Source: an uncultured Thiothrix sp.
Lineage (GTDB): Bacteria > Pseudomonadota > Gammaproteobacteria > Poriferisulfidales > GCA-002705445
Length of the DNA: 64,000 nucleotides
Direction: 5' to 3'
Assembly: GCA_902595225.1 (NCBI GenBank)
Contig: CACJPG010000003.1
Coordinates: 33,827 to 97,826, forward strand
This document shows positions 1 to 64,000 of the stretch, one piece after another. Every line of letters begins with the position of its first letter. Within the stretch, counting starts at the first letter, position 1. The position numbers and the translations under genes are program-made. Under the pieces are notes generated by a model. The model saw nothing but the letters and a program-made list of their open reading frames with translations, did no database searches and was not told where the DNA came from.

Positions 1-326
1 ATTTTCCATGCCATAGTTATAAAATTTTTCTTCTGGTCAATTGAATATTTTTCGTTAATTAATCTTATATATTTTCTTAAACAATTTGTATCTTTATGGA
101 GGTTTAAGGCTTTATCAACTAACCAATCAGACTTCTCATTAGATAGATCAAAATTTTTCTCAAGTAAATTTTTTATTGACTCAATTTCTAGCTTATCAAT
201 ATCAAAATCAGAGTAACTTACCTCTACTAAAAGAATGGCGCAAGCAAGGTTATCATCAATATCACTATCTTCAACCTCTTTCTTTCTAGAAAATATATTT
301 TTTATGAATTTAATCAAAACTTTCAC
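1..326 (-). CDS. TerB-like (tellurite resistance TerB family) protein, partial, runs off the window edge
   Basis: Open reverse frame not in the ORF track because it is truncated; GTG start at 326; translation ...DDNLACAILLVEVSYSDFDIDKLEIESIKNLLEKNFDLSNEKSDWLVDKALNLHK... resembles the TerB helical domain. Confidence 0.6.
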   Translation of the reverse strand, partial: MKVLIKFIKNIFSRKKEVEDSDIDDNLACAILLVEVSYSDFDIDKLEIESIKNLLEKNFDLSNEKSDWLVDKALNLHKDTNCLRKYIRLINEKYSIDQKKNFITMAWK

Positions 327-438
327 CTTTATAATAGTACGTTATATCTTTCACCTTAAAAGTCAATTCGACATTGTATTATTCTATTGCCAAAAATTAA
401 GTTAACATATACAGTACAATAAATTTTTTTGATTGCAT

Positions 439-837
439 ATGAATAATTATACAGACGAAGAGTTTCTTTATATTACTAAGACCGTTATGAATGTCTTGGA
501 TAGTTGGAATCTCTCCACAGAAGAGACAGTAAATGTGCTTGGATTATCCAGTCAGACTCGAAAAAGACAACTTGATAAATATAGGACATTAAAAGCTTTT
601 CCAAAGGATGATTTAATAATAAAAAGATTAAGCCATATCGTGGGTATTTCTGATGCTCTCAGAACAACATTTCCAAGAAATAAGAACATGGCTGAAAAAT
701 GGTTAAGAACTCAGCACAGACGATTTTCAAATGAAACGCCTTTGAAAATTATTTTAGAAGAAGGTTTAGAAGGTTTGTGTAAAGTTCGATCTGAATTAGA
801 TGTTACCTTTGCTTGGAACGCTTCGAGAGAAAATTGA
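439..837 (+). CDS. MbcA/ParS/Xre antitoxin-like (DUF2384) protein
   Basis: ORF with ATG at 439; N-terminal HTH-like region (STEETVNVLGLSSQTRKRQL) and C-terminal ISDALRTTFPRNKNMAEKWLRTQHRRFSNETPLKIILEEGLEGLCKVRSELD, typical of the family. Confidence 0.65.
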   Translation: MNNYTDEEFLYITKTVMNVLDSWNLSTEETVNVLGLSSQTRKRQLDKYRTLKAFPKDDLIIKRLSHIVGISDALRTTFPRNKNMAEKWLRTQHRRFSNETPLKIILEEGLEGLCKVRSELDVTFAWNASREN

Positions 838-841
838 TACC

Positions 842-1351
842 ATGAAACAATTATATACTGTAAAAAATTCAAAACTGCATGGCAAAGGTTTATTTGCAAA
901 ATGCAATATCAAAGCGGGAACAAACATAGTTGAGTATGTTGGAGAAAAAATAACAAAAGCCCAATCTGACAGAATTGCAGAAATACAATTAAAGAAAGCT
1001 CAAAAAAATAGAGAAGAAGGGCAGGTTTATATTTTTACCCTTAATGATAAATACGATATCAATGGAAATGTTAGTTACAATAAAGCTAGATTAATGAACC
1101 ATTCTTGCAATCCAAATTGTGACACGGACATTGTTGATGATAAGATTTGGATTAGGTCTTTCAAAGATATAAAAAAAGGTGATGAATTAACATACGATTA
1201 TGGTTTTTCGTTTGATCCAGACGACTTTCGAGATCATGTCTGCAAATGTGGTTCGAGAAAATGTGTTGGATTTATAGTGACTGAAAATGATTGGAAAAAA
1301 TTAAAAAGATTTCTAATGAAACTTATAAAAAATTGTGAAAAAGCTACTTAA
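842..1351 (+). CDS. SET domain-containing protein-lysine methyltransferase
   Basis: HGKGLFA, LMNHSCNPNC, GDELTYDYGF and post-SET CKCGSRKCVGF motifs; likely start at 842, 4 nt after the upstream stop. Confidence 0.9.
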   Translation: MKQLYTVKNSKLHGKGLFAKCNIKAGTNIVEYVGEKITKAQSDRIAEIQLKKAQKNREEGQVYIFTLNDKYDINGNVSYNKARLMNHSCNPNCDTDIVDDKIWIRSFKDIKKGDELTYDYGFSFDPDDFRDHVCKCGSRKCVGFIVTENDWKKLKRFLMKLIKNCEKAT

Positions 1352-2004
1352 ATAATTAATTTTGAAAAATCTACTAGAGAATCTATCGATTTATAACCAT
1401 CTGTTTTTTGTTTTTCTTTATTAGAGTCTGGGTTACTTACTAAGAAGACATTATTTAAGCCGCTTTTAATAGAAAAATCTAAAACGCTTTTACTATCGTC
1501 AATAAATACAGTTGAAGTTTTTTTATATTTAAATTTCTTTTGAAGTAAATTCCAAAATTCATCAGTTTCCTTCGGATAACCAAAATCTTCTGATGATATA
1601 ATTTCATCAAAAAATTTCCAAAATTTGACTTGATTTAATTTTACATGAAGCATATATCTGGGACAATTAGTCAAAAGATAAATACTGACTTTATGCTCTT
1701 TAAGTATTTGTAGAAATTTTTCCGAATTATTTAAAGTTCTTATTTTTTTTTTTACCTTTAGCAATTCTGAGCAAAGATCTATTTCTAAAACTTTACTCCA
1801 ATAGCTCAAGGAATACCATTGTATTGAATTTTCTTTGTTTTTATACATTTTTTCGAAATCTTCTTTCGCTTTTTTAAACTCTATATCTTTACTATTAGCA
1901 TATACGTATGGAAGGTGTTCATGCCAAAAAAAGTTATCAAAAGCGAGGTCTAATAATGTCCCGTCTAAATCTAAAAAAAACGTTTCTATTGAGTTCCATT
2001 TCAT
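1348..2004 (-). CDS. yrfG: HAD-family hydrolase, YrfG-like (GMP/IMP nucleotidase)
   Basis: FFLDLDGTLLDLAFDNFFW motif; HAD motifs LLTNCP and VFIDDS. Confidence 0.75.
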   Translation of the reverse strand: MKWNSIETFFLDLDGTLLDLAFDNFFWHEHLPYVYANSKDIEFKKAKEDFEKMYKNKENSIQWYSLSYWSKVLEIDLCSELLKVKKKIRTLNNSEKFLQILKEHKVSIYLLTNCPRYMLHVKLNQVKFWKFFDEIISSEDFGYPKETDEFWNLLQKKFKYKKTSTVFIDDSKSVLDFSIKSGLNNVFLVSNPDSNKEKQKTDGYKSIDSLVDFSKLII

Positions 2005-2040
2005 CTAATCTATTAAGAAATAATTTATATTTTTCTTAGT

Positions 2041-3228
2041 ATGATAACAGAAAAAAAATATTCTCTGCTGGTTAACTTATTACTTCAGGTAATGTTTGTA
2101 GGAATCTTGCTCGGGTTATTCAGAACAGCAATACCAGCGTTATCTGAAAGTATTTTTAACGTCCCAAAAGATTCTTTTATATTCCTTTCCACATTTATTA
2201 TTGCGTTCGGTTTAGTGAAAGGCATTGCTAACTATTATGCAGGCACAATGGCAGATAAACATGACAGAAAATATGTTCTTATGCTGGGTTGGACTATTGC
2301 AATTCCAGTACCACTAATAATTTATTTTGCGGATAACTGGTATTACATCATTCTAGCCACTTTTCTTATCGGAATTAATCAGGGCCTTACTTGGTCAGTT
2401 ACACAAATATCAAGCGTTGACATTACAAAAAGTGAAAGAAGAGGTTTTGCCGTTGGACTTAATGAATTTTCAGGTTATTTTGGAGTGGCTATAGGAGGAA
2501 TATTGGTTAGTTACATGACCTCTCTTTTTTCAATAAAAGTTGCTTTATTTTTATTTTCCGCAATCTTTATTTTAATTGCCCTCTTGTACTGTTTCTTTCT
2601 AATTGAAGATACAAAAAAATATGCAATCTTTCTTAAAAAAGAAAACCCAGAAAATATGTTTTATTATGTGTCTTGGAAGAATAAGAAACTATTTGCATAT
2701 TCACAGGCAGGACATGTCGAAAAATTTGTTGACACATGTATATGGATTTTTTTCCCAGTTTATTTATTTAATAATGGAATAACATTAATTGATATTAGCT
2801 TGATAGTTGGCACATATGCATTCACTTGGGGTGTTCTTCAAATTTTTTCAGGTCTCTACTCCGATTTTGTGGGAAGAAATTTATTAATTATTTCTGGAAT
2901 GCTAATTTGTGCAATATTTTTACCAGTTTGCTTATTGAGTCTAGATGTGAGTTGGTGGTTAATTTGCAGTTTCTTTTTGGGATTAGGCATGGCTCTTTTG
3001 TATCCCTCAATTAGTTCAGCAGTTAATGATAATTGCGAAGATAGTTGGCGAGCATCAGGAATAGGGATATACAGATTTTGGCGTGATACAGGTTATGCAA
3101 CTGGAGCTTTGGGACTAGGGATTGTTACAAGTTTAGTAAATATTGAAGCAGGTTTTGTATTTGTTTCAATCAGTATATTATTATCAACATCAATATTAAT
3201 TTTAACAATAAAAAAATATGGCAGATAA
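2041..3228 (+). CDS. MFS transporter
   Basis: 395 aa, about 12 hydrophobic segments, MADKHDRKYVLMLGW loop motif. Confidence 0.85.
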   Translation: MITEKKYSLLVNLLLQVMFVGILLGLFRTAIPALSESIFNVPKDSFIFLSTFIIAFGLVKGIANYYAGTMADKHDRKYVLMLGWTIAIPVPLIIYFADNWYYIILATFLIGINQGLTWSVTQISSVDITKSERRGFAVGLNEFSGYFGVAIGGILVSYMTSLFSIKVALFLFSAIFILIALLYCFFLIEDTKKYAIFLKKENPENMFYYVSWKNKKLFAYSQAGHVEKFVDTCIWIFFPVYLFNNGITLIDISLIVGTYAFTWGVLQIFSGLYSDFVGRNLLIISGMLICAIFLPVCLLSLDVSWWLICSFFLGLGMALLYPSISSAVNDNCEDSWRASGIGIYRFWRDTGYATGALGLGIVTSLVNIEAGFVFVSISILLSTSILILTIKKYGR

Positions 3229-3595
3229 CTTTAATACAAATATATTTGGTGAGGAAATTGAGACCTGCAGCAAAGAAACAATGACAGGTTACTTGAGAAA
3301 TGGATCTTGTGAAACTATAAAAGATGATATTGGTAGTCACACAGTTTGCGCAATAGTGACAGACAAGTTTCTAGAGTATTCCAGAAATAAAGGAAATGAT
3401 TTAATCACACCGAGACCCGAGCTAGCTTTTCCTGGCTTAAAAGATGGTGATAAATGGTGTGTTTGTGCAATGCGATGGCTTGAGGCTTTAGAGGATGATG
3501 TTGCGCCGCCAATTCTTTCAAAAAGTACAAACAAACTTGCTTTAGAAGTTATAGATATAGAAATTCTCAAAAAATATTCTATAGATTTAATTTAA
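3218..3595 (+). CDS. DUF2237 family protein
   Basis: GSCETIKDDIGSHTVCAIVTDKFLEYSRNKGNDLITPRPE...FPGLKDGDKWCVCAMRWLEA pattern. Confidence 0.75.
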   Translation: MADNFNTNIFGEEIETCSKETMTGYLRNGSCETIKDDIGSHTVCAIVTDKFLEYSRNKGNDLITPRPELAFPGLKDGDKWCVCAMRWLEALEDDVAPPILSKSTNKLALEVIDIEILKKYSIDLI

Positions 3596-3599
3596 AAAT

Positions 3600-3675
3600 T
3601 GGTGGCTTGGGGCAGAATTGAACTGCCGACACGAGGATTTTCAGTCCACTGCTCTACCAACTGAGCTACCAAGCC
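3600..3675 (-). tRNA. tRNA-Phe (GAA)
   Basis: Reverse complement GGCTTGGTAGCTCAGTTGGTAGAGCAGTGGACTGAAAATCCTCGTGTCGGCAGTTCAATTCTGCCCCAAGCCACCA: paired acceptor stem, GAA anticodon, encoded CCA. Confidence 0.97.
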
Positions 3676-3768
3676 AAAAAATTTCGAAAAAGTGAGTATA
3701 CACGAATGTTTAAAATGATGAAGGTTAAGTTTGTTGCGTTAAGTATACGCAATGAAATTTGCGCAAAA

Positions 3769-3797
3769 TTTACACTATATTAGATTATCATTATACT
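3769..3797 (+). promoter_or_regulatory. Putative sigma70-like promoter for proteorhodopsin (TTTACA-N17-TATACT)
   Basis: -35-like TTTACA 3769-3774, -10-like TATACT 3792-3797; TTGCG-N9-CGCAA inverted repeat (3734-3752) and TTTGCGCAAA (3758-3767) immediately upstream. Confidence 0.5.
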
Positions 3798-3971
3798 TTA
3801 ATTATAAATTTCTTTAATATCAAAAAAAAATATCAATTTAATCAATGTCTTGTAGACTCATATTTGCACAAATTTTGTCCAGAATTAAGGGTTTATTTTT
3901 TACCTGAAATGAATAGAATATCTACTGTAGTTAAAAAAAATATATTTATAATAACTCGAGGAAAAAACGAT

Positions 3972-4751
3972 ATGATTAAATTATTAGATTTTAGCAAAAA
4001 ACTTTTTGCATCACTTCTAGTGGTAATCTCCTTGCCAACAATAGCGCTAGCAGGTGGCCACGGTGGTGGTCTTAATCCTGAAGACCCGGTCGCAGTTACT
4101 TTCTGGATAATTTCTATTGCAATGGTTGCATCAACTGTATTCTTTCTTATTGAACGTGATAGAGTTAGTGCCAAATGGAAAACATCATTAACTGTAGTAG
4201 GCTTAGTAACATTAATAGCTGCGGTTCATTACTTCTACATGAGAGAAGTTTGGGCAAGTGGAGGTGGATCTCCAACTGTACTTAGATACATTGACTGGTT
4301 ATTAACAGTACCTTTACAAATGATTGAATTCTACTTAATACTAGCAGCTGTTACAGCTGTATCTGCTGGTATTTTCTGGAGATTGTTAATCGGTACTTTA
4401 GTAATGCTTATCGGTGGATTCGCTGGTGAAGCAGGAATGATGTCAGCAATGACTGGTTTCATTATAGGAATGATTGGTTGGTTATACATTCTGTATGAAA
4501 TCTTTGCTGGTGAAGCAAGTAAAGCAAATGCTGCAAGCGGAAGTGCGGCGTGTCAAACTGCGTTTGGCGCAATGCGTTTAATTGTTACTATAGGTTGGGC
4601 TATTTACCCTCTAGGATATTTCTTAGGATATCTTACTGCTGGTGGTTCAGACCCAGCAACTGTTAACATCGTTTACAACTTAGCTGACTTTGTAAACAAA
4701 ATCGCATTTGGTGTGATTATTTGGGCAGCTGCTGTTAACGAATCTGCTTAA
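3972..4751 (+). CDS. Proteorhodopsin, blue-type (Gln at position 105), proton-pump motif D-T-E
   Basis: RYIDWLLTVPLQMIEFYLIL (D97/T101/E108 pattern, Q105), NLADFVNKIAFG retinal lysine; ATG at 3972 with signal-like N-terminus preceded by GAGGAAAA. Confidence 0.97.
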   Translation: MIKLLDFSKKLFASLLVVISLPTIALAGGHGGGLNPEDPVAVTFWIISIAMVASTVFFLIERDRVSAKWKTSLTVVGLVTLIAAVHYFYMREVWASGGGSPTVLRYIDWLLTVPLQMIEFYLILAAVTAVSAGIFWRLLIGTLVMLIGGFAGEAGMMSAMTGFIIGMIGWLYILYEIFAGEASKANAASGSAACQTAFGAMRLIVTIGWAIYPLGYFLGYLTAGGSDPATVNIVYNLADFVNKIAFGVIIWAAAVNESA

Positions 4752-4774
4752 AGCAGTAAAACGTTATATAATTA

Positions 4775-4806
4775 AAGGCTCGCTGTAAAAAGTGAGCCTT
4801 TTTTTA
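4775..4806 (+). terminator. Rho-independent terminator/attenuator between proteorhodopsin and crtI
   Basis: AAGGCTCGCT-GTAAAA-AGTGAGCCTT followed by a T run. Confidence 0.85.
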
Positions 4807-4820
4807 TTCTCAGGATTTAT

Positions 4821-6293
4821 ATGAAAAAAATTGTAGTAGTAGGTTCTGGTTTCGGTGGTCTCTCAATAGCATCGAAATTAAAAGCAAAAAAATTTGATGT
4901 TACCCTTATCGAAAAGCACAAAGATTTAGGGGGGAGAGCACGTACCTTTGTTCACAATGATTTTAAATATGATGCTGGCCCAACTGTAATTACAGCCCCG
5001 TATCTAATTGATGAATTATTTTCTGCGCATGGCGAAAAACTTAGCAATTATGTAAATCTTCTTCCTGTGAAGCCATGGTATCGTTTCCTTTTTGATAGTG
5101 GGGATTATATTGATTATGGTGATAAGCTAATTTCTACCGTTCATGAAATTAAGGCAAAATATGGTAATGATAAGGCTAAGGCATATCTAAAATTGTTAAA
5201 ACATAGCAAACAGATATTTAAAAAAGGTTTTATTGAACTATCTGACGAACCTTTTGAATCCATATATAGTATGTTAAAGCATCTACCAGCATTAATTAAA
5301 ATTAGGTTTGATCGTTCGGTTTATCAAACAGTAAATAAATATTTAAATAATAAAAACTTAAATGAAGCATTAAGTATGCATCCTTTATTAGTAGGAGGTA
5401 ATCCATACTCGACAACATCTATTTATTTATTAATACAGTATTTGGAATGGAAGTGGGGAGTATATTATGCTGAGGGAGGAACTGGAAGAATTATTGATGG
5501 ATTAGAGAAATTATTAATTAAAAAAGATGTTAATATTAAGAAAAATACCGAGGCAAAAAAAATAATTCTAAAAAATAATAAAGTAGTAGGTATAGACACA
5601 CCACAAGGCATAATTGATTGTGATATTGTTGTTTGCAACTCAGATCCAACATATACATATAACAATTTATTGGATTTTAAGCCAAAAAAAGCGTCTAATA
5701 GATTTAATTTAAAACATTCTATGAGTTTATTTGTTTTATATTTTTCGACAACAAAGATATACAAAGACGTAAAACACCACACAATAATTTTTAGCAAAAG
5801 ACACTATGAATTATTGAATGATATATTCAATAAGAAAGTATTTGTTAGTGATCCAAGCCTTTATTTGCATAGACCAGGTGCTACAGATCCGTCTATGATA
5901 CAGAATGGTAATGATACATTTTATGTTTTGGCTCCTGTACCAAATAATTTAAGTAAAATAGATTGGAACGATAAAGGTAATAAACTTGCAAAAATAATAA
6001 TCAAAAATCTTCAAGAAAAAATTATGCCAGAATTGACAAAAAATATTTCAGATATGTTCTTTGTAACCCCAGATTATTTTGAAAATGAGCTGAATACCTA
6101 TGCTGGTAGCGGTTTTGGTATACAACCAATATTTACTCAATCTGCATATTTTAGATATGGGAATAAAGCAAAAGAAGCAGAGGGGTTATATTTTGTTGGA
6201 GCAAGTACTCATCCTGGAGCTGGTGTTCCCGGAGTAATATCAACAGCTAAAGTAACCGAGAAATTGATTCTGAAAGATTATGGGACTAATTGA
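4821..6293 (+). CDS. crtI: Phytoene desaturase
   Basis: N-terminal VVVGSGFGGLSIASKL dinucleotide-binding motif, DAGPTVITAPYLIDELF, C-terminal LYFVGASTHPGAGVPGVISTAK. Confidence 0.95.
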   Translation: MKKIVVVGSGFGGLSIASKLKAKKFDVTLIEKHKDLGGRARTFVHNDFKYDAGPTVITAPYLIDELFSAHGEKLSNYVNLLPVKPWYRFLFDSGDYIDYGDKLISTVHEIKAKYGNDKAKAYLKLLKHSKQIFKKGFIELSDEPFESIYSMLKHLPALIKIRFDRSVYQTVNKYLNNKNLNEALSMHPLLVGGNPYSTTSIYLLIQYLEWKWGVYYAEGGTGRIIDGLEKLLIKKDVNIKKNTEAKKIILKNNKVVGIDTPQGIIDCDIVVCNSDPTYTYNNLLDFKPKKASNRFNLKHSMSLFVLYFSTTKIYKDVKHHTIIFSKRHYELLNDIFNKKVFVSDPSLYLHRPGATDPSMIQNGNDTFYVLAPVPNNLSKIDWNDKGNKLAKIIIKNLQEKIMPELTKNISDMFFVTPDYFENELNTYAGSGFGIQPIFTQSAYFRYGNKAKEAEGLYFVGASTHPGAGVPGVISTAKVTEKLILKDYGTN

Positions 6294-7131
6294 TAATAAC
6301 GAAATAATTTATAAGAGTAGTAAATCATTCTTTTGGGCAAGCAAATTTTTATCAGAGGAGATAGTTCAGAGAGTAATAAATATATATTCATTTTGCAGAA
6401 TTCACGATGATTTAGTTGATGAGAATATTCAGGCTGCAGATAAAAAAGAGATGGAGCTATTAGAGCAAAAAATAAAATCTTATGGAATATCTGGAGATGT
6501 TATTTCAGAACTTATAAAAGGAATTAATTCAGATATCAATTTTCAAAGATATAAAAATAATGCTGCTTTGATTAAATACTGTTATAGAGTTGCTGGAATT
6601 GTAGGGTTGATGATGATTAAAGCATTGAAAATTAAAAATATCGAGGCAAGTTATTATGCAATCGATCTTGGTATTGCGATGCAATTAACAAATATATCAA
6701 GAGATATTATGGAAGATTTTAATAAAAAAAGAATTTATTTGCCGGAAGATTCTGGAATCACTAATGATATTTTAGATAATCTAAACGAGGTAAACAATAT
6801 GAAAATTTGCAATGAAGTTAATAAAATTCTTATTAAATCTGATATTTATTATAAAAGTTCACTTAATGGATTTAGATATATACCTATTAAGTCAAGATTT
6901 TCAATTTTAGTTGCCCTACGGATTTATGAAGCAATAGGAAAAAAAATTAAGAGAACAGGAGCAAGATTTCTAAAAGAAAATATATATATAAATAATTATG
7001 AAAAATTCTATATAGTTCTTAAAACTATTATCGAGTTCATAATTTTTTTCATTTTCCCATTACACAGGAAAAAACATAATCCTTACTTACATGAGCATTT
7101 ACAGGGGATGATAAATGTTAATAAATTATGA
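6280..7131 (+). CDS. crtB: Phytoene synthase
   Basis: FCRIHDDLVDE and QLTNISRDIMEDFNKKRIYLPED motifs. Confidence 0.95.
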   Translation: MGLIDNNEIIYKSSKSFFWASKFLSEEIVQRVINIYSFCRIHDDLVDENIQAADKKEMELLEQKIKSYGISGDVISELIKGINSDINFQRYKNNAALIKYCYRVAGIVGLMMIKALKIKNIEASYYAIDLGIAMQLTNISRDIMEDFNKKRIYLPEDSGITNDILDNLNEVNNMKICNEVNKILIKSDIYYKSSLNGFRYIPIKSRFSILVALRIYEAIGKKIKRTGARFLKENIYINNYEKFYIVLKTIIEFIIFFIFPLHRKKHNPYLHEHLQGMINVNKL

Positions 7132-8254
7132 TTATGATTTAATAATTATAGGAGCTGGTTGTGCAGGTCTAAGCTTAGCTCATAGACTAACTCGAGAAGA
7201 CTATAAAGTATGTATATTGGAGTTAAGTGATAATATTAATTCAAAAAATAAATTATGGTCTTTTTGGGATACCTATGAAACACCATATGAAGATATTATT
7301 AAAAAAAAATGGGTAAATTTAATTATAAAAGATAAAAATAAGACTTCAGAAATTAATTGTGATCGTTATAGTTACAATTCTATAGATTCTCATGATTTTA
7401 ATAATTATATTTTTAAAGTTATTCAAAAAAATAAAAATATCGATTTAATTTTATCATCAGAGGTTTTGAATATTAGAAAAGAGGAAAAAAGTATTAGTGT
7501 TACAACAAATAAAAATAAATACATTTGTAAACACGTGTTTGACAGTAGACCGGAGAATATTAAAGTTAGTATGTGGCAGCAATTTTTTGGCTCTTATATT
7601 AAAACCGAACAAGAAATATTTGATGACCAAAAAGCCACTTTCATGGAATTTTCTAAATTAAGAAATAAGTTTCATTTTATGTATATATTGCCTTTTTCAC
7701 CTACTGAAGCTTTGATTGAATCCACCTATTTTTCTAGTAAAAAAGAAAATAATATGTTGGATGCTGAAATTATAAAAAAATATATGCAGAACAATTTTCC
7801 AAATTCAGAATTTAAAATAGTGAAATCTGAGAATGGTTCCATACCCATGGATACCAAAATAAAGGCTGTCTCTCAAAAATACATTACAAAAATCGGCTCT
7901 TATTCCGGTGCCACTAGAGCAAGTACAGGTTACACTTTTATTAATATTCAAAAACAAGTTGATCATATTATAAAGCTTCTACCAAGAATTCTCATGGGTA
8001 AAGGTACACCGAAAAATAATTTCCACTCATATTTATTGAGAAAGATGGATCAGATATTTTTAGATATAGTTGATAATGATCCTGATTTTATGAAGGGCGC
8101 ATTAATAAAATTATTTTCATCAAAAAACCACGATGCGCAAATAAGATTTCTTAGTGATATCCCAAATATTTTTGATTTAATAAAAGTTATTATTCTTTTA
8201 CCTAAAATAAAATTTTTAAAATATTCATTAGGATTTATTAGAAAAAATGATTAA
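7115..8254 (+). CDS. crtY: Lycopene beta-cyclase (CrtY type)
   Basis: DLIIIGAGCAGLSLAHRL, LWSFWDTYE, position in the crt cluster. Confidence 0.9.
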   Translation: MLINYDYDLIIIGAGCAGLSLAHRLTREDYKVCILELSDNINSKNKLWSFWDTYETPYEDIIKKKWVNLIIKDKNKTSEINCDRYSYNSIDSHDFNNYIFKVIQKNKNIDLILSSEVLNIRKEEKSISVTTNKNKYICKHVFDSRPENIKVSMWQQFFGSYIKTEQEIFDDQKATFMEFSKLRNKFHFMYILPFSPTEALIESTYFSSKKENNMLDAEIIKKYMQNNFPNSEFKIVKSENGSIPMDTKIKAVSQKYITKIGSYSGATRASTGYTFINIQKQVDHIIKLLPRILMGKGTPKNNFHSYLLRKMDQIFLDIVDNDPDFMKGALIKLFSSKNHDAQIRFLSDIPNIFDLIKVIILLPKIKFLKYSLGFIRKND

Positions 8255-9143
8255 GATTATAGATAAATGGAGACAAGGAATTTTTATATTATTAAGTTTT
8301 TTGTGCTTTGCAATATTTTTTCTTACAAGTTTAAACATAAATACCCAAATTCAAAGCTATATGCTTTTCTTTTTAGTTTCACTAATAGGTATTCCACATG
8401 GATTTTTTGATTTCTCAATTGGAAAGAATATTTTTCAAAGATTTAGAAAATTATGGTTACTTTATTTTGTATCAATTTATATCTTAATAACATTTTTCTA
8501 TTTTAGCATTTGGGTATATTTACCAGGGATTGCTTTAATTTCTTTTCTTTTAATTGCATCATATCATTTTGGTTATGAGGAGTTTAATTATTTAGGAAAA
8601 AATAAGCATTCTTTTATAAATTTAAGCATTTTTATTAAAGGGCTTATAATTGTTTTTACACCAGTTTTATTTCATTACGAACAAGTAAGCCGCTTATTTT
8701 CTATTTTAGTAGGATATGATTTAACAAAATTTGAATTTACAGATTTTCAGAAAAATACTTTTATTGCTCTTTCAATTTTTCACGTACTTTTTGAAAAAGC
8801 TAGAGATATATTCTATAAAATTGAATGCCTAATATATTTAGTAAACTTTATTTTTTTACCGCCGCTAATTTCATTTATATTGTATTTTTGTTTTTCGCAC
8901 TCAATCAAACATTTTTTAGAATCCATTTATATTTCGAAAAACGTCCCTGATAATTTTTCAGTGAAAAATTTCTTAGTATTAATTATTTCTTGCTCGATAA
9001 TTATCTCATTCATTTCTGTTGTTTTTATTTCAAAATATCAAGATATCTCATTAAGCATATCTATAATTAAATTTATATTCATTTCATTAGCTTGTTTAAC
9101 TCTTCCCCACATGATTTTCAACATGATCCCAAACAGAAAATAG
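8247..9143 (+). CDS. blh: Beta-carotene 15,15'-dioxygenase, Brp/Blh family
   Basis: GIPHGFFDFSIGK, SYHFGYEEF, CFSHSIKHFLE, LPHMIFN histidine motifs; multi-TM. Confidence 0.93.
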   Translation: MIKIIDKWRQGIFILLSFLCFAIFFLTSLNINTQIQSYMLFFLVSLIGIPHGFFDFSIGKNIFQRFRKLWLLYFVSIYILITFFYFSIWVYLPGIALISFLLIASYHFGYEEFNYLGKNKHSFINLSIFIKGLIIVFTPVLFHYEQVSRLFSILVGYDLTKFEFTDFQKNTFIALSIFHVLFEKARDIFYKIECLIYLVNFIFLPPLISFILYFCFSHSIKHFLESIYISKNVPDNFSVKNFLVLIISCSIIISFISVVFISKYQDISLSISIIKFIFISLACLTLPHMIFNMIPNRK

Positions 9144-9149
9144 AATATT

Positions 9150-9407
9150 TTATTCAGGTTTATAATCTTTTGGAACCTCTGAACCCTCACCAAAAAGAAA
9201 CTTTTCCATTTCTTCTTCAAGAAAGCTTCTTGCTTTTGGTTCAATTGGGGTTAACCTGTACTCGTTGATTAACATTGTCATATGTTTTAGCCATAAGCTC
9301 CAAGCTTCCTTAGAGATGTTATCAAAAATTCTTTTTCCAATTTCTCCAGGATATGTAGGTCTTTCAAGACCTTCAAGTTCTTTCTTTAATTTTGAGCAGT
9401 GTATCAT
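9150..9407 (-). CDS. yggX: Fe(2+)-trafficking protein YggX
   Basis: [55 protein letters not shown] at 9407 within the longer ORF. Confidence 0.93.
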
Positions 9408-10482
9408 TCTCATTTTCATATTCCTCAGCAAGTTTTTGAATGACTTCAAATATTGGTTTTGAAGTAGCGATATTATCATAAATATTTTTCCAAGAAAATT
9501 CGTCATAATTTGAAAATTTTTCGACATTGACAAAGTAAATATTTATTTTAAATTTCAGATGTGTTAATTGATGATTGAATTTTTCAAGACATTGCGCATC
9601 TTTTGAAATTTTAGAATTTTTCAAAAATTCTCTAATTCCTTTTCTATTACGAAACTCTATAGGCATCCAAAGATTTGCCCAAATACCATTGTTGGGATTT
9701 TTTTTCATTAAAATAAAATTTTTATTTTTAATAACTATTAAATAATATAATTCTTTTTCTTTCTTCTTAATTTTTTTCCCTCTAATTGGTATTACATTTA
9801 TTAAATTATACTTATGTGATTTACACTTTAATCTAACAGGACACTCATCACATTTTGGGTCTTTTTTGGTACAAATCGTTGCGCCTAAATCCATAATTGC
9901 TTGTGTGTATATGTCATTATTATTTTTGGGTACTAAATTTTCAGAAAACTGCCAAAGTTTCTTATCACTTGTATTATTATCATGGATAGCAAAAAATCTT
10001 TTAACTACTCTTTTTACGTTTCCATCAAGAATAGGATATTTTTTTTTAAAGGCAATAGACATTATCGCTCCAGCCGTTGATCTTCCAATACCAGGTAATT
10101 GAACCATTTCTTCATAATTTTCAGGAAATATAGAATTATGTTTTTCTTTAATAATTTTTGACGTTTTATGTATATATTCTGCTCTTCTGTAATAACCGAG
10201 ACCCGTCCATATTTTCAAAATGTCATCAAGGTCAGATTTAGAAAGATCCTTTAAGGTTGGATATTTTTCCATAAATCTCTCAAAGTATGGTAATGCTGTT
10301 TTAACTTGGGTTTGTTGTAACATTATTTCTGAAATCCAAACCCTATATGGACTTATATTCTTTTGCCATGGAAGGTCATGTCTTCCAAAATTTTTTTGCC
10401 ATGAAATTAAATTTTTAGAAAAATAATCATAAATCTTACTTTCGTTCCCACTCACCCGATGCACCACCCTTTTTGAGTTCAA
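9373..10482 (-). CDS. mutY: A/G-specific adenine glycosylase
   Basis: [45 protein letters not shown], 4Fe-4S cysteines [17 protein letters not shown]. Confidence 0.95.
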
Positions 10483-10915
10483 GTTTTATATCAGAAATTA
10501 TCATACCTCGATCTACTGATTTACACATATCATATATCGTTAGTAGGCTTATTTGTACTGAGGTAAGAGCTTCCATCTCTACTCCGGTTCGACCACAACA
10601 CGAAACTGTAGCAAAACACTCAATGTATTTTTTTGGCGTATTCACTTCAAAATCAATGTTAACTGAAGATAATTCAATATTGTGACATAAAGGAATTAAA
10701 TCTGGCGTTTTCTTTGATGCAGTAATGCCAGCTATTCTTGCGATACCTAATACATCACCTTTTTTATGAGTACCATCTCTCACCATTTCAATGGATGCAT
10801 TTGACATATAAATTTTACCGCTGGCTACAGCCATTCTCTCTGTGATATCCTTATCGTAAATATCAACCATTTGTGCATCACCAGATTTTGTAAAATGCGT
10901 AAAACTCTTCTTCAT
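10436..10915 (-). CDS. moaC: Cyclic pyranopterin monophosphate synthase
   Basis: GDAQMVDIYDKDITERMAVASGKI, IPLCHNI, GRTGVEMEALTSVQISLLTIYDMCK. Confidence 0.95.
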   Translation of the reverse strand: MKKSFTHFTKSGDAQMVDIYDKDITERMAVASGKIYMSNASIEMVRDGTHKKGDVLGIARIAGITASKKTPDLIPLCHNIELSSVNIDFEVNTPKKYIECFATVSCCGRTGVEMEALTSVQISLLTIYDMCKSVDRGMIISDIKLELKKGGASGEWERK

Positions 10916-10941
10916 AATCCCTCTTTGATAGTGTAACAAAT

Positions 10942-11175
10942 ATGAAAATAAAAGTAATTTACTTAGCTAGACTTTCTGAAGATTTGGGTAAAAAAGAGGA
11001 GATTCTTGAACTACCTGACTCTGGATTGACTATAAAAGATATATTTTTAAAATTAAATCTAGATAAATTTGAGTATAAAATTTTTACTGCAAGTAATTTT
11101 GAGCACACCAATTTTGAATATGTGTTGAAAGAAAACGATGAAATCGCTTTTTTCCCAACAATCACAGGTGGATAA
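10942..11175 (+). CDS. moaD: Molybdopterin synthase sulfur carrier subunit, MoaD/ThiS family
   Basis: 77 aa beta-grasp-like protein ending EIAFFPTITGG. Confidence 0.85.
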   Translation: MKIKVIYLARLSEDLGKKEEILELPDSGLTIKDIFLKLNLDKFEYKIFTASNFEHTNFEYVLKENDEIAFFPTITGG

Positions 11176-11176
11176 C

Positions 11177-12544
11177 TTATTTTAACAGTATAAACGCTGT
11201 TCTATTTCCTCTTTGAACATGAAGAATCAGCTCATCATTATTATTTGCTGCAACCTCGAGGTCTTTTACACTTTGAACCGGTATATTGTTAACTGATAAA
11301 ATTATATCATTTGGTCTAATTCCATAAATAAATGCTTTACTATCTTTTTTCATTTTCATTATTTTTATGCCATTTATTTTTCCATATTCTGGCATGTTCT
11401 TTTTTATTTCTCCAAAGACAATACCTGCCAGCCTAGGGTTTATTTTAAGATTAGATATTTTTTCTTTTTTTGGTTCAACTATTTTTACTTTCTTTGTTAA
11501 AATCTTTCCTTTTCTATTTATCTGTATATTAATTATTGTATTTATTTTAAGAAGACCAATTTTATTACGCATTGAAGCTGCATTATCTATTACTTTATTA
11601 TCAATTTTAATTACAACATCACCAACTTTAATGCCTGACTTATCAGCGGGAGAACCCTCTAGAACTCGAGTTATAATTGCTCCACGATTTGTCTCAACGC
11701 CAAATGCTTTCGACAGGTCATCCGTTAAATTCTGTGCAGAGACACCCAAATACCCTCTTTTCACTTCTCCATACTTTAAGAGTTGTGAAGTTATATCTAA
11801 TGCCATATTCACAGGTATTGCTAATCCTATTCCGACACTACCGGCTGATGCTCCTCGAGAACCTATTATTGCTGTATTTATCCCTACTAGCTCTCCATTT
11901 AAATTTACTAAGGCACCTCCAGAATTTCCAGGATTTATAGATGCGTCAGTTTGAATAAAATTTTCATATGCTTCTATACCTAATCCTGACCTTCCCAAAG
12001 CACTTACAATCCCAGACGTCACTGTTTGACCTATTCCAAAAGGATTTCCAATGGCTACAACAAAATCACCGACCCTTAGTTTTTCTGAGTCCGAAAATTT
12101 TATTGATTGCAAGTTTTCTGGTGGAATTTTTATAATTGCTATATCTGAGGCTGGATCAGCTCCAACTAATACCGCTTTAAATTCTCTTCCGTCATGGAGC
12201 TTGACCTTTATGTCTTTTGCTTTTGCAATTACATGATTATTTGTAATAACAAAACCTTTTTTACTATTTATTATTACTCCAGAACCTAAACCAGATCTAT
12301 TTCTTTTTTTTGATTTTAGCTGACCAGGTATATTAAAAAATTTTCTCAAAAAAGGATCGTCAATTAGCTGATTTCTTTGCGGGGTTTCGCTGATAGTATA
12401 AATATTTACAACCGCTGGTGTCACATCCTCGAGCATTGGAGCAAGTGAAGGTATTCCAGCACTAAATAATTTGGAATTTCCAGCAAAAGAAGGCGAGGAA
12501 AAAAGCAAAGTTAGTATTAAAATGGATTTTAAGAATTTATTCAT
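11177..12544 (-). CDS. degQ: DegP/DegQ-like trypsin-type serine endoprotease with PDZ domains
   Basis: GSGVIINSKKGFVITNNHVI, DIAIIKI, DASINPGNSGGALVNLNGELVGINTAI; PDZ GYLGVSAQNL; signal peptide from 12544. Confidence 0.93.
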   Translation of the reverse strand: MNKFLKSILILTLLFSSPSFAGNSKLFSAGIPSLAPMLEDVTPAVVNIYTISETPQRNQLIDDPFLRKFFNIPGQLKSKKRNRSGLGSGVIINSKKGFVITNNHVIAKAKDIKVKLHDGREFKAVLVGADPASDIAIIKIPPENLQSIKFSDSEKLRVGDFVVAIGNPFGIGQTVTSGIVSALGRSGLGIEAYENFIQTDASINPGNSGGALVNLNGELVGINTAIIGSRGASAGSVGIGLAIPVNMALDITSQLLKYGEVKRGYLGVSAQNLTDDLSKAFGVETNRGAIITRVLEGSPADKSGIKVGDVVIKIDNKVIDNAASMRNKIGLLKINTIINIQINRKGKILTKKVKIVEPKKEKISNLKINPRLAGIVFGEIKKNMPEYGKINGIKIMKMKKDSKAFIYGIRPNDIILSVNNIPVQSVKDLEVAANNNDELILHVQRGNRTAFILLK

Positions 12545-12548
12545 ATTT

Positions 12549-13034
12549 TTAATCTTTTGTTTCAAATTTTCCTAAGTCAATATTCTTTTTTACGTTATCT
12601 GAACGGAATACGATACCATTCATTGTAATATAAACACCATATTCAAGAATTTGCACTGCAGCCAATGCAAACCCAGAATTAAAAATTGCGTCGGTTTTTT
12701 TAAATCTTGCAGGCTGCATCGCTCCCATTAATACTATTGTTTTATCTTTAATATCTTCAAGAGATTTTGCTGTTTCAACCATTGTATCAGTTCCATGAAT
12801 AATAATTATTCTTTCTTCTGCGCACTCTTGAACGGAATTTTTTATAATCTGTCTCTCTTTTGAAGTTATATCTAAGCTATCTTTTTTTAATATTGATTGA
12901 ATTCGATAATCTGAATTTACATTTCCTTCATCAAGAATTGCTGTTATACAAGGGTCGCCAATACTATATTCGCTATTAGCATCAAAATACACTTTATCGA
13001 ATGTACCTCCGGTTGTAAGTATAGCCACTTTCAT
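12549..13034 (-). CDS. Short asparaginase-like protein (type I asparaginase N-terminal domain only)
   Basis: ILTTGGTFDKVYF and IIHGTDTMVETAKSLEDIKDKTIVLMGAMQPARFKKTDA motifs; only 161 aa. Confidence 0.85.
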   Translation of the reverse strand: MKVAILTTGGTFDKVYFDANSEYSIGDPCITAILDEGNVNSDYRIQSILKKDSLDITSKERQIIKNSVQECAEERIIIIHGTDTMVETAKSLEDIKDKTIVLMGAMQPARFKKTDAIFNSGFALAAVQILEYGVYITMNGIVFRSDNVKKNIDLGKFETKD

Positions 13035-13146
13035 AAATCACGCTCCCCAATATTAGATATACTATGTTATTATCTTGTTTTGTAATTCTTCACAAAAATA
13101 AGAAATAAGCAAATTTATTTTTTGATACATAATTAAGAGAGTTTAT

Positions 13147-13866
13147 ATGAGAAAAAACGGAAGAAAATCAGACGAGTTACGAGAGATTAATATAATTAAA
13201 AACTTTGTATCACATCCAGAAGGTTCTGTGCTTATAGAATTTGGTAACACTAAGGTAATATGCAATGCTACGATTGAAGATAAAGTCCCGAATTTTTTAA
13301 AAGGCCATCACTCAGGCTGGATTACAGCGGAATACGGAATGATCCCAAGATCTACGAACGATAGAATGAGAAGAGAGTCAAAAACAAGGCAAAGCGGCAG
13401 AACGATGGAAATTCAAAGATTAATTGGAAGATCTTTAAGATCGTCTGTAAATCTTGAGAAGTTAGGTGAAAGAACAGTCACTATAGATTGTGATGTAATT
13501 CAAGCTGACGGGGGAACTAGAACAGCATCTATTACAGGGGGGTTTGTTGCACTATGCTTAGCTTTGAGAACACAAGATAATAGTGATTTTTGTTCCTCAG
13601 ACATTATTCAATCTTACACGGGTTCGGTATCAATTGGTAAAGTCGATGGCAAAATTTTATTAGATTTGGATTATGATGAAGATTCAAATGCTGAAACTGA
13701 TATGAATTTTATAATGAATGAGAATGGGGAGTTTATCGAAATTCAAGGGACAGCCGAAAAGGGATCATTTTCTAAAAAAGAATTAGACTCTATGCTTTCT
13801 TTAGCCTCTTCAGGCATAAAAGAAATTATAAAAATTCAAAAGGAAGCTTTAAATAATTATGGATAA
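13147..13866 (+). CDS. rph: Ribonuclease PH
   Basis: GWITAEYGMIPRSTNDRMRRESKTRQSGRTMEIQRLIGRSLR; DCDVIQADGGTRTASITG. Confidence 0.97.
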   Translation: MRKNGRKSDELREINIIKNFVSHPEGSVLIEFGNTKVICNATIEDKVPNFLKGHHSGWITAEYGMIPRSTNDRMRRESKTRQSGRTMEIQRLIGRSLRSSVNLEKLGERTVTIDCDVIQADGGTRTASITGGFVALCLALRTQDNSDFCSSDIIQSYTGSVSIGKVDGKILLDLDYDEDSNAETDMNFIMNENGEFIEIQGTAEKGSFSKKELDSMLSLASSGIKEIIKIQKEALNNYG

Positions 13867-14446
13867 AATTTTGTTGGCCTCAAATAATCAACACAAGATT
13901 AAAGAATTTAACGAAATTCTTCACGGTAGATTTGATTTAGTATCCCAATCTCAATTAAATATTGAGGAAATTGAAGAAACAGGCCTTTCCTTTGTTGAAA
14001 ACGCTATTCTAAAAGCAAGGAATGCATCAAAAGCTGCCAATCTCCCTGCTATTGCAGATGACTCTGGAATAGAAGTTGATGCTCTATCTGGGAGACCTGG
14101 TATTTATTCAGCAAGGTATGCTGACCTAAATTGTGATGACAATAAAAATAATAAGTTATTGCTTAAAGAACTAAAAAATATTCCGCTAGACGGAAGAACA
14201 GCTAGATACCAGTGTGTTATTGTTTATATGCCATTTTATGATCACCCTTTGCCAAGAATCTATAGTGGAACATGGGAGGGTTATATCGGTTTTGAGGAAA
14301 AAGGGGAAAATGGGTTTGGTTATGACCCACTCTTTTTCTTACCAGATTTCGAATGTACAGCCGCGCAATTGTCAGAAGAACAAAAAAATAAGATTAGTCA
14401 TCGTGGGAAAGCTTTGTCTTTATTTAAAAAGGACTTTTTGGAATAA
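13859..14446 (+). CDS. rdgB: XTP/dITP diphosphatase
   Basis: LLASNNQHKIKEFNEIL, IADDSGIEVDALSGRPGIYSARYA, GENGFGYDPLFFLPD. Confidence 0.97.
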   Translation: MDKILLASNNQHKIKEFNEILHGRFDLVSQSQLNIEEIEETGLSFVENAILKARNASKAANLPAIADDSGIEVDALSGRPGIYSARYADLNCDDNKNNKLLLKELKNIPLDGRTARYQCVIVYMPFYDHPLPRIYSGTWEGYIGFEEKGENGFGYDPLFFLPDFECTAAQLSEEQKNKISHRGKALSLFKKDFLE

Positions 14447-14499
14447 AAAAGTATAAAAAATGCACTTTTTTTGGATGACTTAGTAAAAAATGTGGGCTT

Positions 14500-14772
14500 T
14501 TATTCACAGATAATATTTTTGTCAATCTTTAAACCTATTTTTCAAGATTTATTTTATTGAAACTTTTTTTTAATTTTTATTAATAAAATCAATAATTTAT
14601 ATTGTACAAAAAATGATCAATTTAATAGCTATTAAAGAATGTTTGAAGTTTACGAAAAAAAAATAGATTTTTGCACAGACTTATCCACAATTTTTGTGGA
14701 TATAAAAATACCTTAAAAAAAACAGTGATTTATACAAAATAACTAGAATATTTTGATAAAAGTTGTGCAAAT
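14500..14772. other. Cluster of DnaA-box-like 9-mers (candidate oriC or DnaA-titration/regulatory site)
   Basis: TTATTCACA (14500-14508), TTTTGCACA (14669-14677), TTATCCACA (14681-14689), inverted ATATCCACA (14695-14703), inverted ATTTGCACA (14764-14772) in an AT-rich ~475-bp gap. Confidence 0.45.
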
Positions 14773-14922
14773 TTCCATTTGTTAACCTTTCAAAAAAGTC
14801 TCAAATAGCACTATATTAGTGCTTATTTTCTATTTATAGCCATTTTTTTGTTTTTTTTGCTTGTAGCTATAATAAGGTTTAGGTATCATTCATTTCTTGA
14901 AATTAATTGCCGGTATTTAATT

Positions 14923-15168
14923 ATGAAGAAAGATATTCATCCAGAGTACAGAGAAGTTCTTTTCCACGATATCAGTGTGGACGAATATTTCATTATTAAA
15001 TCGACTCTTAGCACAGATAAAACTAAAGAATGGGAAGACGGCAAAACTTACCCATATTATACGCTTGATATTTCCTCTTCCTCGCATCCTTTCTATACTG
15101 GTAAACAAAAGATGATAGATACTGCTGGCCAAGTTGACAAATTCAAGAAAAGATATAGTAAAACCTAA
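14923..15168 (+). CDS. rpmE2: 50S ribosomal protein L31 type B
   Basis: [28 protein letters not shown]...[36 protein letters not shown]; no zinc-ribbon cysteines. Confidence 0.95.
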
Positions 15169-15220
15169 ATTTAATCTAAATCCGCTTTATATTTTTCAGA
15201 TTTTTCGGCAATATTAGATA

Positions 15221-16687
15221 ATGGATAGAAGATCGTTTTTGAAAAAATCTGCTTTATTGACTATTTCTGGCCCACTAGCTTCTTGTGCAACTAATCCTGT
15301 CACGGGAGAAAAAGATTTAATTTTGCTATCAGAAGATGAGGAGACTGAACTTGGCCGAAATTCTCATAAACAAGTAATGAAGTCATATAGCCCTTATAAC
15401 CATCCTGAGCTTATTAAATATATTACGATGCTAGGAGAGAAACTTGCTGAAATTAGTCATAGAAGCGATCTTATTTACCACTTCACTTTGCTTGATAGTC
15501 CTCAAGTCAATGCATTTGCTATACCGGGAGGTTATATTTATATTACCCGAGGAATGCTTGCGTATTTGAAAAGTGAGGCAGAATTAGCAGGAGTATTAGG
15601 GCACGAACTAGGACACATAACTGCAAAGCATGGAGTAAAACAATACTCAAAAAGCCAAGTAGCAAACATCTTAGGCACTGTCTTCGGTATAGTAGTTGGT
15701 GATAGAAATATTGCAAACCTTGGGAGATTAGCATCAACAGCTATCATTAGAGGGTATGGAAGAGAGGCAGAACTTGAGGCAGACAGAGTCGGCGCAGAGT
15801 ATATTGCAAAGGTTGGTTATGACCCTGATGCCTTACAAGATGTTATTGGGGTTTTAAAAAACCAAGAGGAATTTGATAAAGTTTTAGCAGAAGAGGAAAA
15901 TAGGGATCCTTATGCATACCATGGTGTTTTTGCTACCCATCCTGATAATGACAAAAGGCTTCAAGGAGTTATTAAAGCTGCAAAAGCTAATCTAAGTGAA
16001 GTGAAGTTGGAAGACAATGAAAAGAAATACTTAGAATTAATTGAAGGTATACCTTTTGGTCCTGGGGAAGGCCAAGGTTCTGCTCGGGGATCAAGTTTTT
16101 ATCATACTGATCTTGACTTCACTTTAAAATTTCCTGATGGTTGGAAAATTGAAAACTTACCAACTGCCGTTTTAGGAACATCTGCAGATAGAGAAGTTTT
16201 GATTGAGCTTACTATGAGAGATCTAAATAGAAAAATATCAGCGAAAGAGCTAATGAGTCGCTTATATGGTGATAATCTAGAGAATGGCAGAGAAATTAAA
16301 GTTTCAGAATATCAAGGATATGCTGCAACTGTTGAGATGGACACAACGTTTGGAAGTGCTCACAAATGCAGAGTGGCAATATTATATAAAAATAAGAAAG
16401 AAGCTTTTCAATTTATTGCAACTACAAAAAAAGGAAGTGAATATAGAAAATATATTCTGGCTTTTGATGACACAATTGAATCTTTAAGAAAGCTAAAGCC
16501 CTCTGAAAAACACTTGGGCGAGCCGAAACGAATTCATATTCATAAAGTAAAAATGGGCGAAACTTTTCAAAGTTTGGCTAAGAAGACTGCATTTACTACT
16601 CACGCTGAGAATAGATTACGCGTTATCAATAATAAATTCCCATCTGGGCAACCGAAAGCTGGAAGTCTGGTTAAATTAGTTTATTAA
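15221..16687 (+). CDS. M48 family metalloprotease, probable lipoprotein
   Basis: HELGHITAKHG zinc motif, EAELEADRVGAEY, N-terminal RRSFLKKSALLTISGPLASCATNPVTG. Confidence 0.9.
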   Translation: MDRRSFLKKSALLTISGPLASCATNPVTGEKDLILLSEDEETELGRNSHKQVMKSYSPYNHPELIKYITMLGEKLAEISHRSDLIYHFTLLDSPQVNAFAIPGGYIYITRGMLAYLKSEAELAGVLGHELGHITAKHGVKQYSKSQVANILGTVFGIVVGDRNIANLGRLASTAIIRGYGREAELEADRVGAEYIAKVGYDPDALQDVIGVLKNQEEFDKVLAEEENRDPYAYHGVFATHPDNDKRLQGVIKAAKANLSEVKLEDNEKKYLELIEGIPFGPGEGQGSARGSSFYHTDLDFTLKFPDGWKIENLPTAVLGTSADREVLIELTMRDLNRKISAKELMSRLYGDNLENGREIKVSEYQGYAATVEMDTTFGSAHKCRVAILYKNKKEAFQFIATTKKGSEYRKYILAFDDTIESLRKLKPSEKHLGEPKRIHIHKVKMGETFQSLAKKTAFTTHAENRLRVINNKFPSGQPKAGSLVKLVY

Positions 16688-16689
16688 TA

Positions 16690-18261
16690 ATGTTATTCAT
16701 AAAAAATTTACTCTCTATTTTATATATTTTTCTTTTTTGTTCTAACATGGCATTTTCTGATGTAATTTTTTCAAAAAGCGGTGAACAAAATTTTTTAAAA
16801 GTTGACCAAGCTTTTAAAGTAAAATTTCACAAAAAATCTAATCTCGAAAAAGGAAGTTTTCATATTATAGATTTTCAAATTGCCGAAGGTTATTATCTTT
16901 ATAAAGATAAAATAAAAGTCTTATTAAATGGTCAAGAATTAGAGAATATTAAGTTTCCAAAGACAAAAATCAAGGAGGACGAATTTTTTGGTAAAAGCGA
17001 GATATACGACCATGATTTTATTTTAAATATCGTCTCCGATGTTGAGATAAGAAACATTTCTATCACATATCAAGGCTGTGCCGAAAGAGGTTTATGCTAT
17101 CCGCCTGTAAAGAAAACTATTTTTTCAGATTCTAAAGTTGATTATGATTCCAGTTTTCAAAAGGTTTCTGAACAAGACCAGGTTTATGAGAAGTTATTAA
17201 ATAATAATATATTTACAAGTCTAATATTATTTATTGGCTTCGGTTTACTTTTATCGCTTACACCATGCGTCCTTCCAATGGTTCCAATTTTGTCTGGAAT
17301 CATTATTAAATCATCAAAAAATGATGAACTACCATTTTTATTATCTTTAAATTATGTCTTAGGATTATGTAGTGTTTATCTTATTGTTGGAATTTTCATA
17401 GGTTACTCTACTGATTTATATAATATACAGAGCATATTTCAGGAGCCAATATATTTAATTTTATTTTCTATCATTCTTGTATTGCTAGCTTTATCAATGT
17501 TTGGACTATATGAAATAAGCATCCCCGGCAAAATTATTAATCTTTTTTCAAAATTTGGCAGCGAAAATAATAAAGGTGGGTATAGCGGTTCTTATTTAAT
17601 GGGATTATTTTCAGCATTAATAGTTGGACCATGTATTGCTCCACCTTTAGCAGGAATATTCATATATATAACATCAGAAAATCCAGGCCCAATAATTACG
17701 GGATTACTTTTTTTAAGTTTAAGTATTGGAATGAGTATTCCATTACTTCTTTATGGAACTTTTATGGGTAATTTAATTCCTAAAACTGGCAAATGGATGA
17801 AATATGTAAACTATTTGTTCGGAGTTTTATTATTAATTGTCGCTCTGTCATTCATCGACAGAATTATTCCAATAACTAATTTTTTTAATGATCAAAAAAA
17901 TTTAGTATCATTCCAAAAAGTGAATAATGTAAAAGAATTAAAAGAACAACTACTCACTAAAAATAAAATTAAATTAATTGATGTATATGCAGATTGGTGT
18001 GTCGAATGTAAATGGATGGAGCAAAGAACATTCACTAATGAAAATGTTAGCGTATTACTAAAGAAGTATCATCTTATTAAAATTGATGTAACAGAGAATT
18101 CAAAAGATGATAAAGAGATGTTAAAATTTATAGGAGTAGTCGGTCCTCCAGCTTATAAATTTTATAATATTCATGGCGATGAAATTAAAGGTTTTAGTAT
18201 TCAAGGCTATATGAATTCTGAAAAATTTAAAAAACATCTCGAAGAACTAGAAAATTATTGA
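16690..18261 (+). CDS. dsbD: Thiol:disulfide interchange protein DsbD
   Basis: GCAERGLCYPP, SLTPCVLPMVPILSGII, C-terminal thioredoxin-like DVYADWCVECKWMEQRTF. Confidence 0.95.
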   Translation: MLFIKNLLSILYIFLFCSNMAFSDVIFSKSGEQNFLKVDQAFKVKFHKKSNLEKGSFHIIDFQIAEGYYLYKDKIKVLLNGQELENIKFPKTKIKEDEFFGKSEIYDHDFILNIVSDVEIRNISITYQGCAERGLCYPPVKKTIFSDSKVDYDSSFQKVSEQDQVYEKLLNNNIFTSLILFIGFGLLLSLTPCVLPMVPILSGIIIKSSKNDELPFLLSLNYVLGLCSVYLIVGIFIGYSTDLYNIQSIFQEPIYLILFSIILVLLALSMFGLYEISIPGKIINLFSKFGSENNKGGYSGSYLMGLFSALIVGPCIAPPLAGIFIYITSENPGPIITGLLFLSLSIGMSIPLLLYGTFMGNLIPKTGKWMKYVNYLFGVLLLIVALSFIDRIIPITNFFNDQKNLVSFQKVNNVKELKEQLLTKNKIKLIDVYADWCVECKWMEQRTFTNENVSVLLKKYHLIKIDVTENSKDDKEMLKFIGVVGPPAYKFYNIHGDEIKGFSIQGYMNSEKFKKHLEELENY

Positions 18262-18325
18262 TTTATTAAGATTTTCGTGGTATTTTGCTGGAGTTCTAAG
18301 AAAATAAAAGAAATTAAAAGAACTT

Positions 18326-18775
18326 ATGAGTAAAATATTAATCCTTAATGGGCCGAATTTAAATCTTTTGGGCGAAAGAGAGCCAGAAATTTATGGCTAC
18401 GAGTCGCTAGACGATATATCTTCTAGCTTAGACTCAGTAGCTTCAGAAATACAAGTTAACCTTAGCCATCAACAATTTAATTCAGAAGCCGAATTAATTG
18501 ATGAAATTCATCGAGCTAAGAGTGAGAAGATGGATTTTATAATATTTAATCCAGGAGCTTTTACACATACAAGTATTGCTTTGCGAGATGCTCTACTAGG
18601 AGTTTCAATACCATTTATTGAAATACATATCTCGAATGTATTTGCACGGGAAGATTTTAGAAAAAAATCATATTTATCTGATATAGCTGTTGGAGTGATA
18701 TCAGGGCATGGAATTTTTGGATATGAGCTTGCTTTGATGTCAGCTTATAATATTTTAAAAAATAGGAAAAAATAA
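18326..18775 (+). CDS. aroQ: Type II 3-dehydroquinate dehydratase
   Basis: [58 protein letters not shown]. Confidence 0.97.
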
Positions 18776-19263
18776 TGGATATAAGAAAAGTAAAAAAATT
18801 AATGGAAATGCTAGAAGAGTCATCTCTGTCTGAGCTAGAGGTTATTGAAGGGGAGGAATCAATAAGATTAAGTAAATCGTCGAATTTAACTACAGAAAAT
18901 ATTACCACACAAATTCCTAATCAAATTCCTAATCAAATACCTTATCAAGTAAATCCGCAAAATCAGAACCCGCCGGCACAAATACCTGAGCAGTCAAATA
19001 TAATTGATAAAGAAAACTTAGAAATATCAGGCTATGAAATTAAATCGCCGATGGTTGGCACATTTTACGAGGCACCATCTCCAGGCTCAAAACCCTTTGT
19101 TAGCGTTGGTGATGTTGTAAAAAAAGGTGACGTACTTTGTATTATTGAAGCAATGAAGATGCTTAATCAAATTGAGTCAGATAAAGGTGGAGAAATAAAA
19201 GCAATACTTGTAGAAAATGCTCAACCAGTAGAATTTAATCAAGTATTATTTGTGATTGAGTAA
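18775..19263 (+). CDS. accB: Acetyl-CoA carboxylase biotin carboxyl carrier protein
   Basis: C-terminal [23 protein letters not shown] biotinyl domain; repetitive N/Q/P/I linker. Confidence 0.97.
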
Positions 19264-19266
19264 ATT

Positions 19267-20607
19267 ATGATAAAAAAGTTACTTATAGCAAATAGAGGCG
19301 AAATCGCATTAAGAATTTTAAGAGCTTGCAAGGACCTGAGAATAAAAACCGTTGCGGTTCACTCAGTAGTTGATAGAGATTTAATGCATGTCCGACTAGC
19401 TGACGAATCAGTTTGTATTGGTCCTGCCGATTCAAAGCAAAGCTACTTATTTCCTTCGTCAATAATTAGCGCGGCAGAGATAACTGGTGCAGATGCAATT
19501 CATCCTGGATTTGGTTTTCTCTCAGAAAATGCTGACTTTGCAGAGCAGGTGACAAAATCTGATTTTATTTTTGTTGGGCCGAAATCTGAAACTATAAAAC
19601 TTATGGGGGATAAGATTCTTGCAAAGAGAGCAATGTCAGAAGTTGGTATTAATGGAATTCCAGGCTCAAAGGGAGAGGTTTCAAAATCAATAAAAGAAAA
19701 TAAAAAAATTGCAAAAGAAGTTGGATATCCAGTTTTAGTAAAAGCCGCACATGGCGGCGGCGGAAGAGGTATGAGGACTGTTGAAAAAGAAAGCGATCTT
19801 GAGGAAGCAATAAAACTTACAAAAAGTGAGGCCAAATTGGCTTTCGGAAATGATACTGTTTTTATAGAAAAATTTTTGCAAAATCCAAGACATATAGAGT
19901 TTCAGGTACTTTGCGATAACTTTGGCAACGCAATATGTCTCGGTGAGAGAGACTGCTCGATGCAAAGAAAGCACCAAAAAGTTATTGAGGAAGCACCAGC
20001 TCCTGGTTTAAGCGAAGAACTTAGAGAAAAAATGAGTAAGCTGGTTACAGACGCCTGTAAAAAAATCGGTTATATTGGTGCAGGGACATTTGAATTTCTT
20101 TATGAAGAAGGAAATTTTTACTTTATCGAAATGAATACACGAATACAAGTAGAGCACCCTGTAACGGAAATGATCACTGGTATCGATATTGTTAGGCAGC
20201 AGCTTTTGATAGCTTCTGGGGAAAAAGTTGGATATACACAAGAACAAGTTGAGTTAAGAGGTCATGCAATTGAATGCAGAATTAATGCAGAGAACTCAGA
20301 AACATTTATTCCATGCCCAGGAACAATAAACCAATTTCATGCTCCCGGTGGACCTGGAGTAAGAATGGATACTCATATATATAATGGTTATAAGGTACCA
20401 CCAAATTATGATTCAATGATCGGTAAGCTAATTTCTTATGGAAACAATCGAGACGCAGCAATAAGAAGGATGAGTAATGCTTTAAATGAAATTGTTATTG
20501 ATGGAATTGAGACAAACATTGACCTTCAGAAAAAGTTAATTTTAGATACAGAATTTCAAAAAGGCGGCTTTAGTATAAATTATCTTGAGAGTAAAATTAA
20601 AAACTAA
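19267..20607 (+). CDS. accC: Acetyl-CoA carboxylase biotin carboxylase subunit
   Basis: [57 protein letters not shown]. Confidence 0.98.
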
Positions 20608-20853
20608 ATGGATAAAAATAGTTCAAACAAGCTACTTAAGGAATTTGTTAGACAAACAATGAAAGAATACTTTACTAAACTAGATGGTCATCCTGTTGAT
20701 AAAGTATATGATTTAGTAATTGGTGAGGTGGAAAAACCACTTCTTGAGGAAACTATAAAATATTGTAATGGAAATCAATCAAGAGCAGCAGTGCTTCTTG
20801 GAATAAGTAGAGGAACATTAAGAAAGAAAATAAAGTTATATAACATATCTTAG
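20608..20853 (+). CDS. fis: DNA-binding protein Fis
   Basis: 81 aa; C-terminal HTH NGNQSRAAVLLGISRGTLRKKIKLYNI. Confidence 0.9.
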   Translation: MDKNSSNKLLKEFVRQTMKEYFTKLDGHPVDKVYDLVIGEVEKPLLEETIKYCNGNQSRAAVLLGISRGTLRKKIKLYNIS

Positions 20854-20864
20854 GGAAATAAGTC

Positions 20865-22412
20865 TTGAAAAATAAAAAGAAACTTGCATTAATTAGCGTA
20901 TCAGACAAAACTAAGATCGAAGTGATTTCAAATTTCTTGATAAAAAATGATTTTGAGATTATTTCAACTGGTGGCACACTCAAGGCACTTTGGGATATGA
21001 AAATTCCTGCCAAATCTGTAGAGGAAGTTACTAAGTTTCCAGAAATAATGGATGGAAGAGTTAAAACATTGCATCCAAATATTCATGCAGGGATCTTAGC
21101 TAGAAACAAAGATTTAGATATTCTCAATAATCATAATATTAAAAAAATCGACGTACTTATTGTTAACTTCTATCCGTTTGAAAAAGTTATAAAATCAAAT
21201 AATTTAGATTTTTCTGAAGCTATAGAGAATATTGATGTTGGAGGTCCTGCTATGGTTCGTGCTGCAGCGAAAAATTTTGAAAATTGTTGTGTATTGGTAA
21301 ACCCAAATAATTATGATGAATTTATAGAACTCTTTGACACCTCACTTGAAAATAATTTAAAGTTTAACAGAAATATGTCTTTAGAGGCTTTTGAATATGT
21401 TGCAAATTACGATATCGCAATCGCAAACTATTTGGGTAAAAAAATAAACAAAGAAGAGTTTCCAAAATTTCATTCTCTGAAAAAAATTAACGATTTACGG
21501 TATGGAGAGAACCCACATCAAAAAGGTTCAGTTTATCAAGATTTTAATGAAAGACGTTTAGGCATTATAAATTCAAAGATATTTCAAGGGAAAGGCCTAT
21601 CATATAATAATATTGTAGATGGAGACACAGCATTATCTTGCGTTTCAAGTTTCGTAGAACCGGCATGTGTGATCGTAAAACATGCAAATCCATGCGGAGT
21701 ATCTTCAAGAAAAAAATTAATTGATGCTTATGAAAAAGCTTTTGAAACAGATAAAACTTCAGCTTTTGGAGGGGTAATAGCATTTAATAAAAAAGTAGAT
21801 GAAAACTTGGCAAGAAAAATTTTAGAAAATCAATTTGTTGAGATAATAATTTCACCATCTTTTTCAAAAGAATCACTAGAAATCTTTAAATCAAAAAAAG
21901 ACATTCGTGTAATTGAGTATGAAGATTATCAAGCTATTAATGATTCGATAAATATTCAAATCAAAAGTATTAATGATGGAATTTTAATTCAAGGTGAGGA
22001 TATAAACTATGAAGTAATAATAGACGATATAGTTTCAAAAAAAGAACCAACTAAAGAAGAGCTTTTGGATTTAAAATTTTCTTGGATAGTTTCCAAATTT
22101 GTTAAATCGAATGCTATTGTTTTTTCAAAAAACCAACAAACCTTGGGTATTGGCGCAGGCCAAATGAGTAGAATTGATTCAACATTCATTGCATCAGAAA
22201 AAGCAAAAGTACAGGGATTAAATTTAGTTGGGGCTGTAATGGCTTCAGATGCTTTCTTTCCATTTACAGATAATGTCGAGAAGGCAAACAAACTTGGAAT
22301 TTCTTCTATTATTCAGCCTGGAGGATCAAAAAACGATAAAGAAGTAATTTCGAAGGTAAATGAGCTTGGCATGAGTATGGTTTTCACAGGAAAAAGGTAC
22401 TTTAGACATTAA
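20865..22412 (+). CDS. purH: Bifunctional AICAR formyltransferase/IMP cyclohydrolase
   Basis: ALISVSDKTKIEVISNFL, MDGRVKTLHPNIHAGIL, KHANPCGVS; TTG start. Confidence 0.97.
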   Translation: MKNKKKLALISVSDKTKIEVISNFLIKNDFEIISTGGTLKALWDMKIPAKSVEEVTKFPEIMDGRVKTLHPNIHAGILARNKDLDILNNHNIKKIDVLIVNFYPFEKVIKSNNLDFSEAIENIDVGGPAMVRAAAKNFENCCVLVNPNNYDEFIELFDTSLENNLKFNRNMSLEAFEYVANYDIAIANYLGKKINKEEFPKFHSLKKINDLRYGENPHQKGSVYQDFNERRLGIINSKIFQGKGLSYNNIVDGDTALSCVSSFVEPACVIVKHANPCGVSSRKKLIDAYEKAFETDKTSAFGGVIAFNKKVDENLARKILENQFVEIIISPSFSKESLEIFKSKKDIRVIEYEDYQAINDSINIQIKSINDGILIQGEDINYEVIIDDIVSKKEPTKEELLDLKFSWIVSKFVKSNAIVFSKNQQTLGIGAGQMSRIDSTFIASEKAKVQGLNLVGAVMASDAFFPFTDNVEKANKLGISSIIQPGGSKNDKEVISKVNELGMSMVFTGKRYFRH

Positions 22413-22415
22413 AAT

Positions 22416-23705
22416 ATGAATATATTAATCATTGGTAGCGGCGGACGAGAGCATGCAATTGCATGGAAAGTTTCACAATCTAAAATAGTGAGCAAAATTT
22501 ATGCAATTCCAGGAAATCCTGGGATTAGCAAAGAAAAAAAAGTTGAAAATTTTGAGATAGAAAATCCTTCAATTCAAGATTATATTAGATTCGCAAAAAG
22601 CAAAAATATTGATCTAACCATTGTAGGGCCAGAAGCACCACTTGTTGATGGAATTGTGGACGAATTTAAAAAAAATAATTTAAAAATATTCGGTCCTTGC
22701 AAAGCAGCTTCACAATTAGAGGGTTCAAAAAGTTTTTGTAAGGATATTTTAAATTCTGGAAAAGTTTTGACAGCTAAACATGAAACCTTTACAGATTCAA
22801 TTTCAGCATCAAAATACATAAAAAAACAAAATATGCCAATAGTTATAAAGGCGGACGGACTTGCTGCAGGTAAAGGAGTTTTTATTGTTGAGGAAGAGGA
22901 AACCGCTCTTAAACTTATCAATGATTTATTCACTGGAAATGCTGATGGGATTAGTAGTTCTGTAATAGTTATTGAAGAATTTTTAAAAGGAGAGGAGGCA
23001 AGTTTTATTTGCTTAGTTTCTGGCGATAGTATTGTTCCACTCGCGTCCTCAAAAGACCACAAAAAATTAAATAATGGAGATACTGGTCCAAATACTGGTG
23101 GTATGGGAGCATACTCGCCAACAAGTTTGATAGATGAAAAACTCGCAAATAAAGTTATAAAGGAAATTATAAAACCAACACTATACGAACTTAAAAAGCG
23201 TGGTATTTTTTATAGTGGTTTTTTATATGCCGGATTAATGATAGACAAAAATAAAAATCCCTATGTCCTTGAATATAATTGTCGATTAGGAGATCCAGAA
23301 GCACAGGCAATTCTAATGAGGTTAGAGAGCGATATTGTTGAGTTATTTTTATCTACAGTTGACAATGAATTGGAAAAAATAAAAATACTTTGGAATGAAT
23401 ATGCCTCTTGTACAGTTGTTTTGGCCTCCGAAGGTTATCCTGGGAAATACAAAAAAAATATCAAAATTGAAGGTTTAGAGCATGAAATTTCTGGTACAAA
23501 AATATTCCACGCTGGAACTAAATTTGAAAATGGATCTATTTATACTAATGGTGGACGTGTGCTTGGAGTTACAGCGCTTGGTGTAAATTTGCAAGTTGCA
23601 CAAGCAAAAGCATATGACAGAGCTAACCAAGTTTCATGGGAAGGTAAGATTAAAAGGCATGATATTGGTGAAAAAGAGATAAGAGGAAAGTTTATCTTTT
23701 CATAG
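22416..23705 (+). CDS. purD: Phosphoribosylamine-glycine ligase
   Basis: [54 protein letters not shown]. Confidence 0.97.
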
Positions 23706-24948
23706 ATTCAAAGAAATCATTGTTAGTTTTCGTAGTTTTTAGTTTATCAAGTAAAAACTCAACTGCCTCAATTTCATCCATAGAATGCATAAATTTTCTC
23801 AAGACCCACATTCTCTGAAGCTCTTCAGGTGCGGTTAGAAGCTCTTCCCTTCGAGTTCCTGATTTATTAATACCAATTGCAGGATAAACCCTTTTTTCAG
23901 CAATTCTTCTATCTAAATGAATTTCACTATTTCCTGTACCCTTGAACTCCTCAAATATTACCTCATCCATTTTTGAGCCAGTTTCAATCAAAGCTGTCGC
24001 AAGAATTGTTAATGATCCACCTTCTTCGATGTTTCTTGCGGCACCAAAAAATCTTTTAGGTCGATGTAATGCATTTGCATCAACACCACCAGTTAAAACT
24101 TTTCCGGAAGATGGAGAAACAGTATTATAAGCTCTTGCAAGTCTAGTTATTGAGTCTAATAAAATTACAACATCTTTCTTATGTTCGACAAGTCTTTTTG
24201 CTTTTTCTATAACCATCTCAGCAACCTGCACATGCCTAGTCGCGGGCTCGTCAAAGGTACTAGAAACAACTTCGCCATCCACCATTCTTGCCATTTCTGT
24301 AACCTCTTCAGGTCTCTCGTCAATTAATAAAACAATCAAATGGCACTCTGGATTATTTGTAGTAATACTTTGTGCAATATTTTGAAGCATTATAGTTTTA
24401 CCAGCTTTTGGAGGTGAAACAATCAATCCTCTTTGACCTTTTCCTATCGGAGAACATATGTCAATTATTCTTGCGGTTATGTCTTCGCTACTACCATTAC
24501 CTCTCTCAAGTTTAATTCTTTTTTCTGCATGTAATGGAGTTAAATTTTCAAAAAGAATTTTTCTTTTTGCATTCTCTGGAGATTCAAAATTAATTTGATC
24601 TACCTTAAGCATCGCAAAATATCTTTCGGTATCTTTAGGAGGCCGAATCTTTCCTGAAATTGTATCACCTGTTCTTAAACCAAATTTTCTTATTTGACTT
24701 GGTGACACATAGATATCATCTGGACCAGCTAAATAAGAACTATTTGAAGATCTTAAAAAACCAAATCCATCTTGCAAGATTTCAAGCACTCCATCACCAA
24801 ATATGTCTTCACCATTTTTTGCATGTGATTTTAATATTGAGAAAATAACTTCTTGTTTTCTTGCACGCGCAATGTTTTCAATTCCCATGTCAGAAGCCAT
24901 GGTCATTAAATCTGAAGGACTTTTCGTTTTTAACTCTGTTAAGTTCAT
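23692..24948 (-). CDS. rho: Transcription termination factor Rho
   Basis: [68 protein letters not shown]. Confidence 0.98.
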
Positions 24949-25094
24949 ATAAATTTACCTGGGAATCTGCAAATTTTAAAAGAATTTTTACGTATTAAAT
25001 TTTAGTTACGCGTGAAATTATTTATTTGATGTGCTAAATTTGCAATTGAAATTAAAAGTTATCATTAAATCTTGTTTACGTCTAGTACTTTTTA

Positions 25095-25421
25095 TTAAAT
25101 ATTATTTTCAATGAATTGTATTAGATCGCTTTTACTGAGAGCACCTACATGAGTTCCAACGGCATTTCCATCTTTAAAGATCATAAGTGTAGGAATTCCT
25201 CTAATTCCATATTTTGGCGGTGTCTGAGAATTTTCGTCAACATTAAGTTTTCCAATAATTATTTTATCTGACATTTCGGTTGAGACTTCTTCTAATATAG
25301 GAGCAATCATTTTACACGGCCCGCACCATTCGGCCCAATAATCTACAAGAATAGGTTTTTCTGATTTAATGACTTGGTTTTCAAACTCTGAATCTGTTAA
25401 TTTTACGATTGTGTCTGACAT
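25095..25421 (-). CDS. trxA: Thioredoxin
   Basis: VDYWAEWCGPCKMIAPILEE. Confidence 0.97.
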   Translation of the reverse strand: MSDTIVKLTDSEFENQVIKSEKPILVDYWAEWCGPCKMIAPILEEVSTEMSDKIIIGKLNVDENSQTPPKYGIRGIPTLMIFKDGNAVGTHVGALSKSDLIQFIENNI

Positions 25422-25507
25422 TTAATTATTCCATTTGTTTATTATTCTAAGCTATTATACATACTATTTTATTAAATCAAGAATTTTTTATTTATTATTT
25501 CGTTGAT

Positions 25508-26683
25508 TTATGTGTCCTCAAATAATATTCTCCACTCACCATCACTTTCTTTTACCCAAAATAGCTTTTTATTTGAAGATGTTTGAAAGTTATTACTTTC
25601 GTAATTCTGTCTGAAATCGGAGAATATAAGGTCATCTTCTTTAGGATAATAAAATAAGTTCATATTTTCAACTTTAACTTTAATGTATGTTTTTTTCTTA
25701 ATTATTCTTAAAATATGAGCAACCCTTTTTTCAAAGTCATGCTTTTCACTATTAAAGTTAATTGAATGCTTAGATATAAAAGCATATGGATCAAGACTTT
25801 CCCATGTTACCCTCCAATTCTCAATAAATTTATTTGCAGCTTTTTTGTTTTGATGCCAGACATTTCTCTTAATCCATTCAACATTTTCAACTAGAATTAT
25901 TGGGGTTACGCCAATTTTCACATATTTTTTTAATTTTTTAAGTGTGTAATTACTTGTTACAACACACCCCTCGCTTGTGAGAGGTGGGCGACTGTATACA
26001 TCTCTTGGTACTCCATGAATCCAAATACCATAACCGGTTTTGTTATTTCTTTTATCCCAAAAATTTGGATAATTAATTGGGAAAGCACCATCTCCATAAA
26101 GCTCGGGTAAATCCTCATCGATCAAGTGTGAAGTTATTTTATAAACTCCCACAGGTGTTTTGTTATCCCCCGAAGTCTTTTTATTGAAACCCTCTTTTCC
26201 AATTGAAACATAAAAGTCTCCAATAATGTCCGGAACACCACTTTTATTCTCAATGAGATAAAGTCTTGATTTTGATAGTTCTATCAAAAAAGCATATTCG
26301 ACATTATTTGCCAACTGTATGATTGATTTTGGCAAAAGATCTTCCTTCTTATAAACAGAGTTAAAATTAATCCTAGCTTTCGCCTCGCTTTTCAAATCAT
26401 TTAATTCTTTATCTTTTGATTTACTCCCCAGCATTGGTTTCTTTTGAAGAAAGGAAGATAAAAGGTCTGCGTATATAATTTTTCCAAGCTTAAAGTTTGG
26501 GAAATCCTTAATTAGATTTTCAGCAATTAGTAAAGCTTTATCATTATTGCCGTTTCGCATATTATCTAAAATTTGCAGAAGTTGTATTTCAGCTTCTTCG
26601 CTCGGAGAAATTGTTTCCTCAGCGAAAATATTATTAGAAAACAAAATAATTGCAGTGAATAATATATAAATAATATACTTCAT
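25508..26683 (-). CDS. L,D-transpeptidase (ErfK/YbiS/YhnG-like) with C-terminal extension
   Basis: GYGIWIHGVPRDVYSRPPLTSEGCVVTSNYTL catalytic motif. Confidence 0.88.
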   Translation of the reverse strand: MKYIIYILFTAIILFSNNIFAEETISPSEEAEIQLLQILDNMRNGNNDKALLIAENLIKDFPNFKLGKIIYADLLSSFLQKKPMLGSKSKDKELNDLKSEAKARINFNSVYKKEDLLPKSIIQLANNVEYAFLIELSKSRLYLIENKSGVPDIIGDFYVSIGKEGFNKKTSGDNKTPVGVYKITSHLIDEDLPELYGDGAFPINYPNFWDKRNNKTGYGIWIHGVPRDVYSRPPLTSEGCVVTSNYTLKKLKKYVKIGVTPIILVENVEWIKRNVWHQNKKAANKFIENWRVTWESLDPYAFISKHSINFNSEKHDFEKRVAHILRIIKKKTYIKVKVENMNLFYYPKEDDLIFSDFRQNYESNNFQTSSNKKLFWVKESDGEWRILFEDT

Positions 26684-27498
26684 TATTTAAGAATGTATTC
26701 TCCAGTAATTTTTAGATCGTTGTTCATTACTGATATAAGAGTATGTTTTTTGACTACATCAGAAAAAGAATCTGAATTATAAGCTTGAGTAAAACTTATT
26801 AGTGCAATTTCATTATTAAAGCCGAAAATCTTTGTATTTGATATTTTAATTTCAATATTCTTTTTATTTTGTATTCTTTTTTTTCTCTCAACCATCCAAG
26901 CATTTCTTGATTTGAATTTTTTTGGATAGTATTCATCTGCGTAACAATTAAAATACTCTTGGTAATTTTTATTCTGCCAGAAACCAGCCCATTCAAAGAT
27001 AAAGTTTTCGATGTCTTTCGAATTTATGGTATTGATTTCAGTATTATCTTCTGAGAACTCTTGTGTAGTAATTGAATCAACATTTTTTGTTTTAATTACA
27101 TTTAAACTTTCTACTAAAGATAATGTTATGTCACTCTTTTCTGTATCTTTAATAGATAACGCCTCTTCGTACAGGATATTTGCTTGGAAAGCGTATAAAT
27201 TTGTAAGATTTTTATAAATGATATCAATTTCTTTGTTCTTACTTATGGACTTTCTTAAAATATTAATGGCCCCATCAATATTACCTTGTTTTGCCTCTAT
27301 ATATGCTAAATTATTAATTATTTGGTAATTATTTGGATTTAATTCTTCGAGGTCCAAAAGTATTTTTTTTGCATCTTCAAAATTACCTGCAATTATTAAA
27401 TCATTTGCCTCTTGAAAGCTCTCATTAATATTTGCAGCATGGGAATTTAATAAGATTGAGCCACAAAGTAAGAAAAAAATTATAGTTCTTATATACAT
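26683..27498 (-). CDS. TPR-containing exported protein paired with the L,D-transpeptidase
   Basis: Signal peptide, TPR-like N-terminus, SnoaL-like C-terminal region (WAGFWQNKNYQEYFNCYADEYYPKKF). Confidence 0.7.
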   Translation of the reverse strand: MYIRTIIFFLLCGSILLNSHAANINESFQEANDLIIAGNFEDAKKILLDLEELNPNNYQIINNLAYIEAKQGNIDGAINILRKSISKNKEIDIIYKNLTNLYAFQANILYEEALSIKDTEKSDITLSLVESLNVIKTKNVDSITTQEFSEDNTEINTINSKDIENFIFEWAGFWQNKNYQEYFNCYADEYYPKKFKSRNAWMVERKKRIQNKKNIEIKISNTKIFGFNNEIALISFTQAYNSDSFSDVVKKHTLISVMNNDLKITGEYILK

Positions 27499-27597
27499 TT
27501 CAAATCATTTGTAATTAGATTATTATAATACTTATACAACATAATATTATATATAAAATATTGATATTACAATAAATTAAATAATAGTAGGTTTAGC

Positions 27598-28488
27598 ATG
27601 AATATTACATTTCTTGGCGGTACGGGTTTTGTTGGAAGCAACTTAGTAAATCAATTATCGAATACAGAAAATAACATAACAATTCTTACAAGGAGCCGAG
27701 AGAAAAATAAAAACATGTTAGTTTATCCAAAAGTAAAGCTAGTTGAGACAGACGTTCATAATGCTGATGAATTAGCTAAGCACACAAAAAATTCTGATGT
27801 TTTAATTAATCTTATTGGAATACTAAATGAAAAGGGCCACAGTGGTAAAGGATTTAAAAAGGCACATAGTGATTTTGCTCGAATAGTTTTAAATGTTTGC
27901 AAAACAAACGATATAAAAAGAATATTACATATCAGTGCTTTAAATGCAGATCAAAAGGGGTCTAGTCATTATTTGAGAACTAAAGGGGAGGCAGAAAGCT
28001 ATTTGATGACATATGGAAGAAGATTTGCAAATATTACTATCTTCAAGCCCTCAGTGATTTTTGGTAAAAATGATAGCTTTATTTTAAGATTTAGTAACCT
28101 TCTAGACTTCACGCCTTTATTTTTTCCGCTTGCTTGCCATGATGCTAAATTTGCCCCAATTTATGTCGAAGAGCTTTCAAAGTTTATTATTGGCACGATT
28201 AATGACACTAAGAGTTTTAATAAAGAATATAATTTATGTGGGCCAAAAACATATACGCTTAAAGAAATTCTCGAATTGATAATAAAATTGAAGAAGAGAA
28301 ATATAAAAGTTATTCCATTATCAAGAAAAATATCAAAAATGCAGGCTTCAATAATGGAATTTATTCCTGGTAAGCCGTTTTCTCTTGATAATTATAATTC
28401 CTGCAAAATTGATAGCGTTTGTGAATCCGATTTTGATTTTTACTCTGATTTAGAAACAATTATACCGTCGTACATTAACCCTAAATAA
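27598..28488 (+). CDS. NAD(P)-dependent epimerase/dehydratase, complex I NDUFA9-like
   Basis: ITFLGGTGFVGSNLVNQL; NLIGILNEKG; SSHYLRTKGEAE. Confidence 0.85.
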   Translation: MNITFLGGTGFVGSNLVNQLSNTENNITILTRSREKNKNMLVYPKVKLVETDVHNADELAKHTKNSDVLINLIGILNEKGHSGKGFKKAHSDFARIVLNVCKTNDIKRILHISALNADQKGSSHYLRTKGEAESYLMTYGRRFANITIFKPSVIFGKNDSFILRFSNLLDFTPLFFPLACHDAKFAPIYVEELSKFIIGTINDTKSFNKEYNLCGPKTYTLKEILELIIKLKKRNIKVIPLSRKISKMQASIMEFIPGKPFSLDNYNSCKIDSVCESDFDFYSDLETIIPSYINPK

Positions 28489-28490
28489 AT

Positions 28491-29582
28491 ATGAAAATCT
28501 ATCTTGTTGGAGGGGCTGTAAGGGATAAGTTATTAGGAGTCACGCCTAAGGAAAGAGACTGGGTTGTTGTTGGTTCTAACCAAGAAGAATTATTGAAATT
28601 AGGTTATAAGCAGGTTGGTAAACAATTTCCAGTTTTTCTACACCCAAAAACATCAGAAGAATATGCGCTTGCAAGAGTTGAAAGGAAAATTGGTAAGGGA
28701 CACAAAGCTTTTGAATTCAATACGAATGAGAAAGTATCTCTTGAAGAGGATTTAAAAAGAAGGGATTTAACAATAAACGCAATCGCACAAGACGAAAAAG
28801 GTAAACTAATAGATCCATTCAATGGTATTTCAGATATCGAAAATAGAATATTTAGACATGTTTCAGATGCATTTTTGGAAGATCCTCTTAGAGTTTTTAG
28901 AGTAGCAAGATTTTATGCAACATTAAAAGAATATGAATTTAAAATCCATGATTCAACAGTTGAAACTATGAAAAAAATAGTTGAATCAGGAGAAATAGAC
29001 TTCTTGTCAAAAGAGAGGTTATGGGGTGAATTATCTGAGGCTTTTAATTCAAAAAATCCATGGATGTTTTTTCAAGCATTAATAGACATTAATTTCTCTA
29101 AATTTTATTGCCCAGAATTGACCAATGATGAAAATTTAAAAAATAAAGTCTTATATTTTTCTAAAAAAGGAATAGATAAAAATATTTTTTTATCAATTTG
29201 TGGTTTTAGTGTTGACTTAATTGAATTGTTTGGTTTTCCAAAAAGAATTTTGGACTTATATTTTTTATTTAATGAGTTTAGCCCCAAGTTTATTATATTA
29301 GATATGAATGCAAGAGAAATTCTAAATTTTCTCAATGAAATAGATGCTTTTAGAAGACCAGAAAAATTAAAAACCTTAATGCAACAAGTTGAATACTTTT
29401 TAGAATTTCATGGAAAAGAAGAGAAAGAGAGATTTGAAATTTTTAGAAGTATATATGAGTTAATTTCAGGAAAAATTGAGTACGGAGATCTGAAAAAACT
29501 TAAAGTTGAAGAAATCAAAAACAGAGTTGAAAATACTCACCTTGAACTCATTAAACTTATTTTAAATAAGAAAACGAATTAA
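28491..29582 (+). CDS. cca: CCA-adding enzyme / tRNA nucleotidyltransferase
   Basis: KIYLVGGAVRDKLLGVTPKERDWVVVGS, RRDLTINAIAQDEKGKLIDPF, LEDPLRVFRVARF. Confidence 0.95.
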   Translation: MKIYLVGGAVRDKLLGVTPKERDWVVVGSNQEELLKLGYKQVGKQFPVFLHPKTSEEYALARVERKIGKGHKAFEFNTNEKVSLEEDLKRRDLTINAIAQDEKGKLIDPFNGISDIENRIFRHVSDAFLEDPLRVFRVARFYATLKEYEFKIHDSTVETMKKIVESGEIDFLSKERLWGELSEAFNSKNPWMFFQALIDINFSKFYCPELTNDENLKNKVLYFSKKGIDKNIFLSICGFSVDLIELFGFPKRILDLYFLFNEFSPKFIILDMNAREILNFLNEIDAFRRPEKLKTLMQQVEYFLEFHGKEEKERFEIFRSIYELISGKIEYGDLKKLKVEEIKNRVENTHLELIKLILNKKTN

Positions 29583-30341
29583 AATAAAACCTAGAATTAG
29601 TCTATATATCATAAATGGATAAAAGCCAATTCTATCTATGTAAATCATTAAATATTTAATTACTATGTAGGAAGAAAAAAAGGATATCAGTAAAGATGTT
29701 ATTACTTTCATTGCTACATCAAGGTTCATCAAGACGTTACTTATGTTATAAATCTCGTATATTGTTGCGATAGAAATTGCAGGAAAAGCTAAAATAATAG
29801 TGATTAGTACCGCACTTTTTCTGCTATATCCTAAAATGAGTGCGGCAAAAATAATAATTGCTGACCTAGAAACTCCTGGAATTAATGCCATAGCTTGGAA
29901 AATACCAATTATTGAAATGTCAAAATAAGTAACACTTTCCAAATCCCTTTGATTTTTTTTTGTGAGATCTTCCGATAGTAGTAGTATTGCAATAAGAATT
30001 GTTGTAATAGCTATAACTTCAATGCTTCTTAGATTTTCAATTATATAATCATGATAAAAATATCCAAAGAAAAGAACAGGGGCGGAGCCAATAAGAATTC
30101 TACTTAAATCAATATACCCCTTTGACGTATTAATATTTAAAAAATTCTCTTTATTTTGAAAATAATAATAAGTTATTGCCATTAACGATCCAAAATGCAT
30201 AGTTACATCAAAAACTATCCCTTGGTGATCCCAGCTTAATATCTCTGGAAGAATAATTAAGTGAGCAGAACTTGAAATAGGAAGAAATTCAGTAATTCCT
30301 TGAACTAGAGACAATATTATTAATTGAATAGTTTCATTCAT
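29562..30341 (-). CDS. uppP: Undecaprenyl-diphosphatase
   Basis: LVQGITEFLPISSSAHLII; ALIPGVSRSAIIIFAAL. Confidence 0.95.
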   Translation of the reverse strand: MNETIQLIILSLVQGITEFLPISSSAHLIILPEILSWDHQGIVFDVTMHFGSLMAITYYYFQNKENFLNINTSKGYIDLSRILIGSAPVLFFGYFYHDYIIENLRSIEVIAITTILIAILLLSEDLTKKNQRDLESVTYFDISIIGIFQAMALIPGVSRSAIIIFAALILGYSRKSAVLITIILAFPAISIATIYEIYNISNVLMNLDVAMKVITSLLISFFSSYIVIKYLMIYIDRIGFYPFMIYRLILGFILIRFLI

Positions 30342-31444
30342 AATTTATGCCTATAATCTTTAAATGAGGATTTAAAATCTTTAATTATAAAGTCGCTTAA
30401 AAACATAAACTTGAAATTCTCTCCCATATCAGTAGGAAATAATAATGTTTTTAGTATATTATTCCTCTCAGAATTTCCTTCAATTTCTTTTGCTAATTCA
30501 AGGATATTCATATTTAGCAAAAACTCTGACTGGGTGGTGAAAGAATACAGTTCGATACTATTACGTTTTGCGATTCTGTATATATTTGAAAAATTAACGC
30601 TAATAGATATGTCAAAGCTACCTTGTTGAAATGAGAATATATCATTTATTTTTTTATGATTTTTATAGAATTGTACTGTCCCATTTTTTCTCTGTGGATG
30701 GAAAAACTCATCTTCGTGATAACCATAATCTATGATCATTAGAAGGAAATTTTTTGAATTTTTAAAGATATTTAAAAGAAAACTTTCAATTCGCATATTA
30801 ATTTCAAATGTGTATGAATTTGGTAATTTTCTATTTAATCTATCTTCAATTGAATGGATTTCCTTTAAGTTATCGCTATTACAATCGTTTAATGAGAAAA
30901 CTAAATTTCCTTTTTCTTCTATAATACACTTTTCGTAAAATTTATTATCTTCCTTGTGGAAAATTTTTGATGGAATTGCGTCTAGAATCTCATTCGCAAT
31001 TATAAAAACATTTTCTGGTACGTAACTATTATCAACCCAATTTATTTTTTCAAAAAGATTTTTTGGAAGCTTTTGAAGTTTATTTTTTTGCTTTTTTATC
31101 AAATTCGCATTTTTTTCAATAATAAAGTAGTTTGTTGGTAAATCCTTAGAATTACATTTTTTTAAGAAATTATAAGCCATTTCCCCGCTTCCTGCTCCAA
31201 ACTCTAAGACATTTTCAATATTTTTGTACTTTTTACTATCTGTATAGAATTTTACAATTGAATTTGTATATATTGCGGATAACTCAGGCGCAGTTATGAA
31301 ATCAGAATTTTTTGGGTGAAAATCTGTTCTTTCACTATTGTAGTAGCCATATTTAGGAAAATACAATGACATATCCATATATTCATCAAAAGTGATAAAT
31401 CCATTTTGTTGAATTTTTGCATGTATTTTTTTTAGTAATTCCAC
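30338..31444 (-). CDS. SAM-dependent methyltransferase, MidA/NDUFAF7 family (DUF185)
   Basis: Y-F-DYMDMSLYFPKYGYY, VLEFGAGSGEMAYNFL, NEILDAIPSKIF. Confidence 0.85.
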   Translation of the reverse strand: MELLKKIHAKIQQNGFITFDEYMDMSLYFPKYGYYNSERTDFHPKNSDFITAPELSAIYTNSIVKFYTDSKKYKNIENVLEFGAGSGEMAYNFLKKCNSKDLPTNYFIIEKNANLIKKQKNKLQKLPKNLFEKINWVDNSYVPENVFIIANEILDAIPSKIFHKEDNKFYEKCIIEEKGNLVFSLNDCNSDNLKEIHSIEDRLNRKLPNSYTFEINMRIESFLLNIFKNSKNFLLMIIDYGYHEDEFFHPQRKNGTVQFYKNHKKINDIFSFQQGSFDISISVNFSNIYRIAKRNSIELYSFTTQSEFLLNMNILELAKEIEGNSERNNILKTLLFPTDMGENFKFMFLSDFIIKDFKSSFKDYRHKL

Positions 31445-31517
31445 GTATTATCCCTAAATTAATAATGTAATATTATACAACTAGTAGGAAAGTTTATTTA
31501 TCTAGTATAATGTTTTT

Positions 31518-32261
31518 ATGAATCAAAAAAATACAAAAGTTGTCCTAATCACTGGAGCTGGAAAAAGACTTGGAGAAGCAACAGCTTTAAAGCTTCATTC
31601 TTTGGGAATGGATATAATTATTCATTATAATAGCTCTGAAAAGACGGCAAAAAAATTAGTATCAAAAATGAACGATGTTAGAAAAAACTCTGCAATTTCA
31701 ATTAAGTTAGATTTAAGAGATTTTATAAGCTATGAAAAAGAGTTTTCCAAGTTAGATGAGAAATGGTCAAGTATTGATGTTTTAATAAATAATGCTTCTA
31801 CTTTTTATCCAACAGATATTCAGAATGCAACATTTGAAAATTGGGATGATTTACATGACGTTAATCTTAAAGCGCCTTTTTTTATATCTAAATTTTTTTA
31901 TAAATCCCTAAAAAAGAATAAAGGTTGTATAATAAATATGGTTGATATTCATGCAGATCGACCACTTGATGAATTTTCAATTTATTCTGTGGCAAAAGCT
32001 GGTTTAAAAATGCTTACTAAATCATTAGCATTAGAATTCGGCCCCGAAATAAGAGTTAATGGTGTTTCTCCAGGTTCCGTAATGTGGCCAGAAAATAAAG
32101 AGTATGAAAGTAAGCAACAAGAAATTATTGAGAGTACTGCACTTAAAAGACAAGGTGATAGACAAGACATAGCTTCAACATGCGCATTTTTAATTAATGA
32201 TGCGAATTATATTACTGGTCAAATTATAAATGTTGATGGTGGAAGAAGCTTAAGTAGATGA
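31518..32261 (+). CDS. folM: Pteridine reductase-like SDR
   Basis: VLITGAGKRLGEATALKLHSLG, YSVAKAGLKMLTKSLALE; adjacent to folB. Confidence 0.8.
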   Translation: MNQKNTKVVLITGAGKRLGEATALKLHSLGMDIIIHYNSSEKTAKKLVSKMNDVRKNSAISIKLDLRDFISYEKEFSKLDEKWSSIDVLINNASTFYPTDIQNATFENWDDLHDVNLKAPFFISKFFYKSLKKNKGCIINMVDIHADRPLDEFSIYSVAKAGLKMLTKSLALEFGPEIRVNGVSPGSVMWPENKEYESKQQEIIESTALKRQGDRQDIASTCAFLINDANYITGQIINVDGGRSLSR

Positions 32262-32612
32262 ATTCTTTTTTCTAGTTATTTCAATTCCAACATCTTGAGA
32301 ATCTCTTATAGCTCCGGGCTTGCTAATTGAGATGGTCACATACTCGATATTGAAATCTTTCAGAAGTATTTCTGCAATATTTTCAATCAAGGTCTCAATT
32401 AATTGATGATTATTTTTCTGCACATACTCTTTTACCTTAATAGATAAAGATTTATAATCTAATGAAAAACTAACATCGTCAGTAGAAGCAGCTTTCTTTA
32501 TATCTGTTCCAACTTCAATATTAATATTAATAATTTGGTCTATTTGCTTTTCCCACTCAAATATACCAATTCTAGTTTTTAGCTTAAGATCTCTTAAAAA
32601 TATCTTGTCCAT
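32250..32612 (-). CDS. folB: Dihydroneopterin aldolase
   Basis: DKIFLRDLKLKTRIGIFEWEKQIDQ, DYKSLSIKVKEYV. Confidence 0.9.
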   Translation of the reverse strand: MDKIFLRDLKLKTRIGIFEWEKQIDQIININIEVGTDIKKAASTDDVSFSLDYKSLSIKVKEYVQKNNHQLIETLIENIAEILLKDFNIEYVTISISKPGAIRDSQDVGIEITRKKNSST

Positions 32613-32709
32613 AGGTGTAAATTATAATTCATTCTTAAATTTAATGTTGTATAGATATCCATTTTTTGATATCTTTCATTTTCTATTAGTTAATTGATAA
32701 AGGCTTGAT

Positions 32710-32934
32710 ATGTCGAGAATATGTGAAGTTACTGGTAAAAAGCCAATGTCTGGGAATAATGTTTCTCATGCAAAAAATAGAACAAGGAGAAGATTTCTGC
32801 CAAATCTTCAAATGCATAGATTTTGGGTGGAAACAGAAAAAAGATGGGTGTCTTTGAGGGTTTCTAGAAAGGGCCTAAGGATTATTGAAAAAAAGGGCAT
32901 CGAAACGGTCCTAAAGGAAATAAAGAAGATATGA
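32710..32934 (+). CDS. rpmB: 50S ribosomal protein L28
   Basis: [33 protein letters not shown]. Confidence 0.98.
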
Positions 32935-33086
32935 GAGAAAAAATAAAACTAGTTTCTTCAGCAAAAACTGGACACTACTACACCACAACAAAAAATAAAA
33001 AGACATCACCTGACAAAATGGAAATCAAAAAGTTTGATCCTGTTGTCAGAAAACACGTAGTCTATAAAGAATCGAAAATCAAATAA
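32931..33086 (+). CDS. rpmG: 50S ribosomal protein L33
   Basis: Below the ORF-track cutoff; ATGA overlap with rpm[52 protein letters not shown]. Confidence 0.97.
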
Positions 33087-33092
33087 TTTTTA

Positions 33093-33404
33093 TTACTCTG
33101 GAGCTGGGCAGAAGCATTGCCCTTTAGAATTCCAAGCACATCTTCCACTTTCGCCACTTTTGCTTTTCCACATAGCACAGCCAACACCAGTTGCTCTAGG
33201 ACCGAGCGGATCAGCAACTTTTACTGCGATCTTGTCTTTTATATTTACAGTTACATATTCAAACTGGGACTTATTTTCTTCTGTAATTACTGTCTCTTCG
33301 TCAACATCATCTTTATCAAATGCCCAGTCATATACTTCACCAACAGTACTACATCCTGAAATTATTAAGAATATAAATAAAGGAATAAATAATTTAAAAT
33401 TCAT
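33093..33404 (-). CDS. Small lipoprotein, unknown function
   Basis: FLIISGCSTVG lipobox; Cys-rich C-terminus GCAMWKSKSGESGRCAWNSKGQCFCPAPE. Confidence 0.7.
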   Translation of the reverse strand: MNFKLFIPLFIFLIISGCSTVGEVYDWAFDKDDVDEETVITEENKSQFEYVTVNIKDKIAVKVADPLGPRATGVGCAMWKSKSGESGRCAWNSKGQCFCPAPE

Positions 33405-33551
33405 ATAACTACACTCCTCAAAAAATCAAACTCATTAATTAAATACTATTATATAGTCATTTAATTTATAATGTAAGAAAAATACTTATTTTTACAAAAA
33501 TTTACATATTTAAGTCCAATTCATAAAGATTAGAAAAAAAAGAGATAAATA

Positions 33552-34502
33552 GTGTCATTCGAGATTTTTTTTACAAGTAAGTTACCTGAAAATAGAAAGA
33601 AGAGTTTAGCAATAATAAAATACTCTAGAAGCATTTCCCATGATAGTGGAATTCTATCTACTGGACTTCAAGAATATAATGGTAACGAAATTTTTGAAGT
33701 ATGGAATACAGATGAAAATGTATTTTATGAAAATATAAACGACTTCGATATCTATAAAAGCGAGAACTATTTATTTGGTTCAAGAATTATAGATATGAAT
33801 AAGTCTTATGAAGATAATAAAATAAAGATAATTAATGCTTATAACAATCTTTTCGAGATTACCAAGAAAGAAAAAATGGAAATTGTAAAGATTTGGCACT
33901 TCATACCTGAACTACTTTCAAAGTATGATAATGATAAAACAAATTATTCATTATTATGTGAATCTCGCGAGGTTGTATACAATAGCCATTTTAATGACTT
34001 CAATTTCCCAGCTGCAACTGCAATTGGAATAAAAGGAAAAAAAATCTTAATTTATTTTTTTGCTGGGAGATTTTCAAAGTACAAAGCTATTGAAAATAAA
34101 AGACAGGTAAGCTCCTATTTATATCCTCAGGAAATTTTTAAAGAGAAACCCATGTTTTCTAGAGCTGTAAGTTTTGATAACCTCGGAAGCGGGGTTAGAA
34201 AAATTTTCATATCAGGAACTGCTAGTATAAAAGGCTATAAATCAATGCATTCTCTAGATCTAAAAGAGCAGCTTAACGAGGCTTTAAAAAATTATGGAAC
34301 GTTTATTAATTTGAATAATAATAGCTCCAATATTTCAAGAATTTATATCACAAATATTAAAGATGAAGATAAATTATGGATTCAACAGAAATTGGAAAAA
34401 GTCTTTGGCATAGATCAGTTCATTGTTGTTAAAGGAGACATTTGTAGAAAAGAATTAATCATTGAGGTTGAGGGAGTATCTGATGAAAAACATAAAATAT
34501 AG
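33552..34502 (+). CDS. Chorismatase-like protein (XanB2/FkbO/Hyg5 family)
   Basis: FNFPAATAIGIKGKKILIYFFAGR, KRQVSSYLYPQ, FSRAVSFD, RKIFISGTASIKGYKSMHSLDLKEQLNEAL pattern. Confidence 0.75.
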   Translation: MSFEIFFTSKLPENRKKSLAIIKYSRSISHDSGILSTGLQEYNGNEIFEVWNTDENVFYENINDFDIYKSENYLFGSRIIDMNKSYEDNKIKIINAYNNLFEITKKEKMEIVKIWHFIPELLSKYDNDKTNYSLLCESREVVYNSHFNDFNFPAATAIGIKGKKILIYFFAGRFSKYKAIENKRQVSSYLYPQEIFKEKPMFSRAVSFDNLGSGVRKIFISGTASIKGYKSMHSLDLKEQLNEALKNYGTFINLNNNSSNISRIYITNIKDEDKLWIQQKLEKVFGIDQFIVVKGDICRKELIIEVEGVSDEKHKI

Positions 34503-34722
34503 ATTAAAGACTGACATAGCCGTTTTCGAAATAAAAAAAGAACCCCTAGGACTTTGGGATTTATGGATAAATTCAATGCCTACATTAACATTTCAATCGC
34601 CGGAAGATGCAGCATACGCCGTGGTTAATAAAAAAACTGGATATTCTGTATGGGATAATCAGGAAAAAGTAATTAGTGAAGATTTAAATCTAAAAAAATG
34701 GGCTCAATTAAAAGACGACTAA
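34483..34722 (+). CDS. Small conserved-looking protein of unknown function, overlapping the chorismatase gene
   Basis: ORF with internal ATG at 34483, MKNIKYRLKTDIAVFEIKKEPLGLWDLWINSMPTLTFQSPEDAAYAVVNKKTGYSVWDNQ. Confidence 0.6.
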   Translation: MKNIKYRLKTDIAVFEIKKEPLGLWDLWINSMPTLTFQSPEDAAYAVVNKKTGYSVWDNQEKVISEDLNLKKWAQLKDD

Positions 34723-34723
34723 C

Positions 34724-35740
34724 TTATTCATTTTCCATAGAGCTTTCATAACGCCCATTTGCGGCGAGGCTATTTAGAAGAGCTCTCTTCCCTATTATTT
34801 TTTGTGCTTCAATATTATTACTATTGTCACCACCCCATTTTTTCATTGCCTCTAGTTGAAGTGCTCTCCCATATGAAAAAGTAATTTTCCATGGATTGGT
34901 ATTAATTTTATTAATATTATTAAGATTATTTGATGCATCTTGATCAGACTGCCCCCCTGATAGAAATGCTATCCCAGGCACTTCTTTTGGAACATTATTT
35001 GATAAACATTTTACAGTAAGCTCTGCTATTTCATCAGGGGTTGATTGCTCTTTGCATAACGACCCTGACGTCACCATATTCGGTTTTAATATTATTCCTG
35101 AATTAACTACATCCAATTTATCTAGATTTTCAAACAAAATATTTTGCATTTCATTGGTTACTTCAAAACATCTTTTTATGTCATGCTCACCATCCATCAA
35201 AACTTCTGGTTCAACAATTGGAACAATATCATATTCTTGACATATACTGGCGTATCTAGCAAGTGCATGTGAGTTTGCAATCATGCAAGCCATTGACGGC
35301 ATTTTATTTCCAATAGTTATAACAGCTCTCCATTTGGCAAACTTTGCTCCAAGCTTTTTATATTCTTCCATTCTTTCTGAAAGACCATCAAGACCTTCAG
35401 TAATTTTTTCATTTTCATGGCATGAAAATGGTTTCGCACCAGCATCGACTTTTATACCAGGAATGATTCCAATACTCTCTAAATGCTCAGAGAAAGATAT
35501 TCCTTTTGAAGTTTTCTGTTTGATTGTTTCATCAAAAAGTATGGCGCCAGATATATAATTATTTAAAGAATCTGCAGTTATTAGCATATCCCTATATGAT
35601 CGTCTATTTTCCTCTGTCACTGCTATATTAAGTGAGTCAAATCTTTTTTTACAAGTTCCATGACTTTCGTCCATTGCCAAAATACCTTTGGAATCTTGGA
35701 CCATTCGATTTGCAATTTCATTCAATGTTTCAATATTCAT
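34724..35740 (-). CDS. Class I fructose-bisphosphate aldolase
   Basis: KGILAMDESHGTCKKRFDSL, IVEPEVLMDGEHDI, LKPNMVTSG, GIAFLSGGQSDQDAS. Confidence 0.95.
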   Translation of the reverse strand: MNIETLNEIANRMVQDSKGILAMDESHGTCKKRFDSLNIAVTEENRRSYRDMLITADSLNNYISGAILFDETIKQKTSKGISFSEHLESIGIIPGIKVDAGAKPFSCHENEKITEGLDGLSERMEEYKKLGAKFAKWRAVITIGNKMPSMACMIANSHALARYASICQEYDIVPIVEPEVLMDGEHDIKRCFEVTNEMQNILFENLDKLDVVNSGIILKPNMVTSGSLCKEQSTPDEIAELTVKCLSNNVPKEVPGIAFLSGGQSDQDASNNLNNINKINTNPWKITFSYGRALQLEAMKKWGGDNSNNIEAQKIIGKRALLNSLAANGRYESSMENE

Positions 35741-35753
35741 AAATTTACCAAAT

Positions 35754-37214
35754 TTAAACTTCTACAAGGTGTCCAACTTTTACTACCTTTATAGCATTTG
35801 TTCCACCCTCGATACCAGCTAAGTCACCTTTTGTTATTATTACTAAATCATCATCTTTTGCAACATTCAAGTTCGTTAAAACATTAACTGCGTCTCGATT
35901 AACCGTTTCATGATTTGTGTCAATAGTTTTGATACGAGCAGGGTAAACTCCTCTGTACAGAGTTACCTTTCTCAAGGTTCTTGTATGCGTAGTTAATGCG
36001 AATATTGGAACACTATGATTTATTCTTGACATCCATAGCGCAGTAGAACCTGATTCAGTAATTGCTGCTATGGCTTTTGGATTAAGATTATCGGCTGTTA
36101 ACATACAGGCCATTGCTATTGCTCTGTCAACTTTCTTATTCTCAATTGAATAGTTTGACCCCTTCATGGTAAGAGGATTTTGTCCTTCTGAGCCTTCACA
36201 TATTCTACTCATTGCTTCAACTGCTTCCACAGGATGGTCACCCATTGCAGTTTCACTTGATAACATCACAGCATCAGTACCATCAATTACGGCATTTGCA
36301 ACATCAAAAACCTCAGCTCTTGTTGGTATTGAATTTGTAATCATTGATTCCATCATCTGGGTAGCAGTAATTACAACCTTATCTTTTTTTCGTGCTTTTT
36401 TAATGAGATTTTTTTGAACAGCAGGCAACTGTGCATCACCAATTTCAACCCCTAAATCTCCTCTAGCAATCATAATCGCATTTGAAGCTTCAATAATCTC
36501 GTCAATATTTTCTAGAGCTTCTGCTCTTTCAATTTTTGCAATTATTCCCCCATCATTTCCTGCTTCATTCAATAATTTTCTTGCCATGTGAATATCTTTT
36601 GCCTCTCTTGCAAAAGATACTGCTAAATAATCAACACCAATTTCTGCAGCAATTTTTATATCTTCAAAATCTTTTTCACTAATTGCTGGAGCTGACAGCC
36701 CTCCACCTTTTTTATTGATACCTTTCGAGTCATAGAGCAAACCACCGCTTATTACTTTTGAAATTATTTTTGACCCCGCAATTTTTTCTACTTTTAGCTC
36801 TATTCTCCCATCATCCAAAAGCAAATGGTCCCCAGCTCTAAGTTCTTCTACAAGCTTCTTATATGTTGTTCCAACAATCTCTTGATTTCCCTCATCGAAG
36901 GGATGACTATGGTCAATAGTAAATTTAGACCCATTTTTTAAATCTATCTTTGAATCTTTAAATCTAGTAATTCTAACTTTTGGCCCCTGAAGGTCACCAA
37001 TAATGCCAACATGATAATGTTTTTTCTCTGCAACTTCTCTTACAATTTTTGCTCTTTTTATATGGGATTCTTTATCACTGTGAGAGAAATTTAATCGAAT
37101 TAAATCAACACCAGCATTGATCAGTCCTTCAATAGATTCCTTTGAGGACGTCTTTGGACCTAAAGTGGCAATTATCTTCGTTTGCCTATATGTTGAATCA
37201 TTAATTGCTGTCAT
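35754..37214 (-). CDS. pyk: Pyruvate kinase
   Basis: KIIATLGPKTSSKESIEGLINAGVDLIRLNFSH, IMIARGDLGVEIG, ATQMMESMI. Confidence 0.97.
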   Translation of the reverse strand: MTAINDSTYRQTKIIATLGPKTSSKESIEGLINAGVDLIRLNFSHSDKESHIKRAKIVREVAEKKHYHVGIIGDLQGPKVRITRFKDSKIDLKNGSKFTIDHSHPFDEGNQEIVGTTYKKLVEELRAGDHLLLDDGRIELKVEKIAGSKIISKVISGGLLYDSKGINKKGGGLSAPAISEKDFEDIKIAAEIGVDYLAVSFAREAKDIHMARKLLNEAGNDGGIIAKIERAEALENIDEIIEASNAIMIARGDLGVEIGDAQLPAVQKNLIKKARKKDKVVITATQMMESMITNSIPTRAEVFDVANAVIDGTDAVMLSSETAMGDHPVEAVEAMSRICEGSEGQNPLTMKGSNYSIENKKVDRAIAMACMLTADNLNPKAIAAITESGSTALWMSRINHSVPIFALTTHTRTLRKVTLYRGVYPARIKTIDTNHETVNRDAVNVLTNLNVAKDDDLVIITKGDLAGIEGGTNAIKVVKVGHLVEV

Positions 37215-38374
37215 AATTTTTTTATTATTTCAATACCAGGCAATTCTTTCCCCTCAAGAAATTGCAAAAAGGCACCCCCGCCCGTCGATACATAATTGAT
37301 ACTACTTATATTTGCAAATTTCTCTAATGCAGAGATAGTATCTCCTCCTCCAGCAATAGTAAAAGCATTACTTTTGCAAATGGCTGAAGCTATATCTTTT
37401 GTACCATTTTCAAATGGTTTTTTTTCAAAAACTCCTACAGGCCCGTTCCACAGTATTGTACCAGCTTCTTGAAAAATTTTTTCATATTTTCTAGAAGTTT
37501 TTGGTCCTATATCTTTTATTATATCTTCGTTCTCTATTTTTATGAGCTCTTTGACAGACGTACTAATTTTATTTTCACAAACAACATCATCAGGCAAAGG
37601 TAAAGAAACTTTTTTTTTGTTAGCAATTTTAATTATCTCGTTTGCTTTATTAATCATACTTTCTTCAAATAAAGATTGCCCAATTTCAAAACCTGAACTT
37701 TTAAGAAATGTGTTTGCAATTCCTCCTCCAACAATGATCACATCTACTTTATTTAATAATTCTTTTAGAACTGTGAGCTTTGTTGAAACTTTTGAGCCTC
37801 CAATTACTGCAATCATGGGTTTTTTGGGATTTTCAAAAATTTTCTTGAGATTTTTTATTTCTTCAATTATTAATAAACCACCACAGGTTGCCGGAGCAAA
37901 ATTTGATAAAGTATATGTTGAACAATGTTTTCGATGTGAGGCACCAAAAGCATCCATAACAAAGACATCACAATTTTTTGCAATTTTTCTTGCAAGATCC
38001 TCATCTCCTGATTTTTCGCCAACTAAGAATCTAGTATTTTCATGAACGGTTATGTCATTAGTATATTCTGGAGATTTTTGATCTAATGGAATTTCTTCAA
38101 AATGAACGCTTCTGTTCAAAATCTCTGCCATTCTTTCTGCTACAATCCTAAGACTATATTTCTCATCAAACTTTCCTTCATTTGGTCTTCCAAAGTGAGA
38201 TATGATTGATACTTTTGCATTTTTCGATAATATATAATTAATTGTAGGTATTGCAGCTCTTATTCTTTCATCATTAACAATCTCATTATCTTTTGAAGGG
38301 ACATTAAGATCTTCACGAAGTAAAATATTTTTTCCTTGAATATCAGTATCTATTAATTCTTTATATGGATTCAT
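37211..38374 (-). CDS. pgk: Phosphoglycerate kinase
   Basis: LLREDLNVPSKD, VISHFGRPNEGKFDEKYSLR, IAVIGGSKVSTKL, ILWNGPVGVFE. Confidence 0.97.
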   Translation of the reverse strand: MNPYKELIDTDIQGKNILLREDLNVPSKDNEIVNDERIRAAIPTINYILSKNAKVSIISHFGRPNEGKFDEKYSLRIVAERMAEILNRSVHFEEIPLDQKSPEYTNDITVHENTRFLVGEKSGDEDLARKIAKNCDVFVMDAFGASHRKHCSTYTLSNFAPATCGGLLIIEEIKNLKKIFENPKKPMIAVIGGSKVSTKLTVLKELLNKVDVIIVGGGIANTFLKSSGFEIGQSLFEESMINKANEIIKIANKKKVSLPLPDDVVCENKISTSVKELIKIENEDIIKDIGPKTSRKYEKIFQEAGTILWNGPVGVFEKKPFENGTKDIASAICKSNAFTIAGGGDTISALEKFANISSINYVSTGGGAFLQFLEGKELPGIEIIKKL

Positions 38375-39384
38375 TACTTAACATTCATAAATGCGACTGC
38401 TGCGTCAAGCATTCTATTTGAGAAACCCCATTCATTGTCATACCAAACATACAATTTAGCTAATCTTTTATCCATTACTTTAGAAAGATTACAATCGTAT
38501 ATAGCTGATGCAGGATTATGCCCGAAATCGACTGATACGAGTGGAACATCGTTATAGGCAATAATATTTTTCATATCGTTTTGCGAAGCTTCTAGAATAA
38601 TATTATTTATTTCATCAATAGTTGTATCCTTTTTTGTTCTTACCACAAGATCTACAACTGATACATTAACTGTAGGAATTCTCATTGCTAAACCATCAAG
38701 CTTTCCTTCTAGCTCAGGAATAACAAGACCAACATTTTTAGCAGCGCCTGTTTTAGTTGGTATCATTGATTGAGTTGCGGCTCTTGCTCTTCTGATATCT
38801 TTGTGATTTGCATCTGTCAACCTTTGATCATTTGTAAAAGAGTGTATTGTAGTTATTAATCCGTGTTCAATTCCGATATTGTCATGAAGGATTTTAATAA
38901 CAGGAGCGATGCAATTTGTTGTACACGATGCATTTGAAATTATAGTATGGTCTTTTGAGAGAATCTCTTCGTTTACGCCCATAACAATTGTGGCATCGAC
39001 ATTTTTTGCCGGTGCAGAAATTAGAACTTTCTTTGCACCGTTTTTTAAATGAACTTTTGTGTCTTCCTTTGAATTAAATTTTCCAGTGCACTCAAAAACT
39101 ATATCTACGTTATATTTACTCCATGATATTTTACTAGGATCTCTTTCTGAAGTAATATTAATTTTATCTTTTCCAACATACATAAAACTCTTATCAGCTG
39201 TGACCTGTTTGTTAAATTTCCCATGTGCTGAGTCATACATTGTGAGATGGGCGCTTACGGAGTTATCCCCGACGTCATTAATTGCAACAATTTTTAAATC
39301 TTTATGTTTCTCTGATTCATATAAAGCTCTAAGTATATTTCTACCTATTCTACCGTATCCATTTATCCCAACATTTATAGTCAT
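38374..39384 (-). CDS. gap: Glyceraldehyde-3-phosphate dehydrogenase, type I
   Basis: [47 protein letters not shown]. Confidence 0.98.
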
Positions 39385-39399
39385 AATCTTCCTTAAAAA

Positions 39400-41412
39400 T
39401 TAATTTTTCATTAGCATCTCAGCTCTTTCAACAACATTTTCTGAACTAAAACCGAAGTATTCTAAAAGTTTATCACCAGGAGCTGATTCTCCAAAAGAAT
39501 TGATCCCAATAATGTCTCCGTTCGATCCAACATATTTATACCAAAAAGAAGTTGAGCCGGCTTCAACAACAAGTTTTTTATTAAATTTAGGTGGTAAAAC
39601 AGATTCTTTATATTCTATATCTTGTTTATCAAAGATTTCAGTAGAAAGCATGGAAACTACTCTTGCTTTTATCCCTTTTTTCTCGAGAATATTTGCGGCG
39701 TCCATAGTTATTCCAATTTCGCTTCCAGTGGAAATTAATATTATATCAAAATCTTTGGGGTCTTTTAATACGTAACCACCTTTTGTTATTTTCGCAATTT
39801 GCTCACTAGTTCTATTTTGAAATTTGCACTTTTGTCTTGATAAAATTAGACATGTGGGTCCATCTTTATTTTCGATTGCAAACTTCCAACCCATTGCTGT
39901 TTCTAAAGTATCACATGGTCTAATAACAGTATTATTTGGCATATCTCTCAGGCTATTTATATGTTCAATAGCTTGATGAGTTGGACCATCCTCTCCCAAA
40001 CCGATTGAGTCATGTGTAAAAACAAATATATTATTTAAGCCCATAATTGCACACATTCTTATTGCATTTTTGGAATAATCAGCAAAAGTTAAAAAAGTTC
40101 CACCATATGGTATAAAACCTTTGTGAGCACTAATTCCATTCATAATAGCTGACATTCCAAACTCCCTTACTCCATAGTTTATGTAATTACCGTTCTCATT
40201 GTCTTTTATGTTTTTTGAACCAGTCCACATTGTGAGATTTGAAGCGCCAAGATCAGCTGATCCACCAATCATTTCAGGCAATACCTTAGCGAATGCTTCT
40301 ATAGAATTCTGTGAGGCTTTTCTCGTGGCAATATCCTCTTTTTTTTCATTACAATCTTTTATAAATTCACGTGATTTACCCAACCAGCCCTCAGGTAGTT
40401 TAGATTTAATTCTCCTTTCAAGATCAGCTGCTTCTTTTGGATACTTTTCTCTATAATCATCAAATTTTTCATTCCAGTTATTTTCAAGCTCAGTTCCTTT
40501 TTCAATATTATTCCACGCATCATAAACGTAATCAGGAATTACGAAAGGGCTGTGATCCCAGCCAATATAGCTTTTTGTTAATGCCGTTTCTTCTGGCCCA
40601 AGAGGGGACCCATGTGAACTTTCTTTTCCCTCTTTATTTGGCGAACCATAACCTATTTTTGTTTTACAACATATTAGTGTTGGTTTATCTTTTGATTTAA
40701 TTGCTTCATTAATGGAATTAGATATAGAATCAAGAGAGTGCCCATCAACATCTCTTATCACATTCCAATTGTAAGACTCAAATCTTTTTGCTGTGTCATC
40801 TGTAAACCATCCGTCAACATTACCGTCAATCGATATTCCATTGTCATCATAAAAAACAATTAGTTTGTTAAGTGACAATGTGCCAGCTAGTGAACAAACT
40901 TCGTGGGAGATTCCCTCCATTAAACAGCCATCACCAGTAAAAACATAAGTTCTATGATCAATAATATTATTATCATGCTTATTAAATTGTGAAGCTAGAG
41001 TTTTCTCAGCAATTGCCATTCCAACAGCATTTGCTATACCTTGCCCGAGTGGACCAGTTGTTGTCTCCACACCATCAGTTAAATGAGATTCTGGGTGTCC
41101 AGGTGTTTTGGAGTGTAGCTGTCTGAAATTTTTAATTTCTTCTATATTTAAATTATAGCCAGTTAGGTGAAGTAAGCTATAAAGCAACATTGAACCATGC
41201 CCATTTGATAATACAAATCTATCACGATTAAACCAATTTGGATTTTTTGGGTTATGTCTTAGGTGCTCTGACCAGAGAACCTGGGCTATATCGGACATCC
41301 CTAGAGGCATCCCAGGGTGCCCAGATTTTGCTTTATCAATCGCGTCCATAGACAATGCCCTAATGGCATTTGCCATATCTTTTCTTAGATTATTGTTAAT
41401 TTTTGCTGCCAA
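39400..41412 (-). CDS. tkt: Transketolase
   Basis: [51 protein letters not shown]. Confidence 0.97.
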
Positions 41413-42007
41413 TCTTTGTTTCTTTATTATTTAATAGATTCTTAATATTCGTTTTATGCATGTATATTACTATAATTGCTAAAATTAAAAATAGTGAAGT
41501 TGCTATTATTTTTTCATAACTAAACCATGTATAAATAGGTAAAAGAGCAAATGAAACTATAGCAGATAAAGCTGAGTACCTAAATAGAAATGCTGTAATG
41601 AGCCAAGTCAAAAGACAAATAAATCCTAAAATAATATCAAAAGCTAAAATAACCCCAAATGAAGTTGCTACCCCTTTACCACCTTTAAATTTATAATAGA
41701 TAGGAAATATGTGACCAAGAATGGAACATAACCCAATAATTTGGATATAAATCTGGTCTTCAATAAAAAAAAATGCCACAAATACCGGAAGAAAGCCCTT
41801 GAACATATCAAAAATTAAAGTTGCAAGAGCAAGAGTCTTATTGCCTGACCTTAAAATGTTGGTTGCCCCAGGATTTTTCGAGCCATATTCCCTAGGGTCT
41901 TCAAGTTTTAAAATTTTAGAAAATATAATAGAACTATTCAAGGAGCCAAAGAAATAGGCTAAAAGAATTAATGGAAATAGGCCTGTATAGAAAATGCTCA
42001 ATTTCAC
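41396..42007 (-). CDS. plsY: Glycerol-3-phosphate acyltransferase PlsY
   Basis: [48 protein letters not shown]. Confidence 0.96.
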
Positions 42008-42039
42008 CCTCTTATTTTATAATTGTTATACTAAAATCT

Positions 42040-42792
42040 ATGAATAATCATTATAAAGATATAATTTCAGAAAAATATAAAAAAATTCTTTTCATACATG
42101 GATGGGGGTTTACAAGACAAATATTAAAAGATAATTTTGACACTGCTTGTTTTGGGAAAGCACTTTTTATTGATTTGTATGAATACATGATTGAAACAAA
42201 TGGGAATCTTCAAGCCGCTGCAAAGAATATTTTAAGAGAAAATGAAGATATTGATTTGATTATATCTTGGTCCCTCGGATGTTTCTTAGCAAAAGAGATA
42301 GAATACATTATACAAAACGATTATACGAAAATGATCTATATTTCCTATAACCCAAAATTTATAAAAGATGATGTTTGGAAATTTGGTCTTAAATTAAGTG
42401 ATGTTGAAAAGCTTCAAACTGATCTTAAAATTAATAAGGTTGATGCGCTAAAAAATTTTTACCTTTTAGCTCTTGGAAATTTAGAAGAAAAAAAGTACTT
42501 TTACAAATATATAACTCAAGATATGAATAAGATATTGAGTATTAATCAGTTAGGCTTTGATTTAGGATTAGAAATATTAAAAAAAAATAATCTAACAGCT
42601 ACAAAAAAGAATGAACTCGTGAAAAGTTTATACATTTATGGCGAATGTGACTTAATAACCCCAGTAAGTGTAGCGTCTTTTGTGAAGGGAAATGAACCGC
42701 ATGCTTTTGTTAAAATCATCAAGGAATCAACACATATACCTTTTTTAACACATCCTTTAAAATTCTCTAAAATACTAAAAGGATTTTTATGA
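42040..42792 (+). CDS. Alpha/beta hydrolase, BioH-like
   Basis: KILFIHGWGFTRQI, IISWSLGCFLAKEI; directly upstream of bioC. Confidence 0.7.
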   Translation: MNNHYKDIISEKYKKILFIHGWGFTRQILKDNFDTACFGKALFIDLYEYMIETNGNLQAAAKNILRENEDIDLIISWSLGCFLAKEIEYIIQNDYTKMIYISYNPKFIKDDVWKFGLKLSDVEKLQTDLKINKVDALKNFYLLALGNLEEKKYFYKYITQDMNKILSINQLGFDLGLEILKKNNLTATKKNELVKSLYIYGECDLITPVSVASFVKGNEPHAFVKIIKESTHIPFLTHPLKFSKILKGFL

Positions 42793-43580
42793 TAAATAAA
42801 AAAAATAAGAAATTTGCTGATAACTATGTTGACTCTGCAGTTGTTCAAAAAGAAATTATAAAAAGATTAATTCAAAGATTGTCATTCATAAATATATCGC
42901 CAGAAAGAATTTTAGACATTGGCTCAGGTATTGGCCTTGGCACTGAAAAACTTTTTGAACATTATTCACAATCTGAGTATTTTATGTTGGATAAATCTTT
43001 CCAATCTCTAAATTCCGGCTATATTGCAAATGAAAACATATCGATGGTATGCGCAGATTTTAAAAACATATGTTTTAAGGATAACTCATTTGATTTTATT
43101 TTTTCTTCTTCAGCTCTTCACTGGGACCTTGATGTAAAATCTTCTTTTCAAGAAATTTATAGAATATTGAGACCTGGAGGACTATTATTATTTTCGACCT
43201 ATGGGCCTGATACTTTAATTGAACTTAGGTCCGCTTGGGCACAGGTTGATGATAATAAACACGTCAATGAATTTTATGATATGCATGACATTGGGGATCT
43301 AATGTTAAATATAAACTTTATTGATACTGTAGTTGATGCGGAAAAAATTGTCATCGATTATGATAATGTAAAGCAACTTCAGTTAGATTTAAAAAATATT
43401 GGTTCAAAAGTTATGAAGGATCCTAACAAGCTATCGAGTCTATCAGCTAAAAGCAAAATGAAATTGATGTACGCAGAATATGAAAAATTTAAAAATACTT
43501 CAGGAAATTTGCCTGCTACGTATGAAGTTATTTACGGATCTGCATGGAAAAAATTTAATGTTGTTAATTTGAATAACTAA
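42789..43580 (+). CDS. bioC: Malonyl-ACP O-methyltransferase BioC
   Basis: RILDIGSGIGLGTEKL SAM motif, SSALHWDLDVKSSFQEIYRILRPGGLLLFSTYGPDTL. Confidence 0.9.
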   Translation: MINKKNKKFADNYVDSAVVQKEIIKRLIQRLSFINISPERILDIGSGIGLGTEKLFEHYSQSEYFMLDKSFQSLNSGYIANENISMVCADFKNICFKDNSFDFIFSSSALHWDLDVKSSFQEIYRILRPGGLLLFSTYGPDTLIELRSAWAQVDDNKHVNEFYDMHDIGDLMLNINFIDTVVDAEKIVIDYDNVKQLQLDLKNIGSKVMKDPNKLSSLSAKSKMKLMYAEYEKFKNTSGNLPATYEVIYGSAWKKFNVVNLNN

Positions 43581-43668
43581 GCTAGACGATAAGAATCTTA
43601 AATTATTTTTTATAGAAAGCATTGATTATATGTAGTAACATACCCTCAAAAATAATAGGGGTTATTAA

Positions 43669-43998
43669 ATGTCAGACGATATAATTTCAAAAAAAGGAGA
43701 AGTTGTAGGCCAATGGAATGGCGAGAGTGTTGAGGACCTCAAAAAAACACTGTTAAGTATAAAGCAAGATTTGAGAAAGAAGGGTGACAAAGTTGAGCAT
43801 ACTGGCGTACCGCATAGTGAGCAATTTCCAGATGATTTGAAGGATTTCACAGCCTATATACTTTGGGGAGTTGATAAAAGTGGTAATGTCTTAGTCGGTT
43901 CTGGGGCGAATAGAACAGAAACTGTTGAAAATATTAGAAAATTCTATGCTAATGAAGAAGCAAAAGCTTCTATTGATAGGCACAATTTGGAAGAGTAA
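43669..43998 (+). CDS. Hypothetical small acidic protein
   Basis: 109 aa ORF with ATG preceded by AGGGG-like RBS; no family recognised. Confidence 0.65.
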   Translation: MSDDIISKKGEVVGQWNGESVEDLKKTLLSIKQDLRKKGDKVEHTGVPHSEQFPDDLKDFTAYILWGVDKSGNVLVGSGANRTETVENIRKFYANEEAKASIDRHNLEE

Positions 43999-44143
43999 AT
44001 CTAACTGACTATTTAGGTTTAATTTTCTCGAACGTTAACTTCCTTTACCTTGTTTTGTAAGGTTTTAACATATATTTTGGTATAATATTTGTACAATTTT
44101 CTTATAGATTAATAAGATAGTATTTTCAAATATAGTAGATATT

Positions 44144-44623
44144 ATGATTACGAGAAGGGTATGCGAGTGTGAGGAATTTATCATAAGTGGTAATAACTCT
44201 TTATCACTTCAAGGTAATGTGGTCTTTATATTTTTTATTGCCCTAATATCCTTAACAATAGCAGCTTTATTTCTGTTAAAAGGTTACTGGATTATATTGC
44301 CTTTTGCTGGTTTTGAGATGATTTTATTGGCAGTTGTGTTATTATACTGCTGCCATAATAATTCATTATATGAAAAAATTCAGATATTTGAGGACACTGT
44401 AAATATTTCCTCAAAATACAGGCAAAATAGGGGTGAGTTTAAAGTCAAAAAGTATTGGGCATCAGTCATTTTGAGCAAGCCAAAGCTTAAAGGACATTCT
44501 CACAGACTTTTTATTCGTTCTAAAGGGAGAGAAATGGAAGTCGGTATAATGCTTGAAGATGAAGAGAGACTAAAACTTGCAAGGATGCTAAATAATTCAC
44601 TAAGTAAAAATGGAATAAGTTAA
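44144..44623 (+). CDS. DUF2244 integral membrane protein
   Basis: Two TM segments, position upstream of coxB. Confidence 0.75.
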   Translation: MITRRVCECEEFIISGNNSLSLQGNVVFIFFIALISLTIAALFLLKGYWIILPFAGFEMILLAVVLLYCCHNNSLYEKIQIFEDTVNISSKYRQNRGEFKVKKYWASVILSKPKLKGHSHRLFIRSKGREMEVGIMLEDEERLKLARMLNNSLSKNGIS

Positions 44624-45435
44624 TGAACTTTTTAAACTTAAAAAAACTCTCAATCCTAATATTACTATATATATTAGGCTCGAATTCGTATGCTGGTTGG
44701 TTAGATCTTAACATGCCGAAAGGTGTTACAGATATTAGTAACGAAGTTTATGGTCTTCACATGCTCATCTTATACATTTGTATCGGAATTGGAGTTGTTG
44801 TTTTCGGAGCTATGTTTTGGTCTATATGGGCACATAGAAAGTCCAGAGGAGTAACTCCAGCAACATTTCATGAAAGCACAAAATTAGAATTTATTTGGAC
44901 CATCGTTCCTTTTGCAATTTTAATAGGTATGGCTGTTCCTGCTACAAAAACTTTAATCAAAATGTATGATACTAGTGAATCAGAAATACATATAAAAATT
45001 ACTGGATATCAATGGTTATGGCAATATGAATATTTAAACACGGATGTGTCTTTTTACAGTAAATTGTCAACACCTTACAAAGAGATCTATAACCAAAAGG
45101 AAAAAAATGTTAATTATCTTCAAGAAGTAGATAATCAACTCGTACTGCCAATAAATAAAAAGATTAGATTTTTACTCACATCAAATGATGTACTTCATGC
45201 TTGGTGGGTTCCAGATTTAGCATTAAAGAAAGATGCGATACCTGGGTATATAAATGAAATGGCAGTTGTTATAAAGGAACCGGGAATATACAGAGGAAGG
45301 TGTGCAGAATTATGTGGCAGACATCATGGATTTATGCCTATTGTGATCAAAGCGGTTGAACAAAATGATTATGAAAAATGGTTAGCAAATGGAGGTAAGG
45401 CTGAATCAACTGATTTAGCTTCAACACAAAAGTAA
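44623..45435 (+). CDS. coxB: Cytochrome c oxidase subunit II
   Basis: ITGYQWLWQYEY; VLHAWWVPDLALKKDAIPGYINE; YRGRCAELCGRHHGFMPIVI CuA motif. Confidence 0.97.
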   Translation: MNFLNLKKLSILILLYILGSNSYAGWLDLNMPKGVTDISNEVYGLHMLILYICIGIGVVVFGAMFWSIWAHRKSRGVTPATFHESTKLEFIWTIVPFAILIGMAVPATKTLIKMYDTSESEIHIKITGYQWLWQYEYLNTDVSFYSKLSTPYKEIYNQKEKNVNYLQEVDNQLVLPINKKIRFLLTSNDVLHAWWVPDLALKKDAIPGYINEMAVVIKEPGIYRGRCAELCGRHHGFMPIVIKAVEQNDYEKWLANGGKAESTDLASTQK

Positions 45436-45448
45436 ACGGAGAAAATTT

Positions 45449-47020
45449 ATGAGTACGGTTGTAAAAGATACACATCATGAAGAGCATCCATCAGGAATAA
45501 TGCGATGGATAACAACGACAAACCATAAGGATATAGGAACGCTCTATCTTTGGTTTGCAATGATTATGTTTTTCATTGGAGGTTTAATGGCTTTAGTCAT
45601 TAGATCTGAGCTCTTCCAGCCAGGTCTTCAATTTGTAGATCCTCAGTTCTTTAATTCTATGACAACAATGCATGCACTTGTGATGATTTTTGGGGTTGTG
45701 ATGCCTGCTTTCACGGGACTTGCGAATTGGATGATTCCAATAATGATTGGTGGTCCTGACATGGCTCTACCAAGAATGAATAATTATAGTTTCTGGATAA
45801 TGCCTTTTGCTTTTTCTATGTTGCTCTCAACTTTGTTTATGGATGGTGGCGCACCTGCAGGTGGTTGGACATTATACCCGCCATTAAGTCTTCAAACTGG
45901 AGATGCATTTCCATTTTTAATATTTGCGATTCATTTTATGGGCTTATCTTCAATTATGGGTGCAATAAATATTGTAGCAACAATATTAAATATGAGAGCA
46001 CCCGGCATGACTTTAATGAAGATGCCGTTATTCGTCTGGACATGGTTAATTACAGCATTTTTACTTATAGCTGTGATGCCTGTACTAGCTGGTGGTGTAA
46101 CAATGCTTTTAACCGATAAGTTTTTTGGAACAAGTTTTTTTAACGCAGCTGGCGGCGGCGATCCAGTTATGTTTCAACATATATTTTGGTTCTTTGGTCA
46201 CCCAGAAGTTTACATATTAATTTTACCATCTTTTGGAGTTGTATCGGCAATTATTCCAACTTTCGCCAGAAAGCCGCTTTTTGGATACAGCTCTATGGTT
46301 TACGCTACTGCTTCTATTGCCTTCTTATCTTTCATAGTATGGGCTCATCATATGTTCACAGTCGGAATGCCACTTGCAGGTGAAGTATTTTTCATGCTTG
46401 CAACAATGTTAATAGCGGTTCCTACAGGTGTAAAAGTCTTTAATTGGGTGACGACTATGTGGAGAGGTGCAATGACTTTTGAAACTCCAATGCTATTTGC
46501 AATTGGTTTCATTATTATGTTTACAATCGGAGGGTTTTCGGGATTAATGTTGGCTATTACGCCAGCAGACTTTCAATACCATGATACTTATTTCGTCGTG
46601 GCACATTTCCATTATGTACTAGTACCTGGATCTATATTTGCAATTATGGCCGCGTGTTATTTTTGGCTTCCAAAATGGACAGGAAATATGTACCCGGAAA
46701 CTTTAGGTAAAATTCATTTTTGGCTTTCAACATTTTTTGTAAACTTAACATTCTTTCCGATGCACTTTGTAGGGTTAGCTGGAATGCCAAGAAGAATACC
46801 TGACTACTCACTTCAATTCGCAGATTATAATATGATTGCAAGTATTGGGGCTTTTGGATTCGGCTTTGCTCAATTAATATTTTTATATTTAATAATTAAA
46901 ACAATCAAGGGTGGCAAGAAAGCAACCGACGAAGTTTGGGAAGGTGCAGAAGGCTTAGAGTGGACTCTTTCTTCACCTCCACCATATCATTCGTTTAATA
47001 CACCACCAGTGATTAAATAA
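45449..47020 (+). CDS. coxA: Cytochrome c oxidase subunit I
   Basis: TTNHKDIGTLYLWFA, HIFWFFGHPEVYILILPSFG, VVAHFHYVLV. Confidence 0.99.
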   Translation: MSTVVKDTHHEEHPSGIMRWITTTNHKDIGTLYLWFAMIMFFIGGLMALVIRSELFQPGLQFVDPQFFNSMTTMHALVMIFGVVMPAFTGLANWMIPIMIGGPDMALPRMNNYSFWIMPFAFSMLLSTLFMDGGAPAGGWTLYPPLSLQTGDAFPFLIFAIHFMGLSSIMGAINIVATILNMRAPGMTLMKMPLFVWTWLITAFLLIAVMPVLAGGVTMLLTDKFFGTSFFNAAGGGDPVMFQHIFWFFGHPEVYILILPSFGVVSAIIPTFARKPLFGYSSMVYATASIAFLSFIVWAHHMFTVGMPLAGEVFFMLATMLIAVPTGVKVFNWVTTMWRGAMTFETPMLFAIGFIIMFTIGGFSGLMLAITPADFQYHDTYFVVAHFHYVLVPGSIFAIMAACYFWLPKWTGNMYPETLGKIHFWLSTFFVNLTFFPMHFVGLAGMPRRIPDYSLQFADYNMIASIGAFGFGFAQLIFLYLIIKTIKGGKKATDEVWEGAEGLEWTLSSPPPYHSFNTPPVIK

Positions 47021-47036
47021 ATTTAGTGGGGTTTTT

Positions 47037-47135
47037 TTGGAAACACGTCAAAAAGTAAAATTAACAACAATATTATTAATAATTATTGCTTTGACAATTT
47101 ACTTTGGATTTTACTTTATTATGTTGAATAGGTGA
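47037..47135 (+). CDS. Single-TM cytochrome oxidase-associated microprotein (32 aa)
   Basis: TTG start; METRQKVKLTTILLIIIALTIYFGFYFIMLNR between coxA and ctaG; below the ORF-track cutoff. Confidence 0.6.
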   Translation: METRQKVKLTTILLIIIALTIYFGFYFIMLNR

Positions 47136-47138
47136 TTA

Positions 47139-47687
47139 ATGGTAAATAGTAAAATAAATAAGATTACAGCAAAAAAACTTTTTTTTATTTGTATTGCAAT
47201 GTTTCTATTCTCTTTTGCTTTAATACCTCTTTATAATGTTATATGCGACGTAACTGGTTTAAATGGAAATACATCAAACTTAAAGGAAAAAGCAAATACT
47301 TTTTCTGAAGCTACTATCATGGAAAGTAATGATAAACTTAACATTCAATTTATATCACATGAAACAATTAAGAATAAATTAGCATTTAAACCAAAAGAGT
47401 TTGAAATGACTATTGTGCCAGGAAAAATTTACAGCACAATGTATGTTGCAACAAATAAATCAGACTTGAAAATTATTGGCCAAGCGGTTCCGAGTGTTTC
47501 TCCAAACGAGGCAGCAAAATATCTCAAAAAATTAGAGTGCTTCTGTTTCGAGCAGCAAACATTTAAGCCTGGAGAGGTTGTAGAATTACCTTTGTATTTT
47601 GCAATTGATGAAAAAATGCCAAAAAGAATAAAAACTGTGACGCTATCTTATTCTTTTTTTGAAACTGTAGATGTTTCAAAGAAATAA
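47139..47687 (+). CDS. ctaG: Cytochrome c oxidase assembly protein CtaG/Cox11
   Basis: FALIPLYNVICDVTGLNG; LECFCFEQQTFKPGEVVELPLYF. Confidence 0.97.
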   Translation: MVNSKINKITAKKLFFICIAMFLFSFALIPLYNVICDVTGLNGNTSNLKEKANTFSEATIMESNDKLNIQFISHETIKNKLAFKPKEFEMTIVPGKIYSTMYVATNKSDLKIIGQAVPSVSPNEAAKYLKKLECFCFEQQTFKPGEVVELPLYFAIDEKMPKRIKTVTLSYSFFETVDVSKK

Positions 47688-47709
47688 ATAAAAAGAAGGG
47701 GGACTTATA

Positions 47710-48579
47710 ATGTCAGATTCAGGAAGTTACTACATACCGCATGGAAGCAAGTGGCCAATCATTGCCTCAATTGCAGTTTGCACGGCAATGGTTGGAGGAT
47801 CAACTCTACTTAATGGAAATCCAAGCGGTAAATATATTTTATTTGTTGGTTTAGCATTAATAGTTTACATGATGGTTGGTTGGTTCAGTACAGTAATTTC
47901 TGAGAGCGAGGAAGGATTGTATGACGCGCAGGTTGATACCTCGTTTAGAATGGGAATGATATGGTTTATTTTTTCAGAAGTGATGTTTTTTGCAGCTTTT
48001 TTTGGAGCACTTTATTATGTAAGGGCTTATTCTCTTCCATGGCTTGGAGGTGAAGGCACAGGTTTAGCTACAAATACATTTTTGTGGCCAAATTATGAAG
48101 CTGTTTGGCCAAATAATGCAAATGGGCCAGGTGAAATTGGCGGAGATTTCAAAGTTATGGGAGCGTGGGGCCTTCCAGCAATTAATACAGCTATACTTTT
48201 GACAAGTGGCGTTACGCTAACTTGGGCACATCATGCCCTTAAAGAAATGAAAAGATTCCAATTAATTATTGGCTTGGGTTTAACTGTTCTTCTAGGGGCA
48301 ATATTTATGTATTTTCAAGCTCTAGAGTATGGTCATGCATTTAATGACTTAAATTTAAACATGGGAAGTGGAATTTATGGTTCAACATTCTTCATGTTAA
48401 CTGGTTTTCATGGTTTCCACGTTACAATTGGAACGATAATGCTATTAGTCATTCTGGCTAGATGTATATATGGCCACTTCAATCCAAAAAATCATTTTGC
48501 TTTTGAGGCCGTTGCTTGGTATTGGCATTTTGTAGACGTCGTATGGTTGGGGCTTTTTGTCTTTGTATATTGGCTTTAA
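47710..48579 (+). CDS. coxC: Cytochrome c oxidase subunit III
   Basis: FSEVMFFAAFFGALYYVR; GFHGFHVTIGTIML; WHFVDVVWLGLFVFVYWL. Confidence 0.98.
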   Translation: MSDSGSYYIPHGSKWPIIASIAVCTAMVGGSTLLNGNPSGKYILFVGLALIVYMMVGWFSTVISESEEGLYDAQVDTSFRMGMIWFIFSEVMFFAAFFGALYYVRAYSLPWLGGEGTGLATNTFLWPNYEAVWPNNANGPGEIGGDFKVMGAWGLPAINTAILLTSGVTLTWAHHALKEMKRFQLIIGLGLTVLLGAIFMYFQALEYGHAFNDLNLNMGSGIYGSTFFMLTGFHGFHVTIGTIMLLVILARCIYGHFNPKNHFAFEAVAWYWHFVDVVWLGLFVFVYWL

Positions 48580-48786
48580 TTATTGACCTATGCCATGAGG
48601 CTGAATATAGCCGTTTGAGTACATGTAAATTAATATTATAAATAAAACAACGGATAAGCCTATTCTAACTTTCAGTGCATTTACAACTCTTTTTTTGTTA
48701 CCCTTATCCTTAACCAAGAAGAATAATGAGCTAAAAAGGCTAATTATTATGAGAGAAAACAGAAGTATAAATATTATTTTAAACAT
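48580..48786 (-). CDS. DUF2909 (twin-TM) protein
   Basis: 68 aa, two TMs, LVKDKGNKKRVVNALKVRIGLSVVLF; usual location beside coxC. Confidence 0.8.
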   Translation of the reverse strand: MFKIIFILLFSLIIISLFSSLFFLVKDKGNKKRVVNALKVRIGLSVVLFIILIYMYSNGYIQPHGIGQ

Positions 48787-48799
48787 AGAAAAATTTTAA

Positions 48800-49528
48800 A
48801 TGAAACTTAAACTACTTTCTATCATCATTTTTATATCATGTATATCGTTATTTTTATCTTTAGGTTTTTGGCAATTAGACCGAGCGAAAGAAAAGGATAA
48901 TATAGTTAACTTATACAAAAATAGGCAACAAGCGAAAATAGAAAAACTTACAACTATAAGTGACAATAATATATCAAATTTACACTATAGAAATTTTGTA
49001 ATTAAAGGAAGTTACATCAATAAAGTATTTTTAGTAGATAATAAAATTAAAAATAAAAAACCTGGTTTTAATGTTATATCTCCATTTAAGTTAATGAGTA
49101 CTAGCGAAGTCATCCTTGTCGACAGAGGTTGGATAGAGCTTCGTGGTGAGAGGCAAGACATAGTAAAAAACTTCAATTATTTAAATACAGAAGGTATTGA
49201 AAAAAATGTACAAGAAATTAACGGGTATATTTACCCAAGAGTTAAGAGCTATACTATAGGAGATATTTTTATAGATGATAAATGGCCAAGATTAATTCAA
49301 GCAATTAATTTTGATGAAATATCAAAAGTTTTAGGTTCGCAAAACTTTCTTATAAATGGAGTTACTTTTAGGCTAGGCCAAAGTAATAGTTTTGGCTTTA
49401 ATAGGGAATGGAAAATTGTTCATATGAGTAGTAGCAAACACTTGGGGTATGCTTTTCAATGGTTTAGCATGGCAGCTGCTCTTGTAATTTTAATTTTGAT
49501 TTATTTTGTGAGAAAAAAAAATGGTTAG
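48800..49528 (+). CDS. SURF1 family protein
   Basis: GFWQLDRAKEK; VLVDRGWIELRGERQDI-like motif; C-terminal HLGYAFQWFSMAAALVILIL. Confidence 0.9.
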   Translation: MKLKLLSIIIFISCISLFLSLGFWQLDRAKEKDNIVNLYKNRQQAKIEKLTTISDNNISNLHYRNFVIKGSYINKVFLVDNKIKNKKPGFNVISPFKLMSTSEVILVDRGWIELRGERQDIVKNFNYLNTEGIEKNVQEINGYIYPRVKSYTIGDIFIDDKWPRLIQAINFDEISKVLGSQNFLINGVTFRLGQSNSFGFNREWKIVHMSSSKHLGYAFQWFSMAAALVILILIYFVRKKNG

Positions 49529-50093
49529 AAAAACTGACTATTCTTCTTTGATAAAAACAAGACTTTACCTTTTTCTGATAATTTTTTCTTTTTTAGGGCC
49601 TCTTTTGTTGGCAACTATTATGTATAAATATAGTGATTTTGTCCCAATTGCGCCACCAAAGTCATACGGAAATCTTATTGATCCAGTAATCACAATGAGT
49701 CCTGAGGATGATTTTGATAATATATTAGAGAAAAAAAAATGGACATTTATGTACGTATATGAAAATGAAACATGTGACCTTTTATGTGAAGCAACACTGT
49801 TCGTAATGCAGCAGGTTAGGGAATCTTTGGGCAGAGAAAGGCAAAGAATTTCAAATATACTTGTTATAAAAGATAATTTTATAAATGAAGATAATAAAAA
49901 AATTATTAATAAATACGATAAAATTCGAATTCTACAAGTGATAAAGAAAGATTTTTTTAAGAAATTAGAAAAAAATCATCTATATATAATTGACCCTTTG
50001 GGTAATATATTTATTTTTTATGATAAAGATTTTAGTGCAAAAGGCTTAAAGAAAGACATCAAGAAAATCTTGAAAGTTTCAAGGATTGGTTAG
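49521..50093 (+). CDS. Membrane-anchored thioredoxin-fold-like protein of the cox cluster
   Basis: One N-terminal TM, WTFMYVYENETCDLLCEATLFVMQQVRESLGRERQRI. Confidence 0.6.
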   Translation: MVRKTDYSSLIKTRLYLFLIIFSFLGPLLLATIMYKYSDFVPIAPPKSYGNLIDPVITMSPEDDFDNILEKKKWTFMYVYENETCDLLCEATLFVMQQVRESLGRERQRISNILVIKDNFINEDNKKIINKYDKIRILQVIKKDFFKKLEKNHLYIIDPLGNIFIFYDKDFSAKGLKKDIKKILKVSRIG

Positions 50094-50099
50094 AGGAGT

Positions 50100-51128
50100 A
50101 TGGATAAACTAAATTACTATTTATTATTTGTTATAACGGTCACCTTTACGGTAATAACACTTGGTGCGTATGTTAGACTGTCACATGCTGGACTAGGTTG
50201 CCCAGACTGGCCTGGCTGTTATGGCTTTTTAATCGGCGTGCCTGATAATGCTGTTGAAATTGCTCAAGCTGAGAGTGCTTATGAAGGATCTAATGTAGAT
50301 ATTGGAAAAGCATGGAAAGAAATGATTCATCGTTATTTAGCTGGTTTTTTGGGAATTTTTATTTTTATAATTTCTTATTTATTTTATAAACATAATAAAA
50401 ATAAACTTTTTGGTATTTCTTTTTTTGTTTCCGCGTTAGTAATATTTCAAGCAACACTTGGAATGTTCACGGTAACTTGGCAATTACAGCCTTTGATCGT
50501 AATGTTTCATTTAGTTGGTGGCTTGGCAATAATATCTTTACTATGGTTAATTTTCCTTAGATATAATAAATTTAATTACTTTAAACCAATTACAGATATA
50601 AGATTTGATATTCCAAAAAGAAATATAAAAAACTTATATGTATTTGCTTATTTGACTCTAATAGTTTTAGTAATGCAGATAATGTTAGGTGGTTGGACAA
50701 GTACCAACTATGCTGCACTTGCTTGTGCCGATTTTCCAAGATGCAATGCTTCTTGGTGGCCGCAGATGGATTTTTACAATGCCTTTGTCGTGGAACTTGC
50801 CACAGATTTAAATTATGAATTTGGGAGATTAGATAGTCCAGCTAGAGTTGCAATACATTTCACACATAGGATATGGGCTATTTTTGCGACTGCAACAATA
50901 ATTTTATTATCTGTATTTTCATTTTTAATAATTAAATCGCCATTTCAAAAAGTATTATCATTATTATTAATTTTATTTTTGGGTATTCAAATTTTATTAG
51001 GTGTGCTTAATATCAAGCTTGGTTTACCAATATTGGTAGCAGTAGGACATAATGGTAACGCTGCTCTTCTTTTAATGTGTTTGGTTACGCAACTATTTTT
51101 TATTAAGAGTATTAAAAATAATACATAA
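50100..51128 (+). CDS. ctaA: Heme A synthase (CtaA/COX15)
   Basis: GAYVRLSHAGLGCPDWPGCYG; EMIHRYLAGFLG; GGWTSTNYAALACADFPRC. Confidence 0.96.
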   Translation: MDKLNYYLLFVITVTFTVITLGAYVRLSHAGLGCPDWPGCYGFLIGVPDNAVEIAQAESAYEGSNVDIGKAWKEMIHRYLAGFLGIFIFIISYLFYKHNKNKLFGISFFVSALVIFQATLGMFTVTWQLQPLIVMFHLVGGLAIISLLWLIFLRYNKFNYFKPITDIRFDIPKRNIKNLYVFAYLTLIVLVMQIMLGGWTSTNYAALACADFPRCNASWWPQMDFYNAFVVELATDLNYEFGRLDSPARVAIHFTHRIWAIFATATIILLSVFSFLIIKSPFQKVLSLLLILFLGIQILLGVLNIKLGLPILVAVGHNGNAALLLMCLVTQLFFIKSIKNNT

Positions 51129-51134
51129 CTACAA

Positions 51135-52013
51135 ATGTTTGAAATTAAAAACTATAAAGCATATATAGAATCTTCAAAGCCTAAGGTAGTTATGTTAATG
51201 ATCTTTACATCATTTATTGGAATGTTGCTTGCCAATCCACTGGAACTGAATTTAGAAATTTTGATACTAGGAAATATTGGCATAGCATTAATGTCTTTAT
51301 CAGCTGGCTCTATAAATCAGCTTTTAGATCAGAAAATTGATAGCATTATGCATAGAACGAAAAGTAGACCTCTGGTTTTGGGTGTTCTATCCACAAGAAA
51401 CGTAATAATTTATTCCTTTATTCTAGCTTCGGTAGGTTTTTATATATTATACTTTCGTATTAATACTTTAACTGCATGGCTTACTTTGGCATCTTTAGTT
51501 GGCTACGCTTTTATCTATACTTTATATCTTAAGAGAAGTACACCGCAAAACATAGTAATTGGTGGGGCAGCTGGTGCTACGCCACCATTACTTGGATGGA
51601 CGGCAATTACAGGGCAAATAGATTATATAGCTGTAATATTATTTTTAATAATTTTTACTTGGACACCACCACACTTTTGGGCATTGGCCTTACATAGAAA
51701 AGATGAGTATTTCGCAGCGAAGATACCAATGTTACCTGTGACTCACGGCGAACAATATACTAGAGTTCATATGACTTTATATACATTTATGCTAACAATA
51801 GTAAGTTTTTTACCATTTATAATAAAATTTTCTAGTTATTTCTATCTAGCTGGGGCTTTTATATTAAATTTAATTTTTCTATATTACGTTGTTAAGATGC
51901 AAATTCTCAGAGACAATACGCTAGCTAATAAAGTATTTAACTATTCTATAGTATACTTATCAGGATTATTTGGATTTTTACTTGCGGATAGATATTTAGT
52001 ATTACTATTGTAG
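51135..52013 (+). CDS. ctaB: Protoheme IX farnesyltransferase
   Basis: SSKPKVVMLMIFTSF; NQLLDQKIDSIMHRTKSRPL; WTPPHFWALALHRKDEY. Confidence 0.97.
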   Translation: MFEIKNYKAYIESSKPKVVMLMIFTSFIGMLLANPLELNLEILILGNIGIALMSLSAGSINQLLDQKIDSIMHRTKSRPLVLGVLSTRNVIIYSFILASVGFYILYFRINTLTAWLTLASLVGYAFIYTLYLKRSTPQNIVIGGAAGATPPLLGWTAITGQIDYIAVILFLIIFTWTPPHFWALALHRKDEYFAAKIPMLPVTHGEQYTRVHMTLYTFMLTIVSFLPFIIKFSSYFYLAGAFILNLIFLYYVVKMQILRDNTLANKVFNYSIVYLSGLFGFLLADRYLVLLL

Positions 52014-52016
52014 GTT

Positions 52017-52856
52017 TTATAGACTTACTTTAAGTTTAGCAATAGTCTCAGTTTCAATTTGTCTTACTCTTTCTCTAGATATCTCATACTTTTTGGATAG
52101 ATCTTCTAAAGTAAGCTTTGTCTCAGCTAACCACCTACTTTTAATAATGTCTTTACTTCTCTCATCTAGATTCTCTAAAACCGTATATAGCTTTTCACTA
52201 AGCAAATTCTTTTCATTATTTTCTAGAAGTTGATCAGGTTGAAGTTCTTTACTTTCTAAGTAGATAGAGGGAGTAACTTTATCATCATCCTCTTTTTCAT
52301 CAATAGCAACATCATGATTATGCAATCTTTTTTCCATTTCCATAACATCTTTAATAGGCACATTTAAATCATTCGCAATAGATTTTGCTTCTTCGGAAGT
52401 TAAGGAGGCTAATGAGTCCTTTTTTGATCTTAAATTAAAAAATAATTTTCTTTGTGTTTTTGTTGTGGCTACCTTTACAATTTTCCAGTTTTTAATCACA
52501 AATTCATGAATTTCAGATTTTATCCAGTAAACAGCAAATGTGATAAGTTTCAGATTCTTCTCTGGATTATATTTTTTGACAGCTTTCATTAGGCCAACAT
52601 TTCCTTCTTGAATAAGATCATTTAAATTTAATCCATATCCAGAATAGCTTTTAGCAATGTAAACAACATACCTTAAATTGTGTAAAATTAATTTTTTAGC
52701 GGATTCAAGGTCATTTGAGTTTTGTAGCTTACGTCCAAGCTCAACTTCCTCGTCAGTCGTAAGAACTGGTATCGCCATCACATGATTTATGTATGTATCG
52801 ATACTTCCAGTGCAAGATGGAAGAGATGAATATTTGTAATCAATTTCTTTTGTCAT
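52017..52856 (-). CDS. rpoH: RNA polymerase sigma factor RpoH (sigma32)
   Basis: VYIAKSYSGYGLNLNDLIQEGNVGLMKAVKKYNPEKNLKLITFAVYWIKSEIHEFVIKNWKIVKVATTKTQRKLFFNLR. Confidence 0.96.
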   Translation of the reverse strand: MTKEIDYKYSSLPSCTGSIDTYINHVMAIPVLTTDEEVELGRKLQNSNDLESAKKLILHNLRYVVYIAKSYSGYGLNLNDLIQEGNVGLMKAVKKYNPEKNLKLITFAVYWIKSEIHEFVIKNWKIVKVATTKTQRKLFFNLRSKKDSLASLTSEEAKSIANDLNVPIKDVMEMEKRLHNHDVAIDEKEDDDKVTPSIYLESKELQPDQLLENNEKNLLSEKLYTVLENLDERSKDIIKSRWLAETKLTLEDLSKKYEISRERVRQIETETIAKLKVSL

Positions 52857-52880
52857 ACAATTTGATAATTTGTTAATTAA

Positions 52881-52907
52881 TTAGCACTCATTATACAAGA
52901 GTGCTAA
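52881..52907. promoter_or_regulatory. CIRCE element (HrcA operator) upstream of rpoH
   Basis: TTAGCACTC-ATTATACAA-GAGTGCTAA: perfect match to consensus TTAGCACTC-N9-GAGTGCTAA. Confidence 0.95.
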
Positions 52908-52917
52908 TTATAAGCAA
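52890..52917 (-). promoter_or_regulatory. Putative sigma70-like rpoH promoter (TTGCTT-N16-TATAAT) overlapping CIRCE
   Basis: Reverse strand: TTGCTT (52917-52912), 16-nt spacer, TATAAT (52895-52890) inside the CIRCE spacer. Confidence 0.65.
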
Positions 52918-53188
52918 CACGTTGAATTTTATACAATAAAAACAATAACTTATATATTATAAAATTATAATATTTTAACCTAGATAATTATAATGTCTTA
53001 ACAATAGTTTTAAATATTTTTCTATCTTAAATATCTTTAATAACTTAAATTCCCACTTTAATTTCTCAATTAAAACAAAATAAAGAGTGTATAGCTTAAT
53101 TAGTAATTCTATTGTGCTATTATAAGATTTAATAAATTTTTAAAAAAATTGAAGGTATAATTTCGGATCAATCAACAGAAAGAGCATT

Positions 53189-54514
53189 ATGAGATATTTT
53201 TTTACAATAAATATTTTCGTATTTTTTTTGTTTTTAGTAATCCCATATTCGAGGGCGGAAGTTATGGAACAAACTTTAGAAAATGGTCTGCAAGTAATTC
53301 TTAAAAAAGATAAAAGAGCACCAGTTGTCACAAGCCACATATGGTATAAAATCGGTTCTGCAGATGAATATAGTGGTAAGACTGGGCTATCACATGCACT
53401 TGAGCACATGATGTTTAAAGGTACAAAAAAATATCCTGGTGGAATTTTTTCCCAAACAATCGCGAAGCTTGGTGGCAAAGAAAACGCCTTCACAAGTAAG
53501 GACTATACTGCATACTATCAAACTCTTCCTTCTCAATATTTAGAACATGCGCTTAAGTTTGAATCAGATAGAATGAATAACCTGGTTATTAAAAAAGAAG
53601 ACTTTCTTAAAGAGATAGAGGTAATAAAAGAGGAAAGAAGATTAAGAACTGACGACCAGCCAGAGGGAGTTGCATATGAGCAGTTATATGCAAGTGCATA
53701 TAATAATAGTTCGTACCATGACCCTATTATTGGCTGGATGGAAGATTTAAATGCAATGAGCGAGCAAGATATTTCTGATTGGTATGATAATTGGTATGCT
53801 CCTAATAATGCTACAGTAGTTATTGTTGGAGATATTGATTTTAAAGAAACACTACAACTTATAAAAAAATATTACGGGCCGAAAAAACGAGTAAAGATAC
53901 AAGATAGAACAATTAGAGATGAGCCCGTGCAATATGGCGCAAAAGAAATTTCTATACAAATAAAAGATAAACCATCGTATATTATTATGGGTTATAAAGT
54001 ACCAAGTCTAAATTCAAAAGATATTGATACATCAGAGTGTTACGCATTATCGGTACTGTCTGGCATACTTAGTAGTGGACAGAATTCAAGACTTCAAAAA
54101 ATTCTTGTTAGAGATAAAAAAGTAGCAAGCTATGCGGATTCTGGTTACTCTATGTTTTCCCGAAATGACCCATTATTTTTAATTGATATCAATCCTCTTG
54201 TTGGTGAAGATACTGAAAAAATACAAAAAGAGCTTGATGCAATTATTGTAGACCTGCAGACAAATCTTGTACATAAGAAAGAATTGGACAGAATTAAAGC
54301 ACAGGTTTTAGCATCAGAGGTGTATCAAAGAGACTCGATTGATTACCAAGCAAGAATTCTAGGAATGATTAAAACTTCAATAGGAGACATTAGTCTTATT
54401 GATAAATATACCGAAAATATAAATAAAGTTACAGCATCACAGGTTAGATCCGTTGCAAAGAAGTATTTAGTTTCAAATTTAAAGACAATTGTTACTGTCA
54501 ATGATGAAAAATAA
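53189..54514 (+). CDS. M16 family zinc metallopeptidase (catalytic type)
   Basis: GLSHALEHMMFKGTKKYPGG (HxxEH motif), signal peptide. Confidence 0.93.
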   Translation: MRYFFTINIFVFFLFLVIPYSRAEVMEQTLENGLQVILKKDKRAPVVTSHIWYKIGSADEYSGKTGLSHALEHMMFKGTKKYPGGIFSQTIAKLGGKENAFTSKDYTAYYQTLPSQYLEHALKFESDRMNNLVIKKEDFLKEIEVIKEERRLRTDDQPEGVAYEQLYASAYNNSSYHDPIIGWMEDLNAMSEQDISDWYDNWYAPNNATVVIVGDIDFKETLQLIKKYYGPKKRVKIQDRTIRDEPVQYGAKEISIQIKDKPSYIIMGYKVPSLNSKDIDTSECYALSVLSGILSSGQNSRLQKILVRDKKVASYADSGYSMFSRNDPLFLIDINPLVGEDTEKIQKELDAIIVDLQTNLVHKKELDRIKAQVLASEVYQRDSIDYQARILGMIKTSIGDISLIDKYTENINKVTASQVRSVAKKYLVSNLKTIVTVNDEK

Positions 54515-55832
54515 TATCGCCGTATTTTCAAAAATATTTTTTCTAATTACTATTATGAATTTTTCAAGTATAACAAAAGCAGACGTAAAAATTTTATCTT
54601 ACGAGACAAGAAACGGTGTAAAAGTATTATTTTCAAAATCAGAAAATATTCCAATGATCGATATCAAAATAACCTTCGACGCTGGATCAAGTAAAGATGG
54701 AAGTCTCAAAGGCCTTTCTATGCTAACACATAATCTTTTAGATGAAGGAACTTCGAAGAAAAAATCAGAAGAAATAGCATCGATATTCGAATCTACAGGC
54801 TCAGTTTTTAATACCTCTGTAAATAAGGATAGATCAACTATTTCATTAAGGTCGCTAACTGATGAAAAATATTTTAATCCTTGCTTGAAAATGTTTCTGG
54901 AAATATTGTCAGATAGTTCTTTCCCAATAAGTGAAGTTAATCTTCAGAAAAATAGAACTATTTCGACTATTATTGAGAACAAAAGTGATCCAAGTGAAAT
55001 TGCGTCTAGTATATTTTTCAAAGAAATTTATGGAGATCATCCATACGCTTCACAATCAATTGGAAACGAAAATTCTGTAAAAAAGATAAATAGAAAAAAT
55101 ATATTAGATTTTTACCAAAAACATATTTCCTCGAGCAATGCATCAATTGCTATAGTTTCCTCTTTACCTAAGGATCAAATTATAAAAATATCAGAAAAAA
55201 TATCAAAATCTTTAGAAAGAAAAGAAGTTGAAAATATATCAAATACTAAAGAAATGAAGATATTAAAAGAAAAATATATTTTCAAGAATTTTAAATCTGA
55301 GCAAGCACATATTTATATTGGTTCAACATCAATAGAAAGAGGGTCAGACAATCATATACCATTATATGTGGGAAATTATATTTTTGGTGGAAGCGGTTTC
55401 AGTGCTAGGTTAATGAAAGAGCTAAGAGTAAAAAGAGGTCTAACTTATGGAGTCTACAGTTATGTCTATCCATTAAAGGAGAAAGGCCCATTTTTAATAG
55501 GGATAGAAACTAAAGCTGAGCAAGCTCAACTATCTGTAAAGCTTATAAGAGAAATGTTAGCCGAGTTTGTTGAAAAAGGCCCAACAGACGAAGAATTGAA
55601 GCATGCTAAAAACTCGATTATTAATGGATTTCCTCTAAGAATAGATAGCAATAGTGACATTCTTAACTATTTATCAATGATAAATTATTATAACCTGCCA
55701 AAAGACTACCTTAAAACTTTTACTTCTAAGATATCAAAAGTAACCAAAAAGGATATAATCAATGCATTCAAAACAGAAATTGATTTAGACTCCATCATTA
55801 CTTTGGTAGTTGGAAATGAAAAAGCCAAATAA
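54501..55832 (+). CDS. M16 family peptidase-like protein (inactive-type partner)
   Basis: M16 fold sequence GLSMLTHNLLDEGTSKK without the HxxEH motif; IFGGSGFSARLMKELRVKRGLTYGVYSY. Confidence 0.9.
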   Translation: MMKNNIAVFSKIFFLITIMNFSSITKADVKILSYETRNGVKVLFSKSENIPMIDIKITFDAGSSKDGSLKGLSMLTHNLLDEGTSKKKSEEIASIFESTGSVFNTSVNKDRSTISLRSLTDEKYFNPCLKMFLEILSDSSFPISEVNLQKNRTISTIIENKSDPSEIASSIFFKEIYGDHPYASQSIGNENSVKKINRKNILDFYQKHISSSNASIAIVSSLPKDQIIKISEKISKSLERKEVENISNTKEMKILKEKYIFKNFKSEQAHIYIGSTSIERGSDNHIPLYVGNYIFGGSGFSARLMKELRVKRGLTYGVYSYVYPLKEKGPFLIGIETKAEQAQLSVKLIREMLAEFVEKGPTDEELKHAKNSIINGFPLRIDSNSDILNYLSMINYYNLPKDYLKTFTSKISKVTKKDIINAFKTEIDLDSIITLVVGNEKAK

Positions 55833-56406
55833 TAAATTTAAAAAATCAAAAGTTAAGCTAATATCTGGCAGTTGGAAGGGTAGAAGCATTCAATTTATTG
55901 AGAAAGATAAATTAAGACCAACAAAGAATATAATCAAAGAAACCTTATTCAATTTATTACAACATGATATTGAGGATTCAATATGTCTAGATATGTTTGC
56001 AGGTAGCGGTTCGCTTGGATTTGAGGCAGCTTCAAGAGGAGCAAAATCTGTTTACATGATTGAAAAAGACTCAGATATAGTTAGATGTTTAAATGAGCAA
56101 AAAAATATACTAGAAGCACATAATGTAGAGATTATTAAAGCGGATGTCATGACTTATGAAATAAATTTTTTAAATAAAGTTGATATACTATTTTTAGACC
56201 CACCTTTTTCTGAAAATTTATTAGGAGATGTATTAAAAAAACTTATTGAATCAAATGACTTAAAAAGAGAATGTTTAATTTACATTGAATTTCCATTCAA
56301 TAAAAAAGTTGCAAAACCTTTTGATTCTCCAGAAAATTGGAAGCTTTTGAAAGAAAATAAAAGTGGCGAAGTTTCCTACTTGTTATTCAAAAATAATGCT
56401 CTATGA
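55810..56406 (+). CDS. rsmD: 16S rRNA (guanine966-N2)-methyltransferase
   Basis: SGSWKGRSIQF, LRPTKNIIKETLFNLL, CLDMFAGSGSLGFEAASRGA, LFLDPPF. Confidence 0.95.
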   Translation: MEMKKPNNKFKKSKVKLISGSWKGRSIQFIEKDKLRPTKNIIKETLFNLLQHDIEDSICLDMFAGSGSLGFEAASRGAKSVYMIEKDSDIVRCLNEQKNILEAHNVEIIKADVMTYEINFLNKVDILFLDPPFSENLLGDVLKKLIESNDLKRECLIYIEFPFNKKVAKPFDSPENWKLLKENKSGEVSYLLFKNNAL

Positions 56407-56433
56407 TATAATCTTAATTTTGGTAGATTATAT

Positions 56434-56916
56434 ATGAATATTGCAGTTTATCCAGGAACTTTTGACCCATTTACAAATGGACATAAAGATCTTGTTCAAA
56501 GAGCTTCTTCAAATATTTTTGACAAGATTTATGTGTGTGTTGTAGAAAAATCAAATAAAGATACTTTATTTACATCAGCTGAAAGAATTGAGCTTGCTAA
56601 AAAATCTTTAAATGGCGTAGAAAATGTTGATGTGGTTGGTTTTAATGGGCTACTTGTGGATTATGCAAAAAAACTAAATGCAAGTGTGATATTAAGAGGT
56701 CTTCGTGTAGTATCTGATTTTGAGTATGAATTTCAAATGTCTAGTATGAATAAAAAGCTTAATCAAAACATTGAATCTATATTCTTAACTCCCTCTGAGT
56801 CATACGCTTTTTTGTCATCATCTTTGGTTAAGGAGATAGCCAAACTTGGCGGAGATGTGACACCATTTGTCAGTAATGATGTAAAGCAAGCTTTGAAGAA
56901 AAAATTTAAACAATAG
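56434..56916 (+). CDS. coaD: Phosphopantetheine adenylyltransferase
   Basis: AVYPGTFDPFTNGHKDLVQRAS; VILRGLRVVSDFEYEFQM. Confidence 0.98.
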   Translation: MNIAVYPGTFDPFTNGHKDLVQRASSNIFDKIYVCVVEKSNKDTLFTSAERIELAKKSLNGVENVDVVGFNGLLVDYAKKLNASVILRGLRVVSDFEYEFQMSSMNKKLNQNIESIFLTPSESYAFLSSSLVKEIAKLGGDVTPFVSNDVKQALKKKFKQ

Positions 56917-56989
56917 TCTTGACATAATAAATATATATATTATAATATTCTAATATATTATTATTATTATTTATTTAGTGGAGATTTTT

Positions 56990-57067
56990 GTGATAGAGCT
57001 CGTTTTAATGTTTGCAGTATGGATTATTGCCTCAGTTTGTCTTTACAAACAGTGCCTTGGTAAGTAA
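56990..57067 (+). CDS. Putative 25-aa membrane microprotein
   Basis: GTG start with GTGGAG 5-10 nt upstream; MIELVLMFAVWIIASVCLYKQCLGK; below the ORF-track cutoff. Confidence 0.45.
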   Translation: MIELVLMFAVWIIASVCLYKQCLGK

Positions 57068-57077
57068 CTGTTTTTAT

Positions 57078-57108
57078 AAGGAAAGTATGCCACGGATGGC
57101 ATCTCCTT
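57078..57108 (+). other. Nested inverted repeat / RNA hairpin with CGGA loop
   Basis: AAGGA-aagt-ATGCCA-CGGA-TGGCAT-c-TCCTT. Confidence 0.55.
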
Positions 57109-57145
57109 CAAAAAATTAAAGTCCTCCTTTTTTATTACTAGTTAA

Positions 57146-57171
57146 AATTAGCAGCCAAAAAGCTGCTAATT
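57146..57171. other. Strong inverted repeat (hairpin)
   Basis: AATTAGCAGC-CAAAAA-GCTGCTAATT, 10-bp perfect arms. Confidence 0.6.
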
Positions 57172-57263
57172 AAGCTATATTAGTTTGACTAGAAACCCTT
57201 ATTTGATATAGTTAAAAATCCCACTTTGGGAATTTAAGCTTAAATAATAATAAGGAGGCTTCA

Positions 57264-57446
57264 ATGAGAAAAATAAAAACACTTCTAGTAGCTGGTGTAG
57301 CATTGATTCTATCAGGTTGTGCAACGGATCAAGCTTTACTAGATAGACTAGAGTTAGTTGAAGAAACAGCTAAACAAGCTATATCTGCTGCTGATGCAAA
57401 TTCTCATAGACTAAATCAAATGTTCTATGAGCAGCAAAAGAAATAG
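57264..57446 (+). CDS. Lpp/OprI-like outer membrane murein lipoprotein
   Basis: LILSGCATDQALLDRLELVEETAKQAISAADANSHRLNQMF...K; coiled-coil plus lipobox; AAGGAGG RBS. Confidence 0.85.
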   Translation: MRKIKTLLVAGVALILSGCATDQALLDRLELVEETAKQAISAADANSHRLNQMFYEQQKK

Positions 57447-57451
57447 TTTCA

Positions 57452-58270
57452 TTACTTTTGACAATTCTTACAATAAAAAGAAGATCTTTGATTAATTTTT
57501 ATTTGTAAAATGTCACTTTGACAATTATGGCAGGGCAGAGATGTTCTGCCATAAACTTTAAAGTCATACTGAAAATACCCACTTTTTCCATCTGCATTTA
57601 TATAGTCGTTTATAGAAGACCCACCTTTTTTAATCGCTCTTCGCAAAACCTTTTTGACAGATTTTGATAAGTCTTCACAATTTTTTTTTGTAAGTTTTTT
57701 AGAGACTTTTTGAGGTCTTATTTTTGCAAGAAATAATGCTTCAGAAGCATATATATTTCCAACACCTACTACAATATTTGCATTCATTATTAAATTTTTG
57801 ATCGCAATATTCCTTTTTCTAGATTTTTTAAATAAATAATCTGAATTAAAATCTTCACTTAAAGGCTCAGGGCCAAGACTTAAAAAAAGACGATTATCCT
57901 TCAAAGGAGATTCTTTTGAAAAAAATATCATTCCAAATTTTCTTGGATCATTAAATCTAAGCATATATCCTGAATTCAATCTTAATTCAAAATGATCATG
58001 TTTCTTTTTAATATCATTTTCTTGGGCAATTCGCAAAGTCCCTGTCATTCCAAGGTGTATTGTCAAAAAGAATTCTTTTCCATATATAATGATATATTTT
58101 GCTCTTCTTGAAACATCTATGATTTTTGCATTAGCTAAATTTTTACAAATATCTTTATCGATTTTCCACCTCAATTTTTTAACTGAGATATTACAGTTTA
58201 ATATTTTCTTATCAACGAGATATGGTCTGATACCATCAATTGTTGTTTGTACTTCAGGAAGCTCGGGCAT
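57452..58270 (-). CDS. mutM: Formamidopyrimidine-DNA glycosylase
   Basis: MPELPEVQTTIDGIRPYL; GVGNIYASEALF; C-terminal zinc finger CHNCQSDILQIKINQRSSFYCKNCQ. Confidence 0.97.
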   Translation of the reverse strand: MPELPEVQTTIDGIRPYLVDKKILNCNISVKKLRWKIDKDICKNLANAKIIDVSRRAKYIIIYGKEFFLTIHLGMTGTLRIAQENDIKKKHDHFELRLNSGYMLRFNDPRKFGMIFFSKESPLKDNRLFLSLGPEPLSEDFNSDYLFKKSRKRNIAIKNLIMNANIVVGVGNIYASEALFLAKIRPQKVSKKLTKKNCEDLSKSVKKVLRRAIKKGGSSINDYINADGKSGYFQYDFKVYGRTSLPCHNCQSDILQIKINQRSSFYCKNCQK

Positions 58271-58930
58271 TTACTTTATATATTTTAAAATTTCTTTACT
58301 TAATTCTTGATTATACTCCAATTTAACTACCGGGATGTTAGTATAATTAGAAATCTCAGAATAATTATCAAGTGGTGTATTTTCAGACATATTATTTAGA
58401 ACAATTACTTTAAGATCTAAATTTAATTTCTTAATTGCTTGTATCGATAGTAATGTATGGTTAATACATCCTAGGGTATTTTTCACAACTAAAATTATTG
58501 GAAGCTTTAAGCTTTCTGCTAAATCGGCTGTTAATTTATTTTGAGCAATAGGCGAAAAGAAACCGCCGCAGCCCTCAACAATATTTATGAAATTCTTATC
58601 ATTTTCTTTATTTTTATCAATGAAATCTAGAATCTGATCAATATTTATTGATTTACCCTCCATCTCAGCAGCTTTTGGTGGAGAGGCATAGGCTTTGAAC
58701 ATATATTTACATATTGTAGTTAATGGTGCATTTTCTAATTTTGAGAATTGAACTGCATCTTTTGGAATTATATCACCATTTGGTTCAATGCATCCTGATT
58801 CAACTGGTTTTAGGAAATGAAAATCTTGATTTTCTCTTTCTAGTAAGGCCCCAAACTTAAGCATGAACCAGGTTTTACCTACATCTGTGTCAGTCCCTGT
58901 GACTAATAAACCTCTCATAAGTACTCCCAA
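58271..58930 (-). CDS. bioD: Dethiobiotin synthetase
   Basis: [30 protein letters not shown]. Confidence 0.93.
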
Positions 58931-58960
58931 TTATTTTGTCTTCATGTGATAATAATATAC

Positions 58961-60181
58961 ATGAGCATTAAAAATATAAATAGAAGAAAATCACTACCAG
59001 TTAAAGTTGGAAACGTTATTATTGGTGGGGATAATCCGATTGTTATTCAATCGATGACTGATACTAATACTTCAGATATAGAAAAGACGACGGAACAAAT
59101 AATTGCCCTTTCAAAAGCTGGTTCAGAAGTTGTAAGAGTTACCGTAAATGATTCCGATGCAATCAAAGCAATCCCATTTATTAGAGATAGACTTCAGAAA
59201 GCTGGAGAAAATATTCCAATTGTTGGTGATTTCCATTTCAACGGTCATATACTTTTAGATAAATACAGAGATGATGCTTCCTATCTTGATAAGTTTAGAA
59301 TTAATCCTGGAAACGTTGGAAAAAAAAATAAAAAAGATAAAAATTTCACAACAATGATTGAAGCTGCATGTGAGCTAGATAAGCCTGTTCGAATAGGTGT
59401 TAATTGGGGGAGTTTAGACCAAGAGTTATTGGCTGATAAGTTAGACCTTAACAATAAATCAAAAAAACCAAAATCTCTTGATGATGTCATGTGCGATGCG
59501 GTTATTACTTCTGCATTAGAAAGTGCAAATTTAGCAGAGTCTTTAGGGCTTAAAAAAGACCAGATAATAATTTCGTGTAAATTGAGCAAAGTTAATATGC
59601 TTATAGACGTTTACAAAAAAATTTCGGAGATGTGTAATTATGCACTTCATTTAGGGTTAACAGAAGCGGGTAGCAACGAACGAGGTATTGTATATTCAGC
59701 TTGTGCTTTAAGCCCCTTATTATTAAATGGAATTGGAGACACTATAAGAGTTTCGCTAACAACCGATATTGATGGAAATAGAACTAAGGAAGTAACTGTT
59801 GCAAAGTTGATACTTCAAAGCTTAGGCATTAGATACTTTTTGCCTGATGTAACCTCCTGCCCAGGTTGCGGCAGAACAAGTAGTGATTACTTTCAAAAAT
59901 TAGCATTTGATATAGATCAACACATTAAAGAAAGTATGCCCGTTTGGAAAAAAGATTATCCAGGAGTTGAAAACCTAAAAATCTCAGTCATGGGATGTAT
60001 TGTCAATGGTCCTGGAGAAAGTAAACATGCAGATATTGGGATTAGTTTGCCTGGTAGAGGTGAAAATCCAACCGCACCAGTTTTTATTGATGGTGAAAAA
60101 AAGGTCACACTTCAGGGGGATAACATTACTAATGATTTTAAAAAAATACTTTTTGAATATATAGAGAACAGATATAAATAA
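58961..60181 (+). CDS. ispG: 4-hydroxy-3-methylbut-2-en-1-yl diphosphate synthase
   Basis: [56 protein letters not shown]. Confidence 0.97.
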
Positions 60182-60184
60182 GAA

Positions 60185-61573
60185 TTATTTAATTCTAGAA
60201 AATCTTTCTAAGGCTTCGTTTCTACTTATTTTTAAATCAACAATAGGTTTGATAAATTTATTATCTGATAACAAATCAGAAGATCCATCAGCAGGATATA
60301 AATCAAAGTCGTCATCTAACCATTTTTTTGAATAATTATTGTCAGGGTCGAATTTTTCAGCCTGCAAGATTGGATTAAAAATTCTAAAGTATGGAGCAGC
60401 ATCAGTACCGCAACCTGAAACCCACTGCCAGCCCATTACATTATTTGCTATATCGGCATCAACCAATGTGTCTCTAAACCATTTCTCGCCCTCTTGCCAA
60501 GGTATAAGTAAGTTTTTTGTTAAGAAAGATGCAGCTATCATTCTGGTTCTGTTATGCATCCATCCTGTCTCCCAAAGCTCTCTCATTGCAGCATCAACTA
60601 TTCTAATACCTGTTTTGCCTTTCTTCCATAAATCTAGATTTTCTTCATAGTTTTGTTTCCATTCAAATTTCTCATATTTCTTATTGAAAGGCTTATCAAT
60701 AACATATGGGAAGTGATGAAGGATATAGTAAGAAAACTCTCTCCAATATAGTTCTTTAATATAGTGTTCTTCATGTTTGCTTAACATATGATTTTCATGA
60801 AAATTAAAATAATTAATAATCTGATTTGAAGTAATTTCACCAAATCGCAAGTGCGGAGAAATCTTTGAAGTTCCTTCTGTACCAGGAAAATTTCTTATAT
60901 CTTTGTACTCTGAAAGATAACCTTTAAAAAAAGATTCAAGTTTTTTAACTGCCTCTAGCTCACCTGGTTTCCAGTATTGATCAAGCTTTTTTGACCAGCC
61001 ATTATTTTTTTTTGAAAAAATTGACAATATATTCATTTGAGGCTCGTCTAAATCATAAGTTTTGATAGGCTCTGTTGGGAAAGTCAAAACATCTTTTTGA
61101 AAATATAGTGACTTACAGTGTTTATAGAAAGGGGTATATACTTTGTAAGGCTCATTACTTTTATTGAGTATTGTAGATGGGTCAGCTAAAGTGGCTTTAT
61201 TGAATGTATTAAAACTAACATTAAGTTTTTTCAAGTTGTTTTCTATATGATCTTCCGCTCTTGAAAAACTTGGGTGCTTATTTCGGTTTAAGTATAATGC
61301 TTCAAAGCTATATTTCTCTACAATTTTAGTAACTGTACTGACTAGCTCTCCATCTAAAATGTGAAGCTTAATACCTTTTTCGGCGAGCCTTGATTGTAAA
61401 CTTGTTAAGCTTTTTTCTAGCCACCAAAGATTAGCTGAACCATGAGTCTCAGCGTACAGTTTTTCATCATAAACAAAAACAAATGTGGAGGTGATGCCAT
61501 TTATGGCTGAAGCATTTATGGCATCATTATCATTGAGTCTAAGATCATTAGAAAAAAGTACTAGTGATTTCAT
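60185..61573 (-). CDS. phrB: Deoxyribodipyrimidine photolyase
   Basis: LVLFSNDLRLNDNDAI; LYWREFSYYILHHFP; GIRIVDAAMRELWETGWMHNRTRMIAASFLTKNLLIPWQEGEKWFRDTLVDADIANN. Confidence 0.96.
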   Translation of the reverse strand: MKSLVLFSNDLRLNDNDAINASAINGITSTFVFVYDEKLYAETHGSANLWWLEKSLTSLQSRLAEKGIKLHILDGELVSTVTKIVEKYSFEALYLNRNKHPSFSRAEDHIENNLKKLNVSFNTFNKATLADPSTILNKSNEPYKVYTPFYKHCKSLYFQKDVLTFPTEPIKTYDLDEPQMNILSIFSKKNNGWSKKLDQYWKPGELEAVKKLESFFKGYLSEYKDIRNFPGTEGTSKISPHLRFGEITSNQIINYFNFHENHMLSKHEEHYIKELYWREFSYYILHHFPYVIDKPFNKKYEKFEWKQNYEENLDLWKKGKTGIRIVDAAMRELWETGWMHNRTRMIAASFLTKNLLIPWQEGEKWFRDTLVDADIANNVMGWQWVSGCGTDAAPYFRIFNPILQAEKFDPDNNYSKKWLDDDFDLYPADGSSDLLSDNKFIKPIVDLKISRNEALERFSRIK

Positions 61574-61580
61574 CTTTTGG

Positions 61581-62501
61581 CTAGTACTTTATTCCCTCAA
61601 CCTTTGCTAACTTGATTAAAACTTCTTCGATTAAGAATCTTGACTTAGCTGAAGTAGTCTCAAGTTCTTTATGCAATTCTGCGTCCTTAGCATTTCTCAC
61701 TTCGCATTCAGATGAGTATTTCTCGAAAGCTGTAAGTTTAAAAATCAGATCAGCTAAGTGCTTTGGGCACTCACAGTTTATTGTGCTTCCTGCAGCTACA
61801 ATATTGTGTATGTCCTGATCTGTTAGAAGTCTAGCAGTAGACTCGGATTTCATATAATTTGGAAAATTATTTGAACACCAGTCTGTAATCTCAGAGTGAT
61901 TTAATGGTAATTTTGTTATACCTGTATCATGAGTTTTCAAAGCAATTATGTCACTTTCTTTACCAAAATCATAAGCGCATAAAAGTTTTGACGCCTTTGA
62001 TTGTTTCATAAGCTTTTGCAAAACCTTAAAGGTACCTTGATTAATTGTAGGTATCTCAGCAATAATAAAGTCAACTTTGCAATGATAGTTTGACTTAATA
62101 TTTCTAGGATCTTGCACAACATCTATCATATTTAGACGCATACTATCTAAACTTTTTTTATCAAGTATTGTTTTGCCTAAAAGTATGAAGTTTAAATCAT
62201 TCTTACCAGTACTGGTTATAGCAGACTTACAGCTTGAGATTCTTTTTTCAAGATTCTCGTAATTTAAGTTTGCGACAGCACTTATAGCATCACCATTATC
62301 AACTAGCTTCTTAATTAAAAGGAGTCTATCAATGTCTGCTTGTGTATATAGCCTGTCACCAGCGTCAGTCCTAATTGGCTTTACAACCTTGTATCTTCTT
62401 TCCCAAGCCCTCAAAGTTTCTGGACGAATACCAGTTATTTGAGTTGTTAAACCAATCCTATAGTTTTGCTCTATATTTTCCATTTGTTCCGAATTATTCA
62501 T
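61581..62501 (-). CDS. MerR-family transcriptional regulator (LitR/CarH/MlrA-like HTH)
   Basis: YRIGLTTQITGIRPETLRAWERRYKVVKPIRTDAGDRLYTQADIDRLLLIKKLVDNGDAISAVANL. Confidence 0.88.
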   Translation of the reverse strand: MNNSEQMENIEQNYRIGLTTQITGIRPETLRAWERRYKVVKPIRTDAGDRLYTQADIDRLLLIKKLVDNGDAISAVANLNYENLEKRISSCKSAITSTGKNDLNFILLGKTILDKKSLDSMRLNMIDVVQDPRNIKSNYHCKVDFIIAEIPTINQGTFKVLQKLMKQSKASKLLCAYDFGKESDIIALKTHDTGITKLPLNHSEITDWCSNNFPNYMKSESTARLLTDQDIHNIVAAGSTINCECPKHLADLIFKLTAFEKYSSECEVRNAKDAELHKELETTSAKSRFLIEEVLIKLAKVEGIKY

Positions 62502-62585
62502 AAAACTTTAAACCTATACATAAAAAGTTATTCATGCTCAAAATATATTTCAAATACAAGATAAAATCAAGTATTATTTATATTT

Positions 62586-62656
62586 ATCTATACATAATCT
62601 ATATTTTTGTAAATAATTGTTATTAAAAGAACTTTTATAGCAATTTTTGTATAGAT
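62586..62656. promoter_or_regulatory. Inverted repeat ATCTATACA / TGTATAGAT, candidate regulator sites
   Basis: Perfect 9-bp inverted arms at 62586-62594 and 62648-62656 in the divergent region between the MerR gene and the ferredoxin gene. Confidence 0.4.
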
Positions 62657-62689
62657 ATATATGTACATTATTAAAAAATATGTTATATT

Positions 62690-62774
62690 AAGTTCAAGTT
62701 AAATGATTTTGTACATCCCCTGGAGCACCTAGCTCCGCACACTTAGTAGCCGGTTTTTCCGGCTACCTTTTTTT
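62690..62774 (+). ncRNA. Candidate small RNA or leader RNA with its own terminator
   Basis: Hairpin GGAGC-ACCTA-GCTCC then terminator; -10-like TATATT at 62684-62689; 5' end approximate. Confidence 0.5.
62746..62774 (+). terminator. Rho-independent terminator upstream of the ferredoxin gene
   Basis: GTAGCCGG-TTTTT-CCGGCTAC-C-TTTTTTT. Confidence 0.92.
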
Positions 62775-62818
62775 AGAAAGGGAATTTGCAAATTAAAAAA
62801 GATATATAGGAGAATGAT

Positions 62819-63157
62819 ATGTTTGGATTTGGTAACGACAAAAATAAAGTTTACAAAGTAACAATTGCTAATACAGGTGAAACATTTGAGGTTAATGGAA
62901 AAATTAACTTACTTCAGGCTGCTAAAAATGCTGGAATTGAGTGGCCTTGTGAATGCAAAAGTGGCGGTTGTGGAACGTGTAGGGCTGTTCTTAAAGAAGG
63001 AAAAGTTAAAGAACTTTCTGACTTTGCATATACTCTAGATGGAGATATGCTCGACCAAGGATACATTCTTGCTTGCCAATCATCTTTGAAGAGCGACATA
63101 GTGGTAGAAGTTGACAAAAATCAAACTAGTATCGCTCAAATGAAAAAAGCTGGCTAA
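62819..63157 (+). CDS. 2Fe-2S ferredoxin (plant-type)
   Basis: CECKSGGCGTCRAVLKEG ... LACQSSLKSDIVVEV cysteine pattern. Confidence 0.93.
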   Translation: MFGFGNDKNKVYKVTIANTGETFEVNGKINLLQAAKNAGIEWPCECKSGGCGTCRAVLKEGKVKELSDFAYTLDGDMLDQGYILACQSSLKSDIVVEVDKNQTSIAQMKKAG

Positions 63158-64000
63158 TCATTAAATTCAAGTTCTAATCCAAACGGTTGCTCTGGGATTT
63201 CGCCTGATTCTGAATCGTACGCAATATTCCCAGACACGATTGTCTTCAAGACCTTTGTTTTAAATGGAACATCAGAAAAAGCTGACCATCCACATTTATG
63301 CATCACCCTGGTCTCATCTATCTCTCCTTGCCCCATAAATTCTATTAAAACTAAATCTGCCCAATATCCTTCACGAACAAAACCTCTATCTTTTACGTCA
63401 TAACATATTGCCGGATTGTGACACACTTTCTCAATTATCTTTTCTAGCGAAAAAATTCCATTGTGGTAAAACTCCAATAGAGCTCTAAATGAATGTTGTA
63501 TTACAGGCAAACCTGCAGGAATGTCTTCGTATTTATCTGCGGTTTTTTCCGATATTAAATGTGGTGCGTGATCAGTAGCAATTACATCAATAACATTATT
63601 ATTTACCGCATCAATAAGAGCTAACCTATCGGCTTCTTCCTTAATTGACGGATTACATTTTATAAAACCTTTTTTCCTTGCATAATCTTTTTCTGAATAA
63701 AGCATGTGATGAATACATACTTCTGCGGTAATAGATTTATTTTCTACATAATTGTTTGAGAAAAAATCTAATTCATCTCTTGTTGTTAAATGTAATACAT
63801 GTAGACGAGAACCAAAGTTTTTTGCAAGATTTATAGCTAATGACGATGATTCAATGCAGCATTCTCTGCTTCTAATTTGTGTATGCATCTCAAGCGGAAT
63901 ATTATCACCATACTTTTCTTTCGCAATCTGAAAATTTTTATCAATTATTGGTGAGCTCTCACAATGTGTTGCAATAAGTTTCGGAGCATGAATAAATATT
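63154..64000 (-). CDS. pyrC: Dihydroorotase, partial (runs off the window edge)
   Basis: DVIATDHAPHLISEK, CNPSIKEEADRLAL; frame stays open to the window end (...IFIHAPKLIATHCESSPIIDKNFQIAKEKYGDNIPLEMH). Confidence 0.93.
   Translation of the reverse strand, partial: IFIHAPKLIATHCESSPIIDKNFQIAKEKYGDNIPLEMHTQIRSRECCIESSSLAINLAKNFGSRLHVLHLTTRDELDFFSNNYVENKSITAEVCIHHMLYSEKDYARKKGFIKCNPSIKEEADRLALIDAVNNNVIDVIATDHAPHLISEKTADKYEDIPAGLPVIQHSFRALLEFYHNGIFSLEKIIEKVCHNPAICYDVKDRGFVREGYWADLVLIEFMGQGEIDETRVMHKCGWSAFSDVPFKTKVLKTIVSGNIAYDSESGEIPEQPFGLELEFND

Follow-up and report, generated by a model that had tools for sequence, protein, structure and literature searches.

A predicted HrcA operator over the rpoH promoter of an uncultured Thiothrix sp. 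and related gammaproteobacteria

The 64,000-nucleotide stretch of DNA analysed here (the window) carries a gene for sigma-32, the master switch of the heat-shock response. This gene, rpoH, is very probably controlled in turn by another heat-shock regulator, the HrcA repressor. A perfect CIRCE element overlaps the promoter of this gene, and we consider it highly likely that it is an operator through which HrcA would repress rpoH alongside groESL, with sigma-32 in turn driving dnaK. HrcA binding, the repression, its signal and the order of the cascade we infer from sites, gene content, conservation and co-occurrence. The relevant features of the window are as follows.

52017..52856, minus strand: rpoH, encoding sigma-32 (279 aa), above the TIGR02392 cut-off, with sigma-70 regions 1.2, 2 and 4
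52857..52880, minus strand: interval separating CIRCE from the rpoH start codon, most of a short predicted 5′ leader (start site predicted from the -10 hexamer), with no obvious Shine-Dalgarno sequence
52881..52907, no strand assigned: CIRCE operator TTAGCACTC-N9-GAGTGCTAA, matching at 18 of 18 arm positions and kept in the genus
52890..52895, minus strand: -10 hexamer TATAAT, inside the CIRCE spacer, invariant in 10 of 10 readable family genomes
52912..52917, minus strand: -35 hexamer TTGCTT, exactly 16 nt from the -10, its TTG conserved in the genus
53189..54514, plus strand: divergent gene from the open reading frame listing, probably encoding an M16-type peptidase to judge from its sequence, starting 281 bp from CIRCE

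The encoded protein scores 338.3 bits against the RpoH equivalog TIGR02392 (cut-off, 323.1), in agreement with the identity that the first-pass annotation gave to the gene downstream of the operator, and its QRKLFFNLR region is intact. That annotation had also reported a perfect 18-position match to the HrcA operator, with TATAAT in its spacer and TTGCTT 16 nt upstream, and both readings hold at the sequence level. The perfect CIRCE is the only match in the window, has no counterpart in 100 dinucleotide shuffles and, at the base composition of the window, would arise by chance about 8e-6 times per genome. On the minus strand, the order is TTGCTT-ATAATTAGCACTCTTG-TATAAT-GAGTGCTAA, followed by 24 bp and the ATG of rpoH.

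Taken alone, the rpoH promoter is unconvincing. Its -35 hexamer is weak (four of six consensus positions), a generic sigma-70 scan of the region returned 6 consensus-like sites versus 4.5 in shuffles, and the TTGCTT/TATAAT pair does not pass that scan. What makes the promoter credible is that none of the 10 readable family genomes, that of the window among them, has lost the spacer TATAAT or the TTG 16 nt upstream; its case is one of conservation and not of consensus. A second sigma-70 promoter candidate, with a TATAAT at the left edge of CIRCE, was rejected as it is not conserved in the genus. Given that the -10 hexamer occupies CIRCE positions 13–18, transcription should start near the end of the right arm, and CIRCE should therefore act as a DNA operator that is hardly present in the mRNA.

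Conservation upstream of rpoH, which had been proposed as a check, extends through the genus and far beyond it. The rpoH CIRCE is present in all eight readable relatives of the genus (RpoH 73–79% identical to that of the window) and in one genome of a sister genus (64%). Across the 10 family loci, window included, it is perfect in 9 and has a single mismatch in 1, and the element and its hexamers stand out from otherwise divergent AT-rich DNA; the -35 hexamer reads TTGATA, TTGAAA or TTGCTT within the genus. Each genus relative with a readable rpoH has two CIRCE sites. In two further genomes of the genus, rpoH only appears to be lost: in the 98%-complete G008, 12 kb of N (a gap or masking; C4:252000-264000) cover the cyoE–rpoH–M16 neighbourhood, and in G010 the contig begins within the neighbouring gene, so that neither genome bears on rpoH loss. 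Another assembly (G011; contamination, 6%) has two near-identical rpoH copies, each with a CIRCE (C10:12067 and C14:3722), reflecting either a duplication or mixed strains.

The genome that contains the window (1.01 Mb, 84% complete) is that of a small marine bacterium, and its nearest named records are marine metagenome or single-cell assemblies labelled uncultured Thiothrix sp. (AH-287-I11) or Gammaproteobacteria bacterium, with RpoH proteins 72–79% identical. The hrcA gene and the further CIRCE site that the first-pass annotation suggested looking for are both there. One full-length hrcA adjoins grpE and dnaK, and its product has both HrcA domains (C-terminal PF01628, 212 bits; winged-helix PF03444, at its 21-bit cut-off). 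At up to three mismatches the genome contains exactly two CIRCE sites, upstream of rpoH and groES; the groES site is perfect, lies 33 bp upstream of the start codon and is preceded by TTGACA-N16-TACAAT. A CIRCE at hrcA–grpE–dnaK was rejected, as none occurs in that region (L003) within five mismatches. Instead, dnaK has a sigma-32-like promoter, CTTGAAA-N13-CCCAATAT, and similar CTTGAA...TCCnCATATA motifs recur upstream of dnaK across the genus. This layout points to an HrcA regulon of two operons, groESL and rpoH, and places dnaK at the next level down.

A CIRCE at rpoH is not peculiar to the organism of the window, as might have been supposed, but is common in gammaproteobacteria that carry hrcA. 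Among 50 genomes of the class with a readable rpoH, and counting CIRCE at up to two mismatches, the site occurs in 28 of 30 genomes with hrcA versus 3 of 20 without (p = 1.6e-8). A second set of 44 genomes, reached through named records, gave 25 of 25 versus 2 of 19 (p = 2.5e-10). These per-genome p values overstate the association because the genomes are related; collapsing the class set to families leaves 19 of 21 versus 3 of 15 (p = 2.6e-5). The Legionella species tested have neither hrcA nor the rpoH CIRCE. Two genomes have hrcA and no rpoH CIRCE (G032 and G045). The site was found with no detected hrcA in G024 (62% complete), G052 (86%) and G035 (97%), and likewise in the metagenome-assembled genomes L043 and L046. 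These are mostly incomplete assemblies, an explanation that does not extend to G035 (L021), where a one-mismatch rpoH CIRCE may reflect recent loss of hrcA, a missed gene or another binding protein. Cycloclasticus genomes with hrcA have an rpoH CIRCE at one or two mismatches; in two Cycloclasticus symbionts of sponge and mussel (L068 and L085), hrcA is absent and the site, about 72 bp upstream, has four, possibly a snapshot of operator decay after loss of the repressor. One locus (L025, from G029) has a tandem CIRCE pair before rpoH, one perfect and one with a single mismatch, with starts 32 bp apart.

In most other families, the element has a different partner. Upstream of the rpoH CIRCE in Woeseiaceae, Thiotrichaceae, Cycloclasticus and Methylococcaceae stands GGAACTT, and the left CIRCE arm plus the first spacer bases read TCTAA, which together form a candidate sigma-E promoter, GGAACTT-N16-TCTAA. 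The register is tight: in 42 of 49 named loci from outside the genus of the window, GAAC starts 16 or 15 nt before CIRCE, compared with 7 occurrences at the other 64 offsets together. We searched 369 genomes drawn evenly from the class for the composite GAACY-N10-TTRGCACTCYNA-N6-GAGTGCTAA and found it in 68, once per genome, and all 30 of the loci inspected lie just upstream of an RpoH open reading frame; a reversed control pattern occurs in none of the 369. A CIRCE with TATAAT in its spacer is found in two of the 369, both from the genus of the window. The usual arrangement at rpoH is a CIRCE over a predicted sigma-E promoter, and the sigma-70 version is the exception.

The exception coincides with a missing sigma factor. 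RpoE (TIGR02939) has no match in the genome of the window (84% complete) and none above the cut-off in any genome of the family, several of which are 92–98% complete; one weak ECF match in G008 is the sole match of that search in the family. The motif GAAC(T/C) about 16 nt before a TC(T/C)NA overlapping CIRCE is likewise absent from the window and its genus. More broadly, GAAC at -15 of the rpoH CIRCE occurs at 10 of 16 sites from genomes with RpoE versus 0 of 15 from genomes without (p = 2.5e-4), an association that at the family level has p = 0.035 on strict counting and 0.003 on a looser counting chosen after looking. Three RpoE-bearing genomes (G028, G038 and G048) have an rpoH CIRCE with no visible sigma-E promoter. 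The simplest reading is that, after this lineage lost RpoE, a promoter of the sigma-70 type shifted by about 5 bp came to serve rpoH under the retained operator, a direction of change that we infer from these distributions.

We propose that, at ordinary temperature, an HrcA dimer on CIRCE would cover the -10 hexamer and most of the spacer between it and the -35, keeping RNA polymerase off rpoH as it would hold down groESL. In other bacteria, HrcA activity is controlled by its dependence on GroEL or by its own thermolability. If HrcA here also loses activity under heat or protein-folding stress, as we assume from those systems, groESL and rpoH would be derepressed together, and sigma-32 would go on to activate dnaK, along with further genes for chaperones and proteases, at promoters of its own class. 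Where the operator lies over a putative sigma-E promoter, as in most gammaproteobacteria with HrcA, rpoH would answer to both envelope stress and HrcA release; in the genus of the window, which is missing RpoE, a housekeeping-type promoter would sit in a shifted register under the unchanged operator. The layered heat-shock cascade suggested by the first-pass annotation is in keeping with a dnaK that has a sigma-32-like promoter and no CIRCE. On balance, we favour the broader view that, across HrcA-bearing gammaproteobacteria, rpoH transcription integrates two inputs: HrcA, a sensor of folding in the cytosol, would control access to a sigma-E promoter within a rigid composite in which one CIRCE arm doubles as part of the sigma-E -10. 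On this view, the promoter class was replaced under a fixed operator after a streamlined marine lineage lost RpoE, and the E. coli circuit would be short of a layer that disappeared together with hrcA.

As a palindrome located between two divergent genes, CIRCE could in principle act mainly on the M16 peptidase gene, its position at rpoH being incidental. It lies 281 bp from the peptidase start versus 24 bp from that of rpoH, however, and encloses the rpoH -10; in other families it stays near rpoH, in register with a sigma-E promoter that reads into rpoH. CIRCE control of the peptidase gene is not thought likely, and a site serving mainly that gene is scarcely credible. The operator might otherwise be a relic, kept by inertia or as a promoter after HrcA ceased to control rpoH, and part of its sequence would indeed be held by promoter function, with the -10 inside it. 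Yet 9 of 10 family loci show no mismatch in either arm despite RpoH divergence to 64–79% identity, arm positions outside the hexamers are also kept, and where hrcA has been lost the rpoH site is decayed or absent, all of which makes a relic very improbable.

A further possibility, which differs from the HrcA-operator explanation in weight only and is compatible with it, is that HrcA binds and merely tunes a sigma-32 level that is set mainly post-transcriptionally, by an RNA thermosensor or by DnaK/FtsH. In other proteobacteria, RpoH is regulated at the levels of translation and protein stability, and the intact QRKLFFNLR region fits such control. Folding of the rpoH leader is unremarkable (z = -1.52), with the start region little paired in the centroid structure. 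We regard this as possible, though the less likely account. The same folding result leaves the contrast that had been drawn with a translational thermosensor unestablished: it is uninformative, and translational control could therefore coexist with HrcA.

The proteobacterial heat-shock response is taught from E. coli, without HrcA. As the rpoH CIRCE recurs in many gammaproteobacteria that keep HrcA, the textbook circuit would be missing a layer present in many relatives. Should HrcA commonly target rpoH, negative control by HrcA/CIRCE and positive control by sigma-32 would be parts of a single hierarchy in many gammaproteobacteria, and envelope stress would feed in through sigma-E as a third signal at the same 45 bp. 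In the genus of the window, the repressor site would have stayed in place while the class of promoter beneath it changed, a clear example that could be tested in relatives available in culture. Our searches of the open literature turned up no account of the CIRCE/sigma-E composite or of the promoter replacement, and nothing on HrcA together with sigma-E at rpoH; HrcA goes unmentioned in a 2016 survey of the regulons of proteobacteria. Permina and Gelfand (2003), covering beta, gamma and epsilon groups, may list gammaproteobacterial cases of CIRCE at rpoH.

None of the three components, HrcA/CIRCE, sigma-32 and sigma-E control of rpoH, is new in itself. With the HrcA/CIRCE regulon of Bacillus, Caulobacter and others (groESL and hrcA–grpE–dnaK), the genome of the window shares the operator consensus, an encoded HrcA and a groESL operon whose CIRCE adjoins a sigma-70-like promoter; it differs in having the sigma-32 gene as a target and in an hrcA–grpE–dnaK locus of its own without CIRCE. 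The P3 promoter of E. coli rpoH is the sigma-E promoter through which RpoE was first found (PMC8103513). Its TGAACTT-N16-TCTGA (NC_000913) has the same N16 spacing as the GGAACTT-N16-TCTAA of the relatives, in which CIRCE overlaps the sigma-E promoter, whereas E. coli, on our control list, is without HrcA; the genus of the window, unlike E. coli P3, has neither the sigma-E motif nor RpoE. In the delta-proteobacterium Geobacter sulfurreducens, a CIRCE at rpoH was predicted in 2004 (Table 8, position -51; PMC545781), as a single-species prediction without promoter architecture. Like the genome of the window, G. sulfurreducens combines a perfect CIRCE upstream of rpoH with hrcA in a proteobacterium, and CIRCE at rpoH is therefore not new in kind.
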